A stretch of 64,000 bases of DNA, taken from Bacteroides luti (GTDB lineage: Bacteria; Bacteroidota; Bacteroidia; Bacteroidales; Bacteroidaceae). Below the pieces are notes generated by a model that ran no database searches, was not told the origin of the DNA, and saw only the letters and a program-made list of their open reading frames with translations. Positions 1-64,000 of the stretch are shown here, piece after piece. The stretch is from NCBI RefSeq assembly GCF_900128905.1, contig NZ_FQTV01000001.1, positions 62,001 to 126,000 of the forward strand, in the 5' to 3' direction. How positions within the stretch are numbered: the first letter of the stretch is position 1; the number at the start of each line of letters is the position of its first letter. Both the position numbers and the translations under genes were made by a program.

Positions 1-829
1 ATACATACTGACTAGGAGTGCCCGGACCTTCTTCCACCTGAGCTACCTGACGCAGATACACAGGCATACCTTCGTTTACACCAACCACCAGATTAGCCAC
101 ATCATCAGCCGTTTTCAGGAAACTGCCTGTTTGTACAGAGAATGCAGAGTCACCACTCAGGATATTACCAGAAGACAACTGCATATTGCTTCCCTGAATA
201 TATTTAGATATACCTGCCATATCCAGATGATTTCCCGTCATCTTATCTTTATCCAGTACCACCTTTATTTCCTTGCTACGTCCGCCCAGAATATTCACTG
301 CAGCTACGTCGGGTACCTTCTTCAGTTCGGTAGTCATTACCTCGGCCAACTGGCGAAGAGAGTAATCACCATATTTATTGCTCCACAAAGTAAGCGCTAA
401 CACAGGCACATCATCAATGGCACGAGTCTTAATCAGCGGCATGGAAACACCCTGCGGCATTTCATCCATGTGCTTCATAATTTCAGTGTAGAGCTTTACC
501 AGGGAACGTTCCATATCCTGTCCCACGAAGAACTGTACTGAAACCATTGTCATTCCGTTCATGGAAGTAGAGTATACATACTCCACACCCTTTACGTTAG
601 ATACCACTTTCTCCAGAGGGATAGACACCCTGCTTTCCACTTCCGTAGGGTTAGCTCCCGGATAAGCCACCATTATATCAGCCATTGGTGCTTCAATCTG
701 CGGATCCTCTTCCCTTGGAATAAGGGTTATACTGAATGCTCCCAGAAGCAAGAAAGCAATCATCAATAGTACGGATAGCTTAGAGCGAATAAATACATTC
801 GCCAATCTTCCTGCAAAACCTTCTTTCAT
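1..829 (-). CDS. RND multidrug efflux pump, inner-membrane subunit (partial)
   Basis: N-terminal 276 residues of an AcrB/HAE1-type proton-driven efflux pump; the rest lies beyond the left edge. The ATG at 829-827 opens a frame that reads MKEGFAGRLANVF, followed by a membrane helix at about residues 13-33 and then a porter-domain segment with the family pattern AYPGANPTEVES and SxNGMTMVSVQF. The gene follows the adaptor gene (857-1954) after 27 bp and the TolC-like gene before that, so all three RND parts are in one operon in the order outer membrane protein, adaptor, pump. Substrate cannot be told from the sequence. Family assignment is secure. Confidence 0.93.
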   Translation of the reverse strand, partial: MKEGFAGRLANVFIRSKLSVLLMIAFLLLGAFSITLIPREEDPQIEAPMADIMVAYPGANPTEVESRVSIPLEKVVSNVKGVEYVYSTSMNGMTMVSVQFFVGQDMERSLVKLYTEIMKHMDEMPQGVSMPLIKTRAIDDVPVLALTLWSNKYGDYSLRQLAEVMTTELKKVPDVAAVNILGGRSKEIKVVLDKDKMTGNHLDMAGISKYIQGSNMQLSSGNILSGDSAFSVQTGSFLKTADDVANLVVGVNEGMPVYLRQVAQVEEGPGTPSQYV

Positions 830-856
830 ATCTTTAGTTCTTTATCGGTCGTTATT

Positions 857-1954
857 TCATTTTGATTCAATCACCTTACTGCCGTTGTATACACGTCCAT
901 CTGTGCTTACCACAAAACGTTCGTCAGGAGCCAGGCCCGACAGTACTTCTACACGGTCGCCCATTTGCTTGCCCAATCTTACCCAGCGAAGCAAAGCCTT
1001 GTTTTCCTTGCTTACCACATACACTCCGGTAAGCTGCTCATTATTAACAACGGCTTTCACCGGAATTGTCATTCTTGCAGGTTGAGCGCTCTTTACCTGT
1101 TCGCCAGGAATTAAAACATTTACATACATACCTGCCTTGATTCCTAACGACTTACTATCACTTATTGCAACCTTTACTCCATATTGTCCACCGGTGAACT
1201 GAGAGGAGGGACTAATCTCCGAAATGGTTCCCGGGAACGTAATACCCAATGATTTTACTGTAAGATTAACCGTTGCTCCCTGCTTAATTCTGGCTATGTC
1301 TGATTCCGGTACAGAGACTACAGCCTGGAAGTTTCCGCTTTGTTCCAGAGCCAGCAGCGGCATACCCGGATTGGCCATACTGCCTTCATCCATAAATTTC
1401 TTAGTGATTACTCCCGAGAAAGGAGCGGTGATGCGCGTATAAGCCAGCATAGCATTTACCTGATTCCTCATCTGTAGGGCAGTCTCCAGTTTAGAGCTGA
1501 TAGACTGGTGCTGCAGAGTAACATTCTCCAGTTCCTTTGCCGAAGCACTCTGGTTCTGATAAAGCTGTTTGAAACGTTCCAAATCCTTTGCCGAAACCGC
1601 TGCTGCTGCTTTTGCTTCCGAGATAGCTGCATCTGCCTGAGCCCTTTGAGCCATGATGTCTGCGTTTGAGATGCTTACTAACAACTGTCCTTTAGCAACC
1701 TTGTCGCCCGCTTTTACATAAATGCGACTGATGCTTCCCATTACCCGGGTGCTGATTACAGCTGTTTGTCCGGCTTCAATCTGTCCGCTTGCCAATACAC
1801 CCGATTCCTCGGTAGACGATGGTAAAGCAGTTACTACAGCCACAGCCTCTTCCTTCACTTTAGCTTCCTTATCCGAAGAAGAACAAGCCTGAAACATACC
1901 TCCGGCCATTACCAGAGAGAAAAACATTACGGATACATATCTTACTGATTTCAT
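857..1954 (-). CDS. RND efflux periplasmic adaptor (membrane fusion protein)
   Basis: 365-residue periplasmic adaptor that links the inner-membrane pump to the outer-membrane channel. The N-terminus is a lipoprotein signal with the lipidated Cys at residue 24 (FQACSS). A biotinyl-lipoyl-like half (VKAGDKVAKGQLL) follows, then a coiled-coil hairpin rich in Ala, Gln and Glu (about 100-165), the second lipoyl half (TRITAPFSGVITKK), a beta-barrel and a membrane-proximal domain. Length and domain order are normal for the HlyD/AcrA family. It lies between the TolC-like gene (23 bp upstream) and the pump gene. Confidence 0.95.
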   Translation of the reverse strand: MKSVRYVSVMFFSLVMAGGMFQACSSSDKEAKVKEEAVAVVTALPSSTEESGVLASGQIEAGQTAVISTRVMGSISRIYVKAGDKVAKGQLLVSISNADIMAQRAQADAAISEAKAAAAVSAKDLERFKQLYQNQSASAKELENVTLQHQSISSKLETALQMRNQVNAMLAYTRITAPFSGVITKKFMDEGSMANPGMPLLALEQSGNFQAVVSVPESDIARIKQGATVNLTVKSLGITFPGTISEISPSSQFTGGQYGVKVAISDSKSLGIKAGMYVNVLIPGEQVKSAQPARMTIPVKAVVNNEQLTGVYVVSKENKALLRWVRLGKQMGDRVEVLSGLAPDERFVVSTDGRVYNGSKVIESK

Positions 1955-1977
1955 AGAATTTATCTTTTATATATTGA

Positions 1978-3315
1978 TTATTTATTGTTTGATTCGTTGG
2001 CTGTGATGAACTCCATATAAGCAGCCGTGAGATTTTGCTTGTAAACAGTACGTGCATAATTGAGTTGCTGACCCGATAATTGTGTCTGAGCTATCAACAC
2101 ATCCGCTGTCTTTTCCAATCCCTGATCGAAGCGATCTTTTGTGATGCGGAGCGCTTCCGTAGCCTGTTCCACCATATCATTCTGTTTGCGGAGTTCAAAA
2201 GCAATATCGTCCAAATCCCTGCTGGTCTTGTTGTATTCCAGTTGCGCCTTCATTTTCTCATTACTCAGCTGTTCCTGCAATTTCATGCCCATCAGCTTGC
2301 TCGAGCGAGCGTTGTACTTGCTCTGGTTACCATTGAACAATGTCCACGATAGACGTACACCAACCAGATAGCTGTCAGAACCAAAGGAAGCAAACTTATT
2401 ATCGTTCCACTGGTAAGTACCGAAAGCATTCAGCCGGGGTACCATAGAGAACCCAGAAGATTTCCTCATCATCTCCGTAGCCGTCATAGCCTTCTCCATT
2501 GCCTGAAAGTCAGAACGAAGATCAGATACCGAACCATTGGAACCTATCATTGCTGAGGCTGGTTCCTCCACCTGATAAACTACGCCAGTAGGTTGCCCCA
2601 TCAACAAGCTCAGGTAATCAGAAGCATTGGCTATGGCACTCTTTGCTTTTTCCAGATTCGTTTCCACACCGCTTACGTGCACTTTAGCATTCAGTACGTC
2701 CGATTTACGAATCAATCCCTGAGCAAAGAAACGCTCTACAGAAGCATAAACCTCCTTTGAAGTTCCCAAAGCTTCTTCCAGCACACCCTTTTCGCGGTAA
2801 GCAAGCTGAAGTTGCAGATAAGCTTTCTTCACCTCAAAAGATATATATTCCTTCATGCGAATGGTACCATAGCGGGCAGCAGCCTTCTGAGCCGACGCAG
2901 CCTTTCGCATATAAATCTGATCCAGATTAAATAAAGGCATTTGTACCTCGATGTTTGCATTGAAATCAGTCAATGCATCGGGGCTATTAAGTAAGGTAGG
3001 ATTAAAGTCTTCCGCTTTTACAGACTGTTGCTGTAGTTTGAATCCAAACACATTAAGCGGATCATTGGTAGCCATTACCGAGTAGGAAACATTTACCTGA
3101 GGCATAAAGATCGCATCGCTTTTCCGGTAATCGGACGTGGCAATCTTTTCATCCAGTGAAGTGGTAAGTAGTTGCTTGTTTCCCTTGAAAGCACTCTCCA
3201 TAGCCTCATTCAGACTAAGAAAACGTGTGCCGTTTTGTGCTTTTACAGGTACCAGAGCCGCTAAACAAACGATGGCGGCTGTTAGTAATCTGATAGTTCT
3301 CTTTTTTTCTTTCAT
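1978..3315 (-). CDS. TolC-family outer membrane efflux protein
   Basis: 445-residue outer membrane channel of a tripartite efflux system. A signal peptide of about 26 residues ends in VKAQNG. The mature protein has two TolC repeats with long helical stretches (LNEAMESAF near the start; AQLEYNKTSRDLDDIAFEL near the end) and the typical ADVLIAQTQL segment. First gene of the operon; a TAnnTTTG box lies 25 bp ahead of its ATG. Neighbouring adaptor and pump genes support the role. Confidence 0.95.
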   Translation of the reverse strand: MKEKKRTIRLLTAAIVCLAALVPVKAQNGTRFLSLNEAMESAFKGNKQLLTTSLDEKIATSDYRKSDAIFMPQVNVSYSVMATNDPLNVFGFKLQQQSVKAEDFNPTLLNSPDALTDFNANIEVQMPLFNLDQIYMRKAASAQKAAARYGTIRMKEYISFEVKKAYLQLQLAYREKGVLEEALGTSKEVYASVERFFAQGLIRKSDVLNAKVHVSGVETNLEKAKSAIANASDYLSLLMGQPTGVVYQVEEPASAMIGSNGSVSDLRSDFQAMEKAMTATEMMRKSSGFSMVPRLNAFGTYQWNDNKFASFGSDSYLVGVRLSWTLFNGNQSKYNARSSKLMGMKLQEQLSNEKMKAQLEYNKTSRDLDDIAFELRKQNDMVEQATEALRITKDRFDQGLEKTADVLIAQTQLSGQQLNYARTVYKQNLTAAYMEFITANESNNK

Positions 3316-3339
3316 TGTCCCTCATTTTTAATTATGGAA

Positions 3340-3347
3340 CAAATGTA
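3340..3347 (-). promoter_or_regulatory. Candidate -7 box of the efflux operon
   Basis: On the minus strand the bases read TACATTTG, an exact TAnnTTTG match, 25 bp upstream of the TolC-like start codon. No clear TTTG -33 box is seen at the usual 19-21 bp spacing, so the call rests on the -7 box and position. Confidence 0.5.
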
Positions 3348-3431
3348 GAGCATCCCAAAACCCTGGTCAGCTACTTTTGTTACATAAGGATGTTTTTATG
3401 AGAAAAACAATGAAAAAAGAGAATAGTTCAG

Positions 3432-4085
3432 CTATTTTTCCGGAGTAAACCCTTCCAAAGATTTTAGTAGAGTCAGCTTGTTACGCCCCAGACTCACTGC
3501 GCCATACTCTTCCAGCTGTTTCAGTAAGCGAGATATTACTACCCGTGCCGTGCCCAGTTCATTAGCCAGTTGCTCATGCGTAATATTGATTGTCCGGTCG
3601 TGATAGAGTTCCGCTTTCTTTTCCAGCAGAGCTAGTAAGCGCTCATCCATCTTCTTGAAAGCAATCTCGTTTATAATATCCAGAGACTCCTCAAAACGCT
3701 TGTGATAGAGTCTGAAAATATAATCCAGGAACTGAGGGAACTCCTTTATCAGCATAGCCAGCTTATCGTTAGGGATAAAGAAAACCTCCGTATCTTCTTC
3801 CGCTACCGCTTTTACTTTGCTGGTGTCGTTATGCAATCCGCCAAGAATAGACATTACACAGCTCTCGCCAGTTTTAATGTAGTACAGCAAAATCTCCCTG
3901 CCATCGTCATTGGTACGCATCACCCTCACGCTACCTGTAGCCACAATAGGAACACCTTTTATATATGCTCCTTCGCGAAGAATGTTTTCACCCTCCTTGA
4001 AAGTCTTAACTATGCTATATTCCACCAGCTTCTTACGAATAGCCATTGAAGTCTTGAATTCCGTAATTTCATCAAAAAGATCCAT
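3432..4085 (-). CDS. Crp/Fnr-family transcriptional regulator
   Basis: 217 residues with an N-terminal cyclic-nucleotide-binding-like beta-barrel (about 20-130; GREILLYYIKTGESCVMSI) and a C-terminal winged helix (about 165-200; THEQLANELGTARVVISRLL). It has no N-terminal Fnr-type cysteine cluster, so an Fe-S oxygen sensor of the Fnr type is unlikely; the ligand is unknown. It lies 117 bp upstream of and in the same direction as the efflux operon, which makes that operon a plausible target, but this is inference. Its upstream region carries a 66-bp duplicated promoter-like segment. Confidence 0.92.
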   Translation of the reverse strand: MDLFDEITEFKTSMAIRKKLVEYSIVKTFKEGENILREGAYIKGVPIVATGSVRVMRTNDDGREILLYYIKTGESCVMSILGGLHNDTSKVKAVAEEDTEVFFIPNDKLAMLIKEFPQFLDYIFRLYHKRFEESLDIINEIAFKKMDERLLALLEKKAELYHDRTINITHEQLANELGTARVVISRLLKQLEEYGAVSLGRNKLTLLKSLEGFTPEK

Positions 4086-4092
4086 GCTCTTG

Positions 4093-4190
4093 TTGTTTTA
4101 TCGTTATTGCAAACTAACCTTTATATAAGAAGAGGAGTTCGCCTTTAGCAAATCAGCTTTGCTTTATCCTTACTGCAAACTTAACCTATT
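4093..4190 (-). repeat. 66-bp duplication of the Crp/Fnr gene promoter region
   Basis: A segment reading TTTATCGTTATTGCAAAC at 4097 recurs as TTTATCCTTACTGCAAAC at 4163, exactly 66 bp away. On the minus strand the distal copy contains TAAGTTTG (4183-4176), a true TAnnTTTG box; the proximal copy has TTAGTTTG (4117-4110), 25 bp ahead of the ATG. A shorter third relic (TTATCCCCATTGCAG) lies near 4206. The gap 4086-4488 holds no gene that I can support beyond this. Confidence 0.6.
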
Positions 4191-4488
4191 TTTTTGAATT
4201 TGTTGTTATCCCCATTGCAGAATGATATTTAGAAAAACTATCTAAAGAACCGAAAGTACATTTGCTCGCGAAAGGGGATAGGATTACCTATTTTAGAACT
4301 CTAGATTATCGCTTCTTTCAGTTGTGTTCTTTTGTATATATTTACGAATATATAAATATAAGAGCTTTTGTTTAAAAAGAAGAATTTTAGTAGATGAAAA
4401 ATATTTTATAATTAATGGACTCGGCGTTAATAAACATAAGCTCATTTCATTTGTTTTATATACAGTTGTAATATTAAAATTTAGAACC

Positions 4489-5193
4489 ATGGAACAAGAA
4501 GTTTATTCAATGCCTCGTATTGGAGATTTGGCTCCTCATTTTGAAGCCGTGACTACGCAGGGAACAATTAAATTCCCCGATGATTATCAGGGAAAATGGA
4601 TTATATTATTTAGTCATCCGGCCGATTTTACACCGGTTTGTACTTCTGAGTTTATGACTTTTGCCACATTGGAAAGTCAGTTTAAAGAATTGAATTGCCA
4701 GTTGGTGGGACTTTCTGTTGACGGTCTTTATAGCCATATCGCCTGGTTGCGGACTATTAAAGAGAAGATTGAGTATAGAGGAATGAAGAATGTAGAGGTT
4801 ACATTCCCACTTATCGAGGACATTACCATGACAGTAGCTAAAAGATATGGAATGATTCAACCAGGAGAGAGTAATACTAAAGCAGTACGTGCAGTCTTTT
4901 TTATTGATCCTGTAGGAAAGATTCGTGCCATTATTTATTATCCACTTTCATTGGGCCGAAATTTCGATGAACTATTGCGTGTATTGATGGCACTTCAAAC
5001 AGCCGATGCGTTCAGCATTGCAACACCAGCCGACTGGCGTCCGGGCGATGATGTAATAGTACCAACGGCGGGTTCTTGTGGTGTAGCTAAAGATAGGATG
5101 GAAGGAAAGGAGAGTGGCGTTACCTGCCATGATTGGTTTTTCTGCACTAAGCCTATTCCAAAAGATGAAATTATGAAGAAGATTAAAAAGTAG
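4489..5193 (+). CDS. Peroxiredoxin (AhpC/TSA, Prx6-like)
   Basis: 234-residue thiol peroxidase that reduces H2O2 and organic or inorganic peroxides. The peroxidatic Cys51 sits in HPADFTPVCTSEF, the Prx6-type active-site motif. The extended C-terminal domain has Cys197, Cys213 and Cys219; the last pair is spaced like Cys207/Cys213 of the archaeal thioredoxin peroxidase group, so a resolving cysteine is probably present. I chose the ATG at 4489; an open frame extends upstream to 4324, but those codons are AT-rich and unlike the family. A terminator follows at 5228-5261, so it is monocistronic. Confidence 0.95.
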   Translation: MEQEVYSMPRIGDLAPHFEAVTTQGTIKFPDDYQGKWIILFSHPADFTPVCTSEFMTFATLESQFKELNCQLVGLSVDGLYSHIAWLRTIKEKIEYRGMKNVEVTFPLIEDITMTVAKRYGMIQPGESNTKAVRAVFFIDPVGKIRAIIYYPLSLGRNFDELLRVLMALQTADAFSIATPADWRPGDDVIVPTAGSCGVAKDRMEGKESGVTCHDWFFCTKPIPKDEIMKKIKK

Positions 5194-5227
5194 ACTTGAT
5201 TATATCCATAATACAATTAACTGTTAT

Positions 5228-5261
5228 AAAGCGAGATTTCCAGATTGGGGAGTCTCGCTTT
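5228..5261 (+). terminator. Intrinsic terminator after the peroxiredoxin gene
   Basis: Inverted repeat AAAGCGAGATTTCC / GGAGTCTCGCTTT with a short loop, 35 bp after the stop codon. Confidence 0.75.
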
Positions 5262-5323
5262 ACTAATTTGCAATATACCTACCATTTATTTTTTATGAAA
5301 AATAAACATCAAAACAATTCATT

Positions 5324-5347
5324 ATGAACAAATGTTCATTATATTTG
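5324..5347 (+). promoter_or_regulatory. Promoter with overlapping palindromic operator
   Basis: An exact TAnnTTTG -7 box (TATATTTG, 5340-5347) lies directly after a perfect palindrome ATGAACAAATGTTCAT (5324-5339), which fills the space where a repressor would block the promoter. The first gene of the operon encodes a helix-turn-helix protein, so autoregulation is an obvious possibility, but not shown. Confidence 0.65.
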
Positions 5348-5369
5348 CACCGGATAATAAATTAAAAGT

Positions 5370-5897
5370 ATGCCAGGAAGACCAAAAATAATAAGAAAAA
5401 TATCTGTTGCGCCTGTTGCTTCAGGCTTCAGGCCGTATGGTATGGCGCAGAATGCAAAGAAGAAAGAATCTTTGTTTCTTTTGTATGAAGAGTATGAAGC
5501 CTTGCGCCTTTGCGATTACGAAAAATACACTCAGGCAGAAGCTTCATCTTTTATGAATGTATCTCGTCCCACTTTGACACGTATCTATATGTCGGCACGT
5601 GAAAAAATAGCTCAGGCATTTGTTGAAGGTCGAAATATCATTATTGAAGGAGGTAAGGTTTGTTTTGACAGTGAATGGTATACCTGTGGTTCATGCAATT
5701 GCTTTTTCAATAATCCGTTTGAAGAAGCGCTAATAGAGGTATGTCCTTTGTGTGGAAGTCGTGATATTCAAAATTTTGAGAGCCTTTCCGAGGAAGAAAA
5801 GAGTGAATTTACCTATTTAGGTAAAAGTGGTTGCGGTAGAGGACATTGTTCCAATAAGCGAAAAAGAGGACGTATGTGCCAGAAAAATCAAGAATAA
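5370..5897 (+). CDS. UPF0251 (DUF134) DNA-binding protein
   Basis: 175 residues. It opens with the family signature MPGRPKIIRKI and FRPYG, followed by a sigma-region-4-like helix-turn-helix (about 45-80; TQAEASSFMNVSRPTLTRIY). A C-terminal cysteine-rich part with CGSCNC and CPLCGS suggests a metal-binding ribbon. Family members are commonly found beside NifX-like and MRP-like genes in anaerobes, as here. Likely the local regulator of the operon that continues to at least 8518. The tail is basic (SNKRKRGRMC). Confidence 0.9.
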   Translation: MPGRPKIIRKISVAPVASGFRPYGMAQNAKKKESLFLLYEEYEALRLCDYEKYTQAEASSFMNVSRPTLTRIYMSAREKIAQAFVEGRNIIIEGGKVCFDSEWYTCGSCNCFFNNPFEEALIEVCPLCGSRDIQNFESLSEEEKSEFTYLGKSGCGRGHCSNKRKRGRMCQKNQE

Positions 5898-5916
5898 ACG
5901 TAATTAGAAATAGAAT

Positions 5917-6234
5917 ATGAAAGTAGCAATAACAAGCTCCGGAAATACATTAAAAAGTACTCTGGACAAACGTTTTGGTCGTTGTTCGTTTTTTGCAATC
6001 TACGACACACTGACTGACGAAGTGGAATTTATTCCTAACCCTAATAAAGATGCTGAAGAAGGAGCCGGACCAGCCTCTGTGCAGTTAGTAGCTTCTGTTC
6101 CTGTAGAGAAGATTGTGTCAGGAGAGTTTGGCTTTAAAATCAAATCACTGTTGGTAGAACTGAGAATTCAGATGATTGTAGTTAAAGACGCTGATAAAAC
6201 AATAGAAGATATTATTGAGCTATTAAAACATTAA
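5917..6234 (+). CDS. NifX/NifB-family (dinitrogenase FeMo-cofactor domain) protein
   Basis: 105 residues with the compact alpha/beta fold of the Nitro_FeMo-Co family: start MKVAITSSG, LDKRFGRCSFFAIYD, then GAGPASVQLV. Members bind iron-sulfur or metal clusters, and the 'orange protein' ORP belongs here. There are no nif structural genes nearby, so a nitrogenase role is not supported. Second gene of the operon, 19 bp after the UPF0251 gene. Confidence 0.9.
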   Translation: MKVAITSSGNTLKSTLDKRFGRCSFFAIYDTLTDEVEFIPNPNKDAEEGAGPASVQLVASVPVEKIVSGEFGFKIKSLLVELRIQMIVVKDADKTIEDIIELLKH

Positions 6235-6246
6235 ATTCATAAAACT

Positions 6247-6435
6247 ATGCCACGTTTAGATGGAACAGGCCCCGAAGGAAGAGGCCAGGGAACCGGACGC
6301 CAATTGGGTAATTGTGCTGAGCATACAAAAGAAGAGCTTTTAGAAAAGCTTGGAAAAGGTGAAGGAAAAAGAAAACGTTCCGGTGGCGGAGAAGGAGATA
6401 AGAAACGTTTAAAAAGTAGTGACAAATTAAAATAA
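6247..6435 (+). CDS. DUF5320-family small Gly-rich protein
   Basis: 62 residues. The start PRLDGTGPEGRGQGTGR and GNC is the recognised DUF5320 signature; the rest is lysine- and glycine-rich and probably disordered. Such small proteins recur in NifX/MRP clusters. Function is unknown. It lies 12 bp after the first NifX-like gene and 11 bp before the second. Confidence 0.85.
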   Translation: MPRLDGTGPEGRGQGTGRQLGNCAEHTKEELLEKLGKGEGKRKRSGGGEGDKKRLKSSDKLK

Positions 6436-6446
6436 TAAGATAGAAT

Positions 6447-6809
6447 ATGAATAAAAGAATTGCAATACCTGTAGAGGATGGTATGTTATGTGAACATTTT
6501 GGTCATTGTGAATATTTTTATGTAGCCGATTTGGAAAACAATGAAATAGTTAAGGAAGAGCAGATTACTCCTCCCGAACATCAACCGGGTCTTTATCCTG
6601 CCTGGGTAGCAGGTAAGGGCGTATCAATTGTTATAGCCGGTGGTATGGGAGAGAAAGCAAAACAACTATTCCGTCAGCAGAACATTGATTTACATGTTGG
6701 TGCAGAGAAAAAGGAGCCTAAAGAATTAGTACTCGATTTTATCAAAGGGAACTTAATTACTGGAGCCAATACATGTAATCACGATGAGCATGAACATAGC
6801 TGTAGCTAG
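6447..6809 (+). CDS. Second NifX/NifB-family protein
   Basis: 120 residues of the same fold as the 5917 gene (NKRIAIPVEDGMLCEHFGHCEYFYVAD). It differs in having Cys at LCEHFGHC and a His/Cys-rich tail (CNHDEHEHSCS) that could bind metal. The start overlap with the following ATPase gene (26 bp) indicates translational coupling. Having two distinct paralogues in one operon suggests two cluster carriers or a carrier and an acceptor; this is inference. Confidence 0.9.
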   Translation: MNKRIAIPVEDGMLCEHFGHCEYFYVADLENNEIVKEEQITPPEHQPGLYPAWVAGKGVSIVIAGGMGEKAKQLFRQQNIDLHVGAEKKEPKELVLDFIKGNLITGANTCNHDEHEHSCS

Positions 6810-7674
6810 TGGTAAAGGCGGTACGGGTAAAACATTTTTTTCAACGAACTTGTTTTACTCGCTTCGTCAAATGGGCTATTCTTCTTTATTGGTTGATTGT
6901 GATGCAGAGGCTCCCAATTCATTTATATTCTTTCCCGTTAAAAAGCTAAGTGAGGACGTTGTAACAGAATATAGACCGGTTCTCGACCGTTCTAATTGTG
7001 TTTTATGTGGAAAGTGTGCCGAATACTGTAATTATCATGCTATCTTCTTTTTGCCGGCAATGAACAAAATTCAGTTGCTCGATGATCTTTGTCATGGATG
7101 TGCTGCCTGTTCAGTTGCTTGTAATTACTCAGCAATAAGAGACTCCTATAAGTTTATAGGAAAGGTTACATCTTATAAAACAGATGAAGATGGTGCATGC
7201 ATGTTCGAAGCTAAGATGACTCCGGGAGTTTCTTCTCCGGTTCCCATCATCAAATCGGCTGTAAAGATGGCTGTGAAACAAGCCAACCAGCAAAATGCAG
7301 ATTATGTGATACTGGATTCTCCTCCGGGAACAGCTTGTCCGTTTATACAAACAGCTTCACATGCTGATTTTGTGGTCCTGGTAACAGAGCCTACTCCATT
7401 TGGACTGAGCGATTTGAAGCAATCTGTTGACACGCTTAAAACAATGGGTAAAGAAATGGGAGTTGTAGTGAATAGAGCAGGACTGGGAAATAGAGATGTT
7501 TATCAGTATCTGGAAAAAGAATCAATTCCATTGTTGGGCGAAATACCTTTCAATAAAAAAGTAGCTTTACTTTATTCAGAGGGTAAAATTGCAGTGAAAG
7601 AATTAAGCTCGTTACAGGTGATATTTGAAGATATAGTAAAAAATATAGTTAGTTATGGAAATAGCAGTAATTAG
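6784..7674 (+). CDS. MRP/ParA-type ATPase with inserted 4Fe-4S ferredoxin domain (1)
   Basis: 296 residues. Deviant Walker A at 10-17 (GKGGTGKT), then a ferredoxin insertion with two CxxCxxCxxxC sets (CVLCGKCAEYC and CHGCAACSVAC), then the second half of the ATPase with VILDSPPGTACP (switch II) and VTEPTPFGLSD. This domain order is that of the MinD-superfamily ATPases with ferredoxin found in anaerobes. Likely role: ATP-dependent handling of a metal cluster. It overlaps the upstream gene by 26 bp and the downstream paralogue by 20 bp. Met3 is an alternative start. Confidence 0.93.
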   Translation: MSMNIAVASGKGGTGKTFFSTNLFYSLRQMGYSSLLVDCDAEAPNSFIFFPVKKLSEDVVTEYRPVLDRSNCVLCGKCAEYCNYHAIFFLPAMNKIQLLDDLCHGCAACSVACNYSAIRDSYKFIGKVTSYKTDEDGACMFEAKMTPGVSSPVPIIKSAVKMAVKQANQQNADYVILDSPPGTACPFIQTASHADFVVLVTEPTPFGLSDLKQSVDTLKTMGKEMGVVVNRAGLGNRDVYQYLEKESIPLLGEIPFNKKVALLYSEGKIAVKELSSLQVIFEDIVKNIVSYGNSSN

Positions 7675-8518
7675 TGGTAAAGGAGGTACAGGCAAGTCGA
7701 GCATAAGTTCCGCTTTTGTTTCAGTTGCAAAATCGGCAGTAGTTGTTGATTGTGATGTAGATGCTTCAAACCTCTATTTATTGTTTTCGCCATTGTGTAA
7801 AGAAGAGGAAGTATTTGTGTCCGGTAGTCATGCTGTAGTAAACAACGATAAATGTACAAACTGTAACACATGCATTGATCTTTGCCGTTTTGATGCTATA
7901 TCCAAAATAGATGGTAAAATAAGAATCTCAGAATCCGCTTGTGATGGATGTTACCTGTGCTCTCGTGTGTGCCCTGTTCAGGCAATTAAAATGATTCCTG
8001 CAGATAAAAGCCGTATGTATGCCGGAACCTTTCGTTATGGTGATATGGTTTATGGCCGATTGGCTCCCGGAGAAGAAAATTCCGGAAAGATGGTAAACCT
8101 ATTGAGAGAGAAAGCAAAAAGATATGTAGAGGATTATGGCTATGATACAATTATACTCGACGGTCCTCCTGGAATTGGTTGTCCTGTAATATCAACCATT
8201 ACAGGAGTAGACAAGGTTGTAGTAGTAACAGAACCAACATTATCAGGTTTTCTTGATATGAAACGAGTAATTGAAGTTGTTTGCCGTTTTTCTGTTCAAA
8301 TATCAGTCATTGTAAACAAGTATGATTTGAATCCCGATATTTGTGAACAAATAGATAAGTGGTGCGATGAGATGGAAATTCCGGTAGTAGCTCATTTACC
8401 TTTCGATGTACAAATAGTAGAAGCTATGATAGCCGGTAAAACAATAATTGAGTACAATAAAGATTGTGAGGTATCTCGTTTAATAGAGAATGCTTACAAC
8501 ACAATTTATGCCTTCTGA
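7655..8518 (+). CDS. MRP/ParA-type ATPase with inserted 4Fe-4S ferredoxin domain (2)
   Basis: 287 residues, paralogue of the preceding gene: Walker A GKGGTGKSS at the start, ferredoxin motifs CTNCNTCIDLC and CDGCYLCSRVC, switch II IILDGPPGIGCP, and VTEPTLSGFLD. The two are adjacent, overlapping by 20 bp, as in the orp cluster of Desulfovibrio, where two such ATPases act together with a NifX-like protein. A heterodimer is plausible but unproven. Confidence 0.93.
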   Translation: MEIAVISGKGGTGKSSISSAFVSVAKSAVVVDCDVDASNLYLLFSPLCKEEEVFVSGSHAVVNNDKCTNCNTCIDLCRFDAISKIDGKIRISESACDGCYLCSRVCPVQAIKMIPADKSRMYAGTFRYGDMVYGRLAPGEENSGKMVNLLREKAKRYVEDYGYDTIILDGPPGIGCPVISTITGVDKVVVVTEPTLSGFLDMKRVIEVVCRFSVQISVIVNKYDLNPDICEQIDKWCDEMEIPVVAHLPFDVQIVEAMIAGKTIIEYNKDCEVSRLIENAYNTIYAF

Positions 8519-8570
8519 AAAGTTACCAAGAGTGTAATACAGAAAGTATTTTTGTTAAGTAAAAGAGTAT

Positions 8571-8990
8571 ATGATTAGTCATCAATGTAAAATAAGAGTA
8601 TTGTATCCTGATACAGATAAAATGGGGTATGTACACCATTCAAATTATGCCCGTTATTGTGAGAAAGCTCGCTGGGAACTTCTTAGAGAGCTGGGAATAA
8701 CATATAAAGAAATAGAAGATTCGGGTATAATGTTACCGGTAGTAGGCATGAGCTTTAAGTATTTAAAGCCTGCAGTATATGATGAATTGCTTTTAATAGA
8801 AACAGAGTTGAAAGAGATAAAGGGTCCTTTAATTAAATTTGTTTATTCCATATTTAATGAGGAGAACGAATTGATTAATAAGGGCGAAACTACTCTTGCA
8901 TTTGTCAATGCAGAGACTCGTAAACCATGTCATCCATCATTATTGCTATTAAAAGCAATAAATGAAAGTCCTATCAGTAAAGACTTATAA
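8571..8990 (+). CDS. Acyl-CoA thioesterase, hotdog fold (YbgC/4HBT family)
   Basis: 139 residues with the family core YPDTDKMGYVHHSNYARYCEKAR, in which Asp at the start of DKMG and the His-rich segment form the 4HBT-type active site. The normal length for a stand-alone hotdog thioesterase. It follows the ATPase operon after 52 bp with no terminator visible, so it may be cotranscribed, but its function looks separate. Confidence 0.9.
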   Translation: MISHQCKIRVLYPDTDKMGYVHHSNYARYCEKARWELLRELGITYKEIEDSGIMLPVVGMSFKYLKPAVYDELLLIETELKEIKGPLIKFVYSIFNEENELINKGETTLAFVNAETRKPCHPSLLLLKAINESPISKDL

Positions 8991-9074
8991 GAAATAAAAG
9001 CAGAAGTTTTTTGTAATAAGTTATATTATCATTTATTTGTTAGTAGAGGGGTCGTTGAGATTCTGTATACTATA

Positions 9075-9179
9075 GCTTCTGGTTCAGTTTGTTAGCCATT
9101 TCTTGTGTATAAATGAACTGGAAGCGATGTTTCTTGTAATTATTAAGTCCGGGAAATAGCGCCTTTATTTTCCGGACTT
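9075..9179 (+). promoter_or_regulatory. Two consecutive RNA hairpins ahead of the C_GCAxxG_C_C gene
   Basis: Hairpin 1: GCTTCTGGTTCAGTTT (9075-9090) with AAATGAACTGGAAGC (9111-9125), paired with two G-U wobbles. Hairpin 2: AAGTCCGGGAAATA (9145-9158) with TATTTTCCGGACTT (9166-9179). The second ends 30 bp before the start codon at 9210. It may be the thioesterase-side terminator or a structured leader. Confidence 0.45.
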
Positions 9180-9209
9180 TGAAATTGTAAAAAGTTTAAA
9201 GTTAGAACA

Positions 9210-9665
9210 ATGGAAGAAAGAATAAATAAAGCTGTAGAGTTATTTAAGAGTGGGTATAATTGCTCACAATCAGTAGTTGCAGCTTTTGCCGATCTATATG
9301 ATCTTACAGACGATCAGGCTTTGCGTGTATCAGCTTCGTTTGGTGGAGGAATTGGTCGTATGAGAGAGACCTGCGGAGCTGCTTGTGGAATGTTTATCCT
9401 TGCGGGACTGGAGAATGGTACAACCATTGCAAAAGACCAAAAGGGAAAAGGAGAAAATTACAAGCTCGTTCAGGACCTGGCGGCTGTGTTCAAGGAACGT
9501 AACGGCTCATTGATTTGTGGAGAGCTGTTGGGGCTAAAGAAAGATCATGCCATCTCATCTGTCCCCGAAGAACGTACAACTACTTATTTTGCAAAGCGCC
9601 CATGTATAAAGATGGTGGAAGGATCTGCCAGAATCTGGGCTGAATATCTTGAATCTCAAAAGTAG
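9210..9665 (+). CDS. C_GCAxxG_C_C family protein
   Basis: 151 residues with the name-giving motif set: YNCSQSV near residue 17, then GGGIGRMRETCGAACGMF (about 46-64), and further Cys at LICGE and RPCIK. The family is thought to be redox active or metal binding in anaerobes; no reaction is established. Single gene followed by a terminator-like hairpin. Confidence 0.92.
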   Translation: MEERINKAVELFKSGYNCSQSVVAAFADLYDLTDDQALRVSASFGGGIGRMRETCGAACGMFILAGLENGTTIAKDQKGKGENYKLVQDLAAVFKERNGSLICGELLGLKKDHAISSVPEERTTTYFAKRPCIKMVEGSARIWAEYLESQK

Positions 9666-9689
9666 ATTTCTTTGAAAAGATAAAATATT

Positions 9690-9724
9690 AAGAGCGAGAT
9701 TCCCTGATTGAGAATCCCTCTCTT
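9690..9724 (+). terminator. Terminator hairpin between convergent genes
   Basis: AAGAGCGAGATTC pairs with GAATCCCTCTCTT with one wobble and one mismatch, 25 bp after the stop of the 9210 gene and 58 bp from the end of the convergent amidase gene. Confidence 0.6.
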
Positions 9725-9781
9725 ATATACTTGTATATAACTATGTTGTAATCTTGCAAGCTTATTTCTATCTATCTTTCA

Positions 9782-10228
9782 TTACTCCCACGTTTCATCG
9801 GCTGTGTTAAAACAGGGGCATTCCTTCACACGCTCAGATGGCTCGATAATGCCGTTATAGTTTTTATCCGGACTCAAATCCCGATGGCCTACTACCTTGC
9901 AGCCGGGAAACTCTTTGAGTAACTTGCTGACCAGGGAGTGTAGTGCTATTTGCTGAGACAGTGTGCGGGTATCTGCCGGTTTGCCATTGGTGTCCAGTCC
10001 GCCTTCGTAGCAGATGCCGAGGGACTTTGCATTGTATCCTCGAGCGTGCGCTCCAACTTCATCGTGGCTCCGCATTGGTTCTACTTTGCCGTTCTTTCGG
10101 ATGTAATAGTGATAGCCCCACGAGCTGAACCCTCTTACCTTGTGAGCCGAATTAATGTCTTGTGCGGTTATATCTCTATCCACTCTCGTTGCCGAGCAAT
10201 GAATTACTATTAAATTTATTTCTCTCAT
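9782..10228 (-). CDS. N-acetylmuramoyl-L-alanine amidase (T7 lysozyme-like)
   Basis: 148 residues, amidase_2/PGRP fold that cuts the lactyl-peptide bond of peptidoglycan using zinc. Zinc-ligand His occur in IVIHCSATR, and in VVGHRDLSPDKNYN, with a typical final Cys further on. No signal peptide, as for phage endolysins that need a partner to cross the membrane. It lies in the small minus-strand cluster with a coiled-coil protein and an HU-like protein that is common in Bacteroides genomes. Confidence 0.93.
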   Translation of the reverse strand: MREINLIVIHCSATRVDRDITAQDINSAHKVRGFSSWGYHYYIRKNGKVEPMRSHDEVGAHARGYNAKSLGICYEGGLDTNGKPADTRTLSQQIALHSLVSKLLKEFPGCKVVGHRDLSPDKNYNGIIEPSERVKECPCFNTADETWE

Positions 10229-10235
10229 TTTGTTT

Positions 10236-10618
10236 TGCCGTAATTTAATTTAAAATGCCGTAATCTTCGTTTTAATTCCCCATTAACAGGGCTTTCTGAA
10301 TCTCTAATTGCCGTAATTTGTATTCCGTTTCCGTTATTAAAATACTAGTGCCGTAATTCCATTCCGGGAATCCTATAAACAAAGGCATTCTGAATCCCTA
10401 AATGCCGTTATTTATATATCGTTCCCGTAATTTATTTACGACTGCCGTAATCTTGATTCTGGAATCCCTATTAACAGGGGTTTCTGAATCTCTAAATGCC
10501 GTAATTTGTATTTTGTTCCCGTAATTTATTTACGACTGCCGTAATCTTGATTCTGGAATCCCTATTAACAGGGTTTTCTAAATCTATAAATGCCGTAATT
10601 CTGTTTTTGGTGCCGTAA
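10236..10618. repeat. 94-bp-period tandem repeat with TGCCGTAA boxes
   Basis: TGCCGTAA/TGCCGTTA boxes start at 10236, 10256, 10309, 10349, 10403, 10443, 10497, 10537, 10591 and 10611. The spacing is 20, 53, 40, 54, 40, 54, 40, 54, 20, giving about 3.5 units of 93-94 bp. Each unit also holds an imperfect stem-loop around CCCTATTAACAGGG. The array fills the gap between the coiled-coil gene and the amidase gene and starts right at the stop codon of the former. No gene is seen within it. Confidence 0.9.
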
Positions 10619-10888
10619 CTATTGCCTGTCCTTGCAACCAACTACTATACATTGCTCTTTAAGAGCAGTATTTAACTGAGCGTTCAACGTAATCATCTCC
10701 TGATACATCAGCTTCACTTTCTCGGAAAGTTCGAAGTAATCCTTTTCAAAGCGGGTTACCTGCTCCATCAGGTAGTCGAACTGACTCTTTACCAGTTCGG
10801 TGAAATCCTGTACCTGCTTGGCATCCTTCTTTTTCAGAAAAGGAAGTACCATTTGCAGAATGTTTATTATGCCATCTAAAATTTTCAT
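10619..10888 (-). CDS. Small protein with hydrophobic N-terminus and coiled coil
   Basis: 89 residues. Residues 1-18 form an amphipathic or membrane helix (ILDGIINILQMVLPFL), followed by a long charged helical region (VKSQFDYLMEQVTRFEKDY) and a short tail with two Cys. I do not recognise the family. The place between an HU-like gene and a T7-type amidase gene suggests a helper of the amidase, such as a membrane anchor, but that is only context. Confidence 0.6.
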   Translation of the reverse strand: MKILDGIINILQMVLPFLKKKDAKQVQDFTELVKSQFDYLMEQVTRFEKDYFELSEKVKLMYQEMITLNAQLNTALKEQCIVVGCKDRQ

Positions 10889-10925
10889 ATTTCTGTTTTT
10901 GTTGATTAATAACTGATTTGAAATA

Positions 10926-11110
10926 GGAGAGGCTGTTCCCTCAATGAATGCCTCTCCGGTTTACCCATTCACTACACTTGCTGTAAGTCACGCTTTTAGG
11001 AAGAGTCCCGGAATTTACCGGATGTTCTTTATCAATGCGGACTTAGAAAAGTACTTGTGTACCAACAGCCTTATTTGCTTATCGCTGTTGGTAACACAGA
11101 GTACTCTTTT
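10926..11110 (-). terminator. Terminator hairpins between the HU-like and coiled-coil genes
   Basis: A long hairpin (11047-11110) pairs CCAACAGC with GCTGTTGG and continues outward through GTGT/ACAC and AGTACT/AGTACT to an A/T-rich base; on the minus strand it starts 20 nt after the HU-like stop and ends in a T-run. A second perfect 8-bp hairpin GGAGAGGC/GCCTCTCC lies at 10926-10957, just before the next start codon, and could be an attenuator. Confidence 0.6.
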
Positions 11111-11129
11111 CCAAAGCTACAGTCTACTG

Positions 11130-11555
11130 CTATCCCACCTCGTTACCACCATTGGTAACCTTTACCGGAAGCTTGGCCACTTGCGTATATGCAAGCGTTT
11201 TTTGCATATTGGTGAGCAACTTACCTGGGCGGAAACTGATTCTGGTTCCGCGAATCATGGAAGATACGAACTCATCTTCGGTAGTGGCACCGTTGCTTCT
11301 CACCCCAATCTGGAAACTACCGAAGTTACCCAGACGAACAATTCTACCCTCGGCCAAAGCCTTTTTCATCGATTCCAAAATTGCTTCCACTGCTGCTGCC
11401 ACATCGGCACGGGTTACGGTGCATCGTCCGTTTACCTCTTCGCAAAGCGAATCAAAATCCATTTCACCATACGCCTGTGCGTGTGCGTAATACTTTCCCG
11501 GTTCCGAAGATTTAGACGGATTCTTTCTCATAACTACTGAATACTTTACACTCAT
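11130..11555 (-). CDS. HU-like DNA-binding protein
   Basis: 141 residues, an HU/IHF-related family typical of Bacteroidetes. The N-terminus is divergent (MSVKYSVVMRKNP); the HU core follows with VTRADVAAAVEAILESMKKALAEGR and VRLGNFGSFQIGVRS, and FRPGKLL is the end of the DNA-binding arm region. The C-terminal tail is extended relative to HU. It belongs to the recurring amidase/HU/DUF4248 cluster; the function of that cluster is not known. A TATCTTTG -7 box lies on the minus strand at 11627-11620. Confidence 0.9.
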   Translation of the reverse strand: MSVKYSVVMRKNPSKSSEPGKYYAHAQAYGEMDFDSLCEEVNGRCTVTRADVAAAVEAILESMKKALAEGRIVRLGNFGSFQIGVRSNGATTEDEFVSSMIRGTRISFRPGKLLTNMQKTLAYTQVAKLPVKVTNGGNEVG

Positions 11556-11773
11556 TTTCTTTACATTTTAGTTGATTAATACTGCGGTAAAGAGCTCTTA
11601 TCCTTTCTTGTTAACACTACAAAGATAGGGCATGGCGGGTGAACGGAAACAGTAGAGTGTATTAGGTGTAATTGGTTTGAATTAATTACAATTATCAGGC
11701 GTTTTATTGCCTTGAAAACTTGTTTAAACGGGCAAAAATTGGTAAATTTACGGTAAGAAAATCAAGAAATAGT

Positions 11774-12004
11774 ATGATAAAAACAGAAGAAGAATTTAAA
11801 ATCCGGGCTTATACCAAGGTAGAACTGGCTTGCCTTTACAATCCGCACATGACTATTCCCGGAGCCTTGCGCATACTTGCCCGCTGGATAGCCGGCAACA
11901 CTCAGCTAACAGCCGAGCTTTGCGCTTTGGAATACAATCATCGTAACCGCATTTATACGCCACGCCAGGTAAAGGCGATAGTAGACTATTTGGGAGAACC
12001 TTAG
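11774..12004 (+). CDS. DUF4248-family protein (1)
   Basis: 76 residues from the ATG at 11774 (an upstream in-frame start at 11720 adds 18 unlike residues). Family pattern: IRAYTKVELACLYNP, then ALRILARWI, and the C-terminal YTPRQVKAIVDYLGEP. It is divergent from the HU-like gene on the other strand. Function is unknown; the family regularly accompanies the HU/amidase cluster in Bacteroides. A second member lies at 19438-19710. Confidence 0.85.
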   Translation: MIKTEEEFKIRAYTKVELACLYNPHMTIPGALRILARWIAGNTQLTAELCALEYNHRNRIYTPRQVKAIVDYLGEP

Positions 12005-12404
12005 AAAGAGAATTCTCGGAATTTATTTTAGGATTAGAAGGAAAGGGGTAGAGTAAGATTAGTTCTCTGAGAGTTCAATTATAAAAAAGATTTCGGATAG
12101 ATTTAAAGAAAAAAGATAGGCCGGTGCTATAGCTTTGGGTAGGCTTCGCTTTTAGTGTAGTTCCTTTTTGGAAAGAGTTCCGCCTTAAAAAAGCATTATA
12201 CTTTAATGTGCTATCGCTAGCTTCCCCTTTTAGAGTATATTCCTTTTAGAGAGTCCTTTTTGGGGATGCCCCAGCTAACTCCCCTTTGCAAAAGTCAATA
12301 AAAAATGAGAGAGAAGAACTTCACAGCCCTTCTCTCTCTAATTCAATTAAACAAAATTTATAAAATTTATCAATTTTATAAATACATAAAAAGAAAAAAA
12401 GATC
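12005..12404. other. Gene-free stretch with degenerate repeats and a terminator
   Basis: No coding frame is convincing. Two related segments begin GTGCTATAGC (12124) and GTGCTATCGC (12208) and both continue to TTTTAG-GT-TA-TTCCTTTT-like text, about 78-84 bp apart. The right part holds the terminator of the minus-strand gene. Confidence 0.5.
12307..12338 (-). terminator. Intrinsic terminator of the zinc-ribbon/TPR gene
   Basis: Perfect 10-bp stem GAGAGAGAAG/CTTCTCTCTC, followed on the minus strand by a T-rich run (12306-12298). Confidence 0.8.
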
Positions 12405-13817
12405 TTATAGAGTACTGTTACTCTTATTCGATATAATAGATGTAATCTTCTGATTACTATTTACCACAGCAGTAACATTCATGCTCGAAGTGTTTGTTTT
12501 AGCAGCATCTTCGCGATCATAAGTTACATCAATAGGGAATGTTACGTGGAAATTACCACTCTCATCCTTAGTTACTTTAAAGCTTGCATCATTAATCTTA
12601 ATGTGCACCTGTTTAATATCCTTAGCATACATCTTCTTAATGTTTGCCTGAATATCACTCTTGCTGGCATTCGAAATACCATAATATTTAGGAGTAACAG
12701 ATTCAAAGAAATCAAGAACAGAACTTTCGTCTTTATTTTCTACGGCAGCGTAGTAATTAGAGAAGAAACTCTTCATGCCCGAGATCTCTTCAGCTGTAGG
12801 AACCGAAGCGGCAATCTTTTCGTTAGCCGACTGAGCTTCGCCAACGTGTGCACCTTCCGGGTGAGCAGCAAGGTATTCGGCAAATGCTTCGGGAGTGTTC
12901 TTTTTGGTAGCTTTTACCCAATCCAGAGAGTCGATGCTGTTTTTAGCCTGATCTACATACATACCCTGAGGGAACTTCTTCAGGTATTGTTCGTAGCTGT
13001 AAACATCGCTAGACGACTGAATTCTGCCCCAGAAATCTGTTTCATCTTTTTGAAGCTTCATAAGCATTTCCTGAGCATCCATAGAGTGAGCACCATCAGG
13101 ATAATCTTCCAGGAACTGATTGTAGCAAGATACGGTATTTGAATCTTTAGCAATTTCCCATGCCTGGTTTTCTTCTTCTGCAGTAAACGATTTGCGAATA
13201 CTCATTGCAGCAACAACAGCAATAGCGATAACTACCAAAACGGAAATAACTGTGATACGAGTCTTACGGCGTGCTTTTGCCCGCTTAATCTCGTTGCTTA
13301 GGTTGAGCAGAGCCTGACTGTTTGGAGCAAACTTCAGCGCTCCATCAATCTCAGCCAATGCTTTTGCATATTCCTTAGCCTGGAACAGCTCTTCAGCCAC
13401 TTTTTGTGAATGATCGCAGATGCCCGATACAATCGCAGCTTCAAGCTTTAAACATTCTGTATTGTTTGGAGCAGCAGAGAGTGCAATGTTAATCTTGTCG
13501 TAAGCAGAAACATACTTCTTTTTCTCGTATAGTTCTTTTGCTTCAAGAAATACCGGACCAATTTTCTCCAATACCTCTTCGCTGGCTTTTATGGCCGGTT
13601 TCTGAGGAGCAGGGCTTGCTTCAACGTTCTTAACTTGCTCTTTAACTTCTTGCAATGGGAAAGCACATTTAGGGCATGTCTCGGTTCCTTTAGGAACTAC
13701 TGCGCCACACTCCGGACAAGGGATAATGTTGCCGGCTATTGCCAATCCGCAATGAGGACAATTTGGGGCTTTGTCAGATACCGACTCGCCGCATTCTGGA
13801 CATTTAATTAAAGCCAT
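12405..13817 (-). CDS. Double zinc-ribbon, TPR and single-membrane-helix protein
   Basis: 470 residues. Two N-terminal zinc ribbons (CPECGESV..CPHCGLAI and CPECGAVV..CPKCAFPL), a linker, TPR-like helices (about 90-180: AKELYEKKKYVSAYDKINIAL and AKEYAKALAEIDGALKF), a membrane helix at about 193-208 (VISVLVVIAIAVVAAMSI), and an outside region with repeated 'W..A...T...F..YL..HPEG' helices and a C-terminal NTF2/DUF4878-like domain. Probably a cytoplasm-sensing, membrane-anchored protein; function unknown. Its promoter is well formed on the minus strand. Confidence 0.75.
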   Translation of the reverse strand: MALIKCPECGESVSDKAPNCPHCGLAIAGNIIPCPECGAVVPKGTETCPKCAFPLQEVKEQVKNVEASPAPQKPAIKASEEVLEKIGPVFLEAKELYEKKKYVSAYDKINIALSAAPNNTECLKLEAAIVSGICDHSQKVAEELFQAKEYAKALAEIDGALKFAPNSQALLNLSNEIKRAKARRKTRITVISVLVVIAIAVVAAMSIRKSFTAEEENQAWEIAKDSNTVSCYNQFLEDYPDGAHSMDAQEMLMKLQKDETDFWGRIQSSSDVYSYEQYLKKFPQGMYVDQAKNSIDSLDWVKATKKNTPEAFAEYLAAHPEGAHVGEAQSANEKIAASVPTAEEISGMKSFFSNYYAAVENKDESSVLDFFESVTPKYYGISNASKSDIQANIKKMYAKDIKQVHIKINDASFKVTKDESGNFHVTFPIDVTYDREDAAKTNTSSMNVTAVVNSNQKITSIISNKSNSTL

Positions 13818-13866
13818 ATTTTTATCGCGTTTTAAATTATAATATTTGCATATTTTTTTCCGGGTG

Positions 13867-13896
13867 CAAATTTATTCATATAATTCCAAATACAAA
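13867..13896 (-). promoter_or_regulatory. Promoter of the zinc-ribbon/TPR gene
   Basis: On the minus strand TTTG (13896-13893) and TAAATTTG (13874-13867) are separated by 18 bp, close to the Bacteroides -33/-7 consensus, about 50 bp ahead of the ATG. Confidence 0.6.
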
Positions 13897-14057
13897 TTAT
13901 TTATATACAAATTATGAATATTTTCAATAGATAAATAGAAAAACAGGTGCTTATGCTGAATTAAGCAAACAAAGATTGCAGGCTGTGGAGAACTAAACGG
14001 GCAGATAAAGTGTTTTTATATAACTATATACTATAAACACTTTTAAATAATTTGACT

Positions 14058-15527
14058 ATGAAAAGAATTCTACTCGCATTACTTTTCACCCTTGCCGCCT
14101 TGTTTGTTTACGGACAAATTAACGACAGTGGAATATTAAGTTTACTAAAAGCCCGGCAGCAGTTAAAAGGGCTCGATAAACAAGAACTTCAGCTGAAACA
14201 AGATCTTAAACTTCTGGAAAAAAGCGTATCTCCACAAAGTCAGACTCTGAGAGATGCAACGACCAAACAAAAGCTCGACAGTGTTGTATTGTTTGGGGTG
14301 AGCAGTGACCCTTCAGGATGGGAAAAAACGTCTAAAGATGAATACATTTACGATTCTGAAGGAAAATGGATAACAGGTATTTATTACAACTGGAATAATG
14401 CCACCAAGGTGTGGGTAAATGAGTCGAAAGACGAATACAAGTATAAGGCCAATGGTAAATGGGATGTAGCTATCAGTTATAAATGGATTTCTGCAACTAG
14501 TAATTGGGAGAATGATGCAAAACAAGCATTTACTTATAATGCCGGCGGATATGCTACCCAAATACTTTTTTATGACTGGAATAACGATATTAAAGAGTGG
14601 GTTAACGACACAAAATTCGATCTGACTTATAACACCGACAATACAGTTAAACAGTTTCTTGTTTCCAGTTGGAGTACTACTGCCAATGATTGGGAAAATA
14701 GTATGAAATATGATTATACTTATACTAATGATAAACTTACGCTAGTGCTTGCCTCCATGTGGGATACCGATACTAGTGACTGGACCACTGCCATGAAATA
14801 TGAATACGAATATGACTCTGGTGGCAAAATTACAAGAACTACATATTCAGTTTCTACCGGTACCAGCTGGATGGCTATGACGAAGTACGAATATACTTAT
14901 GATACCAATAACCGTATTGCAACCGAAACGCGCTCTGACTGGAACATAGTAACTCAGTGGACTTATGCTGAAATGTACGAGTATAAATATGATGCCAATG
15001 GAAATAACACAGAATACTATACTTATAAATGGGAAAATGGCCAGTGGGCGAAGCAGACAAAAGAACTCACTACTTTTGATTTGAATTATACCTACGCCGA
15101 TTTAATATTACCTTCCGGATATTCCGTATTTTTTAGTCCTTATACTTTAGCAACGGTATCGGGAGGTATGAATAAGCCTCTTCAGGATATAGAATATGCC
15201 TGGAATACCGGAACAACTAACTGGGACAATAAATCCAAAACCATTTACTATTATTCAGCAGGACCCGGTACGGGAGTAGTTGAGCAGAAAGCCGATGATG
15301 CATCAGCCATAACAATCTACCCAAATCCTGTTGCCAACGCATTCAACCTGAATACCACTGAAAGTAACGTGCAGATATCTATTTTCGATTTAAGCGGCAG
15401 TCTGCTTCTTTCAAAACAGATATCCGGCAGCGATCCTGTTGATGTAAGCTTCTTGTCGGAAGGCATTTATATGGCTAAGATTGTTACAGAGAAGGCTACT
15501 GTAACCCGTAAGTTCGTAAAAAGATGA
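14058..15527 (+). CDS. Secreted repeat protein with type IX sorting domain
   Basis: 489 residues from the ATG at 14058 (a TTG two codons earlier is less likely). Signal peptide of about 20 residues (LLALLFTLAALFVYG). The middle has seven or eight repeats of about 40 residues with the pattern YEYTYD..G, then W, then W (for example KYDYTYTNDKL and KYEYEYDSGGKI), resembling RHS-like strands. The last 75 residues form a Por secretion-system tail (ITIYPNPVAN, then FDLSGSLLLSKQI, ending VTRKFVKR). Exported and anchored by the type IX system; binding target unknown. A terminator follows. Confidence 0.88.
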   Translation: MKRILLALLFTLAALFVYGQINDSGILSLLKARQQLKGLDKQELQLKQDLKLLEKSVSPQSQTLRDATTKQKLDSVVLFGVSSDPSGWEKTSKDEYIYDSEGKWITGIYYNWNNATKVWVNESKDEYKYKANGKWDVAISYKWISATSNWENDAKQAFTYNAGGYATQILFYDWNNDIKEWVNDTKFDLTYNTDNTVKQFLVSSWSTTANDWENSMKYDYTYTNDKLTLVLASMWDTDTSDWTTAMKYEYEYDSGGKITRTTYSVSTGTSWMAMTKYEYTYDTNNRIATETRSDWNIVTQWTYAEMYEYKYDANGNNTEYYTYKWENGQWAKQTKELTTFDLNYTYADLILPSGYSVFFSPYTLATVSGGMNKPLQDIEYAWNTGTTNWDNKSKTIYYYSAGPGTGVVEQKADDASAITIYPNPVANAFNLNTTESNVQISIFDLSGSLLLSKQISGSDPVDVSFLSEGIYMAKIVTEKATVTRKFVKR

Positions 15528-15567
15528 TGTGCGTTTAGTAAATACTTTTTTTCATTTTTAGACTATG

Positions 15568-15607
15568 AAGGGGGAAGGAGAGCACGGCGGTTCTTTGCTT
15601 CCCCCTT
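15568..15607 (+). terminator. Terminator after the T9SS cargo gene
   Basis: AAGGGGGAAG pairs perfectly with CTTCCCCCTT, followed by TT, 41 bp after the stop codon. Confidence 0.75.
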
Positions 15608-15758
15608 TTGGCTACGGTAGGCGGCTGCGGCCTCTTAAAAGAGCATTTTGTAACACAATAGTAACATAAATGTATTTAAAGTGTAATTGATACGAAATAA
15701 CTATGAAATCTGTTTGAGGTTAATTTGCAATATCAAAAAAATAACAAAACAATTGAAG

Positions 15759-16568
15759 ATGAAAAAGATTTTTTTAGCAATAGCATTAATCAGTGTAATG
15801 GCTCAGGGAGCATTTGCACAACGAGTTAAGGGAAGTGATACAGTGTTACCGGTAGCTCAGAAATGGGCAGAGAACTATAACGCTACCAAAGGCGCAAAAG
15901 TAACAGTAACCGGAGGTGGTAGTGGTGTAGGTATTTCGGCATTGCTTGCAGGAAGTACAGATCTTGCTTCTGCTTCACGTAAGGTAAAATTCGACGAGAA
16001 ACTTAAATTTAAAAGCGCCGGTAAGGTGCTTGTAGAGAAAGTTATTGCTTATGATGCCCTGGCTGTAGTTGTAAATCCTAGCAATAAAGTAAGTCAGCTT
16101 ACCCGCGAGCAGTTAGAAGGTATCTTTACCGGTAAAATAACCAACTGGAAACAAGTAGGAGGTGCCAATATGCCTATTATTGCATACTCAAGAGAAACCA
16201 GCTCGGGTACTTACGAGTTCTTCAAGGAACACATCTTAAATAACAAAAACTACAAGAAAGATGTCCTGTCAATGCCTGCAACCGGAGCAATTATTCAGTC
16301 GGTAAGTCAGACAAAAGGTGCCATTGGTTATGTAGGCCTGGCTTATGTTTCCAAAAACGTAAAAGCTCTAAAGGTATCTTATGACGGAAAGAAGTTTGTT
16401 GCACCAACTGTAGCAAATGCAAAGAACAAATCATATCCGGTGGTTCGTCCGCTATTCATGTACTACATCAAGAAAGACGAAGCCAAAGTAACTCCATTCC
16501 TTAATTTTGGACTATCTCCTAAAGGTCAGAAGATGGTAGATCAAGTAGGATACATTTCAGCGAAGTAA
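15759..16568 (+). CDS. pstS: Phosphate ABC transporter substrate-binding protein (PstS-like)
   Basis: 269 residues from the ATG at 15759; the open frame begins at 15687 but the signal peptide MKKIFLAIALISVMAQGAFAQ starts here. PstS family motifs: RVKGSDTVLPVAQKWAENY, GGGSGVGISALLAGSTDLA and SRETSSGTYEFF, which carry the phosphate-binding Ser, Asp and Arg. The signal ends AFAQ, with no lipobox. No PstC, PstA, PstB or PhoU genes lie next to it, and a strong terminator follows, so this copy stands alone. Confidence 0.92.
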   Translation: MKKIFLAIALISVMAQGAFAQRVKGSDTVLPVAQKWAENYNATKGAKVTVTGGGSGVGISALLAGSTDLASASRKVKFDEKLKFKSAGKVLVEKVIAYDALAVVVNPSNKVSQLTREQLEGIFTGKITNWKQVGGANMPIIAYSRETSSGTYEFFKEHILNNKNYKKDVLSMPATGAIIQSVSQTKGAIGYVGLAYVSKNVKALKVSYDGKKFVAPTVANAKNKSYPVVRPLFMYYIKKDEAKVTPFLNFGLSPKGQKMVDQVGYISAK

Positions 16569-16600
16569 TATTCTCCAATATAATATAGTTTGATAGTAAT

Positions 16601-16630
16601 AGAAAAGCAGGGATCTTTCCCTGCTTTTCT
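16601..16630 (+). terminator. Terminator after pstS
   Basis: Perfect 13-bp stem AGAAAAGCAGGGA/TCCCTGCTTTTCT with a 4-nt loop, 32 bp after the stop codon. Confidence 0.9.
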
Positions 16631-16886
16631 GCGTTAGATACTGTTTGATCTAACGGCTTTGTACTGGTTAGGTAATTACTATGTCAGATGCCTGAATGCA
16701 CGCCTCAGTCCTTTATTGGAAACCTCTTTAACAGTTGGTTTGAAAGACTATTCAGGCATATTTATTTTAGTTGAATAGTATTGTTGGTCGAAAGGTAGGT
16801 GTTGTATTTTCCCCCATCTGATTGATATTGCATTTATTTTGAAGTTGTATAACTTTTGATTTACTATTATTAAACTCACTGCCTGT
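16631..16886. other. Gene-free stretch with inverted repeats
   Basis: CGTTAGAT/ATCTAACG forms a perfect inverted repeat at 16632-16655, and TGCCTGAAT/ATTCAGGCA lies at 16689 and 16750 as a 9-bp inverted repeat 52 bp apart. No coding frame is seen. One or both may be transcription stops for dnaB on the minus strand. Confidence 0.4.
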
Positions 16887-18338
16887 TTACTTAGTAAACA
16901 AATTTCCAATCTCCGGCAGAGGTTGTTTTTCCGGCTCTTGCGTTTGCGCTACGTTCTTCTTGTTACTGTTGCGCACAAGCTGCTCCATTACCGGAACATA
17001 ATCCTCAATCTTCGTCATACTCTTGTTGTGCGAGAAGTACACATTGCCCGTCTGCCCGTTACGATGCTTGGCGGCAATCAGTATCCCCAGGCCATCCGTA
17101 GGATATCCGCTGTCCTTGTCGGTTGCCATGCCACCCATGGCAGGGCGGTAGAGTAGCAATACCAGATCGGCATCCTGTTCTATGGCACCACTCTCGCGCA
17201 GATCTGCCAACTGCGGACGCTTGCCCGGTCTTGTTTCCGCATCACGATTCAGCTGACTGAGCAGAATCACGGGACAGTCGAGTTCCTTGGCAATCATCTT
17301 TGCCTTCCGGGTAGCAATGGCCACGTCCTGCTCGCGGTTGCGAAACCCCTTGTCGCCCGTTCTCATATCACTAAGCTGCAGGTAGTCGATAAACACAATG
17401 TCGCACTTGCCCTTGCTCTTTAGCAAACGAGCCTCCGCCCGGATATAATCCATGCTCATCGACGGATTATCATCAATCCGCATTGGCAGACGAGCCAGTT
17501 CTCTGGCCGTTTCTTGTGCCGCTATCCACTCCTCCGTGCCGGTTTGCCCCGTGCGCCAGTCCTGCGGATTGATGTCACTCTCCAGCAAAATAAGTCGGTC
17601 GCCCAGTTTTTCGCCCTGCATCTCGATGCTGCAAAACAGCGCATTGAATCCCGCCTGAGCTGCCACTTTAGCTAGAAACAGCGCCACCATGGTTTTACCC
17701 ACCGACGGGCGAGCCGCTATGATGTTGAGATCGCCATTCTGCCAACCCGCCGTGAGCTCGTCCAGCGCCTTTATACCCGTAGGAATGCCCGTAACCCCGT
17801 CTTTCGACTGATCCCTGCGGATGGCAGCCAGATTAACGGTATCCTTCATCAGCACATCCATTTCGCGGAGAGACCTTGTCCAGCTGGAATCCTTCCCAAT
17901 CTCGTCCAGCATCTGCTGCGTGTTGCAAATCACATCCTCGGTATAGAAAGTCAAGTCCACAGCCTTGCTCAGCGAATCGCTCAGTCCCTTTATCAGTTCC
18001 CTGCGAATAAAGTAATCCTTCAGCGTCTGCGAGTGCGTTTCCAGGTGAGCCGAACTAGCCACCCTGCTGCTCAGCTGCACAATGGCAAACGGTCCGCCCA
18101 CCTCCTCCAGTTTGCCTCGCCGCTTCAGTTCCTCGGTCACAGTGATAATATCAATGCTGCGCCCCTCGTTAAACATGCCCTCAATAGCGCTGTAAATCTG
18201 TTGATGCTTATCATCGTAAAACATTTCCGGGCGAAGGTACTGACTGGCAATAGGCATCGCCTTGGTTTCCAGCAGTAAAGCACCCAGAATGGCTTCCTCA
18301 TAATCCAGCGCAAAAGGCATGTTTATATTTTTGTTCAT
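16887..18338 (-). CDS. Replicative DNA helicase DnaB-like
   Basis: 483 residues with N-terminal DnaB domain (DYEEAILGALLLE), linker, and RecA-like core: Walker A ARPSVGKT, Walker B-like DIVFIDYLQL, then LLSQLNRDAETRPGKRPQLADLRESGAIEQDAD with the arginine finger region. Length is normal. It follows a replication-organiser-like gene by 33 bp, far from other core replication genes, so I read it as the mobile-element type rather than the cell's main dnaB; this is inference. The open frame allows a start at MNKN or at MPFALD six residues later. Confidence 0.9.
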   Translation of the reverse strand: MNKNINMPFALDYEEAILGALLLETKAMPIASQYLRPEMFYDDKHQQIYSAIEGMFNEGRSIDIITVTEELKRRGKLEEVGGPFAIVQLSSRVASSAHLETHSQTLKDYFIRRELIKGLSDSLSKAVDLTFYTEDVICNTQQMLDEIGKDSSWTRSLREMDVLMKDTVNLAAIRRDQSKDGVTGIPTGIKALDELTAGWQNGDLNIIAARPSVGKTMVALFLAKVAAQAGFNALFCSIEMQGEKLGDRLILLESDINPQDWRTGQTGTEEWIAAQETARELARLPMRIDDNPSMSMDYIRAEARLLKSKGKCDIVFIDYLQLSDMRTGDKGFRNREQDVAIATRKAKMIAKELDCPVILLSQLNRDAETRPGKRPQLADLRESGAIEQDADLVLLLYRPAMGGMATDKDSGYPTDGLGILIAAKHRNGQTGNVYFSHNKSMTKIEDYVPVMEQLVRNSNKKNVAQTQEPEKQPLPEIGNLFTK

Positions 18339-18371
18339 AGTAATATTTTATCTATATAATTATTTATAAAA

Positions 18372-18998
18372 TTACTCGTTAAGAAAAGATTTGTCTCTTA
18401 AGTACCTAAAACCCCGCTTAATGTACTTCGTATCCTCAAGACTGTGGTAGTAATAGTTAATCTGCTCCAGGGCAATTCTGCGTTCCCTCAGTGTTAGTTT
18501 TGACCACTCCCTACGGGCTGCTTCAACCTCCCTTTTAGGTGTTTGGGTAACCTCGTGGTACGTATTCCAGAATACATCGAAACTCTCGTCTGTTTTGGTT
18601 TTGCGCTTTTCCTCATTAACCTCTTTGCACTTGCTAGTCCACAGATCGTAGTTTACCACACGTATAATATTTAGCCCATTCTCCATCGGGATAGTCTGAA
18701 TCAGTTTGTTCTTCTCCATTCTGGCAAAGAAGCGTCTGGTTTTATGCCGCTTCCAGTGAAATAATTCGGCCCATTTATAGATGGAAATCATCGATTCGCC
18801 TCTGTGACAAATAATTTTCTCGTTGTAAATAGTAGCTACCGTATCCTTAAAGTTTACTTTGGTTAAAACCATTAAGAAAGCTTCCAGGTAACTCAGTTCA
18901 TTGTCTTTCTGTTTTAGTGACTCGAATAATAACTTTTTAGGGATTAATATATATCCACTTGTTAGCGCATTGTAAGGCAAAATTTCATTCTTTTCCAT
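18372..18998 (-). CDS. Replication organiser/helicase-loader-like protein
   Basis: 208 residues. The N-terminal part (about 40-115) resembles a winged-helix (SIYKWAELFHWKRHKTRRFFARMEKNKLI). The C-terminal part (FDVFWNTYHE, KREVEAARREWSKL, ALEQINYYYH, YIKRGFRYLRDKSFLNE) is like the DNA-binding tail of phage replisome organisers, which ends in a W/F-L-N motif. Next to dnaB, it could load the helicase. Promoter on the minus strand at 19084-19053. Confidence 0.7.
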   Translation of the reverse strand: MEKNEILPYNALTSGYILIPKKLLFESLKQKDNELSYLEAFLMVLTKVNFKDTVATIYNEKIICHRGESMISIYKWAELFHWKRHKTRRFFARMEKNKLIQTIPMENGLNIIRVVNYDLWTSKCKEVNEEKRKTKTDESFDVFWNTYHEVTQTPKREVEAARREWSKLTLRERRIALEQINYYYHSLEDTKYIKRGFRYLRDKSFLNE

Positions 18999-19052
18999 CG
19001 ATTTAAATTTAATTTTTAGTTGGGCTCAAAACGGTTTATTTGTTTGTGTGGT

Positions 19053-19084
19053 CAAAAGTATGGAAAGATAAAACACCCTCCAAA
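19053..19084 (-). promoter_or_regulatory. Promoter of the replication-organiser/dnaB operon
   Basis: Minus strand TTTG (19084-19081), 20 bp, TACTTTTG (19060-19053): close match to the Bacteroides consensus, 54 bp before the ATG. Confidence 0.7.
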
Positions 19085-19213
19085 TAAATGGGTTAAATCG
19101 GGGCAAAAAGGGTAAAAGTAGTAAAAAGCGTTGGTTTAAGATAAAAAATGGAAAAAGCAGATATTTAGTGATTTAATGATATTGGATTTAACTTTTAAAG
19201 CGAAAATGATGAA

Positions 19214-19316
19214 CAAAAAGCGGGCCCACAAATGGGCCCACTTTTTGCTCTTGTATGTTGCTGATTTATAAGTTAATATGAACGTGATTTAAAAAGAGAG
19301 GGCCCGGTAAAGGGCC
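19214..19316. terminator. Two GGGCCC hairpins
   Basis: AAAAAGCGGGCCCA / TGGGCCCACTTTTT forms a strong stem at 19214-19247, suited to stop transcription in both directions. A second, shorter GGGCCC..GGGCCC stem lies at 19300-19316. They separate the replication-organiser promoter from the DUF4248-like gene. Confidence 0.6.
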
Positions 19317-19437
19317 CCGAATAAATAAAAGATTAAATATATTGTTTATAATAAATTATAAACCGTGCAATTTGCTTCGATTTAATGTAAAAACCGGTTA
19401 TGCAGAAATTTAAAAAACGGACAAAAAAACATTCATG

Positions 19438-19710
19438 CTAATCTTTGGCGTGTTTTGCTTTGTAAGCTTCGGGTGTGCCCCAGTAGTAAAATATAAGTTT
19501 AGCCTGTATGGGCGTAAAGTATAGGCTCTTTTCGTTGTAATCGGCTTCCAGTAATTTTTCATAAAGCATTTTAGATTCTCTGATTCTTTTGCGCAGCATC
19601 TGCATGGCACTTTGAGTTTTTTGGTAATCAGGAAAATAGGCTTTCGCAATTTCCGAGACTCTTATACAAGTATTGTTATCTGGCGAGAAGGATAGGTCTT
19701 TTTCAATCAT
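19438..19710 (-). CDS. DUF4248-like protein (2)
   Basis: 90 residues. Compared with the 11774 protein it keeps the layout: IRVSEIAKAYFPDY, then AMQMLRKRIRES, then FTPIQAKLIFYYWGTPEAY, aligning with the ELACLYNP, ALRILARWI and YTPRQVKAIVDYLGEP blocks. So both ends of the phage-like module carry a member of this family. A TATCTTTG -7 box is on the minus strand at 19800-19793. Function unknown. Confidence 0.65.
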   Translation of the reverse strand: MIEKDLSFSPDNNTCIRVSEIAKAYFPDYQKTQSAMQMLRKRIRESKMLYEKLLEADYNEKSLYFTPIQAKLIFYYWGTPEAYKAKHAKD

Positions 19711-20175
19711 CCTGTTAATGTGATTTTAAAGGTTAATAAATTAATTGAGTTCTCCTGAAACTTAAATTTTTCAAGAGGAGTGCAAAGATAAATAAATAAA
19801 CTAAATATAAAAATTATGTACATAAAATATCATGTTATTTAATTAAAAAATAAACTTAAATATAAAAATAAATTTTAATATTATGTAGAAGAAACTTCTA
19901 TATTCCATAAAATGATTCGGACGTAATTTTGTGGTTTTAATGCAATTACAAGTTTTTGCGTATTGAAATTTATTCTATTTTCCAATACTTTTATTCGCCA
20001 ATAATTTTTTTTCATTGGCGAAAGAATTTTTTTTATTGGGGTTTGGTTGGGGAGTATAAACTGATTAAATAAAAATCTATATCGGAATCCTATTTTTTAT
20101 CTAAAACAGACGGCTGCTGAAGTAATATTGTGTATATTTGTAACAAATAAACACGATAAAATCAGAAAATAAAAT
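19711..20175. other. AT-rich divergent intergenic region with hsdM promoter
   Basis: No gene is visible. It carries a minus-strand -7 box TATCTTTG (19800-19793) for the DUF4248-like gene and a plus-strand TATATTTG (20133-20140) ahead of hsdM. Base composition is extremely AT-rich. Confidence 0.5.
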
Positions 20176-21747
20176 ATGTCCGAAGATCATAAAAAACAAC
20201 TGGAGCAACAACTCTGGAACATTGCTAATACGCTGCGTGGTAAAATGAATGCCGATGAATTCCGTGATTACATACTGGGGTTTATTTTTTATAAATATCT
20301 GTCAGAAAAGATGTGTAGTTATGCCAATTCAATACTGGACCAGGACGGCATAAAGTATCTCGATATTCTGGAAAACAGTGAAACAGGCCGTGAATATCTT
20401 GAAGCCATTAAGGAAGAATCGCTCGAAAAGCTGGGATATTTCCTTAAACCGAGTGAATTGTTTAGTGAAATTGCAAAGCGCGGAAATAGCGACAAAGAGG
20501 GCGAAGATAACTTTATTCTGGAAGACCTCAGGAAGATTCTTACCAACATTGAGCAAAGCACAATGGGTACGGGCAGTGAGGACGATTTCGATAATCTGTT
20601 CGAGGATATGGACCTCACCAGTACCAAGCTGGGGCGCACCGAGTCTGAAAAGAACACTCTGATAGCCAAAGTGCTTGTTCACCTCGATAATATTGATTTC
20701 TGCATTGAAGATACCGAACTAGATGTGCTGGGCGATGCCTACGAATACCTTATCGGTCAGTTTGCCAGCGGAGCAGGGAAGAAGGCCGGAGAGTTCTACA
20801 CCCCGCAGGAAGTAAGTAAGGTGCTGGCAAAGATTGTTACCACGGGCAAAAGCCGACTGAAATCTGTGTACGACCCTACTTGCGGCAGTGGTTCTTTGCT
20901 GCTAAGGGTAGCCAAGGAAGTGGACGAGGTGAATGAGTTCTGCGGACAGGAGATGAACCGCACCACCTACAACCTTTGTCGCATGAATATGATTCTGCAC
21001 GATGTGCATTACCGTAAGTTCGATATCCGTCAGGAAGATACGCTGGAACATCCGCAACACCTCGATAAACGCTTTGAAGCGGTGGTGGCAAATCCGCCTT
21101 TCTCGGCAAAGTGGAGCGCAAATCCACTGTTTATGACCGACGACCGCTTTAGTCATTACGGCAAACTGGCTCCATCAAGCAAAGCCGATTTTGCCTTTGT
21201 GTGTCACATGGTTTATCAATTGGCCGAAAACGGTACCATGGCTGTGGTATTGCCTCACGGAGCACTGTTTCGCGGTGGAGCCGAACTGCAGATTCGCCAA
21301 TACCTCATTGAAGAGCGTAACTACCTGGATGCCGTAATTGGTCTGCCGGCAAATATATTCTACGGCACAAGCATCCCCACCTGCATCCTGGTATTCAAAA
21401 AATGCCGTGAGAATCCGGGCGATATCCTCTTTATAGACGCCAGTCAGCACTTCGAAAAGGTAAAAACGCAAAACATGCTGCGTGACGAGGACATTGAAAA
21501 GATAGTCTCCACCTACCGCAACCGCACCGAAGAAGATAAATACAGCAAGCGTGCATCGCTGAAGGAGATAGCCGAGAACGATTACAACCTCAACATTCCC
21601 CGCTACGTAGACACCTTCGAAGCCGAAGAGAGCATAGACCTTGAACAAATCTCCCGAGACCTGGTAGAGCTGGACAAGCAAATGACCGACACAGATAATA
21701 CCATCGCCTCCTTTTGCAAGGAGCTAAATATCTCAACACCGTTCTAA
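20176..21747 (+). CDS. hsdM: Type I restriction-modification system, methyltransferase subunit
   Basis: 523 residues. N-terminal HsdM helical domain (QQLWNIANTLRGKMNADEFRDYILGFIFYKYLSEK), then a SAM-dependent N6-adenine methyltransferase domain: AGEFYTPQEV, DPTCGSGSLLL (motif I) and VVANPPFSAKWS (motif IV, NPPF). Together with HsdS it methylates adenine in the bipartite target, and with HsdR it restricts unmodified DNA. A TATATTTG box lies 35 bp ahead of the ATG. The stop codon is 3 bp before the hsdS ATG I prefer. Confidence 0.96.
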   Translation: MSEDHKKQLEQQLWNIANTLRGKMNADEFRDYILGFIFYKYLSEKMCSYANSILDQDGIKYLDILENSETGREYLEAIKEESLEKLGYFLKPSELFSEIAKRGNSDKEGEDNFILEDLRKILTNIEQSTMGTGSEDDFDNLFEDMDLTSTKLGRTESEKNTLIAKVLVHLDNIDFCIEDTELDVLGDAYEYLIGQFASGAGKKAGEFYTPQEVSKVLAKIVTTGKSRLKSVYDPTCGSGSLLLRVAKEVDEVNEFCGQEMNRTTYNLCRMNMILHDVHYRKFDIRQEDTLEHPQHLDKRFEAVVANPPFSAKWSANPLFMTDDRFSHYGKLAPSSKADFAFVCHMVYQLAENGTMAVVLPHGALFRGGAELQIRQYLIEERNYLDAVIGLPANIFYGTSIPTCILVFKKCRENPGDILFIDASQHFEKVKTQNMLRDEDIEKIVSTYRNRTEEDKYSKRASLKEIAENDYNLNIPRYVDTFEAEESIDLEQISRDLVELDKQMTDTDNTIASFCKELNISTPF

Positions 21748-21749
21748 TC

Positions 21750-22967
21750 ATGGAAAAGAAAACGAATGTACCGAAGTTGAGGTTTCCTGAATTTGAGGGG
21801 GAATGGGTTGAGAAGAAGTTGGGGGAGATAGCGGAAATAAATCCAAAATCGGGTAGTCTGCCGAATTCTTTCATTTATATTGATCTTGAAAGTGTCGTAG
21901 ATGGACAATTATTGAAAGAAGAAAGAATCGAATTAGTCAATGCCCCAAGTAGAGCACAAAGACTATTAAGTGAAGGTGATATACTATTTCAAATGGTTAG
22001 GCCTTATCAAAAAAATAATTTATATTTTGATTATAATGGCGAATATGTTGCCTCTACAGGTTATGCTCAGATAAGAACAAATAATAATCCTCAGTATATA
22101 TATCAATATATACATTTTCAGCAATTTACCGATAAGGTAATAGAAAGATGTACTGGAACGAGCTATCCAGCTATTAATTCAACTGACTTATCAAATATAA
22201 GAATTGCAATCCCAATTCTTCCCGAACAAACAAAAATAGCCTCATTCCTCACCGCAGCAGATGACAAACTCACCCAACTGAAAAAGAAGAAAAGCCTTTT
22301 GGAGGAATACAAAAAAGGAGTAATGCAGAAAATCTTTTCTCAGGAATTACGGTTTAAAGATGATAATGGAGAGGACTTTCCGGAATGGGAAGAGAAGAGT
22401 TTGGGGGGAATTGGTGAAACATTTAATGGCTTGTCAGGTAAAACAAAAGAAGATTTTGGTCTTGGTAAACCATATATTCAGTATAAACAAATTTTTGATG
22501 ATTCTAAAATAGATATTTCAAGATTTGGTTTCGTGGATATTGGCGATAATGAAAATCAGAATAGAGTTCAATTTGGTGATGTATTCTTTACTATTTCATC
22601 TGAGACACCTAATGAAATAGGTACAGCCTCTGTTTTATTAGATAAAGTGGATGATTTGTATTTGAATAGTTTTTGTTTTGGGTATAGAGCAAGCTCACTT
22701 GAAATATTAAATCCCTACTTCTCACGATATTTATTCCGAAATGAATTATTTCGAAATGAGATTGTAAAATTAGCTCAAGGAAGTACTAGGTATAATATGT
22801 CTAAAACTCAATTGTTAAGAATATGTGTTTCTATTCCTTCTCTCCCCGAACAAACAAAAATCGCCAATTTCTTGTCAGCAATAGATGAAAAGATAAACCA
22901 TTGCAGTAAGCAGATAGAGCGAATGGAAGAGTGGAAAAAGGGATTGTTGCAGCAAATGTTTTGCTAA
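21750..22967 (+). CDS. hsdS: Type I restriction-modification system, specificity subunit
   Basis: 405 residues from the ATG at 21750 (MEKKTNVPKLRFPEF, the usual start). Two target-recognition domains (about 12-165 and 215-370), each followed by the conserved helical spacer: LPEQTKIASFLTAADDKLTQL, and later LPEQTKIANFLSAIDEKINH. The DNA repeats CCCGAACAAACAAAAAT in both spacers, the usual place for recombination. Both TRDs are present, so it should recognise a bipartite site; the sequence cannot be predicted. No second hsdS or invertase lies near. Confidence 0.95.
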   Translation: MEKKTNVPKLRFPEFEGEWVEKKLGEIAEINPKSGSLPNSFIYIDLESVVDGQLLKEERIELVNAPSRAQRLLSEGDILFQMVRPYQKNNLYFDYNGEYVASTGYAQIRTNNNPQYIYQYIHFQQFTDKVIERCTGTSYPAINSTDLSNIRIAIPILPEQTKIASFLTAADDKLTQLKKKKSLLEEYKKGVMQKIFSQELRFKDDNGEDFPEWEEKSLGGIGETFNGLSGKTKEDFGLGKPYIQYKQIFDDSKIDISRFGFVDIGDNENQNRVQFGDVFFTISSETPNEIGTASVLLDKVDDLYLNSFCFGYRASSLEILNPYFSRYLFRNELFRNEIVKLAQGSTRYNMSKTQLLRICVSIPSLPEQTKIANFLSAIDEKINHCSKQIERMEEWKKGLLQQMFC

Positions 22968-23007
22968 ATATCTAATTTTAAATATATAACAATCTTAAAA
23001 AAGTATT

Positions 23008-24219
23008 ATGGTAAACACAAAGGAAGTAGATCGGCTTTTAAACAATGTAAAGAAGCTATTTGATCATAAGAAGAAGATTGAGAAACTAAAAGGAGAAACA
23101 TTTAATGTTTTTTCCATTCTAAAAATGGAAAGAATGGAAAATAATACTCATTCTGCATTTATTAAAGAACTTTTAGACCCCAAGGGCACTCACCTTAAGG
23201 ATGGAATTTTTCTAAAACTTTTTTTAGAATGCATTGAGAACTCTGATTTAGATGTAACAACTGCAAAAGTTGAATTAGAAAAGCACATAGGAACTAGGGA
23301 TGATAAAAATAAAACAGGTGGAAGAATAGATATATTTATATCTGACGCAAAAGGGAATTACGTTTCTATTGAAAACAAAATTGATGCTCAAGATCAGAAT
23401 GTTCAAATAGAAAGATATTGCAATTATAAAAAAGGAGAGAATAAGGTTTATTATCTGACTCTTGATGGTAAATCTCCTGATAAGACAAGTTGTGGGAAGT
23501 TGGAAGCTGGTACTAATTATTACTTACTTTCTTATAAGAATCACATATTAAAATGGTTGGAGTTATGTTTGGAAAAATCAGTAGATGATCCAATATTACG
23601 AGAGTCTATTAAACAATACGCAATTTTAATAAAGAAAATAACTTATACTATGAATAACGAGGAAGAAAAAGAACTAATTGACATAATGTTAAAACATTAC
23701 GAAGAGTCATCATATATATCATCAAATTTTAATAAGGCAAAACAAGCAATCACGGAAAAGTTTAGAATTGATGTCTATAATGAATTAACTAAGAAATTGA
23801 AAGATAAATATGTGATTGTAAAAGGATTTAATACTAGTAAACCTAATTCTCAGATTTGGATTAAACCCACACAAACACTAGAATCATATTTATATTTTGG
23901 AATTGAGGGTTTTAGTGGGGAAGGTCATTTTAACGGTCAACTATTTATCGGAACTTTTAATAAAAAAGCACCAGATAAAAGTAGTTATGCTGATGTTGAA
24001 GGCAACGAAAGTTTTTCAAACTGGTGGATAAATGTGAGACAATTTGAGAATAATGAAAATTACATATTAAATATGAGTAACCCTGAAACGATTACTTATA
24101 TTATGAATGAAAAAAATCGTGAAGGACTAGTTGATTATATGATGAAACAAGTAGAACAGTATTTAAAAGAACAAACACCTCTTCTAGTTGATTTTATAAA
24201 TAAAAATAAAATAGTGTAG
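23008..24219 (+). CDS. PD-(D/E)XK nuclease-family protein
   Basis: 403 residues. A putative nuclease core near residues 108-145: GRIDIFI (the acidic residue), ISIENKIDAQDQNVQIERY (ENK in place of the E-x-K signature plus the following Gln-Tyr motif), which matches the PDDEXK_4-type family. The N-terminal NTHSAFIKELLDPKGTH is also typical of that family. It is AT-rich compared with hsdM. It stands 40 bp after hsdS and is not a normal R-M component, so it is probably an accessory defence effector. Confidence 0.8.
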   Translation: MVNTKEVDRLLNNVKKLFDHKKKIEKLKGETFNVFSILKMERMENNTHSAFIKELLDPKGTHLKDGIFLKLFLECIENSDLDVTTAKVELEKHIGTRDDKNKTGGRIDIFISDAKGNYVSIENKIDAQDQNVQIERYCNYKKGENKVYYLTLDGKSPDKTSCGKLEAGTNYYLLSYKNHILKWLELCLEKSVDDPILRESIKQYAILIKKITYTMNNEEEKELIDIMLKHYEESSYISSNFNKAKQAITEKFRIDVYNELTKKLKDKYVIVKGFNTSKPNSQIWIKPTQTLESYLYFGIEGFSGEGHFNGQLFIGTFNKKAPDKSSYADVEGNESFSNWWINVRQFENNENYILNMSNPETITYIMNEKNREGLVDYMMKQVEQYLKEQTPLLVDFINKNKIV

Positions 24220-24243
24220 TGGTATCTGTTTTATAATGAACAG

Positions 24244-24280
24244 TTTGTATTTGTGCAACAAGCTGTTGCACAAATACAAA
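24244..24280. repeat. Perfect 17-bp palindrome with AGC loop
   Basis: TTTGTATTTGTGCAACA, loop AGC, then its exact complement. The core CAACA-AGC-TGTTG recurs at 36740-36756 and, with a different loop, at 27365-27381. It lies between the two nuclease-like genes; no T-run follows, so a plain terminator is not certain. Confidence 0.85.
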
Positions 24281-24294
24281 GTTAAATTTAAGCT

Positions 24295-24993
24295 ATGGAA
24301 ATCTTTGGTTATTCTGAACGAGGTATGATTAATTCGCTAATGTATAATATTGGTGAAGATAAAGAACTATTAAAGGCTTTTATTAATTTGATATCACTAC
24401 CTGAATCTATAAACATTGAAGATGCGAACGATTTTGAAATAATTATTGAACAATCGTTGTCTCAGTTTGGAGATGCTGATCTTATAATCATTGCTCATTG
24501 CAATAACAATAAAAAGAAAGTACTGTTCTTCGAAGCAAAAGTGAAAACATCTCAAGGAAATTGGATAATTGGTGATCAGTTTGCTAAATACAATGTTAAT
24601 AACGAAAAAAAAGGTTATTACAAAGGATATTCTTCTAACTTATTTTACCAGCTTTATTTAAAGAAGTTTCTTGTCGATAAATATAACTGCATATTAAAAT
24701 GTAAAGAAATATATGATAGGCTTGATAAAAGAAGAAGTATTGGGGAAAATAAAATAGTAGAGAAGGCCGTAGAAAATATTTGTAAAGGAACATCTTATTA
24801 TTATATAGGTATTATCCCTACTATGAACGATGATATAAAAGATTTTTTGAATAGTAACAAAGTCTCTTTAAAGAAAGAATATAACGATAAATTGTATTTC
24901 CTTTCTTGGAAAGCTATAAAAGATTTCTGTGAAAAAGAGAAGCTTCAAAAAGTTCTGAAGGTGTTTGAATACAATGATGGACAGATTTATTAG
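24295..24993 (+). CDS. Putative PD-(D/E)XK-like protein
   Basis: 232 residues with no family I can name. The segment DADLIIIAHCNNNKKK followed by VLFFEAKVKTSQG has the D, then hydrophobic strand, then E-x-K layout of PD-(D/E)XK nucleases (E-A-K near residue 80), and SQG-NW-GDQFAKY downstream is compatible with the helix that follows. It is AT-rich and lies in the R-M locus, next to another nuclease-like gene. The assignment is by motif only. Confidence 0.5.
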   Translation: MEIFGYSERGMINSLMYNIGEDKELLKAFINLISLPESINIEDANDFEIIIEQSLSQFGDADLIIIAHCNNNKKKVLFFEAKVKTSQGNWIIGDQFAKYNVNNEKKGYYKGYSSNLFYQLYLKKFLVDKYNCILKCKEIYDRLDKRRSIGENKIVEKAVENICKGTSYYYIGIIPTMNDDIKDFLNSNKVSLKKEYNDKLYFLSWKAIKDFCEKEKLQKVLKVFEYNDGQIY

Positions 24994-25047
24994 TTGAAAT
25001 CTGAACTGACAAATGATTAATTAGAGAATATAAAACAAAACCTCATT

Positions 25048-25557
25048 ATGAAAAAGTCTGATATCTATGAAGTTGCCATTAAGATTCTAGGAATATACTT
25101 TCTTGTAACTATTATCCAGCTCATGGTAGGAAGCTTTGCTTACCTTTCTGCTATGATTTTTAGTGAGAACCTATCCTCGGATAATATGTTGTATGCAGGA
25201 GTTTCTTTTTTTGTATTTATCGTTATGATTCTACTTGATCTCTGCTTTATTTTCAAAACGGATATGATTGTAAGAATGATATGCAAATCGTCCGACTTTG
25301 AACAAGATGTTCCATTTTCGGTAAGCAGGAAGTCGGTTTATGAAATTGCTCTGGTGTTGATGGGGCTGATTATCATTGTATGGGCTTTCCCGGATTTTAT
25401 CTATAAAATATGGAACTATGTTCAAAGTTTGCAGATGAGTACACAAAATAAAAGTACTTTGATATCCTCGGGAATAAGAATTGTTGTTGGACTGATTGCT
25501 GTAGTTTATTCAACTGCCATCGCAAACTTTCTTGATAAAGAGAAAGCTGTTGATTAA
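25048..25557 (+). CDS. 169-residue four-helix membrane protein, copy A
   Basis: Four predicted membrane helices (about 13-35, 50-68, 95-115, 140-160) with loops of moderate charge; no known motif. It differs from copy B at 36825 by only five residues, and the DNA identity continues past the stop codon. The pair bracket 11.3 kb of defence genes. The role is unknown; possibilities are a membrane effector, an immunity protein or a passenger of the duplication. Confidence 0.75.
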   Translation: MKKSDIYEVAIKILGIYFLVTIIQLMVGSFAYLSAMIFSENLSSDNMLYAGVSFFVFIVMILLDLCFIFKTDMIVRMICKSSDFEQDVPFSVSRKSVYEIALVLMGLIIIVWAFPDFIYKIWNYVQSLQMSTQNKSTLISSGIRIVVGLIAVVYSTAIANFLDKEKAVD

Positions 25558-25568
25558 CTAGAATGAAC

Positions 25569-25706
25569 TTGCACCTAAAAATTACAAGAAAGCATTATTT
25601 GCGCCTATTTTTCTTGATTTGCGCTCATTAATTATATATATTGCGCTCAAAAATTATTGAATATGCCAATTTGCACCCGTTTTTTTTGCAATGCGCCTAT
25701 TTTTCA
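25569..25706. repeat. 72-bp-period array of TTGCRCYYA boxes
   Basis: Boxes TTGCACCTA (25569), TTGCGCCTA (25599), TTGCGCTCA (25619), TTGCGCTCA (25641), TTGCACCCG (25671) and TGCGCCTA (25692) are spaced about 30, 20, 22, 30 and 20 bp. It begins 12 bp after the stop of the membrane gene and ends just before the Fic start. Confidence 0.75.
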
Positions 25707-25737
25707 TGGAAGAAAGGTGATAGAACAAGGAGCTATC

Positions 25738-27231
25738 ATGGGGTATGCTGCTATTATTCATGGCTTGGACTTGAATGTTCCCATGGTAGAGACTATTGCT
25801 TTGGTTTGCAACCAGAATAAAAAGTATCAAACCGAAGACTGGAATGTATTTCCCAAGAGTTATATGTTTGAAGAGGATGAACATATATCTGAGATTGAAG
25901 CACTATATAAACATTTGGTCTTTGCACTTAAGTATGAAGGTGTTAACCTGTTAGTGTTTAGCAGTTTGGTGAAATGTTATTCAATAGATAAATTGACAGA
26001 ATTGGTTAGTATTGAACCAACAGGACAGTATTCGCGGAAAATATGGTTCTTGATTGAATGGTTTCTTGGATATTCTTTACCAGAAATACAAGATTTGACC
26101 AAAAAGAGCTATATACCTTTGTTGGATGATAAATTGCAATATGCTATTGAGGGTGAAAAATCTCCTCGTCATTTGATAATTAATAATTTGCCGGGAACAC
26201 GGGGCTTTTGTCCTTTAATAAGGAAAACTCCTAAGCTAGAGCAATATATTGCATCTAACCTCTCTGCAAAAAATAATAATTTCCTGAAAGGTATACATAA
26301 AGATATTTTGCTTAGAACTTCAGCTTTCTTAATGCTTAAAGATTCGAAAGCATCTTTTACAATAGAAGGTGAGAGCCCAAAGAGTAAACGCACAGCTCGT
26401 TGGGCTAAGGCTATAGGGCAAGCTGGAAATAAAGATTTGGGGAAGGAAGAACTAATAAGGTTACAACAGGTAGTAATAGAAAATGAACGTTTCGTTGAAA
26501 TGGGATTTCGTAAGAAAGGTGGCTTTGTTGGTGAGCATGATCGCCATACTGGTGAGCCGATTCCAGACCATATATCAGCCAAATGGCAGGATGTGGAACC
26601 GCTGATTGATGGTTTGCTGGATACTTATGAATTGCTGATGAATAGTAATATGGATGCCGTTATTTCAGCAGCCAATATTGCATTTGGCTTTGTTTTTATA
26701 CATCCGTTCATTGATGGGAATGGACGAATTCACAGATATTTAATTCATCATATATTAGCAAAAAAACAATTTATTCAACAGGGTATTATATTTCCTGTCT
26801 CGGCTTCTATATTAAATCGCATTGAAGATTATCGGATGGTGCTAGAAATGTTTTCTTTACCTCTGCTGGATTTCATAGATTGGAAAGAAACAAAGGATCA
26901 TAATGTGGAAGTTCTGAATGAAACAATTGATTTTTATCGCTACTTTGATGGGACTAAACAAGCGGAATTTTTATATGACTGTGTAAAGGATACCATTGAA
27001 AATATTATTCCTGAAGAAATTAGTTATCTTACCAAATATGATGGATTTAAAAGGTATTTGGATGATGAATTTGAAATGCCTGATAAAATGGTAGCTTTGC
27101 TGATTGGTTTCCTGGAAAGGAACGACGGAAAGTTTTCAAAAAGAGCAAAAGAAAAAGAATTCTCCAGTTTGTCTGACAAAGAAATTCAGGATATTGAAAG
27201 TAATTACAGAATGTTTTTTGAGATACAATGA
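25738..27231 (+). CDS. Fic-domain protein (probable AMP-transferase) with inhibitory helix
   Basis: 497 residues from the ATG at 25738, preceded by AAGGAG; the open frame begins at 25657 but the extra N-terminus is low complexity. The catalytic motif HPFIDGNGRIHR is at about 322-333, with the catalytic His322. The (S/T)xxxE(G/N) inhibitory motif is present as SFTIEG at 206-211 (Glu210), so this is a class II self-inhibited Fic protein. It is AT-rich and sits in the R-M locus after the membrane protein. Its target is unknown; the C-terminal part (about 400-497) is helical. Confidence 0.92.
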   Translation: MGYAAIIHGLDLNVPMVETIALVCNQNKKYQTEDWNVFPKSYMFEEDEHISEIEALYKHLVFALKYEGVNLLVFSSLVKCYSIDKLTELVSIEPTGQYSRKIWFLIEWFLGYSLPEIQDLTKKSYIPLLDDKLQYAIEGEKSPRHLIINNLPGTRGFCPLIRKTPKLEQYIASNLSAKNNNFLKGIHKDILLRTSAFLMLKDSKASFTIEGESPKSKRTARWAKAIGQAGNKDLGKEELIRLQQVVIENERFVEMGFRKKGGFVGEHDRHTGEPIPDHISAKWQDVEPLIDGLLDTYELLMNSNMDAVISAANIAFGFVFIHPFIDGNGRIHRYLIHHILAKKQFIQQGIIFPVSASILNRIEDYRMVLEMFSLPLLDFIDWKETKDHNVEVLNETIDFYRYFDGTKQAEFLYDCVKDTIENIIPEEISYLTKYDGFKRYLDDEFEMPDKMVALLIGFLERNDGKFSKRAKEKEFSSLSDKEIQDIESNYRMFFEIQ

Positions 27232-27515
27232 ATATATAGATTAATTGCAATCAACCCCCTAAGTCACCCCTGTAGTTACCCCCGTAGTTGAAAGGCTATT
27301 AAGTGCTCTTCTGGTAGACAGGTAATATTACAAGTTCTGGGGTTGAAAGATAATACTCCAATTGGCCAACAACTTGTTGGCTGATTTGATCAATAGAATA
27401 TTTGCGGCAACTTGTAATTCATGATGAAATTGAAGTGAATAGGATGAGTGATTTAGTTAGATTATATTATCTTTGCATATATATGAATCTAGTTAGAAGA
27501 AATTAAGTTATAAGT
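27232..27515. other. Intergenic region with 12-bp repeats and palindromes
   Basis: Three units CCCCTAAGTCA, CCCCTGTAGTTA, CCCCCGTAGTTG lie in tandem (27253-27290). CCAATTGG (27359-27366) adjoins GCCAACAACTTGTTGGC (27365-27381); a nearly identical pair occurs at 36733-36756. A plus-strand TATCTTTG (27468-27475) is a candidate -7 box for the following operon. Confidence 0.6.
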
Positions 27516-28604
27516 ATGATAGAGAAAATTGAAATTCACAATTATAAATCCATTCAACACTTGGAGTTGGAACTGAGAGGACTGAATGTTCTTATTGGTT
27601 CAAATGGTGTGGGGAAGAGTAATTTTATATCATTCTTTGAAATGGTAAATGCTATGTATAATCAGAGATTGGGTAGCTATACTATTGAAAAGGGAGGTAT
27701 AGATAACCTATTATACTTCGGACGGAAAAACTCAGATGCAATTAATGGATTAATTGATTTTGATAATACAAATGCTTTTTTCTTTACCATAAAGCCAACC
27801 CAGGCAAACAAAGGATTTATTGAAATAGCGGGCGATCTCTTTAATAACGGAACTCATAAAGATAAGAATTATAGTATCTGGCATAAAAAAAAGTGGGATA
27901 GCGCAGTAGATGAATCCGAAATAAAGAACCATTATGAATTTAGAGCGAAATACTTAAAGAACTATCTTCAGAGCTTTATTATATATCATTTCCATGATAC
28001 AAGTAAGACTTCTCCCATGAAGAAATTTTGTAATGTATCTGACAATCAATATCTGCGGGAGGATGGTTCTAATCTTGCTGCTTATTTATATTATCTGTCT
28101 CAGGAACATCCTTTGTCTTTTAAAAAGATAGAAGGAGTGATTCGCTCTATAGCTCCATTCTTTGATCGTTTCGATTTAACTCCTGACAGGATTAATAAGA
28201 ATCAGATTCAGTTGGAATGGAAAGAGAAGGGGAGTGATATGTACCTCAATGGGTATAGCTTCTCTGACGGTACGCTACGTTTCATAGCTTTGGCTACATT
28301 GCTTTTACAGCCTGAACCACCGGTTACTATCATTATTGATGAACCTGAACTTGGTTTGCATCCTTTTGCCATTAATAAACTGGCTGCAATGCTAAAGAGT
28401 GTATCCAAAAGTCATCAGGTTATTGTGTCTACACAGTCTCAGGGATTAGTAAACAACTTTGATGCGGAAGATGTTGTGGTGGTTGACAGAAAAGACCGAA
28501 CTTCTACTTTTACGCGTTTAGCTTATGACGACTTGACTGCGTGGCTGAATGATTATTCCATTGGCGACCTCTGGGAGAAAAATCTTATTGGAGGACAGCC
28601 GTAA
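27516..28604 (+). CDS. AAA family ATPase (SMC/ABC-like, OLD-related)
   Basis: 362 residues. Walker A GSNGVGKSN at 28-36 after a typical KIEIHNYKSIQHLELELRGLNVLIG start; the ABC-type end IIIDEPELGLHPFAI (Walker B and D-loop) near 265-285 and an H-loop-like STQS. Family is that of AAA_21/DUF2813 predicted ATPases which control nuclease partners in defence systems. The stop overlaps the ATG of the DUF4276 gene (TAATG), so the two proteins are made together. The start fits the family and there is a promoter upstream. Confidence 0.9.
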   Translation: MIEKIEIHNYKSIQHLELELRGLNVLIGSNGVGKSNFISFFEMVNAMYNQRLGSYTIEKGGIDNLLYFGRKNSDAINGLIDFDNTNAFFFTIKPTQANKGFIEIAGDLFNNGTHKDKNYSIWHKKKWDSAVDESEIKNHYEFRAKYLKNYLQSFIIYHFHDTSKTSPMKKFCNVSDNQYLREDGSNLAAYLYYLSQEHPLSFKKIEGVIRSIAPFFDRFDLTPDRINKNQIQLEWKEKGSDMYLNGYSFSDGTLRFIALATLLLQPEPPVTIIIDEPELGLHPFAINKLAAMLKSVSKSHQVIVSTQSQGLVNNFDAEDVVVVDRKDRTSTFTRLAYDDLTAWLNDYSIGDLWEKNLIGGQP

Positions 28605-29257
28605 TGAGAAGGCTCTATATTATTGTTGAAGGACAAACGGAACAGGAATTTGTTTCTCAAACATTAGCACCCTATTTTCAAAGTCAGGATATTTATAATA
28701 TAACTCCCATCCTTATCCATACTAGTAAAACGGGTAAAGGTGGATTTGTAAATTACGAACATTTGAAAAATGATGTAACACGTTTACTGAGTTCAGAGAA
28801 AGATATTATAGTCAGTACATTTGTTGATTTTTTCAGAATCCCGACTTCTGTTCCTAAATATGAAGATAGTATGCGCTTAAATTGCGACAACGATAAAGTG
28901 GAATCTTTAGAACAAGCTATGTTCGAATCAATTAGTGATACAAGATTTATCCCATACATCCAGCTCCATGAGTTTGAAGCTTTATTATTCTCTTCCAACA
29001 AAGGTTTTGAAGGGTATTGTGAAGAGCACGTTCATAAGCAAACAAAGTTGATAGTTGATGACTATGAAAATCCGGAAGATATAAACTCTTCGCCTGAGAC
29101 GGCTCCATCGAAAAGATTATTGAAAATAAACCCCGATTACGATAAAGTGCTGGAAGGTAACTTAATTGCTTTGGAAGTGGGGATTAACAGTATGCTTGAC
29201 AGATGTCCCCGGTTTAGGGAATGGGTGGAGATATTGGTTGCAGAAGTGAAAAAGTAA
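28604..29257 (+). CDS. DUF4276-family protein (TOPRIM-like partner of ATPase)
   Basis: 217 residues. Starts with RLYIIVEGQTEQEFVSQTLAPYF, in which the Glu of VEGQTE is the family's first acidic residue; then a VDFFRIP strand and LHEFEALLFSS. This is the DUF4276 pattern and looks like a TOPRIM-type metal-binding nuclease core, as in the separate TOPRIM half of OLD-like systems. That fold assignment is inference. Coupled to the ATPase by a 1-bp overlap. Confidence 0.85.
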   Translation: MRRLYIIVEGQTEQEFVSQTLAPYFQSQDIYNITPILIHTSKTGKGGFVNYEHLKNDVTRLLSSEKDIIVSTFVDFFRIPTSVPKYEDSMRLNCDNDKVESLEQAMFESISDTRFIPYIQLHEFEALLFSSNKGFEGYCEEHVHKQTKLIVDDYENPEDINSSPETAPSKRLLKINPDYDKVLEGNLIALEVGINSMLDRCPRFREWVEILVAEVKK

Positions 29258-29277
29258 TAGAATTCAAAAAGAAAATT

Positions 29278-30576
29278 ATGGCACACTTAATAATAAAGAA
29301 TGTAGGTCCGATTAAACACGTTGATATTGAACTTAACAAAGTTAATATCATTATGGGACCACAAAGTAGCGGGAAGAGTACGATTAATAAGATTGCTTGT
29401 TACTGTTCGTGGGTTGAAAAGAAAGTTTCATTGGATCAGTCTTTTGGATTCTTTGAGGAAGAAAATGTCTTTATTAATGAGCTAGTACGGTTTCACAAGT
29501 TGAAAGGATATATACAACCTGAAACTTATATTGAGTTTGAATCGACAATTGTAAAGTTTAAATATTCTCATCAACATGGAAAGCCTCAGTTTGAATGGAC
29601 AGACCGATTTGCTTATAAGCGAGTTAAGATTTCCTATGTTTCTGCTGAAAGAAATATGGTAGCAGCTATACCTAACTGGTTTGATGTGAAATTTGTGGAT
29701 AACAATATCTTGAGTTTTATGTCTGACTGGGGAACTGCTCGTCAGCTCTATTCTAAAGAATTACCTTTGAGCACAATAATTGGCGATGTAAAATATTATT
29801 TTGATAAAAGTAGTAATAAAGATTATGTAATTGTAAATTCAGATACAACTCTTGAGTTTACCGATACATCAAGTGGTTTGCAATCCATTATCCCAATGAA
29901 TGTTTTGCTTGATAATATGATTTATGCTTTTGATAAAATAGATGATATATCTAATTTTAAGAGATTACAGCAGAAAACTGAATTGATGGAGCTAATATAT
30001 ATACTTAAGAATTTCTCTAGTAGTAGGAGGAGACGAGTAGTTGGACAAATAGAATTTAAGAATGGTTTTATTAGTGAATGGAAAAAATTTGAAAATGATG
30101 AATCTGAAAAAGAATTTAATACTATTATAGATAATCTCACCAATACTAAGTCTTGCCGTTTTTATATTGAAGAACCGGAACAAAACCTTTTCCCTTCAGC
30201 TCAGCGAGATTTGTTGTACTATATGGTTAAAGCTATAAATAGCAATGATGATCATAAATTATTTATAACCACCCACAGCCCATATATCCTGTATGCACTA
30301 AATAATTGCATGATGGGATATCTGGTAAAGGATAAAATGCCGGAAGCTGAAAAGAATGAGGTTTCGTGCCGAAACTCTTGGATTAATCCTGAACTTGTAT
30401 CCGTTTGGGAAATAAAGGATGGTGAACTTAGAACTACAGCTGAGAGCAGAAATAATACTATTCAGGGAGAAGATGGTTTGATAAGTGATAATTATTTTGA
30501 TGAGAATATGAAGGAGGTAATGGACGACTTCTATAAAATGCTAAATTATTACGGGGATGATAAAGACAGAGATTAA
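29278..30576 (+). CDS. AAA family ATPase (second defence-type ATPase)
   Basis: 432 residues from the ATG at 29278 (the open frame begins at 29221 with residues from the previous gene's frame). Walker A GPQSSGKST at 27-35, and RFYIEEPEQNLFPSAQRD (Walker B plus D-loop), then LFITTHSPYILYALN (H-loop). The middle region is short and helical. It is not closely related to the ATPase at 27516. The next gene overlaps its end by 20 bp. Confidence 0.9.
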   Translation: MAHLIIKNVGPIKHVDIELNKVNIIMGPQSSGKSTINKIACYCSWVEKKVSLDQSFGFFEEENVFINELVRFHKLKGYIQPETYIEFESTIVKFKYSHQHGKPQFEWTDRFAYKRVKISYVSAERNMVAAIPNWFDVKFVDNNILSFMSDWGTARQLYSKELPLSTIIGDVKYYFDKSSNKDYVIVNSDTTLEFTDTSSGLQSIIPMNVLLDNMIYAFDKIDDISNFKRLQQKTELMELIYILKNFSSSRRRRVVGQIEFKNGFISEWKKFENDESEKEFNTIIDNLTNTKSCRFYIEEPEQNLFPSAQRDLLYYMVKAINSNDDHKLFITTHSPYILYALNNCMMGYLVKDKMPEAEKNEVSCRNSWINPELVSVWEIKDGELRTTAESRNNTIQGEDGLISDNYFDENMKEVMDDFYKMLNYYGDDKDRD

Positions 30577-31138
30577 AAAGGTTTTTCCTAGACACAAAAT
30601 AAGCACATATTCACAAGATATTTATATAGCTGATTATACAGATCAGACAAAAGACGAGGAGATTAAAAGATCGGTTGAAGTTAATACTGAGTTACCAGCT
30701 GATATAGAGTTTTTTTGTTTGCACAATCCTTCGCCGATTAAAATAGATTCTGTAATATTTGATAATTACAGTTTTGTAGATGAAGGCGGCAAAACGCAAA
30801 CTCAATGTGAATGCGTTACTTTTCCATCTGTTGCAACTAATTCTTCCTGGATACTTTTTCTGGAACTGAAATATTGTGAGCGTAAAAATGCAGTAAACAA
30901 TTTGCCTAAAGCGAAAGATCAGCTTCTGGCAACTTATTCTTATTATAAAAGCAAAGGGATTATAACTAAAAAGAACATATCGTACTTAATTGCTGGTTTC
31001 CCTAAATTGATAAATATTCCTTTTAGAAACTCAACGCTAACACCTGCCTTATTGACGAATTTAAAAAGAAATGAGAATATTATTCTGAAAATAGCAAATG
31101 AAGCTACTATAAAAAGTCTTGAAATGCTATCAGTATAA
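30557..31138 (+). CDS. Putative effector partnered with the second ATPase
   Basis: 193 residues of an unknown family. A motif like a restriction-nuclease core is visible: SVATNSSWILFLELKYCERK (ExK-type ELK near residue 100) followed by AKDQLLATYSYY (a Q on the next helix). The 20-bp overlap with the ATPase makes a two-gene unit. Function is inferred from arrangement and this weak motif. Confidence 0.55.
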   Translation: MIKTEIKKVFPRHKISTYSQDIYIADYTDQTKDEEIKRSVEVNTELPADIEFFCLHNPSPIKIDSVIFDNYSFVDEGGKTQTQCECVTFPSVATNSSWILFLELKYCERKNAVNNLPKAKDQLLATYSYYKSKGIITKKNISYLIAGFPKLINIPFRNSTLTPALLTNLKRNENIILKIANEATIKSLEMLSV

Positions 31139-31156
31139 AAACTGCCTTAGTTTACA

Positions 31157-34012
31157 ATGAATACACAACCCGAACAACTGTTAGAAAACAATCTGGTGGC
31201 TCAGCTTCAACTGCTGGGCTATACGTATGTGCCGGTGAGCAACGAGAAAGAACTGCTGGCCAATTTAAAGACTCAGTTGGAGAAACACAATGATATTGAA
31301 CTTACAGATAAGGAATTCGACCGCGTACTGAACATCCTGAGCAAAGGCTCGGTGTTCGACAAAGCGAAGACGCTGCGAGAGAAACAGCATATCTTCAGGG
31401 AGAATGGCGAAAGTCTTTATTTTGAATTTATCAATCAGGATAACTGGTGCCAGAACTTGTTTCAGGTTACTCGGCAGGTTGCCATGGAGGGGAAGTATAA
31501 GAACCGGTATGATGTAACGCTGCTCATTAACGGATTGCCTTTGGTGCAGATTGAACTGAAGCGCAGGGGGATTGAGCTGAAAGAGGCGTTTAATCAGATA
31601 AACCGTTATCAGCGACACTCGTTTGGTTCGTCTGTCGGACTGTTTCAGTATGTGCAGATATTTGTTATCAGCAACGGGGTAAACACGAAGTATTACGCTA
31701 ATAACAAAAATCAGTCGTTTAAGCAGACGTTTTACTGGAGTGATAAGAATAACAAGCTGATTACACAGCTGGATAAGTTTGCTTTCGCATTCCTCGACAC
31801 TTGCCACATATCTAAAATGATTTGCAAATACATTGTGCTGAGTGAGGCTGCCAAAGTACTGATGGTGCTTAGGCCGTATCAGTATTTTGCCGTGGAAGCG
31901 TTGATTGACAGGGTACAGAACTCTGTGAAGAATGGGTATATATGGCACACTACCGGTAGCGGAAAAACGCTTACTTCCTTCAAGGCTAGTCAGATTTTGA
32001 TGAATATGCCTCAGGTGAGGAAGGTGGTTTTTGTGGTGGATAGAAAAGATCTCGATTATCAGACTACAAAGGAGTTCAACAGTTTCAGCAAGGGAAGTAT
32101 TGACGGAACGGACAATACCAATAAGTTGGTGCAGCAGTTTACGGATGATACGAAACTTATTGTTACCACTATTCAGAAGCTGAACACTGCCATCAGCAAG
32201 CAATATCACCAGAAGAAAATGGAGTTGCTGAAGGATGAACGTATTGTGTTTATTTTCGACGAATGTCATCGCAGTCAGTTTGGCGATACGCATATACGGA
32301 TTAAAAACTATTTCAATAACATTCAGCTGTTTGGGTTTACCGGTACGCCAATATTCGCAAAGAATGCGATAAGTAACGAGCTGGGTAAGCGAACTACTGA
32401 CGAGCTGTTCGACGAATGTTTGCATAGGTATGTTATTACGGATGCTATTAAAGATGAGAATGTACTGAAGTTCTCGGTTGAGTACGTGGGGCGTTACAAA
32501 GCAAAAGAGGGTAGCAACACCAATATTGATATTGAGGTGGAGGATATTGACACTAAGGAGCTGATGGAATCGCCAAAGAGGTTGGAAAAGATTGCTGATT
32601 ACATTCTGGCTAATCATAACCGCAAAACATATAGCAGGGAGTTTACGGCTATGTTTTGTGTAAACAGTGTGGAGACGCTGATAAGGTATTACGATATATT
32701 CCAAAAAAGGAAGGAGGCGGGTGAGCATAACTTACGCATAGCAACGATTTTTAGTTATGCTGCCAATGAGGATGATAAGGATGCCAACGGATTCTTCCCT
32801 GAGGAGCTTTCGGTTGTAGAAGAGCCCAGGGCTTTGTATGGTTTGCATGTGCACACCAGGGAAAAACTGGATGAGTATATTGGTGATTATAACAGAATGT
32901 TTGCTACGAACTTTTCTACCAAAGATAGTGTATCCTTTTATAATTACTACAACGATATTTCTAAAAGGGTTAAGGAACGACAGATTGATATATTACTTGT
33001 AGTCAATATGTTCCTTACCGGTTTTGATAGTAAGACTCTAAATACGCTGTATGTAGATAAGAACCTGAAGTATCATGGGTTGATACAGGCTTACTCGCGC
33101 ACTAACCGTATTCTCAATGAACAGAAATCGCAGGGAAACATTGTGGTGTTCCGCAACTTGAAAGAAGCCACGGATGAAGCTATTGCATTGTTCAGCAATA
33201 AGGATGCAAAGGATGTGATCCTGATGCAGCCTTACGAGGATTATGTAAAGAAATTCAGTGAGGCTTTTATCGGCTTGCTACAGATTGCACCTACCGTAAA
33301 CAGTGTTACTCAACTGAAGGATGAGAACGAGGAGTTGGACTTTATTAAAGCATTCCGGGAGCTGATGCGACTGAAAAATGTTCTCTCCACCTTTACCGAT
33401 TTTAGTTTTGATGATCTGTCAATGAACGAACAGCTTTTCGATGATTACAAGAGCAAGTATCTTGACCTCTACGATAAGGTGAAGACCGACCATCAGAAGG
33501 AAAAGGTCTCTATCCTTGATGATGTGGACTTTGAACTGGAACTGATTCACCGTGACGAAATAAATGTGGCTTATATCCTTAAACTGCTGGCTAAACTGAA
33601 TGATGGTCCGGAGAAGGATAGAGAGAAGAGGAAGAAGGAGATTATCGACTTGATTGCCGGCGAAACGCAACTGAGAAGCAAGCGTGAACTGATAGAAAAG
33701 TTTATTCAGGAGAATTTACCTGCTATTGAAGACGTGGACGATATTCCCGACGAATTTGAACGATTCTGGAGTGCTGAACAACTGGAAGCTTTCGGCAGGT
33801 TGTGCAGTGAAGAGAACTTGTCGAACGAAAAGGTAGAGAAGGTGATATCTGAGTATCTGTTCTCGCAAAGGGAACCATTACGAGACGAAATCCTAAATCT
33901 GATTGATGGTGATAAACCAACTCTGCTAGAACGGAAAAAGGTAAGCGAACGTATTCTGAATAAGATAAAGGGTTTCTTTGATACGTTTATTAGTGGGTTT
34001 GGAGGGGAATAA
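31157..34012 (+). CDS. hsdR: Type I restriction-modification system, restriction subunit
   Basis: 951 residues. N-terminal nuclease domain with YDVTLLINGLPLVQIELKRRG (the PD-(D/E)XK residues D..ELK, about 119-139) and FNQINRY; SF2 helicase core with Walker A TTGSGKT (near 266), DECHRSQFGD (motif II, DECH) and FGFTGTPIF (motif III); the motor domain's second half VVNMFLTGFDSKTLNTLYVDK and the QAYSRTNR motif VI. Length is normal for an R subunit. It needs the M and S subunits at 20176-22967, which are 8.2 kb away on the same strand. Confidence 0.96.
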   Translation: MNTQPEQLLENNLVAQLQLLGYTYVPVSNEKELLANLKTQLEKHNDIELTDKEFDRVLNILSKGSVFDKAKTLREKQHIFRENGESLYFEFINQDNWCQNLFQVTRQVAMEGKYKNRYDVTLLINGLPLVQIELKRRGIELKEAFNQINRYQRHSFGSSVGLFQYVQIFVISNGVNTKYYANNKNQSFKQTFYWSDKNNKLITQLDKFAFAFLDTCHISKMICKYIVLSEAAKVLMVLRPYQYFAVEALIDRVQNSVKNGYIWHTTGSGKTLTSFKASQILMNMPQVRKVVFVVDRKDLDYQTTKEFNSFSKGSIDGTDNTNKLVQQFTDDTKLIVTTIQKLNTAISKQYHQKKMELLKDERIVFIFDECHRSQFGDTHIRIKNYFNNIQLFGFTGTPIFAKNAISNELGKRTTDELFDECLHRYVITDAIKDENVLKFSVEYVGRYKAKEGSNTNIDIEVEDIDTKELMESPKRLEKIADYILANHNRKTYSREFTAMFCVNSVETLIRYYDIFQKRKEAGEHNLRIATIFSYAANEDDKDANGFFPEELSVVEEPRALYGLHVHTREKLDEYIGDYNRMFATNFSTKDSVSFYNYYNDISKRVKERQIDILLVVNMFLTGFDSKTLNTLYVDKNLKYHGLIQAYSRTNRILNEQKSQGNIVVFRNLKEATDEAIALFSNKDAKDVILMQPYEDYVKKFSEAFIGLLQIAPTVNSVTQLKDENEELDFIKAFRELMRLKNVLSTFTDFSFDDLSMNEQLFDDYKSKYLDLYDKVKTDHQKEKVSILDDVDFELELIHRDEINVAYILKLLAKLNDGPEKDREKRKKEIIDLIAGETQLRSKRELIEKFIQENLPAIEDVDDIPDEFERFWSAEQLEAFGRLCSEENLSNEKVEKVISEYLFSQREPLRDEILNLIDGDKPTLLERKKVSERILNKIKGFFDTFISGFGGE

Positions 34013-34109
34013 GTCTTTAGCGTTGATTTGATGAACCGTAACTTTGAACTTGTTTTAAAAGTTTGTTTTTTTGCTGTTTTTGTGAAAAATCCACAAATAA
34101 TTAATATTT

Positions 34110-34144
34110 TTAGGCGCCTAATTTGTTTATTGTTTATATATTTG
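34110..34144 (+). promoter_or_regulatory. Promoter and palindrome ahead of the RloA-like gene
   Basis: TTAGGCGCCTAA (34110-34121) is a perfect 12-bp palindrome, unusually G+C-rich for this AT-rich gap, just upstream of TATATTTG (34137-34144), a -7 box 23 bp before the ATG. It suggests an independently regulated unit. Confidence 0.55.
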
Positions 34145-34166
34145 TGAGAAACTAACAAAAACGATT

Positions 34167-35480
34167 ATGATTATCAGGTTCTCGGTTTGTAATTACAAGG
34201 TGTTTAAAGACGAAACTATTTTTAGTTTTGTTGCCACTAATTACGATAAGAAGACGCGCGAAGATGAAAACGTGGCTCATATTGAAAGTCCTTCATTGCG
34301 CTTATTAAAGAATGCTGTAGTATATGGAGCAAATGCCAGCGGAAAGACAAAGCTGATTGATGCATTTGCCTTTATGCGCTATTTTGTGGTAAACTCATCG
34401 AAAGATGCTGCTTCTTCGGAGGAGATAGATACTGATCCGTTTAGACTGAATACTGAAAGTGAACTTGCGCCCAGTAGCTTTGAACTGATGTTCTTAATTG
34501 GCGAAAAGCTTTATCGCTATGGCTTTGAGGTTACCAGGAAAAAAGTGGTTACTGAATGGTTGTACGTGCAAGAGAAGAAAAGGGAATATGAACTTTTCTA
34601 TAGGGGTGAGGATGGCGTAGTCTCTTTTGATAAAAAGAAATTTGCTGCATGGCAATTGATTATTAATGCAAATCTGGTAAGAAATAATGCGCTGTTTATT
34701 ACTACTCTTGCTCAGTTTAATGATGAACTGGGTATTGAGGTGGTGACTTACTTTAAGGAGAACTTGAAAATTATTTCAGGGCTTAATGAGGCTGGCTACA
34801 AGGGTATGATATTATCAAAGTTGGTGGATTCTGACTATAAAAAGAGGGTGATGGAATTCCTGAACTTTGCCGATCTGGGAATAATGGATGTTAGCAGAAG
34901 AGAAATAAAAACTGATTTTGACGATTCAGATAAAGTTCCTCAGGATATTAAGGAAATGATTATCAATGATATTCAGTCGCAGAATTTATTCACTAAACAT
35001 CAGGTTTATGATGCTGAGCATGCTCCAGCGGATTCCCGGGATTTTTTAATGAGAAAGGATGAATCTCATGGAACTCAGAAGTTCTTTTACCTGACCGGTC
35101 CTATTTTAGAATCATTAATGAACGGATATACGCTTGTCGTTGATGAGCTTGATTCGCGCTTGCATCCTAACTTGGTGACTCGGCTAATCTCTCTGTTTAA
35201 TTCGAAAGAAGCAAATCCAAATAATGCTCAATTGATATTTAATACGCATAATTCGAACTTATTGGATAGCAAACTATTACGTAGAGATCAAATTTGGTTT
35301 GTGGATAAAAATATGTATGGCGAGAGTAAGCTTTATTCGTTGTCTGACATTAAAGGAATCAGGAAGGATGAGCAGTTTGAGCAAAATTATATTAATGGTA
35401 TTTACGGTGGTGTGCCCTATCTGGATGATTTTATAAATGTGAGGATCGACAAAACACTGAATCATGAGAATGAAAAATAA
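34167..35480 (+). CDS. RloA-like AAA ATPase
   Basis: 437 residues. Starts RFSVCNYKVFKDETIFSFVA; Walker A GANASGKTK about 53-61; ends with TLVVDELDSRLHPNLV (Walker B and D-loop) and LIFNTHNSNLLD (H-loop), the AAA_15/AAA_21 pattern. With the RloB-like gene overlapping its 3' end by 17 bp, this is the R-linked-orf A/B pair, first described in type I R-M loci of Campylobacter. Function in defence is inferred from location. Confidence 0.88.
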   Translation: MIIRFSVCNYKVFKDETIFSFVATNYDKKTREDENVAHIESPSLRLLKNAVVYGANASGKTKLIDAFAFMRYFVVNSSKDAASSEEIDTDPFRLNTESELAPSSFELMFLIGEKLYRYGFEVTRKKVVTEWLYVQEKKREYELFYRGEDGVVSFDKKKFAAWQLIINANLVRNNALFITTLAQFNDELGIEVVTYFKENLKIISGLNEAGYKGMILSKLVDSDYKKRVMEFLNFADLGIMDVSRREIKTDFDDSDKVPQDIKEMIINDIQSQNLFTKHQVYDAEHAPADSRDFLMRKDESHGTQKFFYLTGPILESLMNGYTLVVDELDSRLHPNLVTRLISLFNSKEANPNNAQLIFNTHNSNLLDSKLLRRDQIWFVDKNMYGESKLYSLSDIKGIRKDEQFEQNYINGIYGGVPYLDDFINVRIDKTLNHENEK

Positions 35481-36186
35481 AACTGCTGAGCAGGAGAAGG
35501 AGAGGATGGCTCATAAAGAAAGAATGAGAAAGACTCCTTCTTTGAATCGCAGCATGCCATCTATTCCGAAAAAGAAGAAGATATTGATTGTGTGTGAAGG
35601 CGAAAACACAGAACCTTCTTACTTCAGGCAATTCAGACTTGCTACTGCAACGGTGCATCCTGTGGGAGAGGGATATAACACGGAAAGCTTGGTGGAACGT
35701 GCTATATTGTTAAGCAGGAAAGATAAGTATGATGAGGTGTGGTGTGTTTTTGATAAAGATGATTTCCCGAATCAAAGTTTTAATGCGGCAATAGAGAATG
35801 CTCGAAAGAGTAACTTAAAGGTTGCTTATTCCAATCAGGCTTTTGAGTATTGGTTGCTTTTGCACTTTGAAGATCACCAAGGTGGGCCACTGCATAGGAA
35901 TGATTATGGGGATAAGATAAATAAGTATATTACTCCGCTAGGAGCGTACTATGATTCTGATAATTCTAAATTGATTGATAAAAACTTTTTTGCAATTTTA
36001 TGTGGAATAGATAAAAGATATGCTGAAAGGAGAGTTGATTTAGCAATAAAAAGAGCTCGTAAAATATATGAGAGATATACTGATGATCATCCTGCGGTAG
36101 AGAAATCCTTATCAGTTAATCCGGCAAAAGAAGAGTCGTCTACAAGAGTGTTTCTTCTGGTTGAGGAGATTCTTAAGTATATCTAA
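35464..36186 (+). CDS. RloB-like TOPRIM-domain protein
   Basis: 240 residues. The N-terminal 35 residues are basic; then KKILIVCEGENTEPSYFRQF (catalytic Glu of TOPRIM) and DEVWCVFDKDDFPN (the DxD). A short C-terminal extension has helical RAR/KYI ends. RloB family proteins are split partners of RloA ATPases. It overlaps the ATPase gene by 17 bp. The likely action is DNA or RNA cleavage licensed by the ATPase; not shown. Confidence 0.9.
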   Translation: MRMKNKTAEQEKERMAHKERMRKTPSLNRSMPSIPKKKKILIVCEGENTEPSYFRQFRLATATVHPVGEGYNTESLVERAILLSRKDKYDEVWCVFDKDDFPNQSFNAAIENARKSNLKVAYSNQAFEYWLLLHFEDHQGGPLHRNDYGDKINKYITPLGAYYDSDNSKLIDKNFFAILCGIDKRYAERRVDLAIKRARKIYERYTDDHPAVEKSLSVNPAKEESSTRVFLLVEEILKYI

Positions 36187-36254
36187 ACTTGTTTTTCGCT
36201 TATTAAATCTTTATGAAGAATAATCGATAAACTGAATTTTAAATAAAAAAGCAA

Positions 36255-36286
36255 ATCCCTCTCCGCTAATGTTAGTGAAGAGGGAT
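36255..36286 (-). terminator. Terminator-like hairpin after RloB
   Basis: ATCCCTCT (36255-36262) pairs with AGAGGGAT (36279-36286). The T-run lies on the minus strand side (toward 36240), so it may act in either direction. Confidence 0.5.
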
Positions 36287-36546
36287 ACCGCTTGTCTAGT
36301 ATATAGAATACCAATTATTGGGATAACTTAAGTGTTGATATAGTTTATACATCCTGAAGTTGTAATCTTCAAGCATCAGAAATGGATGAGGTTTTGAATA
36401 AATTATGCTAACTATTAGCGCTTTAATGTGGTTTACGATATAGATAATATTAATAATAAGGATATTACGTCCAAAACCGATATAGCTAACGATATAGCTG
36501 AAACGATTTCTAAATACAAAGTTCATAACCAAAGGGTGCTTTGATC

Positions 36547-36640
36547 ACGAATTGATAGAAAGTATCATTCTCTAAGGTCACAATTTGCGACCATAGAGAA
36601 TAAAAGAGAAAAGTGTTTGGCTTAGGTTCTGATAAAGTAC
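36547..36640 (+). pseudogene. Remnant of an ORF6N-domain gene
   Basis: One frame reads KYHSLRSQFATIENKREK, matching the conserved SLRSQFAT motif of ORF6N (KilA-related) DNA-binding proteins; the reading frame stops on both sides. An ORF6N gene occurs in many Bacteroides type I R-M loci. Other parts of the domain are not visible in this frame. Another short decayed frame (DIANDIAETISKYK) lies near 36490-36540. Confidence 0.55.
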
Positions 36641-36824
36641 AAGGTAGTTAGATAAGAGTCGAGAGTGTTAGTGAAAGTGTTAAGGATGCTAGTAATCGTA
36701 TTAAAGATGTTAGTGAAATATGTTTAGATATTCCAATTGGCCAACAAGCTGTTGGCTAATTATGAGTAATAAAAGGAGTTTAGCACTTCAATTAAAATCA
36801 AATAACTAAAAACATAACCATATT

Positions 36825-37334
36825 ATGAAAAAGTCTGATATCTATGAAATTGCCATTAAGATTCTAGGAATATACTTTCTTGTTACTATTATCCAGCTCA
36901 TGGTAGGAAGCTTTGCTTACCTTTCTGCTATGATTTTTAGTGAGAACCTATCCTCGGATAATATGCTTTATGCAGGAGTTTCTTTCTTTGTGTTTATCGT
37001 TATGATTCTACTCGATCTCTGTTTTATTTTCAAAACGGATATGATTGTAAGAATGATATGCAAATCGTCTGACTTTGAACAAGACGTTCCTTTTACGGTA
37101 AGCAGGAAGTCGGTTTATGAAATTGCTCTGGTGCTGATGGGATTGATTATCATTGTATGGGCTTTCCCGGATTTTATCTATAAAATATGGAACTATGTTC
37201 AAAGTTTGCAGATGAGTACACAAAATAAAAGTACTTTGATATCCTCAGGAATAAGAATTCTTGTTGGACTGATTGCTGTTGTTTATTCAACTGCTATCGC
37301 AAACTTTCTTGCTAAGAAGAAAGCTGTTGATTAA
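36825..37334 (+). CDS. 169-residue four-helix membrane protein, copy B
   Basis: Only five residues differ from copy A at 25048 (V9I; S to T before VSRKS; V to L in SGIRI; D to A and E to K near the C-terminus). Four membrane helices. The DNA identity extends about 80-95 bp beyond the stop codon, including TTGCGCCTA and TTGCGCTCATTAATTA boxes, but the upstream non-coding DNA is different, so the repeat begins near the start codon. Its function is unknown. Confidence 0.75.
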   Translation: MKKSDIYEIAIKILGIYFLVTIIQLMVGSFAYLSAMIFSENLSSDNMLYAGVSFFVFIVMILLDLCFIFKTDMIVRMICKSSDFEQDVPFTVSRKSVYEIALVLMGLIIIVWAFPDFIYKIWNYVQSLQMSTQNKSTLISSGIRILVGLIAVVYSTAIANFLAKKKAVD

Positions 37335-37623
37335 CTCGAATGAATTTGCGCCTAGAAATCTCAGAAGTGCACCATTTTCGCCTATTTTTATTGCTTTGCG
37401 CTCATTAATTAGATATGTAGCATTTAAAACTATACATAGTGAAATGTTAGTTAAAGTGGTAAGAAGATATATTTAATTGGGTATTGTTTTGTCAATAAAA
37501 ATAATGTCATTATATTTACAAAATGAATCTCTATAAGAATGCCATTATCTAATGAAATTACAATATTACTAGCATTATAACCATTAACCATAACCATTAG
37601 AAAAGGCCTCAAAAAGAATAAAA

Positions 37624-38103
37624 ATGGAATCACAAGAATTGAGAGAAGGAGATAATCTGCAGCCAAGAAAGGCAAAAACTGGTACTAGAAATCCATTAGG
37701 CTTTTTTGGTGAGTGGAATTATAATATAACGACCGATCAAGAGGCTCCTTTACTTTATTCAAGGTTCGCAATATATGCTTTTACGGTTTTTTGCTCTGTC
37801 TTCTTTGGAGGGGTGCTGATGTTTCTCAATCTCAGAAAGCTGAATAACAAGCATGGGCAAGCTGTTGTTGCTATTTACACCATTCTTTATGGAGCAATAG
37901 CATACCCAGTTTTAATGCAGTTTGATATGAGAATATCTTTGCTGAATATTGTCAATATTCTGGGATCGATACCTTTTTATAGTATCTTTTGGGGTAAATA
38001 TGTGGGTAAAGCTACGAAGTATAGAACTGAATCTGTTCTGATTCCATCGGTAATAGGCTCTGTTATTTTGGCTCTGACTATCATACTAATATTTAACATG
38101 TAA
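37624..38103 (+). CDS. Small membrane protein of unknown family
   Basis: 159 residues with a soluble N-terminal stretch (NPLGFFGEWNYN) and four or five hydrophobic segments, the first at about 50-68 (IYAFTVFCSVFFGGVLMFL). No motif recognised. It is preceded by a promoter-like segment that also occurs ahead of the DUF4349 gene. It is followed after 3 bp by a small acidic protein, so the two form an operon. Confidence 0.65.
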   Translation: MESQELREGDNLQPRKAKTGTRNPLGFFGEWNYNITTDQEAPLLYSRFAIYAFTVFCSVFFGGVLMFLNLRKLNNKHGQAVVAIYTILYGAIAYPVLMQFDMRISLLNIVNILGSIPFYSIFWGKYVGKATKYRTESVLIPSVIGSVILALTIILIFNM

Positions 38104-38106
38104 ATT

Positions 38107-38520
38107 ATGTACGAAGAAGATTACTTTATGAAATTGATTCAGGAGTTTTTTCAGGCATTGGATAAAGCCATTCATGGAAAGAAAAGCCTGGATAATCCAT
38201 CTGACCAGGAGAACTGTGTCAGCGATTTGTATGGTTCTTATTTTCAGGCAGATTCTGCTTTCTTCTATGGATATGATGTGATGACGATATTAGGCTTTCT
38301 GAGGGAAAGATGTGAAGAGCAGGACTTGCCTATGATGATAGAAATGATTTCGGAACTGTTCTATCAGGATGCTCTGCTGAAAACGGATGATGCACTGAAA
38401 AATAATCTGCTTGAGAAAGCGTTGTTCTTTTTAAGTTATCTCGACGAGCAGAGTGATACTTACTCTGTAGAGAGGAAAGATAAAATTGCTCTTATCAAAA
38501 GGATGCTTGGGAGAGAATAA
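38107..38520 (+). CDS. Small acidic protein of unknown family
   Basis: 137 residues, mostly helical and acidic (MKLIQEFFQALDKAIHGKKSL, then FLRERCEEQDLPMMIEMI). No known domain. Its stop codon is inside the first unit of a 66-bp tandem repeat. Operon partner of the membrane protein just upstream. Confidence 0.6.
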   Translation: MYEEDYFMKLIQEFFQALDKAIHGKKSLDNPSDQENCVSDLYGSYFQADSAFFYGYDVMTILGFLRERCEEQDLPMMIEMISELFYQDALLKTDDALKNNLLEKALFFLSYLDEQSDTYSVERKDKIALIKRMLGRE

Positions 38521-38660
38521 TTCACTTTGTTTCTTACAGGGAATTATGATCAACTCGATAGCTTTTTGGCTTTTGGAAAAGAATAATTCTCTTTGTTTCT
38601 TTCAGGGAAGTATCATCAACCCGATGGCTTATTGGCTCTTGGGAAAGAATAATTGTGCCG
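38509..38660. repeat. 66-bp tandem repeat starting in the 3' end of a gene
   Basis: GAATAATTC/G appears at 38515, 38581 and 38647, exactly 66 bp apart. The 66-bp units are about 80% alike. The first copy carries the gene's last codons and its TAA stop; because 66 is a multiple of three, the later copies have the same frame and repeat the stop. Confidence 0.85.
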
Positions 38661-38754
38661 GTTCTTTTTGATGCATCTGTCAGGATGTCTCTTTTTTACT
38701 ATTTTGGTAGCAGACTCAGCTGTATCTTTGCACTGAAATGTATTTCTGCAAAAC

Positions 38755-39560
38755 ATGGAAAAATTCAATGTTATAAATCCTTCTCTTCTACTGGCTCCCT
38801 TTGTGAAGTACTATTGGGTGCTGGAAACGGAGGGCGATTCGGTGGTGACGGAGCGTACTATCTCTACCGGGTGCATGAGTCTTGTGTTTCACAGGGGGAG
38901 TAGGCTGTTTTCATCGTTCGAAAATGATCTGCAACCTCGGTCTTTTATCAGCGGACAGACTAAATTTTATACCGATGTTACTTCTACCGGAAAGATAAAC
39001 ATGATAGTGGTTGTTTTCCAACCTTATGCTTTAAAAGCCTTTTTCCCAATGTCTATGTACGAGTTTCATGAAAAGAATATTGCTTTAGAAGACATTGGAG
39101 ACCCCGCACTGAATGATTTAAAAAAGCGGGTGCAGGCACGGTGGATGATAATCAGTGCATCTACATGATTGAGAGCTATCTTCTGAATCGTCTGCATTCT
39201 TTTGATGAATATAACATGAAGAGGATTGATGCTGTTGTAAAAGGTATCAACGAGCAACCAATGATAAGTGTTACGGATTTGTCGCAAATTGCTTGTTTGA
39301 GCGACAAACAATTAAACAGGGTCTTTGCTGAATATGTTGGTTCGATGCCGAAAGAGTTTATTCGCATTGTTCGTCTGCAACGGGCGTTGTACCTGCTTCA
39401 AAACTCTGCTACTGAGAATTTTACCCAATTGGCGTATGAATGTGGATTCTATGACCAGGCGCATCTTATTAAGGAGTTTAAAGCTTTCTCGGGATATACG
39501 CCAAAGGAATATCTGCTTGTTTGTGATCCTTATTCAGATTATTTCTCTGATCCTTTATAA
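38755..39560 (+). pseudogene. AraC-family regulator with a frameshift
   Basis: The first frame (38755-39168) reads an N-terminal DUF6597/AraC-like domain to LKKRVQARWM; the second (from about 39130 to 39560) continues with TVDDNQCIYMIESYL and an AraC DNA-binding domain (ITDLSQ-like SVTDLSQIACLSDKQLNRVFAEYVG and FTQLAYECGFYDQAHLIKEF). One base appears inserted or lost at about 39137-39148 (CAGGCACGGTGG). Either a broken gene or a read error. A TATCTTTG box (38723-38730) with TTTG at 38703 precedes it. The neighbour 39640 is a plausible target. Confidence 0.8.
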
Positions 39561-39639
39561 TGTCTTTTATTTACAATTCTACGATGATTATCCGCTCTAT
39601 TTTTGCAGAGTCAATTAATAACAAACAAAATTAGAGATT

Positions 39640-40008
39640 ATGAAAAAGTTACTTGTGTTTTTCGAGATTCCTGCAGCAGACTTTGGCAGAGCCGTGAAAT
39701 TTTATGAAACAATCCTTGATGTGAAGACTTCTGTTTACGATTGTGAGAATGAGAAGATGGCTTGTTTTCCTGAGGAAGAGGGGGTATGTCCCGGTGCTAT
39801 TTCTTATGCACCTGGTTTCCTTCCTTCTGAAAATGGCGTACTGGTAAGCCTTAATTGTGATGATATGGAGGCTACTCACGCTCTTATTCTGGCAAATGGA
39901 GGAAAGATTGTTATTCCTAAAACTAAAATAGAGGCGGAGGGAAGGGGTTTCTTCTCAACTTTTATAGATAGTGAAGGAAATACCATCGGCTTGTATTCGG
40001 ATAAGTAG
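39640..40008 (+). CDS. VOC-superfamily (glyoxalase-like) protein
   Basis: 122 residues with the betaalphabetabetabeta layout of the vicinal oxygen chelate fold: FFEIPAADFGRAVKFYETIL at the start, VLVSLNCDDMEATHALILANGG in the middle and the metal-ligand-type GRGFFSTFIDSEGNTIGLYS at the end. Typical pairing with AraC/DUF6597 regulators, as here. Substrate unknown. A TATTTTTG -7 box is at 39598-39605. Confidence 0.88.
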   Translation: MKKLLVFFEIPAADFGRAVKFYETILDVKTSVYDCENEKMACFPEEEGVCPGAISYAPGFLPSENGVLVSLNCDDMEATHALILANGGKIVIPKTKIEAEGRGFFSTFIDSEGNTIGLYSDK

Positions 40009-40029
40009 GGCCTTGTAATTTAAAATTAG

Positions 40030-40069
40030 GCTGTGTTGGCGAAGTTATTCATTAATTTGCCAACACAGC
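40030..40069 (+). terminator. Intrinsic terminator after the VOC gene
   Basis: GCTGTGTTGGC / GCCAACACAGC, followed by seven T residues. Confidence 0.9.
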
Positions 40070-40234
40070 TTTTTTTATACTCCTAATCAAAGTGTGATGT
40101 GTATTCTTTATACTGCGTTTATCTGAGGTGGAATTTATATCGGTAAATGTTTTGTTAATAAATATTTTGTCATTATATTTACATAATTGAATTTGCTTTG
40201 TTGATTAAATAATAGACCATTTAAATTTCTAACT

Positions 40235-41047
40235 ATGAAAAAAACACTCTGTTTTATATTCTTATCTATGTTTCTCTTAACTGGATGTGGTGCTAAAGAA
40301 AGTGAAAAAATGACCGAAGTTACTACTCTTAGTAAACTTGCTGAAGAAGAGTCGGATAATTCCATAAATACTGTTGATAAGAAATTGATTAAGGACGGGA
40401 ATCTTAATTTCCAGACGAATGATATAGATAAGACTGATGCGTTTATTAAAAGTGCAGTTAAGAAGTTTGATGCGTATATCTCGAATGACGAAAAATATAG
40501 TAACGAGTCAAATAAAGGGAGCGACTTAACAATCCGTGTACCGGCAGATAAATACGATAGCTTGATGACTTATATCATTGATAATGCAGACGTTAAAAGG
40601 CTGGATAGAAAATCAACAGAAATTAGAGATGTTACTGAAGATTATATTGATACTCAGACTCGCCTGAAAATTAAAAAGGCTTCTGAAGCTAAGCTGATGA
40701 TCTTGCTAAATAAAGCCAAAGACTTGAAAGATCTTCTTGCTGTACAAGCACAACTCACCGACTTACAAGCTGATATTGAGTCTATTGAAGGGCATATGAA
40801 ATATCTGAATGATAGGGTCAATTATAGCACGCTCAAAGTTTCTTTCTATAAAAATGCGGTTAAATCGAATACTTTCTTCGGAGACTTTTGGGATGCGCTA
40901 AAGAATGGATGGCAGGTATTTCTTCAGGTTATTACATTCATTGCTAATCTGTGGGTAATTATTCTTGTATCTGTATTCCTTGTTATGGGCTTTAAATCTT
41001 ATAGAAGGCGAAAAAAGAACAGTAAGAATACGAAGAACGCTGAGTAA
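40235..41047 (+). CDS. DUF4349 lipoprotein with C-terminal membrane helix
   Basis: 270 residues. Lipoprotein signal with the lipidated Cys at about residue 19 (FLLTGCGAK). DUF4349 domain: KLIKDGNLNFQTNDIDKTDAFIKSAV, DLTIRVPADKYDSLM, DVTEDYIDTQTRLKIKKASEAKL, plus the coiled-coil and a C-terminal membrane helix at about 225-255 (VITFIANLWVIILVSVFLVM). Probably an envelope protein; no reaction known. Preceded by a promoter-like segment shared with the 37624 gene. The stop codon is followed by a 65-bp repeat. Confidence 0.88.
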   Translation: MKKTLCFIFLSMFLLTGCGAKESEKMTEVTTLSKLAEEESDNSINTVDKKLIKDGNLNFQTNDIDKTDAFIKSAVKKFDAYISNDEKYSNESNKGSDLTIRVPADKYDSLMTYIIDNADVKRLDRKSTEIRDVTEDYIDTQTRLKIKKASEAKLMILLNKAKDLKDLLAVQAQLTDLQADIESIEGHMKYLNDRVNYSTLKVSFYKNAVKSNTFFGDFWDALKNGWQVFLQVITFIANLWVIILVSVFLVMGFKSYRRRKKNSKNTKNAE

Positions 41048-41055
41048 GCAGAGAA

Positions 41056-41226
41056 GTATATCCGACAAGCCTGGTGAACACGAAATATATAAGAGGTCCC
41101 ATTGAATAGAGTTGGATACAGTATCTCCGGTCAGCCTAGTGAACTCCAAATAAATAAGAGGATTCATTATGAAGGATAGGCATAGTGTTCCTGGCAAGCC
41201 TGCTGAAACCCAAATGGCTTCTGACT
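41056..41226. repeat. 65-bp tandem repeat after the DUF4349 gene
   Basis: GTATATCCG (41056), GTATCTCCG (41121) and GTGTTCCTG (41185) open three imperfect units of 65, 64 and about 40 bp, each continuing with AAGCCTGGTGAAC-like text. Similarity extends upstream to TGAGTAAG at the gene's stop codon. Confidence 0.8.
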
Positions 41227-41517
41227 AATGTGTGTGGTGTTTCTTTCTCAATTGGAATTGCCTAAAACAAACTAAATTCTTTATATTTGTAGTCTATAAA
41301 TAAAAGCCATATTTTTATATGGCACGCTTATAAATCGAGATTATTATGTAAGTTTGTAGTCTAAATTTTATTAATGAATTTGATATAAGAACTGAAAACG
41401 TAAATTTGTGATTATTTTACTGTATATCAGCTAAATAAACGCTCAATTGATTGTCCTTACGTTTTTATTGATAACTCTCTGCGGTGAGGACAGCAGAGAA
41501 AAACAGAATTTTTTATT
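41227..41517 (+). promoter_or_regulatory. Long leader with hairpins ahead of the 41518 gene
   Basis: TATATTTG (41282-41289) is a -7 box. The leader that would follow is about 220 nt and holds a perfect GCCATAT/ATATGGC hairpin (41306-41323), a GAAAACGTAA..TTACGTTTT complementary pair (41394 and 41457), and CTCTGC/GCAGAG (41477-41498) just before the start codon. No known riboswitch is recognised. Confidence 0.45.
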
Positions 41518-42384
41518 ATGTTTAGTGTATTATTGGGGACGATAGTTATTATTGCTATAATAAGTTTTTCAAAACATATCTATAAGAAACAGCACGATTT
41601 CTTTATCAGAAACTATTATGTTTTTCCAAAGAGCCTTCGGGAAAAAATGAAAAACACGGATCTGTTTAAGGATTTAATATGGTTCATTAATCTGGTATTG
41701 TTTGTCTTTATCATATTTCTGCTAGGCGCAATTGTGGCATTCAAGTTATTAGGAAGTAGCGGTGCCAATCATGCCTTGCTAAAAACGATCTATTTTTGGT
41801 TTGGAGCAGGAGCTGTGTATAGCAAATTGTCTGTTATGCTATTTTCTACATCTGCTTTGTTTATAGTAAGCTATAGTCTGTCTAAATTCCTGGGAGAGCA
41901 TCGCAAAAAGAATGACATTGATGGTATGAAGGCTATTCTTGAGCTTAGAAATATGCTGGATGAAGATAAGTACTTTGAGATTTATCGCGATTTACACTTC
42001 GGGGAATATGATTTTGTAGAGAATCCTTCTACGAAAGAGGAAGAAACAAAACAGCTGGAACTTTTCCATTATTTAGGTGTTATGGAATCGGCAAGTACTA
42101 TGGTTAGAAAGGAAATAGTAGATATGGACCAGTTCTACAAACACTTTGGATGCAGAGTAACGTCCATAGTGAAATGTGAAGCTCTGAAGGTTTATCTGCA
42201 TTATAATAAGGAGTCGTGGACTGACCTGCTCTGGGTTATTCGTGAAATGAAGAAGATTGAGAAGGACAAATTCGAGAATACAAATACTCATAAGGATAAC
42301 ACTCCGCATCATGAAAGTGAGATGTTTACCAAAGGAAGAAATTGGATGAAAAAAGGCGGTAAATATTTATTTGATGATAAATAG
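41518..42384 (+). CDS. Membrane protein of unknown family
   Basis: 288 residues. Membrane helices at about 3-16, 57-80 and 101-120 (VMLFSTSALFIVSYSL), then a soluble helical C-terminal half (about 130-288: ILELRNMLDEDKYFEIYRDLHFGEYDF). No motif recognised. A terminator follows, so it is single-gene. Confidence 0.6.
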   Translation: MFSVLLGTIVIIAIISFSKHIYKKQHDFFIRNYYVFPKSLREKMKNTDLFKDLIWFINLVLFVFIIFLLGAIVAFKLLGSSGANHALLKTIYFWFGAGAVYSKLSVMLFSTSALFIVSYSLSKFLGEHRKKNDIDGMKAILELRNMLDEDKYFEIYRDLHFGEYDFVENPSTKEEETKQLELFHYLGVMESASTMVRKEIVDMDQFYKHFGCRVTSIVKCEALKVYLHYNKESWTDLLWVIREMKKIEKDKFENTNTHKDNTPHHESEMFTKGRNWMKKGGKYLFDDK

Positions 42385-42402
42385 TACTTCCGAAAGTACA
42401 GG

Positions 42403-42436
42403 AAATGGCAAGATGGACGATCCTATCTTGCCATTT
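42403..42436 (+). terminator. Intrinsic terminator
   Basis: AAATGGCAAGAT / ATCTTGCCATTT followed by a T-rich run. Confidence 0.85.
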
Positions 42437-42565
42437 TTTATTTAAAACAGGATTAGTTTTATAATTGTATAGAAAGTAAAAAATATCATAACAGAAGGTG
42501 TTAAGTTTAAATAATATATTTATATTCGTATTTCAAATTTATTATATCCTTATCAATTAATCTCT

Positions 42566-43075
42566 ATGGAACAAAAGACAATCAACTTACCTGAAATGAT
42601 GAATGTCGGGGCTGAATCTCTGAATATCGTTATTACAAAGAATGAAGTATTGCAGTTGGACATTACTAATGCTTTAAATACGCTTTCTAAGCTGTTGGAT
42701 GATAAGAAAACTGCACTTTATTTTAAGGAAAAAGTTGATATTTCTTTTGAAGGATTCAATGTTAATGAGAATAAATTGTGGGAGGTACCCGAAGTTAGAA
42801 ATTATATTTGCAAACTTGATGAGCAATTCCCTTTCTGGTTTTATTTTTTATCAACGACTGGAGATGGCTTGTTGCTCATATTTAAAAGTCAGTTGATTCC
42901 TTTTCTCTCTCCGGAAGCTGATAAAGAGCTCAATCAGCCAAAGCTAAGAGACTGCTTTCTTACAAGATGGTTACCTTCAATGAATCAGGTTTGTGACTAT
43001 ACCGGCATTTCTTTGCATGAAAATGATGAGATGACGCAAAGGTTGTTTAATTACTTAAAGAGTAGGAAGGTATAA
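42566..43075 (+). CDS. Small protein of unknown family
   Basis: 169 residues, soluble, no signal peptide. Acidic N-terminal half (KNEVLQLDITNALNTLSKLLDDKKTALYF), and a middle stretch with FPFWFYFLSTTGDGLLLIFKS. No domain recognised. Stand-alone; a terminator-like hairpin is 175 bp downstream. Confidence 0.6.
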   Translation: MEQKTINLPEMMNVGAESLNIVITKNEVLQLDITNALNTLSKLLDDKKTALYFKEKVDISFEGFNVNENKLWEVPEVRNYICKLDEQFPFWFYFLSTTGDGLLLIFKSQLIPFLSPEADKELNQPKLRDCFLTRWLPSMNQVCDYTGISLHENDEMTQRLFNYLKSRKV

Positions 43076-43676
43076 TTGATGTTATCTCTTCTCTTAATCT
43101 GATTTCTTATTTTTTTAGTGAATATGTATATGCAGGACATTTTGCTACAATAACAATCCTGACAGATATTGTTATAAGTGGTACTACGTAGGGAGTCATA
43201 TCTTAACTAATCCAGAATAAGCATTACAGTTTTCTATAACATAAACATAAAAATGGGTTGTTCAATTCTCTGAACAACCCATTTTCTGATTAAAGTAATA
43301 CCTTTTCAGAGCAACTTCAATCCTCTGAAAGTATTACCTTGGCGATCCTTTTGTTTTGCGCTTAAAACAAATATCTCTGTTTAAAAATACAGTTATGTCT
43401 AGTTTATGATTCAATTCTTTGTGAATCTTCTATTACTACTGAATCTCTTATAATAAGATGTAATTTTATGACCAAAGTGTATCTAATTTATAAAATAGCA
43501 AATCTATTACTTTGGATTTCTATAGTTTAGTCTACTGTAAATAAACAATATTAATTTGGTTTTATATCAATCATTTTAGTTAAAAGTTAGTCTCCTGGTA
43601 TAAATAACAGGAATTAGTGAAAGATAAATTTCAAGACTAGTTTCCTAAGTGCTTTTTGCATTCTATAAATAGTTGA

Positions 43677-43804
43677 AGGAGTGAACTCTATCATTCTCGA
43701 AATGATTGGGATTCATTTGTATACGAAATATGATATAACCTTTGGAACTGTTTGTAATCTTTCAGTTTCTTTTTAATCTTGTATATACAAAACATGATAT
43801 AACC
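43677..43804. repeat. Two 64-bp imperfect tandem units
   Basis: ATGATATAACC at 43730 and 43794 are 64 bp apart; the preceding TTTGTATACGAAAT and CTTGTATATACAAAAC also match. Not coding. Confidence 0.6.
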
Positions 43805-43895
43805 TCCATTTTGATACGATTATGGATATTATTGTTATAATTATTCCAAATAATAGATAAAAAACTTATTTTTGATGAATTTACTTGCATTTTAT

Positions 43896-44016
43896 TTTGT
43901 TTTTAGTATATAATGCATATATTTGCGAACGTAGTACTTTAAAAGTGTATCTAAACGACACTCCTTATTTTTTGAATTGCGTGCTTTGTTGACCGGAGAG
44001 TACGCAATTTTTTTAT
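43896..44016 (+). promoter_or_regulatory. Promoter and possible attenuator of the lyase gene
   Basis: TTTG (43896-43899), 18 bp, TATATTTG (43918-43925). The leader RNA would have a small hairpin AGTGT/ACACT (43944-43962) and then an intrinsic terminator-like stem AATTGCGT/ACGCAATT (43975-44009) followed by seven T residues, 50 bp before the start codon. GTACTTT (43934-43940) could pair with AGAGTAC (43997-44003) as an alternative, but this is weak. Confidence 0.5.
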
Positions 44017-44065
44017 GCTTGGCTTTAAATAAATATCTATACAGTAAACACATTTTTTTATTATT

Positions 44066-45514
44066 ATGCAGGAAATTAAATTCTACAGCGGGGAAAATAT
44101 TCCATTGGAATTGCACAAAGTGCGCATTGTTCAAAAACTCAATCTGGTTCCGGTGGAACGCCGTATGGAAGCTCTTTATGAAGGAGGATTCAACACTTTT
44201 AAACTTAGTACAAGAGATGTTTTTCTCGATATGTTGACCGACTCGGGAACAAATGCTATGAGTGATAATCAGGTGTCGGCAATGCTACGTGCTGATGATG
44301 CTTATGCCGGTTCTCAAAGTTTTGAACGATTGCAAAAAGCAGTCGAGGATGTTCTGGACAAAAAGTATCTCTTACCAGTTCACCAGGGACGTGCTGCCGA
44401 AAATATTCTGTCAGAGGCTTATGTGCAGAAAGGCAGTATTATTCCAATGAACTATCACTTCACAACAGCAATGGCGCACATAACTCTAAGAGGAGGACAA
44501 ATAGCTGAATTGCTTTATGATGAAGCTTACGTAATAAACTCTGATCATCCATTCAAGGGGAATATGAATCTTGAAAAGCTGGAGGAAGTTATACAGTCTT
44601 ATGGTCCTGAAAATGTTCCTTTTATCCGTATGGAAGCTTCAACTAATTTAATTGGTGGACAGCCTTTCTCTATGCAGAATCTTCGTGATGTACGTGCTAT
44701 AGCCGATAAATATGGTCTGCTGCTTGTCCTTGATGCTAGTTTGATGGGCGAAAATGCTTACTTGATAATTCAACGTGAAGAAGAATTTAAGAATTCTGAT
44801 ATGGCAACTGTTGTTAAACTAATGACTGGCTTGTCTGATATTTGTTACTTCTCTGCACGCAAGCTTAGCTGTTCAAGAGGTGGAGGTATATGCACCAATA
44901 ATACGGATGTTTATAAGAAACTTCAGGTTTTTGTACCTCTGTACGAAGGCTTCCTGACTTACGGTGGTATGTCTATTCGTGAAGTTGAAGCAATGGCAGT
45001 AGGTCTGTACGAGGTTTGGGATGAAACGATTGTAAGTCAGAGTCCTATATTTATTAAGTATCTTGTAGATTCACTGGATGCAAAGGGAGTGCCGATGGTT
45101 AAGCCTGCCGGAGTTCTTGGAGCCCATGTAGATGCCATGCAAATATGCTCTCATATACCACAAAATCAATATCCTGCGGGAGCATTGGCAGCAGCCTTTT
45201 TCTTAATATCAGGAGTAAGAGGTATGGAACGTGGTACGTTATCCAATCAACGTGATGAAAATGGTGTTGAGCCTTTAGCTAATATGGAGTTGCTTCGCCT
45301 GGCTGTACCACGTCGTGTGTTTACATTGTCTCAATTAAAATATGTAGAAGATCGTATGGCATGGCTCTATCAGAACCGTCATCTGATTGGTGGACTTAGA
45401 TTTATTGAGGAACCACCAGTGCTACGTTTCTTCATGGGTAAATTAGAACCAACGTCTGATTGGCCACAGAAACTGATGGCTAAGTTTAAAGAAGATTTTG
45501 GTGATAGCTTATAG
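44066..45514 (+). CDS. Divergent tryptophanase/tyrosine phenol-lyase homologue
   Basis: 482 residues, PLP fold-type I beta-eliminating lyase. Compared with known members, Lys266 (SARKL) is the PLP lysine; Tyr80 (DDAYAGS), Arg109 (HQGRAAE), Asn194 and Asp223 are kept. At positions that distinguish the two enzymes it follows tyrosine phenol-lyase: Thr133 in FTTAMAH, Arg389 in RGMERG and Phe455 in LRFF. However, the usual Arg of the DATR/DSAR motif is Leu226 (DASLMGENAY), and the GGHA histidine is replaced (AGVLGAHVD). So it may have an altered activity. The usual annotation 'tryptophanase' should be used with care. Confidence 0.85.
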   Translation: MQEIKFYSGENIPLELHKVRIVQKLNLVPVERRMEALYEGGFNTFKLSTRDVFLDMLTDSGTNAMSDNQVSAMLRADDAYAGSQSFERLQKAVEDVLDKKYLLPVHQGRAAENILSEAYVQKGSIIPMNYHFTTAMAHITLRGGQIAELLYDEAYVINSDHPFKGNMNLEKLEEVIQSYGPENVPFIRMEASTNLIGGQPFSMQNLRDVRAIADKYGLLLVLDASLMGENAYLIIQREEEFKNSDMATVVKLMTGLSDICYFSARKLSCSRGGGICTNNTDVYKKLQVFVPLYEGFLTYGGMSIREVEAMAVGLYEVWDETIVSQSPIFIKYLVDSLDAKGVPMVKPAGVLGAHVDAMQICSHIPQNQYPAGALAAAFFLISGVRGMERGTLSNQRDENGVEPLANMELLRLAVPRRVFTLSQLKYVEDRMAWLYQNRHLIGGLRFIEEPPVLRFFMGKLEPTSDWPQKLMAKFKEDFGDSL

Positions 45515-45560
45515 TTAATGAATTGATAAATAAATAGTTGCTATATAAATTACGTATTTG

Positions 45561-45648
45561 TTAGCTATATATAAGCAATAGTGTAGGCACTAGATAAGGT
45601 ATCTGTAATGCCATAACTGGATTTATTAGTTATATATAAGCAATGTGC
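45561..45648. repeat. Two units about 65 bp apart after the lyase gene
   Basis: TTAGCTATATATAAGCAAT (45561) and TTAGTTATATATAAGCAAT (45626), 65 bp apart. A looser relic begins at the stop codon near 45504. Confidence 0.6.
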
Positions 45649-45662
45649 AGATTTCGAGAAAT

Positions 45663-45836
45663 GAGGCTGTTCGAAAAGTAAAAATAGAATCAATCAAAGT
45701 TATAATTTGTACCTCAATAAATAGAAAACTCCTTTTACCCTTTGTAAATAAGGTCTCAAAGAGCGTTTATTTATTATTAAGTTGTTACATGCAAATTAAA
45801 AGCTTGAAATTGCTATTTGACTTTTGGGATAGCCTC
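45663..45836. mobile_element. MITE-like element 1 (174 bp)
   Basis: Ends form an imperfect 17-bp inverted repeat: left GAGGCTGTTCGAAAAGT, and right, read on the other strand, GAGGCTATCCCAAAAGT. The ends resemble those of IS1182/IS5-type elements. No coding capacity. No target duplication is certain. Confidence 0.6.
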
Positions 45837-45856
45837 ATTACAAAAATAAGCAATAA

Positions 45857-45989
45857 GAGGTTGTCCTAAAAAGTAGAGTAGAGCTCTGTTTTACCCTTTA
45901 TAATTAAAGACTTAAAGAGCGCTTAAATTATTAGTGAAGTTGTTGATTACAAATTAAGAGTTATTCTATTGAATTTTTTGGATAGCCTG
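45857..45989. mobile_element. MITE-like element 2 (133 bp)
   Basis: Left end GAGGTTGTCCTAAAAAGT, right end read on the other strand CAGGCTATCCAAAAAA. The interior (TTTTACCCTTT, AAGAGCG, GTTGTTA) aligns with that of element 1, so the two are relatives placed 20 bp apart. A further left-end relic GATTGTCCTAATAAAAT lies at 46035. Confidence 0.55.
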
Positions 45990-46212
45990 TCCGAATAATT
46001 GTAAGAGGTCAATTTTTAAATAAGTATATAAGGGATTGTCCTAATAAAATAGAGCAACACCATTTTATTTATTTGTACTTTATTTGAGAATAGAACTTTA
46101 TTTGAGGATAGAGCTTTATCTAAGAATTCGAATCAATTTGTATTCATTAGAAAATCAAAGCATAGTCTTTTCCCTCTGAGATTTAATTATCAGAGGCCTA
46201 ATCTACTTTTGG

Positions 46213-46377
46213 GGTTCTTCGTCACTTTTGGTGCAAGATATTATATTGAACCTCTAAATCATTGTGTTTAGCAGACTTTTTTGTCAGATTCAATAAATGG
46301 CTTATCAAGAAACATGTAGGATATTGATTGGAGAGGCATTTGAAACAGTTCGCTTTCACCAAAAGTAAGGAAGAACC
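46213..46377. mobile_element. MITE-like element 3 (165 bp)
   Basis: 21-bp terminal inverted repeats with 19 matches: GGTTCTTCGTCACTTTTGG + TG, and on the other strand GGTTCTTCCTTACTTTTGG + TG. The GGTTCTTC beginning suggests the ISL3 type. Non-coding. Confidence 0.65.
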
Positions 46378-46610
46378 AATGTTTCACAGGACAATTTCTT
46401 TCTCTGTACTTCTATCGTATAATTTTTATTAAAATTAGTTGAACTTACAGTTAAAATAGAACACTATTTTAATTAAAATACAATCAATTTTATTAAAATA
46501 AAATTCTATCTTCGTAATCTAATTGACAGTTGTTCTTCAAAATCAGAATGTTCTGCCATTTTTTTGTGATTTGTAATTTATTGATGCATAAAGTAATTAA
46601 AAAAAGAATT

Positions 46611-48029
46611 ATGAAAAAGTGCCTTGCTAATCCTATCTTTTCAGCTATCATTTTACTGGGATCAACGGTTGTTCTTACTACAGGTTGTTCGGATGAAGAA
46701 TCATTGACTGTGATCAATTCTCAAACGGGAACAGGAGTTCAAACACGTGCTGTATCCAGTAGTTCGTCCGATTCACTTTTTGTGGCTAACGAGGTTATTG
46801 TGAAATTTAAAAGTAATTCATCATCTGCAGCAAGAGATAGCGCTCTAAGTAATGTAAACGGAGTTGTGGCCGAGAAGATTCTGACTCGTGCTATGAAACG
46901 TAATGGTGATAAAGATGGTGTTACTTTGGTTAAAACTTCAAAGAATGTGCAGGAAGCTGTTGGACTCTTGAAGAAGCTGGATGCTGTTGAATATGCAGAA
47001 CCTAATTACATCTATACAATTGATGAGACTGCTAATGATGCTTATTTTGCCGATGGTACGCTTTGGGGCATGTATGGGCCGTCTACCTCACCGGCGAATG
47101 AGTTTGGTTGTGATGCTGCAAGTGCTTGGGCCGCAGGTCACACAGGTTCCGGTGATATATACGTAGGCGTTATCGATGAAGGATACATGTATACGCACGA
47201 AGATTTGGCTGCAAATGCAGGAACAAATCCAGGAGAAATAGCAGGCAACAGAATAGATGATGATGGAAATGGTTATGTAGACGATGTATATGGCTGGAAT
47301 TTCGCAGGAAATAACAATAAAGTCTTTGATGCTGCATTAGATGATCACGGTACTCATGTGGCAGGTATAATCGGTGCTTCAGGCAATAATGGAGTAGGTG
47401 TGGCCGGTGTATGCTGGAATGTAAAGCTGTTGAGCGGTAAATTCATGGGCAGAAAAGGAGGTACTACTGCCGATGCTATCAAAGCAATCGATTATTTTAC
47501 GGAACTGAAAAAAGCAGGTGTGAATATTGTAGCAACCAATAACTCATGGAGCGGAAGTGGATATTCTCAGGCTTTATATGATGCGATAGAGAGAGCTAAC
47601 TCAGCCGGAATTATATTCGTTGCAGCAGCTGGTAATGATGGTTTCAATGATGACGGATTACTGGCTAGCTATCCTGCAGCATATAGTAACAGCAATATAA
47701 TCTCTGTTGCATCCATTACAAATACCGGAGCTTTATCCAGTTTCTCAAATTACGGACCAAAGTCGGTAGATCTTGCTGCTCCGGGATCTGATATCATGTC
47801 TTGTGTACCTCTTAAATCAAAGGGTAATGTTTATTCAAGTTATGCTCTTGAGAGTGGTACTTCCATGGCTGCACCTCATGTAACCGGTGCTGTTGTGTTA
47901 TATATGGCATCCCATCCGGGAGCTTCTGTATCAGAAACTATCAATGCTATTCTGAACAGTACTATACCTACACCATCTCTTTCAGGTAAATGTGTTACCG
48001 GAGGACGATTAAATTTGAGTGGTTTCTAG
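46611..48029 (+). CDS. Subtilisin-like (S8) serine protease, lipoprotein
   Basis: 472 residues from the ATG at 46611 (an open frame to 46530 adds unlike residues). Lipoprotein signal ending LTTGCSDEE. A propeptide-like region (about 55-130; EVIVKFKSNSS) precedes the S8 domain with the catalytic triad Asp189 (VIDEG), His249 (HGTHVAG) and Ser418 (GTSMAAPH), plus the oxyanion Asn of TNNSWSG. All catalytic residues are intact. Likely a surface or secreted protease. Confidence 0.94.
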   Translation: MKKCLANPIFSAIILLGSTVVLTTGCSDEESLTVINSQTGTGVQTRAVSSSSSDSLFVANEVIVKFKSNSSSAARDSALSNVNGVVAEKILTRAMKRNGDKDGVTLVKTSKNVQEAVGLLKKLDAVEYAEPNYIYTIDETANDAYFADGTLWGMYGPSTSPANEFGCDAASAWAAGHTGSGDIYVGVIDEGYMYTHEDLAANAGTNPGEIAGNRIDDDGNGYVDDVYGWNFAGNNNKVFDAALDDHGTHVAGIIGASGNNGVGVAGVCWNVKLLSGKFMGRKGGTTADAIKAIDYFTELKKAGVNIVATNNSWSGSGYSQALYDAIERANSAGIIFVAAAGNDGFNDDGLLASYPAAYSNSNIISVASITNTGALSSFSNYGPKSVDLAAPGSDIMSCVPLKSKGNVYSSYALESGTSMAAPHVTGAVVLYMASHPGASVSETINAILNSTIPTPSLSGKCVTGGRLNLSGF

Positions 48030-48050
48030 TTTATTCAGTTTTATATATAA

Positions 48051-48085
48051 CAAAAGGCTGTCTGGTTTAATCAGACAGCCTTTTG
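48051..48085. terminator. Bidirectional terminator between subtilase and sulfatase
   Basis: Perfect 14-bp stem CAAAAGGCTGTCTG/CAGACAGCCTTTTG with a 7-nt loop; both sides are T-rich on their own strand. Confidence 0.9.
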
Positions 48086-48107
48086 CTTTTATTTCAAGTA
48101 ACTTGTT

Positions 48108-49481
48108 TTATTCTCCTTCAAGAGGCCAGTTAGGAGAAGCTACATGCGATTTCTTAATTTCTTTTTCAAGATCTTTTAATACCTCAGGATACTTCTCGGC
48201 AAGATTAGTTTTCTCATAAGGATCTTTTGTGATGTTATACAGCTCAAGCTTAGTACCTTTTTTTACAGATACAATCTTCCAGTCACCTTTACGTACAGCA
48301 ACCTGATTTCCAGGGAATTCCCAATAGAATACTCTGTTGTCGGTATCTTGTTTCTTTCCATCAAGTAAGGCTTTGATACTTACTCCATCGATATGCTGAG
48401 GGAGCTTTGCATGTGCATAATCGGCAAGGGTAGGCATTACATCCGGGAAGTAGATAAGATTCTTCATTGTTTGTCCACCTTTAATGTGCTTCGGACAATT
48501 AACGATGAATGGCACTTTAATGCCACCTTCGTACAAGATACCTTTTCGTCCACGGAATCCGGCATTGCAATTCAGTTCTTCAAGAGGAGCCATCACTGCA
48601 CCTCCGTTATCTGATGCAAAAATAATAATCGTGTTGTCACGCAAGCCTGTTTTGTCCAGATGATCAATTAACCGACCTATTGCTTCGTCGGTGTGAGTAA
48701 TCAGACTAGCATACAATTTACCGGTATCCGATAAAGATGAATTTGTATAAGGCTCCAAACTATTGATAAAATAAGGTTCATGAGGAACGTCAAAAGCCAG
48801 ATACAGGAAGAATGGATTATTTTTATTACGATCTATAAAATCGATAGATTCATTTACAGACAGATCGCTGTCGTGTATGCCTCGTTTGTTGTTTTCGTTC
48901 TCCGGGATAACTTTCAGATCGCGGTTGTAGAAACGCAGAGCAGGATAATAATAAGGCGTATTAGAGTTCTCTGTACTGATTAACCAGCCATAGAATTCAT
49001 CGAAACCACGATCCAGCGGTCCGGCTCCGGGATTAAACCCATCCTGATGCCATTTGTTTACCAGGCAAGTTCTGTAACCTGCAGAACCTAATACAGTAGC
49101 AATAGTAGTGTCGTTAGGAAGCAGATGCATTCTGCGGATAGGAGTGGTTCCTTTTAATCCGGGAAGCCCTCCAGCCTTGCAGAAGTTATCTCTGATGGTG
49201 GTATGCCCTGTATGCTTGCCAGTAAGGAGCGAACATCTGGAAGGTGAACTGATGGCCGATCCTGCATAGCAGTTTGTGAATCGGATACCATCACTGGCCA
49301 GTTTGTCTATGTTTGGTGTCTTTACAACCTTGTTTCCGTAGCAAGCCAAGTCGCCGTAACCCATATCATCTGCCAGAATAAAAATGATATTCGGACGTTT
49401 ACTCTCTTGCTGTGCATGTGCAGCAGTGAAAAATGACAGACCTCCCAAAAGGGCCGGAACTGTTTTTATTAATGGTTTCAT
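48108..49481 (-). CDS. Ser-type arylsulfatase, periplasmic
   Basis: 457 residues with a signal peptide (about 1-23; SFFTAAHAQ). The sulfatase signature is SSPSRCSLLTG with Ser78 as the residue to be turned into formylglycine, so it needs a Ser-type or anSME maturase. Metal-binding Asp of IFILADDMGYGD are at about 37-41. The sulfatase domain is full length. Probably acts on sulfated host or algal glycans or on small aryl or sugar sulfates; the subfamily cannot be told. No SusCD pair is nearby. Minus-strand promoter TACTTTTG (49515-49508), TTG at 49537. Confidence 0.93.
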   Translation of the reverse strand: MKPLIKTVPALLGGLSFFTAAHAQQESKRPNIIFILADDMGYGDLACYGNKVVKTPNIDKLASDGIRFTNCYAGSAISSPSRCSLLTGKHTGHTTIRDNFCKAGGLPGLKGTTPIRRMHLLPNDTTIATVLGSAGYRTCLVNKWHQDGFNPGAGPLDRGFDEFYGWLISTENSNTPYYYPALRFYNRDLKVIPENENNKRGIHDSDLSVNESIDFIDRNKNNPFFLYLAFDVPHEPYFINSLEPYTNSSLSDTGKLYASLITHTDEAIGRLIDHLDKTGLRDNTIIIFASDNGGAVMAPLEELNCNAGFRGRKGILYEGGIKVPFIVNCPKHIKGGQTMKNLIYFPDVMPTLADYAHAKLPQHIDGVSIKALLDGKKQDTDNRVFYWEFPGNQVAVRKGDWKIVSVKKGTKLELYNITKDPYEKTNLAEKYPEVLKDLEKEIKKSHVASPNWPLEGE

Positions 49482-49507
49482 CTTATGTAATTATGTTATT
49501 TGTTACT

Positions 49508-49537
49508 CAAAAGTAAAACGAATAATTCTGAATACAA
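49508..49537 (-). promoter_or_regulatory. Promoter of the sulfatase gene
   Basis: Minus strand TTG (49537-49535), 19 bp, TACTTTTG (49515-49508), 27 bp before the ATG. Confidence 0.6.
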
Positions 49538-49756
49538 TGGGTTGAGAGGATATTCCATGTAATTGTACTTATTTACATATCTAATTATTCTGCAATAAGC
49601 AGAATTCATTCGTCAATAATTGAAATCTATTCTCCATAAAATAAAAATCAGAGGGGAATAATTTTGTGCTATCAACATTTTAATATTTAATCTGTTATAA
49701 TAGTAGGCCAATGGAGTGAATTTTTCATAATTTGACAACCTATAAATTCTGATAAT

Positions 49757-50518
49757 ATGATAATGCTACTTTTAGATAATTTCTGGCTGATTCTTTTCAT
49801 AGCACTGGGATTGCCATTACTTACTTACCGGAGTAAATTCAGGAAAATTGTGTACCAGACTGATAGTTGGACTATCAATATCAAACCGCTGCTTACTGAC
49901 GAGCTTAGAGGGCTTATAGGAAGCCATAGTGTTGATCACCCTAAATATAAGAAGTTCAGAAATTACTATAGAACTTATCTGGTTCTCATTTTAATTACGC
50001 TTGTTTTCTATTTTGATTTTAGTGGTTTTACTCATACAAAAGAAACAGAAGTTGAGAAATCTAAAATAGGCGTAGGAAGTCGACTTCCTTCTTTCTCGCT
50101 GAAGGATCAGAATGGCAATACTTTGGCTATCGACTCTGTGATAGGAAAATATTATTTGGTTATCTTCTTCTATAATTCAGACGCTGGACCTAATACTTTA
50201 CGTGAGGTTTGGGCATTCCAGGAAAACCTCGATGCATTTAAAGCGGCCGATGCAATGGTTATTGGCATTGGCAGAGAGTCGGTTGATAGTCATAAGGAGT
50301 TTGCTACAGAAAATGCCCTTCTCTATACGCTACTATGTGATGAAGGAAATAAAGTACGTAAGATGTTCAGGGTACCATCTAATTTATTAGGATATTTGCC
50401 CGGTAGAGTTACTTATATAGTAGATAAAACAGGCAAGGTAGTGTATGTGCATAGCTCACAAATAAGAACTTACAAGCATGCCACAAATGCACTGAAGTTT
50501 CTGAAAGAGATGAAATAG
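49757..50518 (+). CDS. Membrane-anchored redoxin-fold protein without peroxidatic Cys
   Basis: 253 residues: membrane helix at about 6-24 (FWLILFIALGLPLL), a second at about 75-90, and a peroxiredoxin/TlpA-like domain in the C-terminal half (VGSRLPSFSLKDQNGNTLAIDSVIGKYYLVIFFY). At the place where BCP-type peroxiredoxins have PGCT, this protein has GPNT (NSDAGPNTLREV), so the peroxidatic Cys is absent. The one Cys in LLCDEGN is in another position. So it is not an ordinary peroxidase. Confidence 0.7.
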   Translation: MIMLLLDNFWLILFIALGLPLLTYRSKFRKIVYQTDSWTINIKPLLTDELRGLIGSHSVDHPKYKKFRNYYRTYLVLILITLVFYFDFSGFTHTKETEVEKSKIGVGSRLPSFSLKDQNGNTLAIDSVIGKYYLVIFFYNSDAGPNTLREVWAFQENLDAFKAADAMVIGIGRESVDSHKEFATENALLYTLLCDEGNKVRKMFRVPSNLLGYLPGRVTYIVDKTGKVVYVHSSQIRTYKHATNALKFLKEMK

Positions 50519-50675
50519 TAGATTTTGAAGTCTGTAAGAGTGTGGATAATATTACGGAACTAGTAGTTATATGAATGAAATAGCAGAAGTTGAAGTCTGC
50601 AAGTATACGTTACCTGTATTACATTTATAAACGTCTCCTATGAAATAGCAGATATTGAAGTCTGTAAAAGCAGTT
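50511..50675. repeat. 65-bp tandem repeat starting at a stop codon
   Basis: TGAAATAG appears at 50511, 50576 and 50641, exactly 65 bp apart, each followed by CAGA-ATTGAAGTCTG-like text. The first unit holds the end of the redoxin gene (Met-Lys-stop) and the other units repeat it. No coding frame follows, and no gene lies between here and sbcD. Confidence 0.85.
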
Positions 50676-50820
50676 GATAAATGGATATTTCGCTCTTTTT
50701 GTAGTAGAATTATAGTTCAATCTTGTCTTGTAAATATTCAAATATATTTTATGCTTGTCTGAAGTAGTGTAACTCTGATAAAAAAAGCTATTTTTGTATG
50801 AAAATACTTTAATCAGGAAG

Positions 50821-52050
50821 ATGATAAAACTACTCCATACAGCCGATTGGCACATCGGTCAGACTTTTTTTGACTATCCCCGTAAAGCGGAGCATTTACA
50901 CTTTCTGGGGTGGTTGAGAGACCAGATCCGGCAACAAGGTGTGGATGTACTCCTCATCGCGGGAGATGTGTTCGACACTCCGAACCCCTCTGCCGATTCT
51001 CAGAAGATGTTCTATAAGTTCTTAAGGGAGATAACTACGGATAATTCTGCTTTGCAGGTAGTGGTGATTGCCGGTAATCACGATTCGGCAGCACGACTGG
51101 AAGCTCCTAATCCTCTTCTCGAGGAGATGAATATTACCATTAAAGGCATTGTAAAGCGTACGGCTGATGGCCTGATAGACTATCAGCGATTGATTGTTCC
51201 ACTCACCAAGGACGGTGAAGTGGCGGCATGGTGTATGGCTGTTCCTTATCTTAGGCAGGGAGATTATCCGGAGGCAGAGAGCTATCCGTTGGGGGTGAAG
51301 GCGATGTACGAGGCTTTGTTGCAAGAAGTGTTGAAAGTAAGGCAACCCAACCAGGCCATTGTGGCAATGGGACATTTACATGCAGCCGGAGGTATCGTTT
51401 CTGAAAACGACCGCTCTGAACGTACCATAGTTGGTGGTGAAGAGTGTGTGTCGCCCGATGCTTTCTCAAACGAAATAGTTTATACCGCTTTAGGTCATTT
51501 ACATCGTGGTCAGCAAGTATGCGGCCGTGAGGAGGTGCGTTATGCCGGAGCTCCTCTGCCAATGTCGTTTGCTGAAAAGAATTACAAGCAAAGTGTGGCT
51601 CTGGTAGAGATAGAAGGGGCAGCAGTTACAAAGATTGAAAAACTGTTATATGATGCACCTGTAAAGGTACTTAGCATTCCTAACGAAGCAAAGCCTTTGG
51701 AGGAAGTTCTGGAGGAAATAGACAAGCTACCGGAAGGAGAAATCACAGAAACCTCTCCATATCTGGAGGTGAAAGTACTGATTACAGAACCTGAACCATC
51801 ACTTCGGAATAGGATAGAAGAAGCCTTGAAAACCAAGTCGGTACGATTGGCAAGACTAGGTGCTGTACAAGTTGGGAGAGATGCAGAATCGAAGACTTTC
51901 ACCTACGAGGAACTTCAGGCAATTACTCCAATGGAGATTGCACGGATGGAGTTTGAGAAACAATTTGGGGGCGAAGAAATGCCCGAAACGATGAAGAACC
52001 TGCTGCAAAGCGTTATCCAGGAAATAGAGCATGAAGATATTAGCAATTAG
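50821..52050 (+). CDS. sbcD: Exonuclease subunit SbcD
   Basis: 409 residues from the ATG at 50821 (ATGATAAAACTACTCCATAC; the open frame to 50794 adds a few residues). Calcineurin-like metallophosphatase motifs: HTADWHIGQ, LIAGDVFDTPNPS, AGNHDSAAR and ALGHLHRGQ. It forms the MRE11-like nuclease with SbcC and clears hairpins and DNA ends. A TATTTTTG -7 box at 50789-50796. It overlaps sbcC by 20 bp. Confidence 0.96.
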   Translation: MIKLLHTADWHIGQTFFDYPRKAEHLHFLGWLRDQIRQQGVDVLLIAGDVFDTPNPSADSQKMFYKFLREITTDNSALQVVVIAGNHDSAARLEAPNPLLEEMNITIKGIVKRTADGLIDYQRLIVPLTKDGEVAAWCMAVPYLRQGDYPEAESYPLGVKAMYEALLQEVLKVRQPNQAIVAMGHLHAAGGIVSENDRSERTIVGGEECVSPDAFSNEIVYTALGHLHRGQQVCGREEVRYAGAPLPMSFAEKNYKQSVALVEIEGAAVTKIEKLLYDAPVKVLSIPNEAKPLEEVLEEIDKLPEGEITETSPYLEVKVLITEPEPSLRNRIEEALKTKSVRLARLGAVQVGRDAESKTFTYEELQAITPMEIARMEFEKQFGGEEMPETMKNLLQSVIQEIEHEDISN

Positions 52051-55000
52051 AGGAAGGAATCTGGCTTCTCTGGAAGGAGACTTTGAATTGGACTTTACGG
52101 CAGAACCGTTGAAGTCGGCAGGTATTTTTGCCATTACCGGAAGCACCGGAGCTGGGAAATCAACCTTGCTGGATGCTTTGTGTCTGGCTCTTTTTGATAC
52201 CACACCGCGATTGAGCAGTGTAACCAGCAACGCCAATATTCAGGACAATAAGAACGATTCCATTACCTTGAAAGATAGTCGGAATATTCTTCGCAGAGGT
52301 GCTGTGGATGGAATGGCGGAAGTCGATTTTGTGGCACTCGGCGGAGATCATTATCGTTCTACATGGACGGTAGGAAGGGCCGGAAGCAAGTTCTCCGGGC
52401 GACTGAGGAATGTCTCTATCAAGCTTGTAAATCTTACAACCACTGTGGAGGAACAGGGCACAAAGACGGAACTGTTGAAACAGATAGTAGATCTTATCGG
52501 CCTCACGTTCGATCAGTTTACCCGCGCCGTATTACTGGCGCAAGGTGATTTTGCCACGTTTCTGAAAGCGAAATCAACAGAAAAGGCTGAGCTGCTCGAG
52601 AAGTTGACGGGTACCAATGTTTATTCGCGTATCTCGCAGTCTATCTATCGGAAAACGCAGGAAGCGGATGCTGAACTCAATGTGCTGAAAGATAGGATTA
52701 AAGGAATTGAATTGCTCACGGAAGAGCAGATAGAGGCTTTGGAACTGGAAAGAAAACAGATTGCCGAAAGCTCCGGAGTGATAAAGAAGTGTGCTGAAAT
52801 CCTGAACCAAAAGATTGGCTGGATTAAGCAGGAGCAGGAGCTTATAAAGGAAGTATCGCAGGCACAGACTCTTCTTGGAGAGTCTAAAACGGCTATTGAA
52901 GCAGCTAAACCTAGATACGAATATGTGGCAAGGGTGGATGAAGTGCAGGAGATTCGCGATGTGTATAACGAATTGCAAAACTCTCAGAAGCAATGTGTTG
53001 CCTACCGGAACAGTTTGCAGACAAAGCTCCAGGAGGAAAAGAAGAATGCTGAATTACTTGCTGTTGCCAAAGAGAATCTGAAAGTTTGTGAAGCTAAACA
53101 ACTGAAGGTAAATGAAGCCTTTGAGAAGGCTGAACCGGAGATTCTTCGCGCTCGTGAACTGGATGCTAAGTTGGAGGTGGTTACACGCAACGGCGTTCAG
53201 GCAAAGAAGGAATTTGATGCTGCCAAGGCTCTTAAAGAAAGAACAGAGAGTAATATTGCTGCTACTCAAAAGCTGCTGGATAATGAGCTGAAACGGGCAA
53301 AGGAACTCGATAGCTGGTTTGAAGCACAAAGTATCTACAAGGAACTAATACCTCGTACGGAACTGATTGTAAACTTATTGAATACAGCTCAAACGTCAAT
53401 GAAGCAGTCGGCCAATAGCGAAAAAACGCTCAAGAGCCGTAAGGAAGTGCTCGAGGGTGATAAAAAGAAACTGGAAGCCTTTCAAAAGGAGGCCGAAAGA
53501 CTGGATAAACTGTTGCCGGCGGAGATTCTTGCATTACGCGAAAAACTGTCGGACGGAGTGCCTTGTCCGGTGTGCGGGAGTCTACATCATCCGCTTCGTG
53601 TAGAAGGTGTAAGCAACGAAGCTAATCTGGAAGAGGAAGAACTGAACCGTGCCAAGGAGAGTGTAAAGAAGCAATTGGAAGAGCTGAACGCAGGTATCGA
53701 GGAATCAAATAAGGAGATTACCCGCCTCGCAACGATGGTTGAGAGTTACACTCAGCAATACAAGGATGCCTTTGCCGATGCTGATTCTTATCTTGCCGCT
53801 CTGCCCGCATGGAAAGCTGAATTTGAACAAGGCGCACTTCAAGTAAAACTTCAGAAGTTAGCTGCTGAATGGTCTAATAATCAGGTAGAACTGAATCTGA
53901 TAAAAGATAAGAGCATAAACCTGCAGACGGCTCTTACAGGAGAGAAAAAGAATCTGGAAGAGGCTATTAAGGGAGAGGAAGAAAAGACTAAGAAGCTGGC
54001 TGATTACCGTACTGAATATAACGATCTGGCAGCTGAAAGGAAAAAGCTGCTTGACGGTAAAAAGGCTGATGAGGTGGCAGGTGCTTTCCAAAAAGAAAAA
54101 AAGGGCATTGAAGAGGAATTCAGGAAATTGAGCGAAGAACTGAATAAGCTGAATGCAAACAGCGAGAGTCTGAAAGGGGGAATCAAGGAGGTTACAGTTA
54201 TGCTTGAACACCTCGATGAACGAAACAAAATATTGCAAAACAGCGTAGGAGAGTGGATTGCACAAAAGAACGGGGCAATTACCTTGGAACTGTTAGCCGA
54301 ACTCTTGCAGAAAGATAGTGCATGGCTAACGAATGAAAAGAGGGCACTCGATCAGCTGAAGAAGAATGAAATTACTATCAGTGCTACGTTAGATGAACGT
54401 AAGAAGAAGCTGGAACAACATCAGTCGGCCGAAGTCCGTCCGCAAGGTGAAGAAGAATCAATGGAAAATCTGCAGACTCAATTACAGGATGCAAACACCC
54501 AACTGGATGCTATGCTGAAGCGGGATGCTACGATTGATGCAATCTTTGCCAATCATAAGCAAGGCAAGGAAAAGGTGAAGAAGATTGAGAAAGAACTTCC
54601 GGTGAAAGAGGCTTTGGCTGAGAACTGGAAGAAGCTTAATCAGCTCTTTGGATCGGCTTCCGGCTCTAAATTTAAGGAGATTGCGCAGGGCTACACGCTA
54701 GATGTGTTGCTTACTTACGCCAATAAGCATCTGCAGGAACTTTCCAAGCGTTACGAACTGAAACGAATTCCCGAAACCTTGGGACTGGAAGTTATCGACT
54801 TGGATATGCTTGGCGAGATAAGAAGTGTGCATACACTGTCGGGAGGAGAATCGTTTCTGGTCTCTCTGGCATTGGCTTTGGGGCTATCGTCTCTGTCATC
54901 GAACCGCATGAAAGTGGAGTCATTGTTTATCGATGAAGGCTTTGGCTCTCTGGATGCTGAAACACTGGGTGTTGCCATGGATGCTCTTGAGCGACTTCAG

Positions 55001-55120
55001 ACACAAGGTCGGAAGATTGGTGTAATCTCTCATGTTAGTGAGATGAACGAGCATATTGCCACGCAGGTTAGGGTAGAAAAAACAGTGAATGGCAGAAGTA
55101 AAATAGAAGTTGTTGGGTAA
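52031..55120 (+). CDS. sbcC: Exonuclease subunit SbcC (Rad50-like ATPase)
   Basis: 1029 residues. N-terminal Walker A GSTGAGKSTLLDAL (about 37-50), long coiled coils with a zinc hook GVPCPVCGSLHH near residue 515, and the C-terminal ABC half: LSGGESFLVSLALALG signature and SLFIDEGFGSLD Walker B. Length and layout are complete. Forms the ATPase arm of the SbcCD complex. Confidence 0.96.
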   Translation: MKILAIRGRNLASLEGDFELDFTAEPLKSAGIFAITGSTGAGKSTLLDALCLALFDTTPRLSSVTSNANIQDNKNDSITLKDSRNILRRGAVDGMAEVDFVALGGDHYRSTWTVGRAGSKFSGRLRNVSIKLVNLTTTVEEQGTKTELLKQIVDLIGLTFDQFTRAVLLAQGDFATFLKAKSTEKAELLEKLTGTNVYSRISQSIYRKTQEADAELNVLKDRIKGIELLTEEQIEALELERKQIAESSGVIKKCAEILNQKIGWIKQEQELIKEVSQAQTLLGESKTAIEAAKPRYEYVARVDEVQEIRDVYNELQNSQKQCVAYRNSLQTKLQEEKKNAELLAVAKENLKVCEAKQLKVNEAFEKAEPEILRARELDAKLEVVTRNGVQAKKEFDAAKALKERTESNIAATQKLLDNELKRAKELDSWFEAQSIYKELIPRTELIVNLLNTAQTSMKQSANSEKTLKSRKEVLEGDKKKLEAFQKEAERLDKLLPAEILALREKLSDGVPCPVCGSLHHPLRVEGVSNEANLEEEELNRAKESVKKQLEELNAGIEESNKEITRLATMVESYTQQYKDAFADADSYLAALPAWKAEFEQGALQVKLQKLAAEWSNNQVELNLIKDKSINLQTALTGEKKNLEEAIKGEEEKTKKLADYRTEYNDLAAERKKLLDGKKADEVAGAFQKEKKGIEEEFRKLSEELNKLNANSESLKGGIKEVTVMLEHLDERNKILQNSVGEWIAQKNGAITLELLAELLQKDSAWLTNEKRALDQLKKNEITISATLDERKKKLEQHQSAEVRPQGEEESMENLQTQLQDANTQLDAMLKRDATIDAIFANHKQGKEKVKKIEKELPVKEALAENWKKLNQLFGSASGSKFKEIAQGYTLDVLLTYANKHLQELSKRYELKRIPETLGLEVIDLDMLGEIRSVHTLSGGESFLVSLALALGLSSLSSNRMKVESLFIDEGFGSLDAETLGVAMDALERLQTQGRKIGVISHVSEMNEHIATQVRVEKTVNGRSKIEVVG

Positions 55121-55157
55121 TACCCACTATAATAAAACGAACATTTAATTTAATAGT

Positions 55158-57488
55158 ATGAATTATTTATTTAGATCCTTATTATTTACGTTGATTCTTA
55201 GTATGGCTGTCTGTACTAACGCACAGACACAGTCGTCGGGAGGAACATTCAAGGCAGGCAAGAATACATTCCTGCTGAATGACAAGCCTTTTGTTATCAA
55301 AGCAGCAGAAATACACTATCCGCGTATTCCCGATGCTTATTGGGAGCAACGTATTGAAATGTGTAAATCGCTTGGAATGAATACCCTTTGTCTGTATGTG
55401 TTCTGGAATCTGCACGAACAGAATCCCGATGAGTTCGATTTTACAGGCAACAAAGATATTGCCCGTTTCTGCCGCTTGGCACAGAAACATGGTATGTATG
55501 TTATTGTTCGTCCAGGTCCGTATGTATGTGCTGAGTGGGAAATGGGCGGACTGCCTTGGTGGTTGCTCAAGAAGGACGTAAAGCTCCGTACACTCGATTC
55601 TTATTACATGGAGCGTGTGCGCAAGTTTATGAAGGAAATTGGCAAGCAACTGGCTGATCTTCAGATTACCCGTGGTGGTAATATCATTATGGTTCAGGTA
55701 GAAAACGAATATGGTTCTTATGGCACAGATAAGCCTTATGTAAGTGCAATCAGAGATATCGTTCGTGAATCGGGCTTTACCGAAGTTCCTCTGTTTCAGT
55801 GCGACTGGAGTTCTAACTTTACCAATAATGCGTTGGACGATTTGTTGTGGACTGTAAACTTCGGTACCGGTGCCAACATTGAAAACCAGTTCAAAAAGCT
55901 AAAGAGTCTTCGTCCAGAATCTCCGCTGATGTGCAGTGAGTTCTGGTCTGGATGGTTCGACCACTGGGGACGCAAGCACGAAACCCGCGATGGTGCCACA
56001 ATGGTAGCCGGTTTAAAGGATATGCTTGACCAGAATATCTCTTTCAGTCTGTACATGACTCACGGAGGAACCACCTTCGGTCATTGGGGAGGTGCCAATA
56101 ATCCGGCATACTCAGCTATGTGTAGTTCTTATGATTACGATGCTCCGATCAGTGAAGCCGGATGGACAACACCTAAGTTCTGGCAGTTACGTGAACTTCT
56201 TTCCAAATATGTAGCTCCTGGAGAAAAGCTTGCCGATGTGCCTGCAGCCTATCCGGTTATTGAAATTCCGGCAATCAAGTTCGAAACTGCTGCTCCTTTG
56301 TTTGCCAACCTTCCCGCTCCAAAGAAGAGTGTGGATATCAAACCAATGGAACAGTTCAATCAGGGTTGGGGAACCATTTTGTACCGCACTACTTTGCCTC
56401 AGGTAAAAGCAGGAACAAACTTGCTTATTACTGAAATGCATGACTGGGCTCAGATCTTTGTCAATGGCAAACTGATTGGTCGCTTAGATCGCCGTCACGG
56501 AGAAAACAGCGTAACGCTTCCAGCCCTTAAAGCCGGTGCCAGACTGGATATTCTGGTGGAAGCTATGGGACGTGTAAACTTCGATAAATCTATCCACGAT
56601 CGTAAAGGTATTACCGAAAAGGTAGAGCTACTTTTAAATGGCAATGCCGTTAACTTGAAAAACTGGACAGTCTACAACTTCCCGGTTGATTACAAATTCG
56701 TTCAGAACAAGAAATATACTGCAAAGGGTAAACAAACTATGCCTGCCTATTACCGTGCAACGTTCAATCTGAAAGAAACAGGAGATACCTTCTTGGATAT
56801 GCAAACTTGGGGTAAAGGTATGGTTTGGGTAAACGGACATGCCATGGGAAGAATCTGGGAGATCGGTCCACAGCAAACTCTTTACATGCCTGGTTGCTGG
56901 TTGAAGAAGGGTGAAAACGAGATTATTGTTCTCGACCTGAAAGGTCCTCAGCAAGCCATAGTGAAAGGTTTGAAAAAGCCAATTCTTGATATGCTTCGTG
57001 AGAAAGCTCCTGAAACACACCGCAAGAATGGTCAGAAGCTGGATCTTCAGAACGAAACAGCAGTAGCGCAAGGCGCATTTACAATTCGTAATGGCTGGCA
57101 GGAAGTGAAGTTCAATGAAGTAAAAGGACGCTATTTCTGTCTGGAAGGACTATCATCTTTCGATGGCAGCAATATAGCTTCTGTTGCAGAGCTACACGTA
57201 CTGGGAGCCGATGGTCAGCCACTATCACGTGAAAACTGGAAAATCCTTTATGCAGACAGCGAGGAAACCAGAAGCGGCAACCGCACAGCCGACAAGATAT
57301 TCGACCTTCAGGAATCTACATTCTGGAGTGCGGTAGACAATGCAGCTTATCCTCATCAGGTTGTGATAGATCTTGGAAAGGATGCAGTAGTTACAGGCTT
57401 CAGATATCTGCCACGAGCAGAAAAAGGTTGTCCGGGAATGATTAAGGATTATAGAGTCTACTTAAAGGGAACTCCTTTTAAGTACTAA
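55158..57488 (+). CDS. GH35 beta-galactosidase with C-terminal F5/8 domain
   Basis: 776 residues. Signal peptide ending about residue 22 (AVCTNAQTQ). GH35 catalytic domain: AEIHYPRIP, GMYVIVRPGPYVCAEWEMGGLPWWL, acid/base Glu184 in QVENEYGS, nucleophile Glu261 in CSEFWSGWFDHWG. Then jelly-roll domains and a discoidin-like (F5/8) domain near 640-776 (QEVKFNEVKGRYFCLEG). Removes terminal beta-galactose. With the GH53 enzyme downstream (59790) it would degrade beta-1,4-galactan or arabinogalactan side chains. Confidence 0.94.
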   Translation: MNYLFRSLLFTLILSMAVCTNAQTQSSGGTFKAGKNTFLLNDKPFVIKAAEIHYPRIPDAYWEQRIEMCKSLGMNTLCLYVFWNLHEQNPDEFDFTGNKDIARFCRLAQKHGMYVIVRPGPYVCAEWEMGGLPWWLLKKDVKLRTLDSYYMERVRKFMKEIGKQLADLQITRGGNIIMVQVENEYGSYGTDKPYVSAIRDIVRESGFTEVPLFQCDWSSNFTNNALDDLLWTVNFGTGANIENQFKKLKSLRPESPLMCSEFWSGWFDHWGRKHETRDGATMVAGLKDMLDQNISFSLYMTHGGTTFGHWGGANNPAYSAMCSSYDYDAPISEAGWTTPKFWQLRELLSKYVAPGEKLADVPAAYPVIEIPAIKFETAAPLFANLPAPKKSVDIKPMEQFNQGWGTILYRTTLPQVKAGTNLLITEMHDWAQIFVNGKLIGRLDRRHGENSVTLPALKAGARLDILVEAMGRVNFDKSIHDRKGITEKVELLLNGNAVNLKNWTVYNFPVDYKFVQNKKYTAKGKQTMPAYYRATFNLKETGDTFLDMQTWGKGMVWVNGHAMGRIWEIGPQQTLYMPGCWLKKGENEIIVLDLKGPQQAIVKGLKKPILDMLREKAPETHRKNGQKLDLQNETAVAQGAFTIRNGWQEVKFNEVKGRYFCLEGLSSFDGSNIASVAELHVLGADGQPLSRENWKILYADSEETRSGNRTADKIFDLQESTFWSAVDNAAYPHQVVIDLGKDAVVTGFRYLPRAEKGCPGMIKDYRVYLKGTPFKY

Positions 57489-57506
57489 GCCTAAGTTTTT
57501 ATTTCG

Positions 57507-57556
57507 ATGCCTTCTTACAAATTGCATTTTTATGGATGTATTTTGCAGGAAGGCAT
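57507..57556 (+). terminator. Terminator-like hairpin after the GH35 gene
   Basis: ATGCCTTC / GAAGGCAT at the base, with a partly paired interior of TTGCAT/ATGTATTTTGCA. Confidence 0.5.
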
Positions 57557-57678
57557 TGTTGCATTTAAGAGAATATTTAGCTGAATTAAATTTTTTCTTA
57601 TATTGTTAACTAATTGTATTTAATTTTGCATATTTTTGAGTATTGAACAATTTGGTTAAAGTAAAACAGATGTAGACG

Positions 57679-59562
57679 ATGAATAAGATTATAGAAAATA
57701 TAAAAATTGTACTTGTTTGTTCTTTCTTTATTTGTACGTCCTCAATTCTAAGGGCACAAGATAATATTGTAATGCAGAAAGAGGACTCCTCAAATACTGC
57801 AATATTGCATGATTATCAAAATAAACTGGCTAAAATAGAGCAACAACGCATTCTCGATTCAGTGCAAAGAAAAGACTTAGAGGCGCAACTAAAGTCTTTA
57901 AAGACAATGGATAATCTTAAAAAGGAGGAACTCCAAAAACAACTTCAGGCACTTAATAATAGAGAAAAAGACAGACTCGCTCAAAAAAAAGCACAAATTG
58001 ATTTAATGAAGCACACAGCTAAAGGCTACCCGGTGATGGGCTTTTTTAAAGACACTCTATTTATTATATATAGCAAAATAGGTAGTTTTACTGCTGCAGA
58101 AAGAGCTAAAGCTGTAAGTAATAGGATCTACGGTTTAAGTGATATTTTTAATTTTATGCCCGATTCTTTAAAATTAATCGATGCAGAAACATCTGTTGAT
58201 TTGTTTTATGGTGATAAAATTATTATGAGTGTTACAGAAAATGATGCTATATGGAATAACTCTACAAAACAACTACTGGCAAATAAATATAAAGAAATAA
58301 TAGGAAACGCCGTAATGCATCATAATGATGAAGTAAGTTTCCCCGTTTTGGCAAAGAACATAGGATTAGCAATACTTGTGTTTTTAATAATGGGAGGAGG
58401 GCTTCTCTATTCCGGTAAATTATTTAAGTGGACTTTTATTCAGATTATAAAGCAAAAAGGTAAAATTGTAAGTGGAATAAAAATTAAGAATTATACTTTG
58501 CTTGACGCCGACCGCCAAGTCCGGATTCTTGTTTCAATTAATAATATCTTTAAATGGTTTATCTATTTATTGATAATTTATATTGCTTTGACAATACTTT
58601 TTAGCATTTTTCCATGGACTGAAAATCTTGCTAATATTCTCTTTTTTTATATTGTTAATCCCATAAAGAAAATAGCAACAGGGTTCTGGAATTATCTTCC
58701 TAATTTGATAACAGTTATTGTTATTGTTGTTGTTTTTCATTATATACTGAAAGGTTTTCATTTTCTGAAAACAGAAATAGAAAAGGAAAATCTGCGATTG
58801 CCGTCATTCTATCCGGAATGGGCAAATCCCACTTATCAAATTATCCGGATACTTATTTATGCTTTTATGTTAGTTGCTATTTTTCCTTATCTTCCGGGAA
58901 GTGATTCACATATTTTTCAGGGTGTTTCTGTCTTTCTAGGATTTCTCTTTACATTTGGATCAAGTGGCTCTATTTCAAATATTGTTGCTGGATTTGTAAT
59001 TACTTATATGCGGTTATTTACTATTGGCGATAGGGTGAAGATTGGTGAAATAGTAGGCGATGTAATTGAGAAGTCGTTATTAGTAACAAGAATAAGAACC
59101 ATTAAAAATGAAATAATATCTATTCCCAATTCAATTGTAATGGCAAGCCACACCATTAATTATAATCGCGATGCTGTTAATAATGGACTTATTATTTACA
59201 CAACAGTTACAATTGGGTATGATGTCCCATGGAAAGATGTTCATCAGGCGTTGATTGATGCATCTCTAAGAACGGAATTTGTTTTACATGATCCTAAGCC
59301 ATTTGTATTGCAAACAAGTTTAGATGATTTTTATGTCTCTTATGAAATAAACGCGTATATTAATGAGCCAAATAAGCAAGCCGTTATATATTCAGATCTT
59401 CGTCAAAATATACAGGATGTTTTCAATGAGAGAGGTATCGAAATAATGTCACCTCATTATAGAGCTTTGAGAGATGGAAATCAATCTTCTATTCCTGCAG
59501 AACATTTACCAGAAGACTACAAAACGCCGACTTTTAATATAAATATGAGAAAGGGAAATTAG
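57679..59562 (+). CDS. Mechanosensitive ion channel (MscS family) with coiled-coil domain
   Basis: 627 residues. Signal peptide, then a periplasmic coiled-coil (LAKIEQQRILDSVQRKDLEAQL), several membrane helices (about 230-250, 290-315, 335-360, 390-420) and the MscS core: FLFTFGSSGSISNIVAGFVITYMRLFTIGDRVKIGE (pore helix and beta domain), VIEKSLLVTRIRTIKNEIISIPNS. Releases solutes on osmotic downshock. -7 box TAATTTTG at 57621-57628. Confidence 0.93.
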   Translation: MNKIIENIKIVLVCSFFICTSSILRAQDNIVMQKEDSSNTAILHDYQNKLAKIEQQRILDSVQRKDLEAQLKSLKTMDNLKKEELQKQLQALNNREKDRLAQKKAQIDLMKHTAKGYPVMGFFKDTLFIIYSKIGSFTAAERAKAVSNRIYGLSDIFNFMPDSLKLIDAETSVDLFYGDKIIMSVTENDAIWNNSTKQLLANKYKEIIGNAVMHHNDEVSFPVLAKNIGLAILVFLIMGGGLLYSGKLFKWTFIQIIKQKGKIVSGIKIKNYTLLDADRQVRILVSINNIFKWFIYLLIIYIALTILFSIFPWTENLANILFFYIVNPIKKIATGFWNYLPNLITVIVIVVVFHYILKGFHFLKTEIEKENLRLPSFYPEWANPTYQIIRILIYAFMLVAIFPYLPGSDSHIFQGVSVFLGFLFTFGSSGSISNIVAGFVITYMRLFTIGDRVKIGEIVGDVIEKSLLVTRIRTIKNEIISIPNSIVMASHTINYNRDAVNNGLIIYTTVTIGYDVPWKDVHQALIDASLRTEFVLHDPKPFVLQTSLDDFYVSYEINAYINEPNKQAVIYSDLRQNIQDVFNERGIEIMSPHYRALRDGNQSSIPAEHLPEDYKTPTFNINMRKGN

Positions 59563-59599
59563 AATAAGAATATTTATTATTTGCAATTTTAAATCTTAA

Positions 59600-59620
59600 A
59601 GAAATGAAATATTCATTTCT
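59600..59620. repeat. Short perfect inverted repeat after the channel gene
   Basis: AGAAATGAA, loop ATA, TTCATTTCT. Confidence 0.5.
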
Positions 59621-59789
59621 TGATAATTATACGTGGAATATGTACAGCTACTTTTAAACAATATACTTGTCCTTTTTCTATTCAAATAGTTACTTTTTGT
59701 ATTATAAGTTCTGTTTCTATATTGAAACAAGTTTGATATAATACTCTATTTTTGTACCTATGTTCTATCTATAAAACTATATATTACTT

Positions 59790-60824
59790 ATGAAAAACAT
59801 TAAATCAATCATTGTATTATTTCTTTTATTCTTTAGCGCCAGTTCTTGCGGCTCAAAGGAAGATAATGAGGAAGTCATTGTTACTCCCGAAACTGGTACT
59901 TTTGCCAAAGGAGCTGATGTGAGCTGGATTACCGAAATGGAGGCTTCTGGGAAGAAATTTTATAATGCTTCGGGCACTGCTATGGAAGGTATGGCCTTGC
60001 TTAAGAGTCTTGGTATGAATGCTGTGAGATTACGCGTGTGGGTAAATCCTTCTGACGGATGGTGTAATAAGGCAGATTTACTGGTTAAGGCTAAGAGAGC
60101 AAAGAGTCTGAATATGCGTATAATGATTGATTTTCATTACAGCGATTCCTGGGCAGATCCGGGAAAACAAACCAAGCCGGCTGCCTGGACAAGTTATAAC
60201 CTTAGTGAACTGAAAACTGCTGTGGCCAATCATACAAAAGATGTACTCAACGAACTGAAGTCCAACAGCATTACTCCTGAATGGGTGCAAGTTGGTAATG
60301 AAACAGGGAATGGTATGTTGTGGGAAGATGGTAAAGCTTCAGTAAATATGAAGAATTATGCAGAGTTGTCAAACGCTGGATACGATGCTGTGAAATCTGT
60401 TTTCCCGAATGCCAAGGTTATTATTCATCTTCAGAATGGCTATGATAATTCATTGTTTCGTTGGCTGTTTGATGGCTTGAAGAACAACGGAGGAAAATGG
60501 GATGTGATTGGAATGTCTCTTTATCCTTCGGCAACAAACTGGTCTGCGATGAATGATCAGTGCCTTATTAATATGAATGATATGGTTGCCAGATATGGCT
60601 CGGAGGTTATGGTTTGCGAAGTTGGTATGAGCTGGGATTCTTCTACTGCATGTAATTCTTTTCTTAAGGATATTATAGCTAAAACGAAATCGGTAAGCAA
60701 TAATAAAGGAATAGGAGTTTTCTATTGGGAACCTGAAGCTTATGGAGGTTGGAAAAGCTATAGTCTGGGAGCTTTTGATAACAGTGGTAAACCTACGGTT
60801 GCATTGAATGCTTTTAATGATTAA
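59790..60824 (+). CDS. GH53 endo-beta-1,4-galactanase, lipoprotein
   Basis: 344 residues. Lipoprotein signal with Cys at about residue 20 (SASSCGSK). GH53 (beta/alpha)8-barrel: FAKGADVSWITEMEASGKKFYN, acid/base Glu171 in VGNETGNGMLW, nucleophile Glu277 in VCEVGMSW, and FYWEPEAYGGW. Cleaves inner beta-1,4-galactan links. A TATTTTTG -7 box at 59747-59754 shows a separate promoter from the GH35 gene. Confidence 0.93.
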   Translation: MKNIKSIIVLFLLFFSASSCGSKEDNEEVIVTPETGTFAKGADVSWITEMEASGKKFYNASGTAMEGMALLKSLGMNAVRLRVWVNPSDGWCNKADLLVKAKRAKSLNMRIMIDFHYSDSWADPGKQTKPAAWTSYNLSELKTAVANHTKDVLNELKSNSITPEWVQVGNETGNGMLWEDGKASVNMKNYAELSNAGYDAVKSVFPNAKVIIHLQNGYDNSLFRWLFDGLKNNGGKWDVIGMSLYPSATNWSAMNDQCLINMNDMVARYGSEVMVCEVGMSWDSSTACNSFLKDIIAKTKSVSNNKGIGVFYWEPEAYGGWKSYSLGAFDNSGKPTVALNAFND

Positions 60825-61240
60825 AACGGTTCTTTAATCCTAAATTCAAGTGTTAAATGCAACTGATTGAATTTTAGATTGAATGTTTTTTCAGAGAAGG
60901 GGAAGATGTTTGTGAGTTTAACCATTTCCTCTGCTGAAAAGGATGCAAGGTCATTGTTTTGGCAGAGCCTTCCTTGTAAATGCTTTAAAAATATGAATGT
61001 CAGTAAATGCAAGTTCATCGTTTTAGTAGATACCTCTATAGTTGTTAAACCAGGAAAAGTTTTTTCAATAATCTATCTCTTTCAATAATCTATATTTTCA
61101 ATATTAGATCAATTTCAATTGGTTTATCTCTTTTATCGGCTTAAAGCCATTTTCTCTGTTGGCGCTATATACAGAAAATTACAAAAAACAGAATCCAGGC
61201 AAACTTAACGTTTTACCTGGATTCTGTTTTTTGTTTCTAT
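60825..61240. other. Convergent gap with terminator, no gene
   Basis: Contains TTTCAATAATCTAT repeated twice near 61065-61095, and a hairpin with 18-bp arms. No coding frame is convincing. Confidence 0.5.
61182..61233. terminator. Bidirectional terminator between GH53 and tamB
   Basis: CAAAAAACAGAATCCAGG and CCTGGATTCTGTTTTTTG, a perfect 18-bp stem, T-rich on both strands. Confidence 0.9.
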
Positions 61241-64000
61241 CTATTCTCGTTCCCGTTTTTCTTTCGACTTAGGAACAGCCTTTGGTTGTGGTTCAGGAGG
61301 AATGGAGTCATTAGGCAGAACAGTACTTTTTTTCTTTTTACGGTTCCATGGCAATAAATCGTTCCATGTATCAAAATCCTTTTTATACATGATACCAAGC
61401 CCCTGAGTATTTAATGTGGTACGTGTATAATAACGGTCGTTCGACTGGTTGTAAGCTTTCATACGAATCTCGTTAGTAAGCAGATATTCCAGATCGAAGT
61501 TCCCTACAAAATTGGTTGTAACAGTAGGATTATCACGATACCCGAAGTTACCGTTAATCAGCAGACGGTTATTCAGAAGTTGTCCGGAAAGCATTCCTTC
61601 AAATTCCATATCAGTCCACCCATTGGTTCCTGTGCTACCATTAACACCAATGTTCCAGTTGCTACTATTGATTACCTGAGACAACATATTATTAAGCTGT
61701 CCGGAAAGGGTAGAAGATAATACCGAAGTCATTGCATTTGAATTCTGAGAAACTGTTGCATAATCCGGAGTATAGAATTTACCAATACCCAATAAGTAGA
61801 GCGTTTGCATGTTTATCTGGTCTTCAGTACTGATAACGTTCTGCACAATACGTTGCTTCTCTTCACTCTCATTTGGTAATTCAATGCCAAGTTTCACTGT
61901 AGGATGCAGCATATTGCCACTGATATCCATTAAACAGTTCACCTTCACATTTGATTTTTTAAGATCTTCGGGAACCTCTGAACCTAGATCACTTAAAGAT
62001 ACTGAATTTACAGTGTATTTGGCCTTTAAATCAAGATTTGCATTCAACGGATCTCCGTTAAAGGTAATGGTACTACCCGAGTTAATAGTAAAGTCTTTAC
62101 GAATAATCTCCTGCAGACTGAATTTGTATGTTCCGTGATCTATCGTGTAGTTGCCAAACATTTTTATATCACCCTTGTTGTAGTACTCCATTCGTATATT
62201 TCCCGATCCTTTACCAATGATATAGTCGTTTGCAATAGGGTCAACAATAATCTTCATAGTTGCATCTGGTGTAGCATCTATTGACATATTCAAGTGAACA
62301 TCAGATGAAGAGGTTGCTGCTTCTTTCACCATGTTTTGAAGGAAATAATCAGCAACTACTGTGGAATCTTCTTCAATTTTACGTTTTGGAGTCTTATCAA
62401 CGAATGTAACAAACTGATTATTAACCGCCGAAGTTGTTGTAGCCAACATATAAACGAAGTTCGTATTTCTGTTTGTCTTCATAGCAACATCAATATTAAT
62501 TCCATTGCTATCTCCAACTAATGAGGCGCTGCCTGTGCCGTATACTGTGCCATAGAACGGTAAATCGGGCGTTTCTTTGGTGTTGTATGCCAACATATTA
62601 TTTACATCTACCTGTAGGCTGTAATTCATATTTTTAAAATGCTCATGGTGTACAGATACAGTAGCAGTTCCGTTATGCCCTTCCAGGTCGTGAATCTTGA
62701 TATTTTTACCAGAAAACTCGGTAGGAGTAATCTTAACTGAATCTTTAAATGCATAGTTGGCATTGAGAATATTAACCTTGAAAGATGCATCGGCAAAGAC
62801 ATTACCTTCCAGATTCAGTGCATTAAACAGTCCGAATAATCTCACATTTCCCGAAGCACGGCCTTTGATATTAGAGGCAATGCTTTTCAGGTATTCTTGC
62901 AGGAATGCCACATTGGTGTTGTGAGCATCGAAATGTAAATCAAGTCCTTTCTTTTGAGGTGAAATATATCCTTTCACATTAGTCTCGGATAGGTTTGGCT
63001 CTTGAATTTTTGCTTCAACAAGAACTCCGTTATTAGATTTATTATCCCATTCACCGTGGATATTCATATCACCAATTACCCCCTTATTGAAAGAGAAGTC
63101 CTTTACGAAAAGATCTGTATTCAGCTCCGGGTTTTTCATTACTCCACTGGCATATGCCATACCAGTAGCTTTTCCGTTGAGATCAACCGATTTTAAATTT
63201 ACAAGCTGAAAAATATAGCCAATGCCGATATCTTTCAGTTCTACTTTTACTGTGTCATTGGCATTCCTGGTAGCTTTACCATTGATACGCAGGTACTGAT
63301 CTTTATGCTTGAATAGGAAATTATCTACATACACTCGTCCAGAATCTAGTTCTATGTGTGAAGGATGTATGTTCCATACTGTATCGTTCAGGATAACTTC
63401 TGTTGGCTGTATATCAATCTTAGCTTGTAGAATAGGCTTTTCTCCGGCAGTTTTAAAGAAGTTGGTAATAGCTGAGAAATTACCGCTATAGGTTTGAGCT
63501 GCATTATTTCCCCAGTTAATGGCTGTATGAACTTTATCGTTCTGAGCCAAAGCTACCAGTGCAAAGTTGACAGTAGAGTTCTTCATCCTTTTGCTAGCTC
63601 TAACCTGACACTTAAACTGATCTTCTGCATTTTCACAAAGGATAATTCCGGATTCAATGTAGTTGTTCTTATATTGTATTCCCGGGAAATATCCATCTAT
63701 TTTCAATTTTCTGTCATTGTCATTAAAATAACCTTTAATAGAACTGTGTTTGTACACATTTAAAGGAATATCAAAAACAGTTTGCAGAATATCTGTATTG
63801 TAAATCTGAATATCAAAATTAAAATCGTTATGAGGTTCTTTGTATTTCTTGTTTACGGTAAGCAGGGATGGAATGTATCTTTCTACAGTCTTCATTATGC
63901 TCACAGGAATAGTTTGGTATGAATAGTTACCTTCAACCTTTGCTTTTATGAATTCTGAATTCAGTTCCAGACTTTTCTTTCCGTTAATTCTTTTGGCAGC
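61241..64000 (-). CDS. tamB: TamB-family translocation/assembly module protein (partial)
   Basis: At least 920 residues; the frame stays open through the right edge, so the GTG at 63904 is not the start. The C-terminal TamB/DUF490 domain has the usual end block: MKIIVDPIANDYIIGKGSGNIRMEY, GNYTIDHGTYKFSLQEII, and NSSNWNIGVNGS. The tail is basic and proline-rich. Predicted inner-membrane-anchored periplasmic protein that moves lipids or helps insert outer-membrane proteins together with a TamA/BamA-type partner. Confidence 0.93.
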   Translation of the reverse strand, partial: AAKRINGKKSLELNSEFIKAKVEGNYSYQTIPVSIMKTVERYIPSLLTVNKKYKEPHNDFNFDIQIYNTDILQTVFDIPLNVYKHSSIKGYFNDNDRKLKIDGYFPGIQYKNNYIESGIILCENAEDQFKCQVRASKRMKNSTVNFALVALAQNDKVHTAINWGNNAAQTYSGNFSAITNFFKTAGEKPILQAKIDIQPTEVILNDTVWNIHPSHIELDSGRVYVDNFLFKHKDQYLRINGKATRNANDTVKVELKDIGIGYIFQLVNLKSVDLNGKATGMAYASGVMKNPELNTDLFVKDFSFNKGVIGDMNIHGEWDNKSNNGVLVEAKIQEPNLSETNVKGYISPQKKGLDLHFDAHNTNVAFLQEYLKSIASNIKGRASGNVRLFGLFNALNLEGNVFADASFKVNILNANYAFKDSVKITPTEFSGKNIKIHDLEGHNGTATVSVHHEHFKNMNYSLQVDVNNMLAYNTKETPDLPFYGTVYGTGSASLVGDSNGINIDVAMKTNRNTNFVYMLATTTSAVNNQFVTFVDKTPKRKIEEDSTVVADYFLQNMVKEAATSSSDVHLNMSIDATPDATMKIIVDPIANDYIIGKGSGNIRMEYYNKGDIKMFGNYTIDHGTYKFSLQEIIRKDFTINSGSTITFNGDPLNANLDLKAKYTVNSVSLSDLGSEVPEDLKKSNVKVNCLMDISGNMLHPTVKLGIELPNESEEKQRIVQNVISTEDQINMQTLYLLGIGKFYTPDYATVSQNSNAMTSVLSSTLSGQLNNMLSQVINSSNWNIGVNGSTGTNGWTDMEFEGMLSGQLLNNRLLINGNFGYRDNPTVTTNFVGNFDLEYLLTNEIRMKAYNQSNDRYYTRTTLNTQGLGIMYKKDFDTWNDLLPWNRKKKKSTVLPNDSIPPEPQPKAVPKSKEKRERE

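Follow-up and report, generated by a model that had tools for sequence, protein, structure and literature searches.

The gap between a coiled-coil gene and a phage-endolysin-type amidase gene in the window (the whole 64-kb stretch of DNA analysed here) is filled by a repeat array, and comparison of this array with its counterparts elsewhere in the genome and in related species shows that its modules are gained, lost and remodelled fast while the ACGGCA at each module border stays near constant. Judged from these alignments, the core behaves like a multi-copy recognition site, with neutral turnover explaining the units and not the frozen core. The reading that we tentatively favour is that of a fast-turning minisatellite whose boxes may be kept as putative multi-copy binding sites, likeliest on the operon mRNA, where they would control the amidase.

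The array (10236–10618, minus strand, 383 bases) runs from the stop codon of the coiled-coil gene, hereafter cc, to the amidase start region, occupying exactly the gap between the two, and is built of modules of 20 bp, 40 bp (20 + 20) and 53 or 54 bp. Module borders are marked by a box that on the coding (minus) strand reads T(T/A)ACGGCA and on the plus strand appears as nine exact copies of TGCCGTAA, at 10236–10243 (box 1, the amidase-proximal one), 10256–10263 (box 2), 10309–10316 (box 3), 10349–10356 (box 4), 10443–10450 (box 6), 10497–10504 (box 7), 10537–10544 (box 8), 10591–10598 (box 9) and 10611–10618 (box 10, immediately preceded on the minus strand by the cc stop codon), and as one variant, TGCCGTTA, at 10403–10410 (box 5). 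Box-to-box spacings are, in order, 20-53-40-54-40-54-40-54-20. Each 40-bp module consists of two tandem 20-bp modules, the second starting at exactly +20 with a degenerate half-box (TTCCGTTA at 10329, following box 3; TCCCGTAA at 10423 and 10517, following boxes 5 and 7), and the array grammar is one of 20-bp and 53/54-bp modules with one 20-bp module at each end. The first-pass annotation had located the array correctly, its first box starting at 10236 and its last ending at 10618, whilst its description of ten boxes in strict 40/54 alternation needs qualifying: one of the ten is the variant at 10403, and the alternation holds for the core but not for the ends, each of which carries a 20-bp pair, nor for the one interval of 53 bp. 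Exact TGCCGTAA occurs 12 times in the window compared with 1.38 ± 1.14 times in shuffles (shuffle maximum 6), and TRF reports the array as 94 bp × 3.9 with a score of 447. A second tandem repeat was seen in the window at 38506–38654 (66 bp × 2.3, score 228). A simple one-unit or CRISPR-like tandem repeat was rejected on the spacings of 20, 40, 53 and 54 bp and on the periods found at different loci (93/94 bp with a higher order of 186/188 bp, 73/166 bp, 89 bp and 151 bp), between which copy number and spacers vary too.

Along the minus strand the operon runs from the HU-HIG DNA-binding protein (11130–11555, the first gene) through cc (10619–10888) and the array to the amidase (9782–10228), in agreement with the first-pass placement of the array after the coiled-coil gene and before the amidase gene, both neighbours being on the minus strand. 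The latter encodes an N-acetylmuramoyl-L-alanine amidase of phage-endolysin type (Amidase_2; phrog_822, E 4e-52), and cc an 89-aa coiled-coil protein with no Pfam or NCBIfam match and a weak Rz-like spanin match (E 0.03). A DUF4248 gene diverges from HU (11720–12004, plus strand; start codon uncertain, with an ATG near 11774). The DnaB-like replicative helicase (16965–18338) and DnaD-like helicase-loader (18375–19001) genes of the same cassette, both given as tblastn extents and both on the minus strand, lie ~5 kb from HU-cc-amidase with other genes between, and copies of the cassette elsewhere in the genome and in relatives also encode the DnaD-like loader and DnaB-like helicase. A Bacteroides ovatus cassette (NZ_CP081918.1), annotated beside glycosyltransferases, shares the order Lin1244-type/DnaD protein, primase/helicase, DUF4248, HU, hypothetical (coiled-coil) protein and amidase, but its coiled-coil–amidase gap is only a few bases long and has no array. 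In the HU–cc gap of other cassettes we observed tandem repeats of 42 bp (L054, 5791–5889) and 27 bp (L071, 4937–5042).

A promoter-like −7 motif of the TAnnTTTG type, TATCTTTG, lies ~72 bp upstream of HU (11620–11627, minus strand), and 16 of 17 cassettes carry a motif of this type (TATCTTTG or TATATTTG) ~73 bp before HU; comparison of the 17 cassettes found no other shared promoter-like motif, and none in the cc–amidase gap. Since the sole conserved promoter-like motif is the one upstream of HU, a single transcript likely runs through the array in the window's clade, and because the operon appears to have this one promoter the polycistronic mRNA would be the likeliest place of action. An RNA-level reading is preferred in this clade because the array takes the place of tight intercistronic spacing in an operon for which the cassettes share a single promoter motif, and it is weakened by the second clade, where a terminator-like hairpin follows cc. 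This hairpin (~−16 to −20 kcal/mol) stands right after the cc stop codon in L054, L055, L119, L120, L171 and L060 (cassettes of G003, G155 and G050), both of its arms have changed in sequence between species, and the array there may not be on the HU–cc transcript.

The replication genes of the cassette raise the alternative, in our judgement unlikely, that the array acts at the DNA level: a cassette protein (the DnaD-like loader or HU) would bind the iteron-like boxes, which would serve a phage-like element as its origin, for its partition or to control its replication. Iterons at plasmid, phage and satellite origins repeat a short asymmetric box in direct orientation; the array does likewise, with boxes 20 bp or about two helical turns apart at its ends, and the cassettes that carry arrays come from the subfamily encoding a DnaD-like and a DnaB-like protein, no array being present where those genes are missing. 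Against this, L061 and L066 have intact DnaD/DnaB and no array, and at L045 the array has been kept although the neighbouring DnaB is broken. Phasing on a 10.5-bp helical repeat is found in part of clade 1 (0.79 in the window array and 0.85 in L051), but differs between the arrays of that clade and is not seen in clade 2 (R 0.02–0.05, L119 and L054), where it fails as proof of DNA binding. Array spacings of 20/40/53/54 or 25/49/52 bp also set the array apart from iterons, as do its position between lysis-type genes and its residence at fixed chromosomal loci that are syntenic across species.

The first-pass annotation had further described a stem-loop in each unit and suggested a structured RNA. 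Of the four long modules, two (10443 and 10537) have a clear stem-loop and the other two a poor one, and the best stem-loop (10455–10490; GATTC-T-GGAATCCCT-ATTAAC-AGGGGTTTC-T-GAATC) is not conserved across modules. A conserved structured RNA was rejected on covariation and strand symmetry: registers slid along as controls scored as well for stem covariation, the RNAalifold consensus contained only three weak pairs, and folding of the whole array was equally strong in antisense (z −3.56 vs. −3.37). Folding of the L050 array was unremarkable (z −1.2) and the window gave no Rfam match at gathering thresholds. On the coding strand clade 1 boxes were on average slightly more accessible than shuffles, and clade 2 boxes less accessible than shuffles in two of the four arrays tested (L054 and L120). 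A protein-coding repeat was also rejected, as periods of 94 and 151 bp break the frame and only L046 was seen open, its 93-bp period leaving an 87-aa ORF of 31-aa repeats (5064–5327, minus strand).

Between the two closest species the orthologous arrays (the window locus and L118) differ in length by exactly one 94-bp unit, and the L046 and L117 arrays differ by 52 bp, approximately one 53-bp module. Such rapid turnover, together with the mixing of paralogous loci in the amidase tree and the loss or reduction of the array in relatives, is what would be expected of a neutral minisatellite arising by slippage and unequal exchange in a permissive gap, with box conservation reflecting homogenisation among paralogous cassettes and not function. 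The same gap in a distant species (G017; L075, 5427–5586) is filled by a non-homologous 73-bp tandem repeat, which also suits this explanation, and we regard it as a real possibility though still on the unlikely side. Homogenisation works on whole modules, however, and would not spare the boxes whilst spacers diverge by 12–26%; moreover, boxes are the same between species whose module lengths differ (20/40/53 vs. 25/49/52 bp). The long modules of both clades are recognisably homologous, and the array is hence older than the clade split, with loss or reduction afterwards in some lines.

Across 15 array pairs the ACGGCA core mismatched at 24/897 (2.7%) and other array columns at 758/5227 (14.5%), box columns being defined by union such that a box lost in one partner scores as a mismatch, and the rates being drawn from few species with independence lowered by paralogous exchange. 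Conservation of the site above its surrounding DNA, the mark of multi-site cis-regulatory elements, is thus seen here. As the 15 pairs share sequence the clean tests are single pairs, which gave core versus other mismatches of 0/66 vs. 48/386 (L046/L117), 0/66 vs. 107/407 (L119/L054) and 0/71 vs. 95/429 (L117/L118), whilst three syntenic locus pairs pooled gave 10/209 vs. 177/1145 (p 5e-6). The window array compared with its orthologue L118 showed no excess box conservation (3/60 vs. 20/356). Of 32 frequent 6-mers ACGGCA changed most slowly, with rates climbing as distance from the core grew. The binding array suggested at first pass finds support in one respect: the box core is conserved well beyond its surroundings, between paralogues and between species. 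The binding itself is putative. The box also occurs inside some amidase genes (ITA codons; L046, L050, L117 and L170), where it reflects synonymous variation in the coding of a conserved peptide; these copies were left out of the evidence.

Modules start and end at boxes, and fusions occur there, as in the 17-bp modules of L170, in which a full box is joined to a half-box. The box could on this account be an exchange point for a recombinase or for replication slippage, only matching boxes being propagated, but such module shuffling appears highly unlikely given that the box is only 6–8 bp long and lacks an inverted partner, that the cassette includes no recombinase, and that boxes are intact where the number of units has not changed.

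The host genome contains three array-bearing cassettes and two array-free paralogues, the latter with gaps of 21–22 bp, and the search of the genome and its relatives proposed at first pass also brought in four other species: true arrays were found by a two-box pattern search in five species (G000, G154, G026, G003 and G155) among 159 genomes of the genus, every one of them in the cc–amidase gap and in the same orientation. Of the 12 genomic copies of an extended motif, WTTACGGCATTW, 11 fall inside the three arrays. Gaps in array-free paralogues measure 17–25 bp, and that of L061, an array-free close relative (G050), is 5 bp; L060, also from G050, retains one box only. With the array lost or down to one box in L055, L060 and L061, arrays are dispensable. 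Absence or random variation in relatives had been named at first pass as evidence that would tell against function; relatives do differ in copy number and unit, and some have no array, but variation of the boxes is non-random. Flanking genes identify syntenic loci between species (the window locus, L118 and L049; L046 and L117; L045 and L170), indicating that the arrays are resident and not newly inserted. A scan of genome contigs with the coiled-coil alignment returned only two distant Bacteroides sp. loci, and the related-locus and DNA searches may lack records close to the window's genome.

A genus-wide distribution of TGCCGTAA arrays was rejected, the 22–23 bp TGCCGTAA repeats of L121–L126 being unrelated simple repeats, and a reversed control pattern matched about equally often in unrelated genomes. 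A viral origin was likewise rejected: no relatives of the array were found in the scanned viral contigs, 49 of which fitted a three-box pattern but did so through simple repeats of a different sequence, lacked the cassette genes and gave no blastn match to the arrays. In a G003 cassette (L058, G003:C2:3942381-3942608; L119, 5048–5101) a ~30-kb prophage-like insert appears to have integrated in cc at codons 72–76; it encodes a 558-aa resolvase-like protein (L119 ORF 3328–5004), by inspection a large serine recombinase, and the array and amidase lie intact on its far side. Minisatellites within MITEs are known in Bacteroidales, BrickBuilt of Porphyromonas gingivalis being a MITE/minisatellite with a 23-nt unit, terminal inverted repeats and scattered sites (PMC4596501), and the array resembles it as an intergenic Bacteroidales minisatellite with several loci per genome and variable copy number. 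An origin as a MITE or other mobile repeat is nevertheless extremely improbable, and identity with BrickBuilt was rejected, since the BrickBuilt unit (AGAYCATARTATCCTCTCRTRTG) is unrelated and has no conserved short box amid variable spacers, the ends of the array are direct and not inverted repeats, and all copies found lie in one gap of one cassette type, with none elsewhere bearing terminal inverted repeats and target duplications.

Returning to the favoured reading, of putative regulatory sites on the operon mRNA, we picture an array that resembles a minisatellite, with modules of 18–54 bp, in the untranslated cc–amidase gap of a multi-copy phage-like replication–lysis cassette, where it would stand in for the close spacing (5–25 bp) of the two genes in array-free cassettes. 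A protein or small RNA would recognise the box by its sequence, and the run of many sites would make its binding avid; on the polycistronic mRNA an RNA-binding factor would bind the UUACGGCA boxes, set in A/U-rich linkers, and may then determine how well the amidase cistron is translated or how stable it is, independently of HU and cc. The scheme's choice of RNA, its view of the binder and its direction of regulation are our inference. CsrB/RsmZ-type RNA sponges and multi-site mRNA leaders carry many copies of a short motif on one RNA, with GGA in hairpin loops. The predicted array RNA would similarly present many copies of a short single-stranded motif, but the motif is ACGGCA and not GGA in hairpin loops, and the array is predicted to be part of the operon mRNA. 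Within the same genus, the FopS/GibS sRNAs of Bacteroides thetaiotaomicron are bound by the RRM protein RbpB, which prefers single-stranded regions, and FopS are multicopy trans-acting sRNAs of ~65–70 nt grouped by a 41-nt motif (PMC11697453); the proposed array would share with them post-transcriptional control by a sequence-specific RNA-binding protein, whereas it would itself lie on the operon mRNA. A more specific version, which we hold to be distinctly doubtful, has a Bacteroides factor reading UUACGGCA on the mRNA, at least 10 copies per operon making a high-avidity switch or sponge that restrains a domesticated phage endolysin. A literature search, with most subscription papers outside its reach, found no published description of the array, the cassette or the box.

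The boxes, on the strength of their conservation, are probably landing sites for a regulator of the adjacent cell-wall-cutting enzyme, and the arrays adjoin an endolysin-type amidase that the cell should want tightly controlled. A 6-base core that is constant while unit length, number and spacers turn over between sister species offers a clean natural experiment for finding its reader, and array-bearing and array-free paralogues in one genome provide built-in controls, at a time when the discovery of Bacteroides RNA-binding regulators is only just starting.
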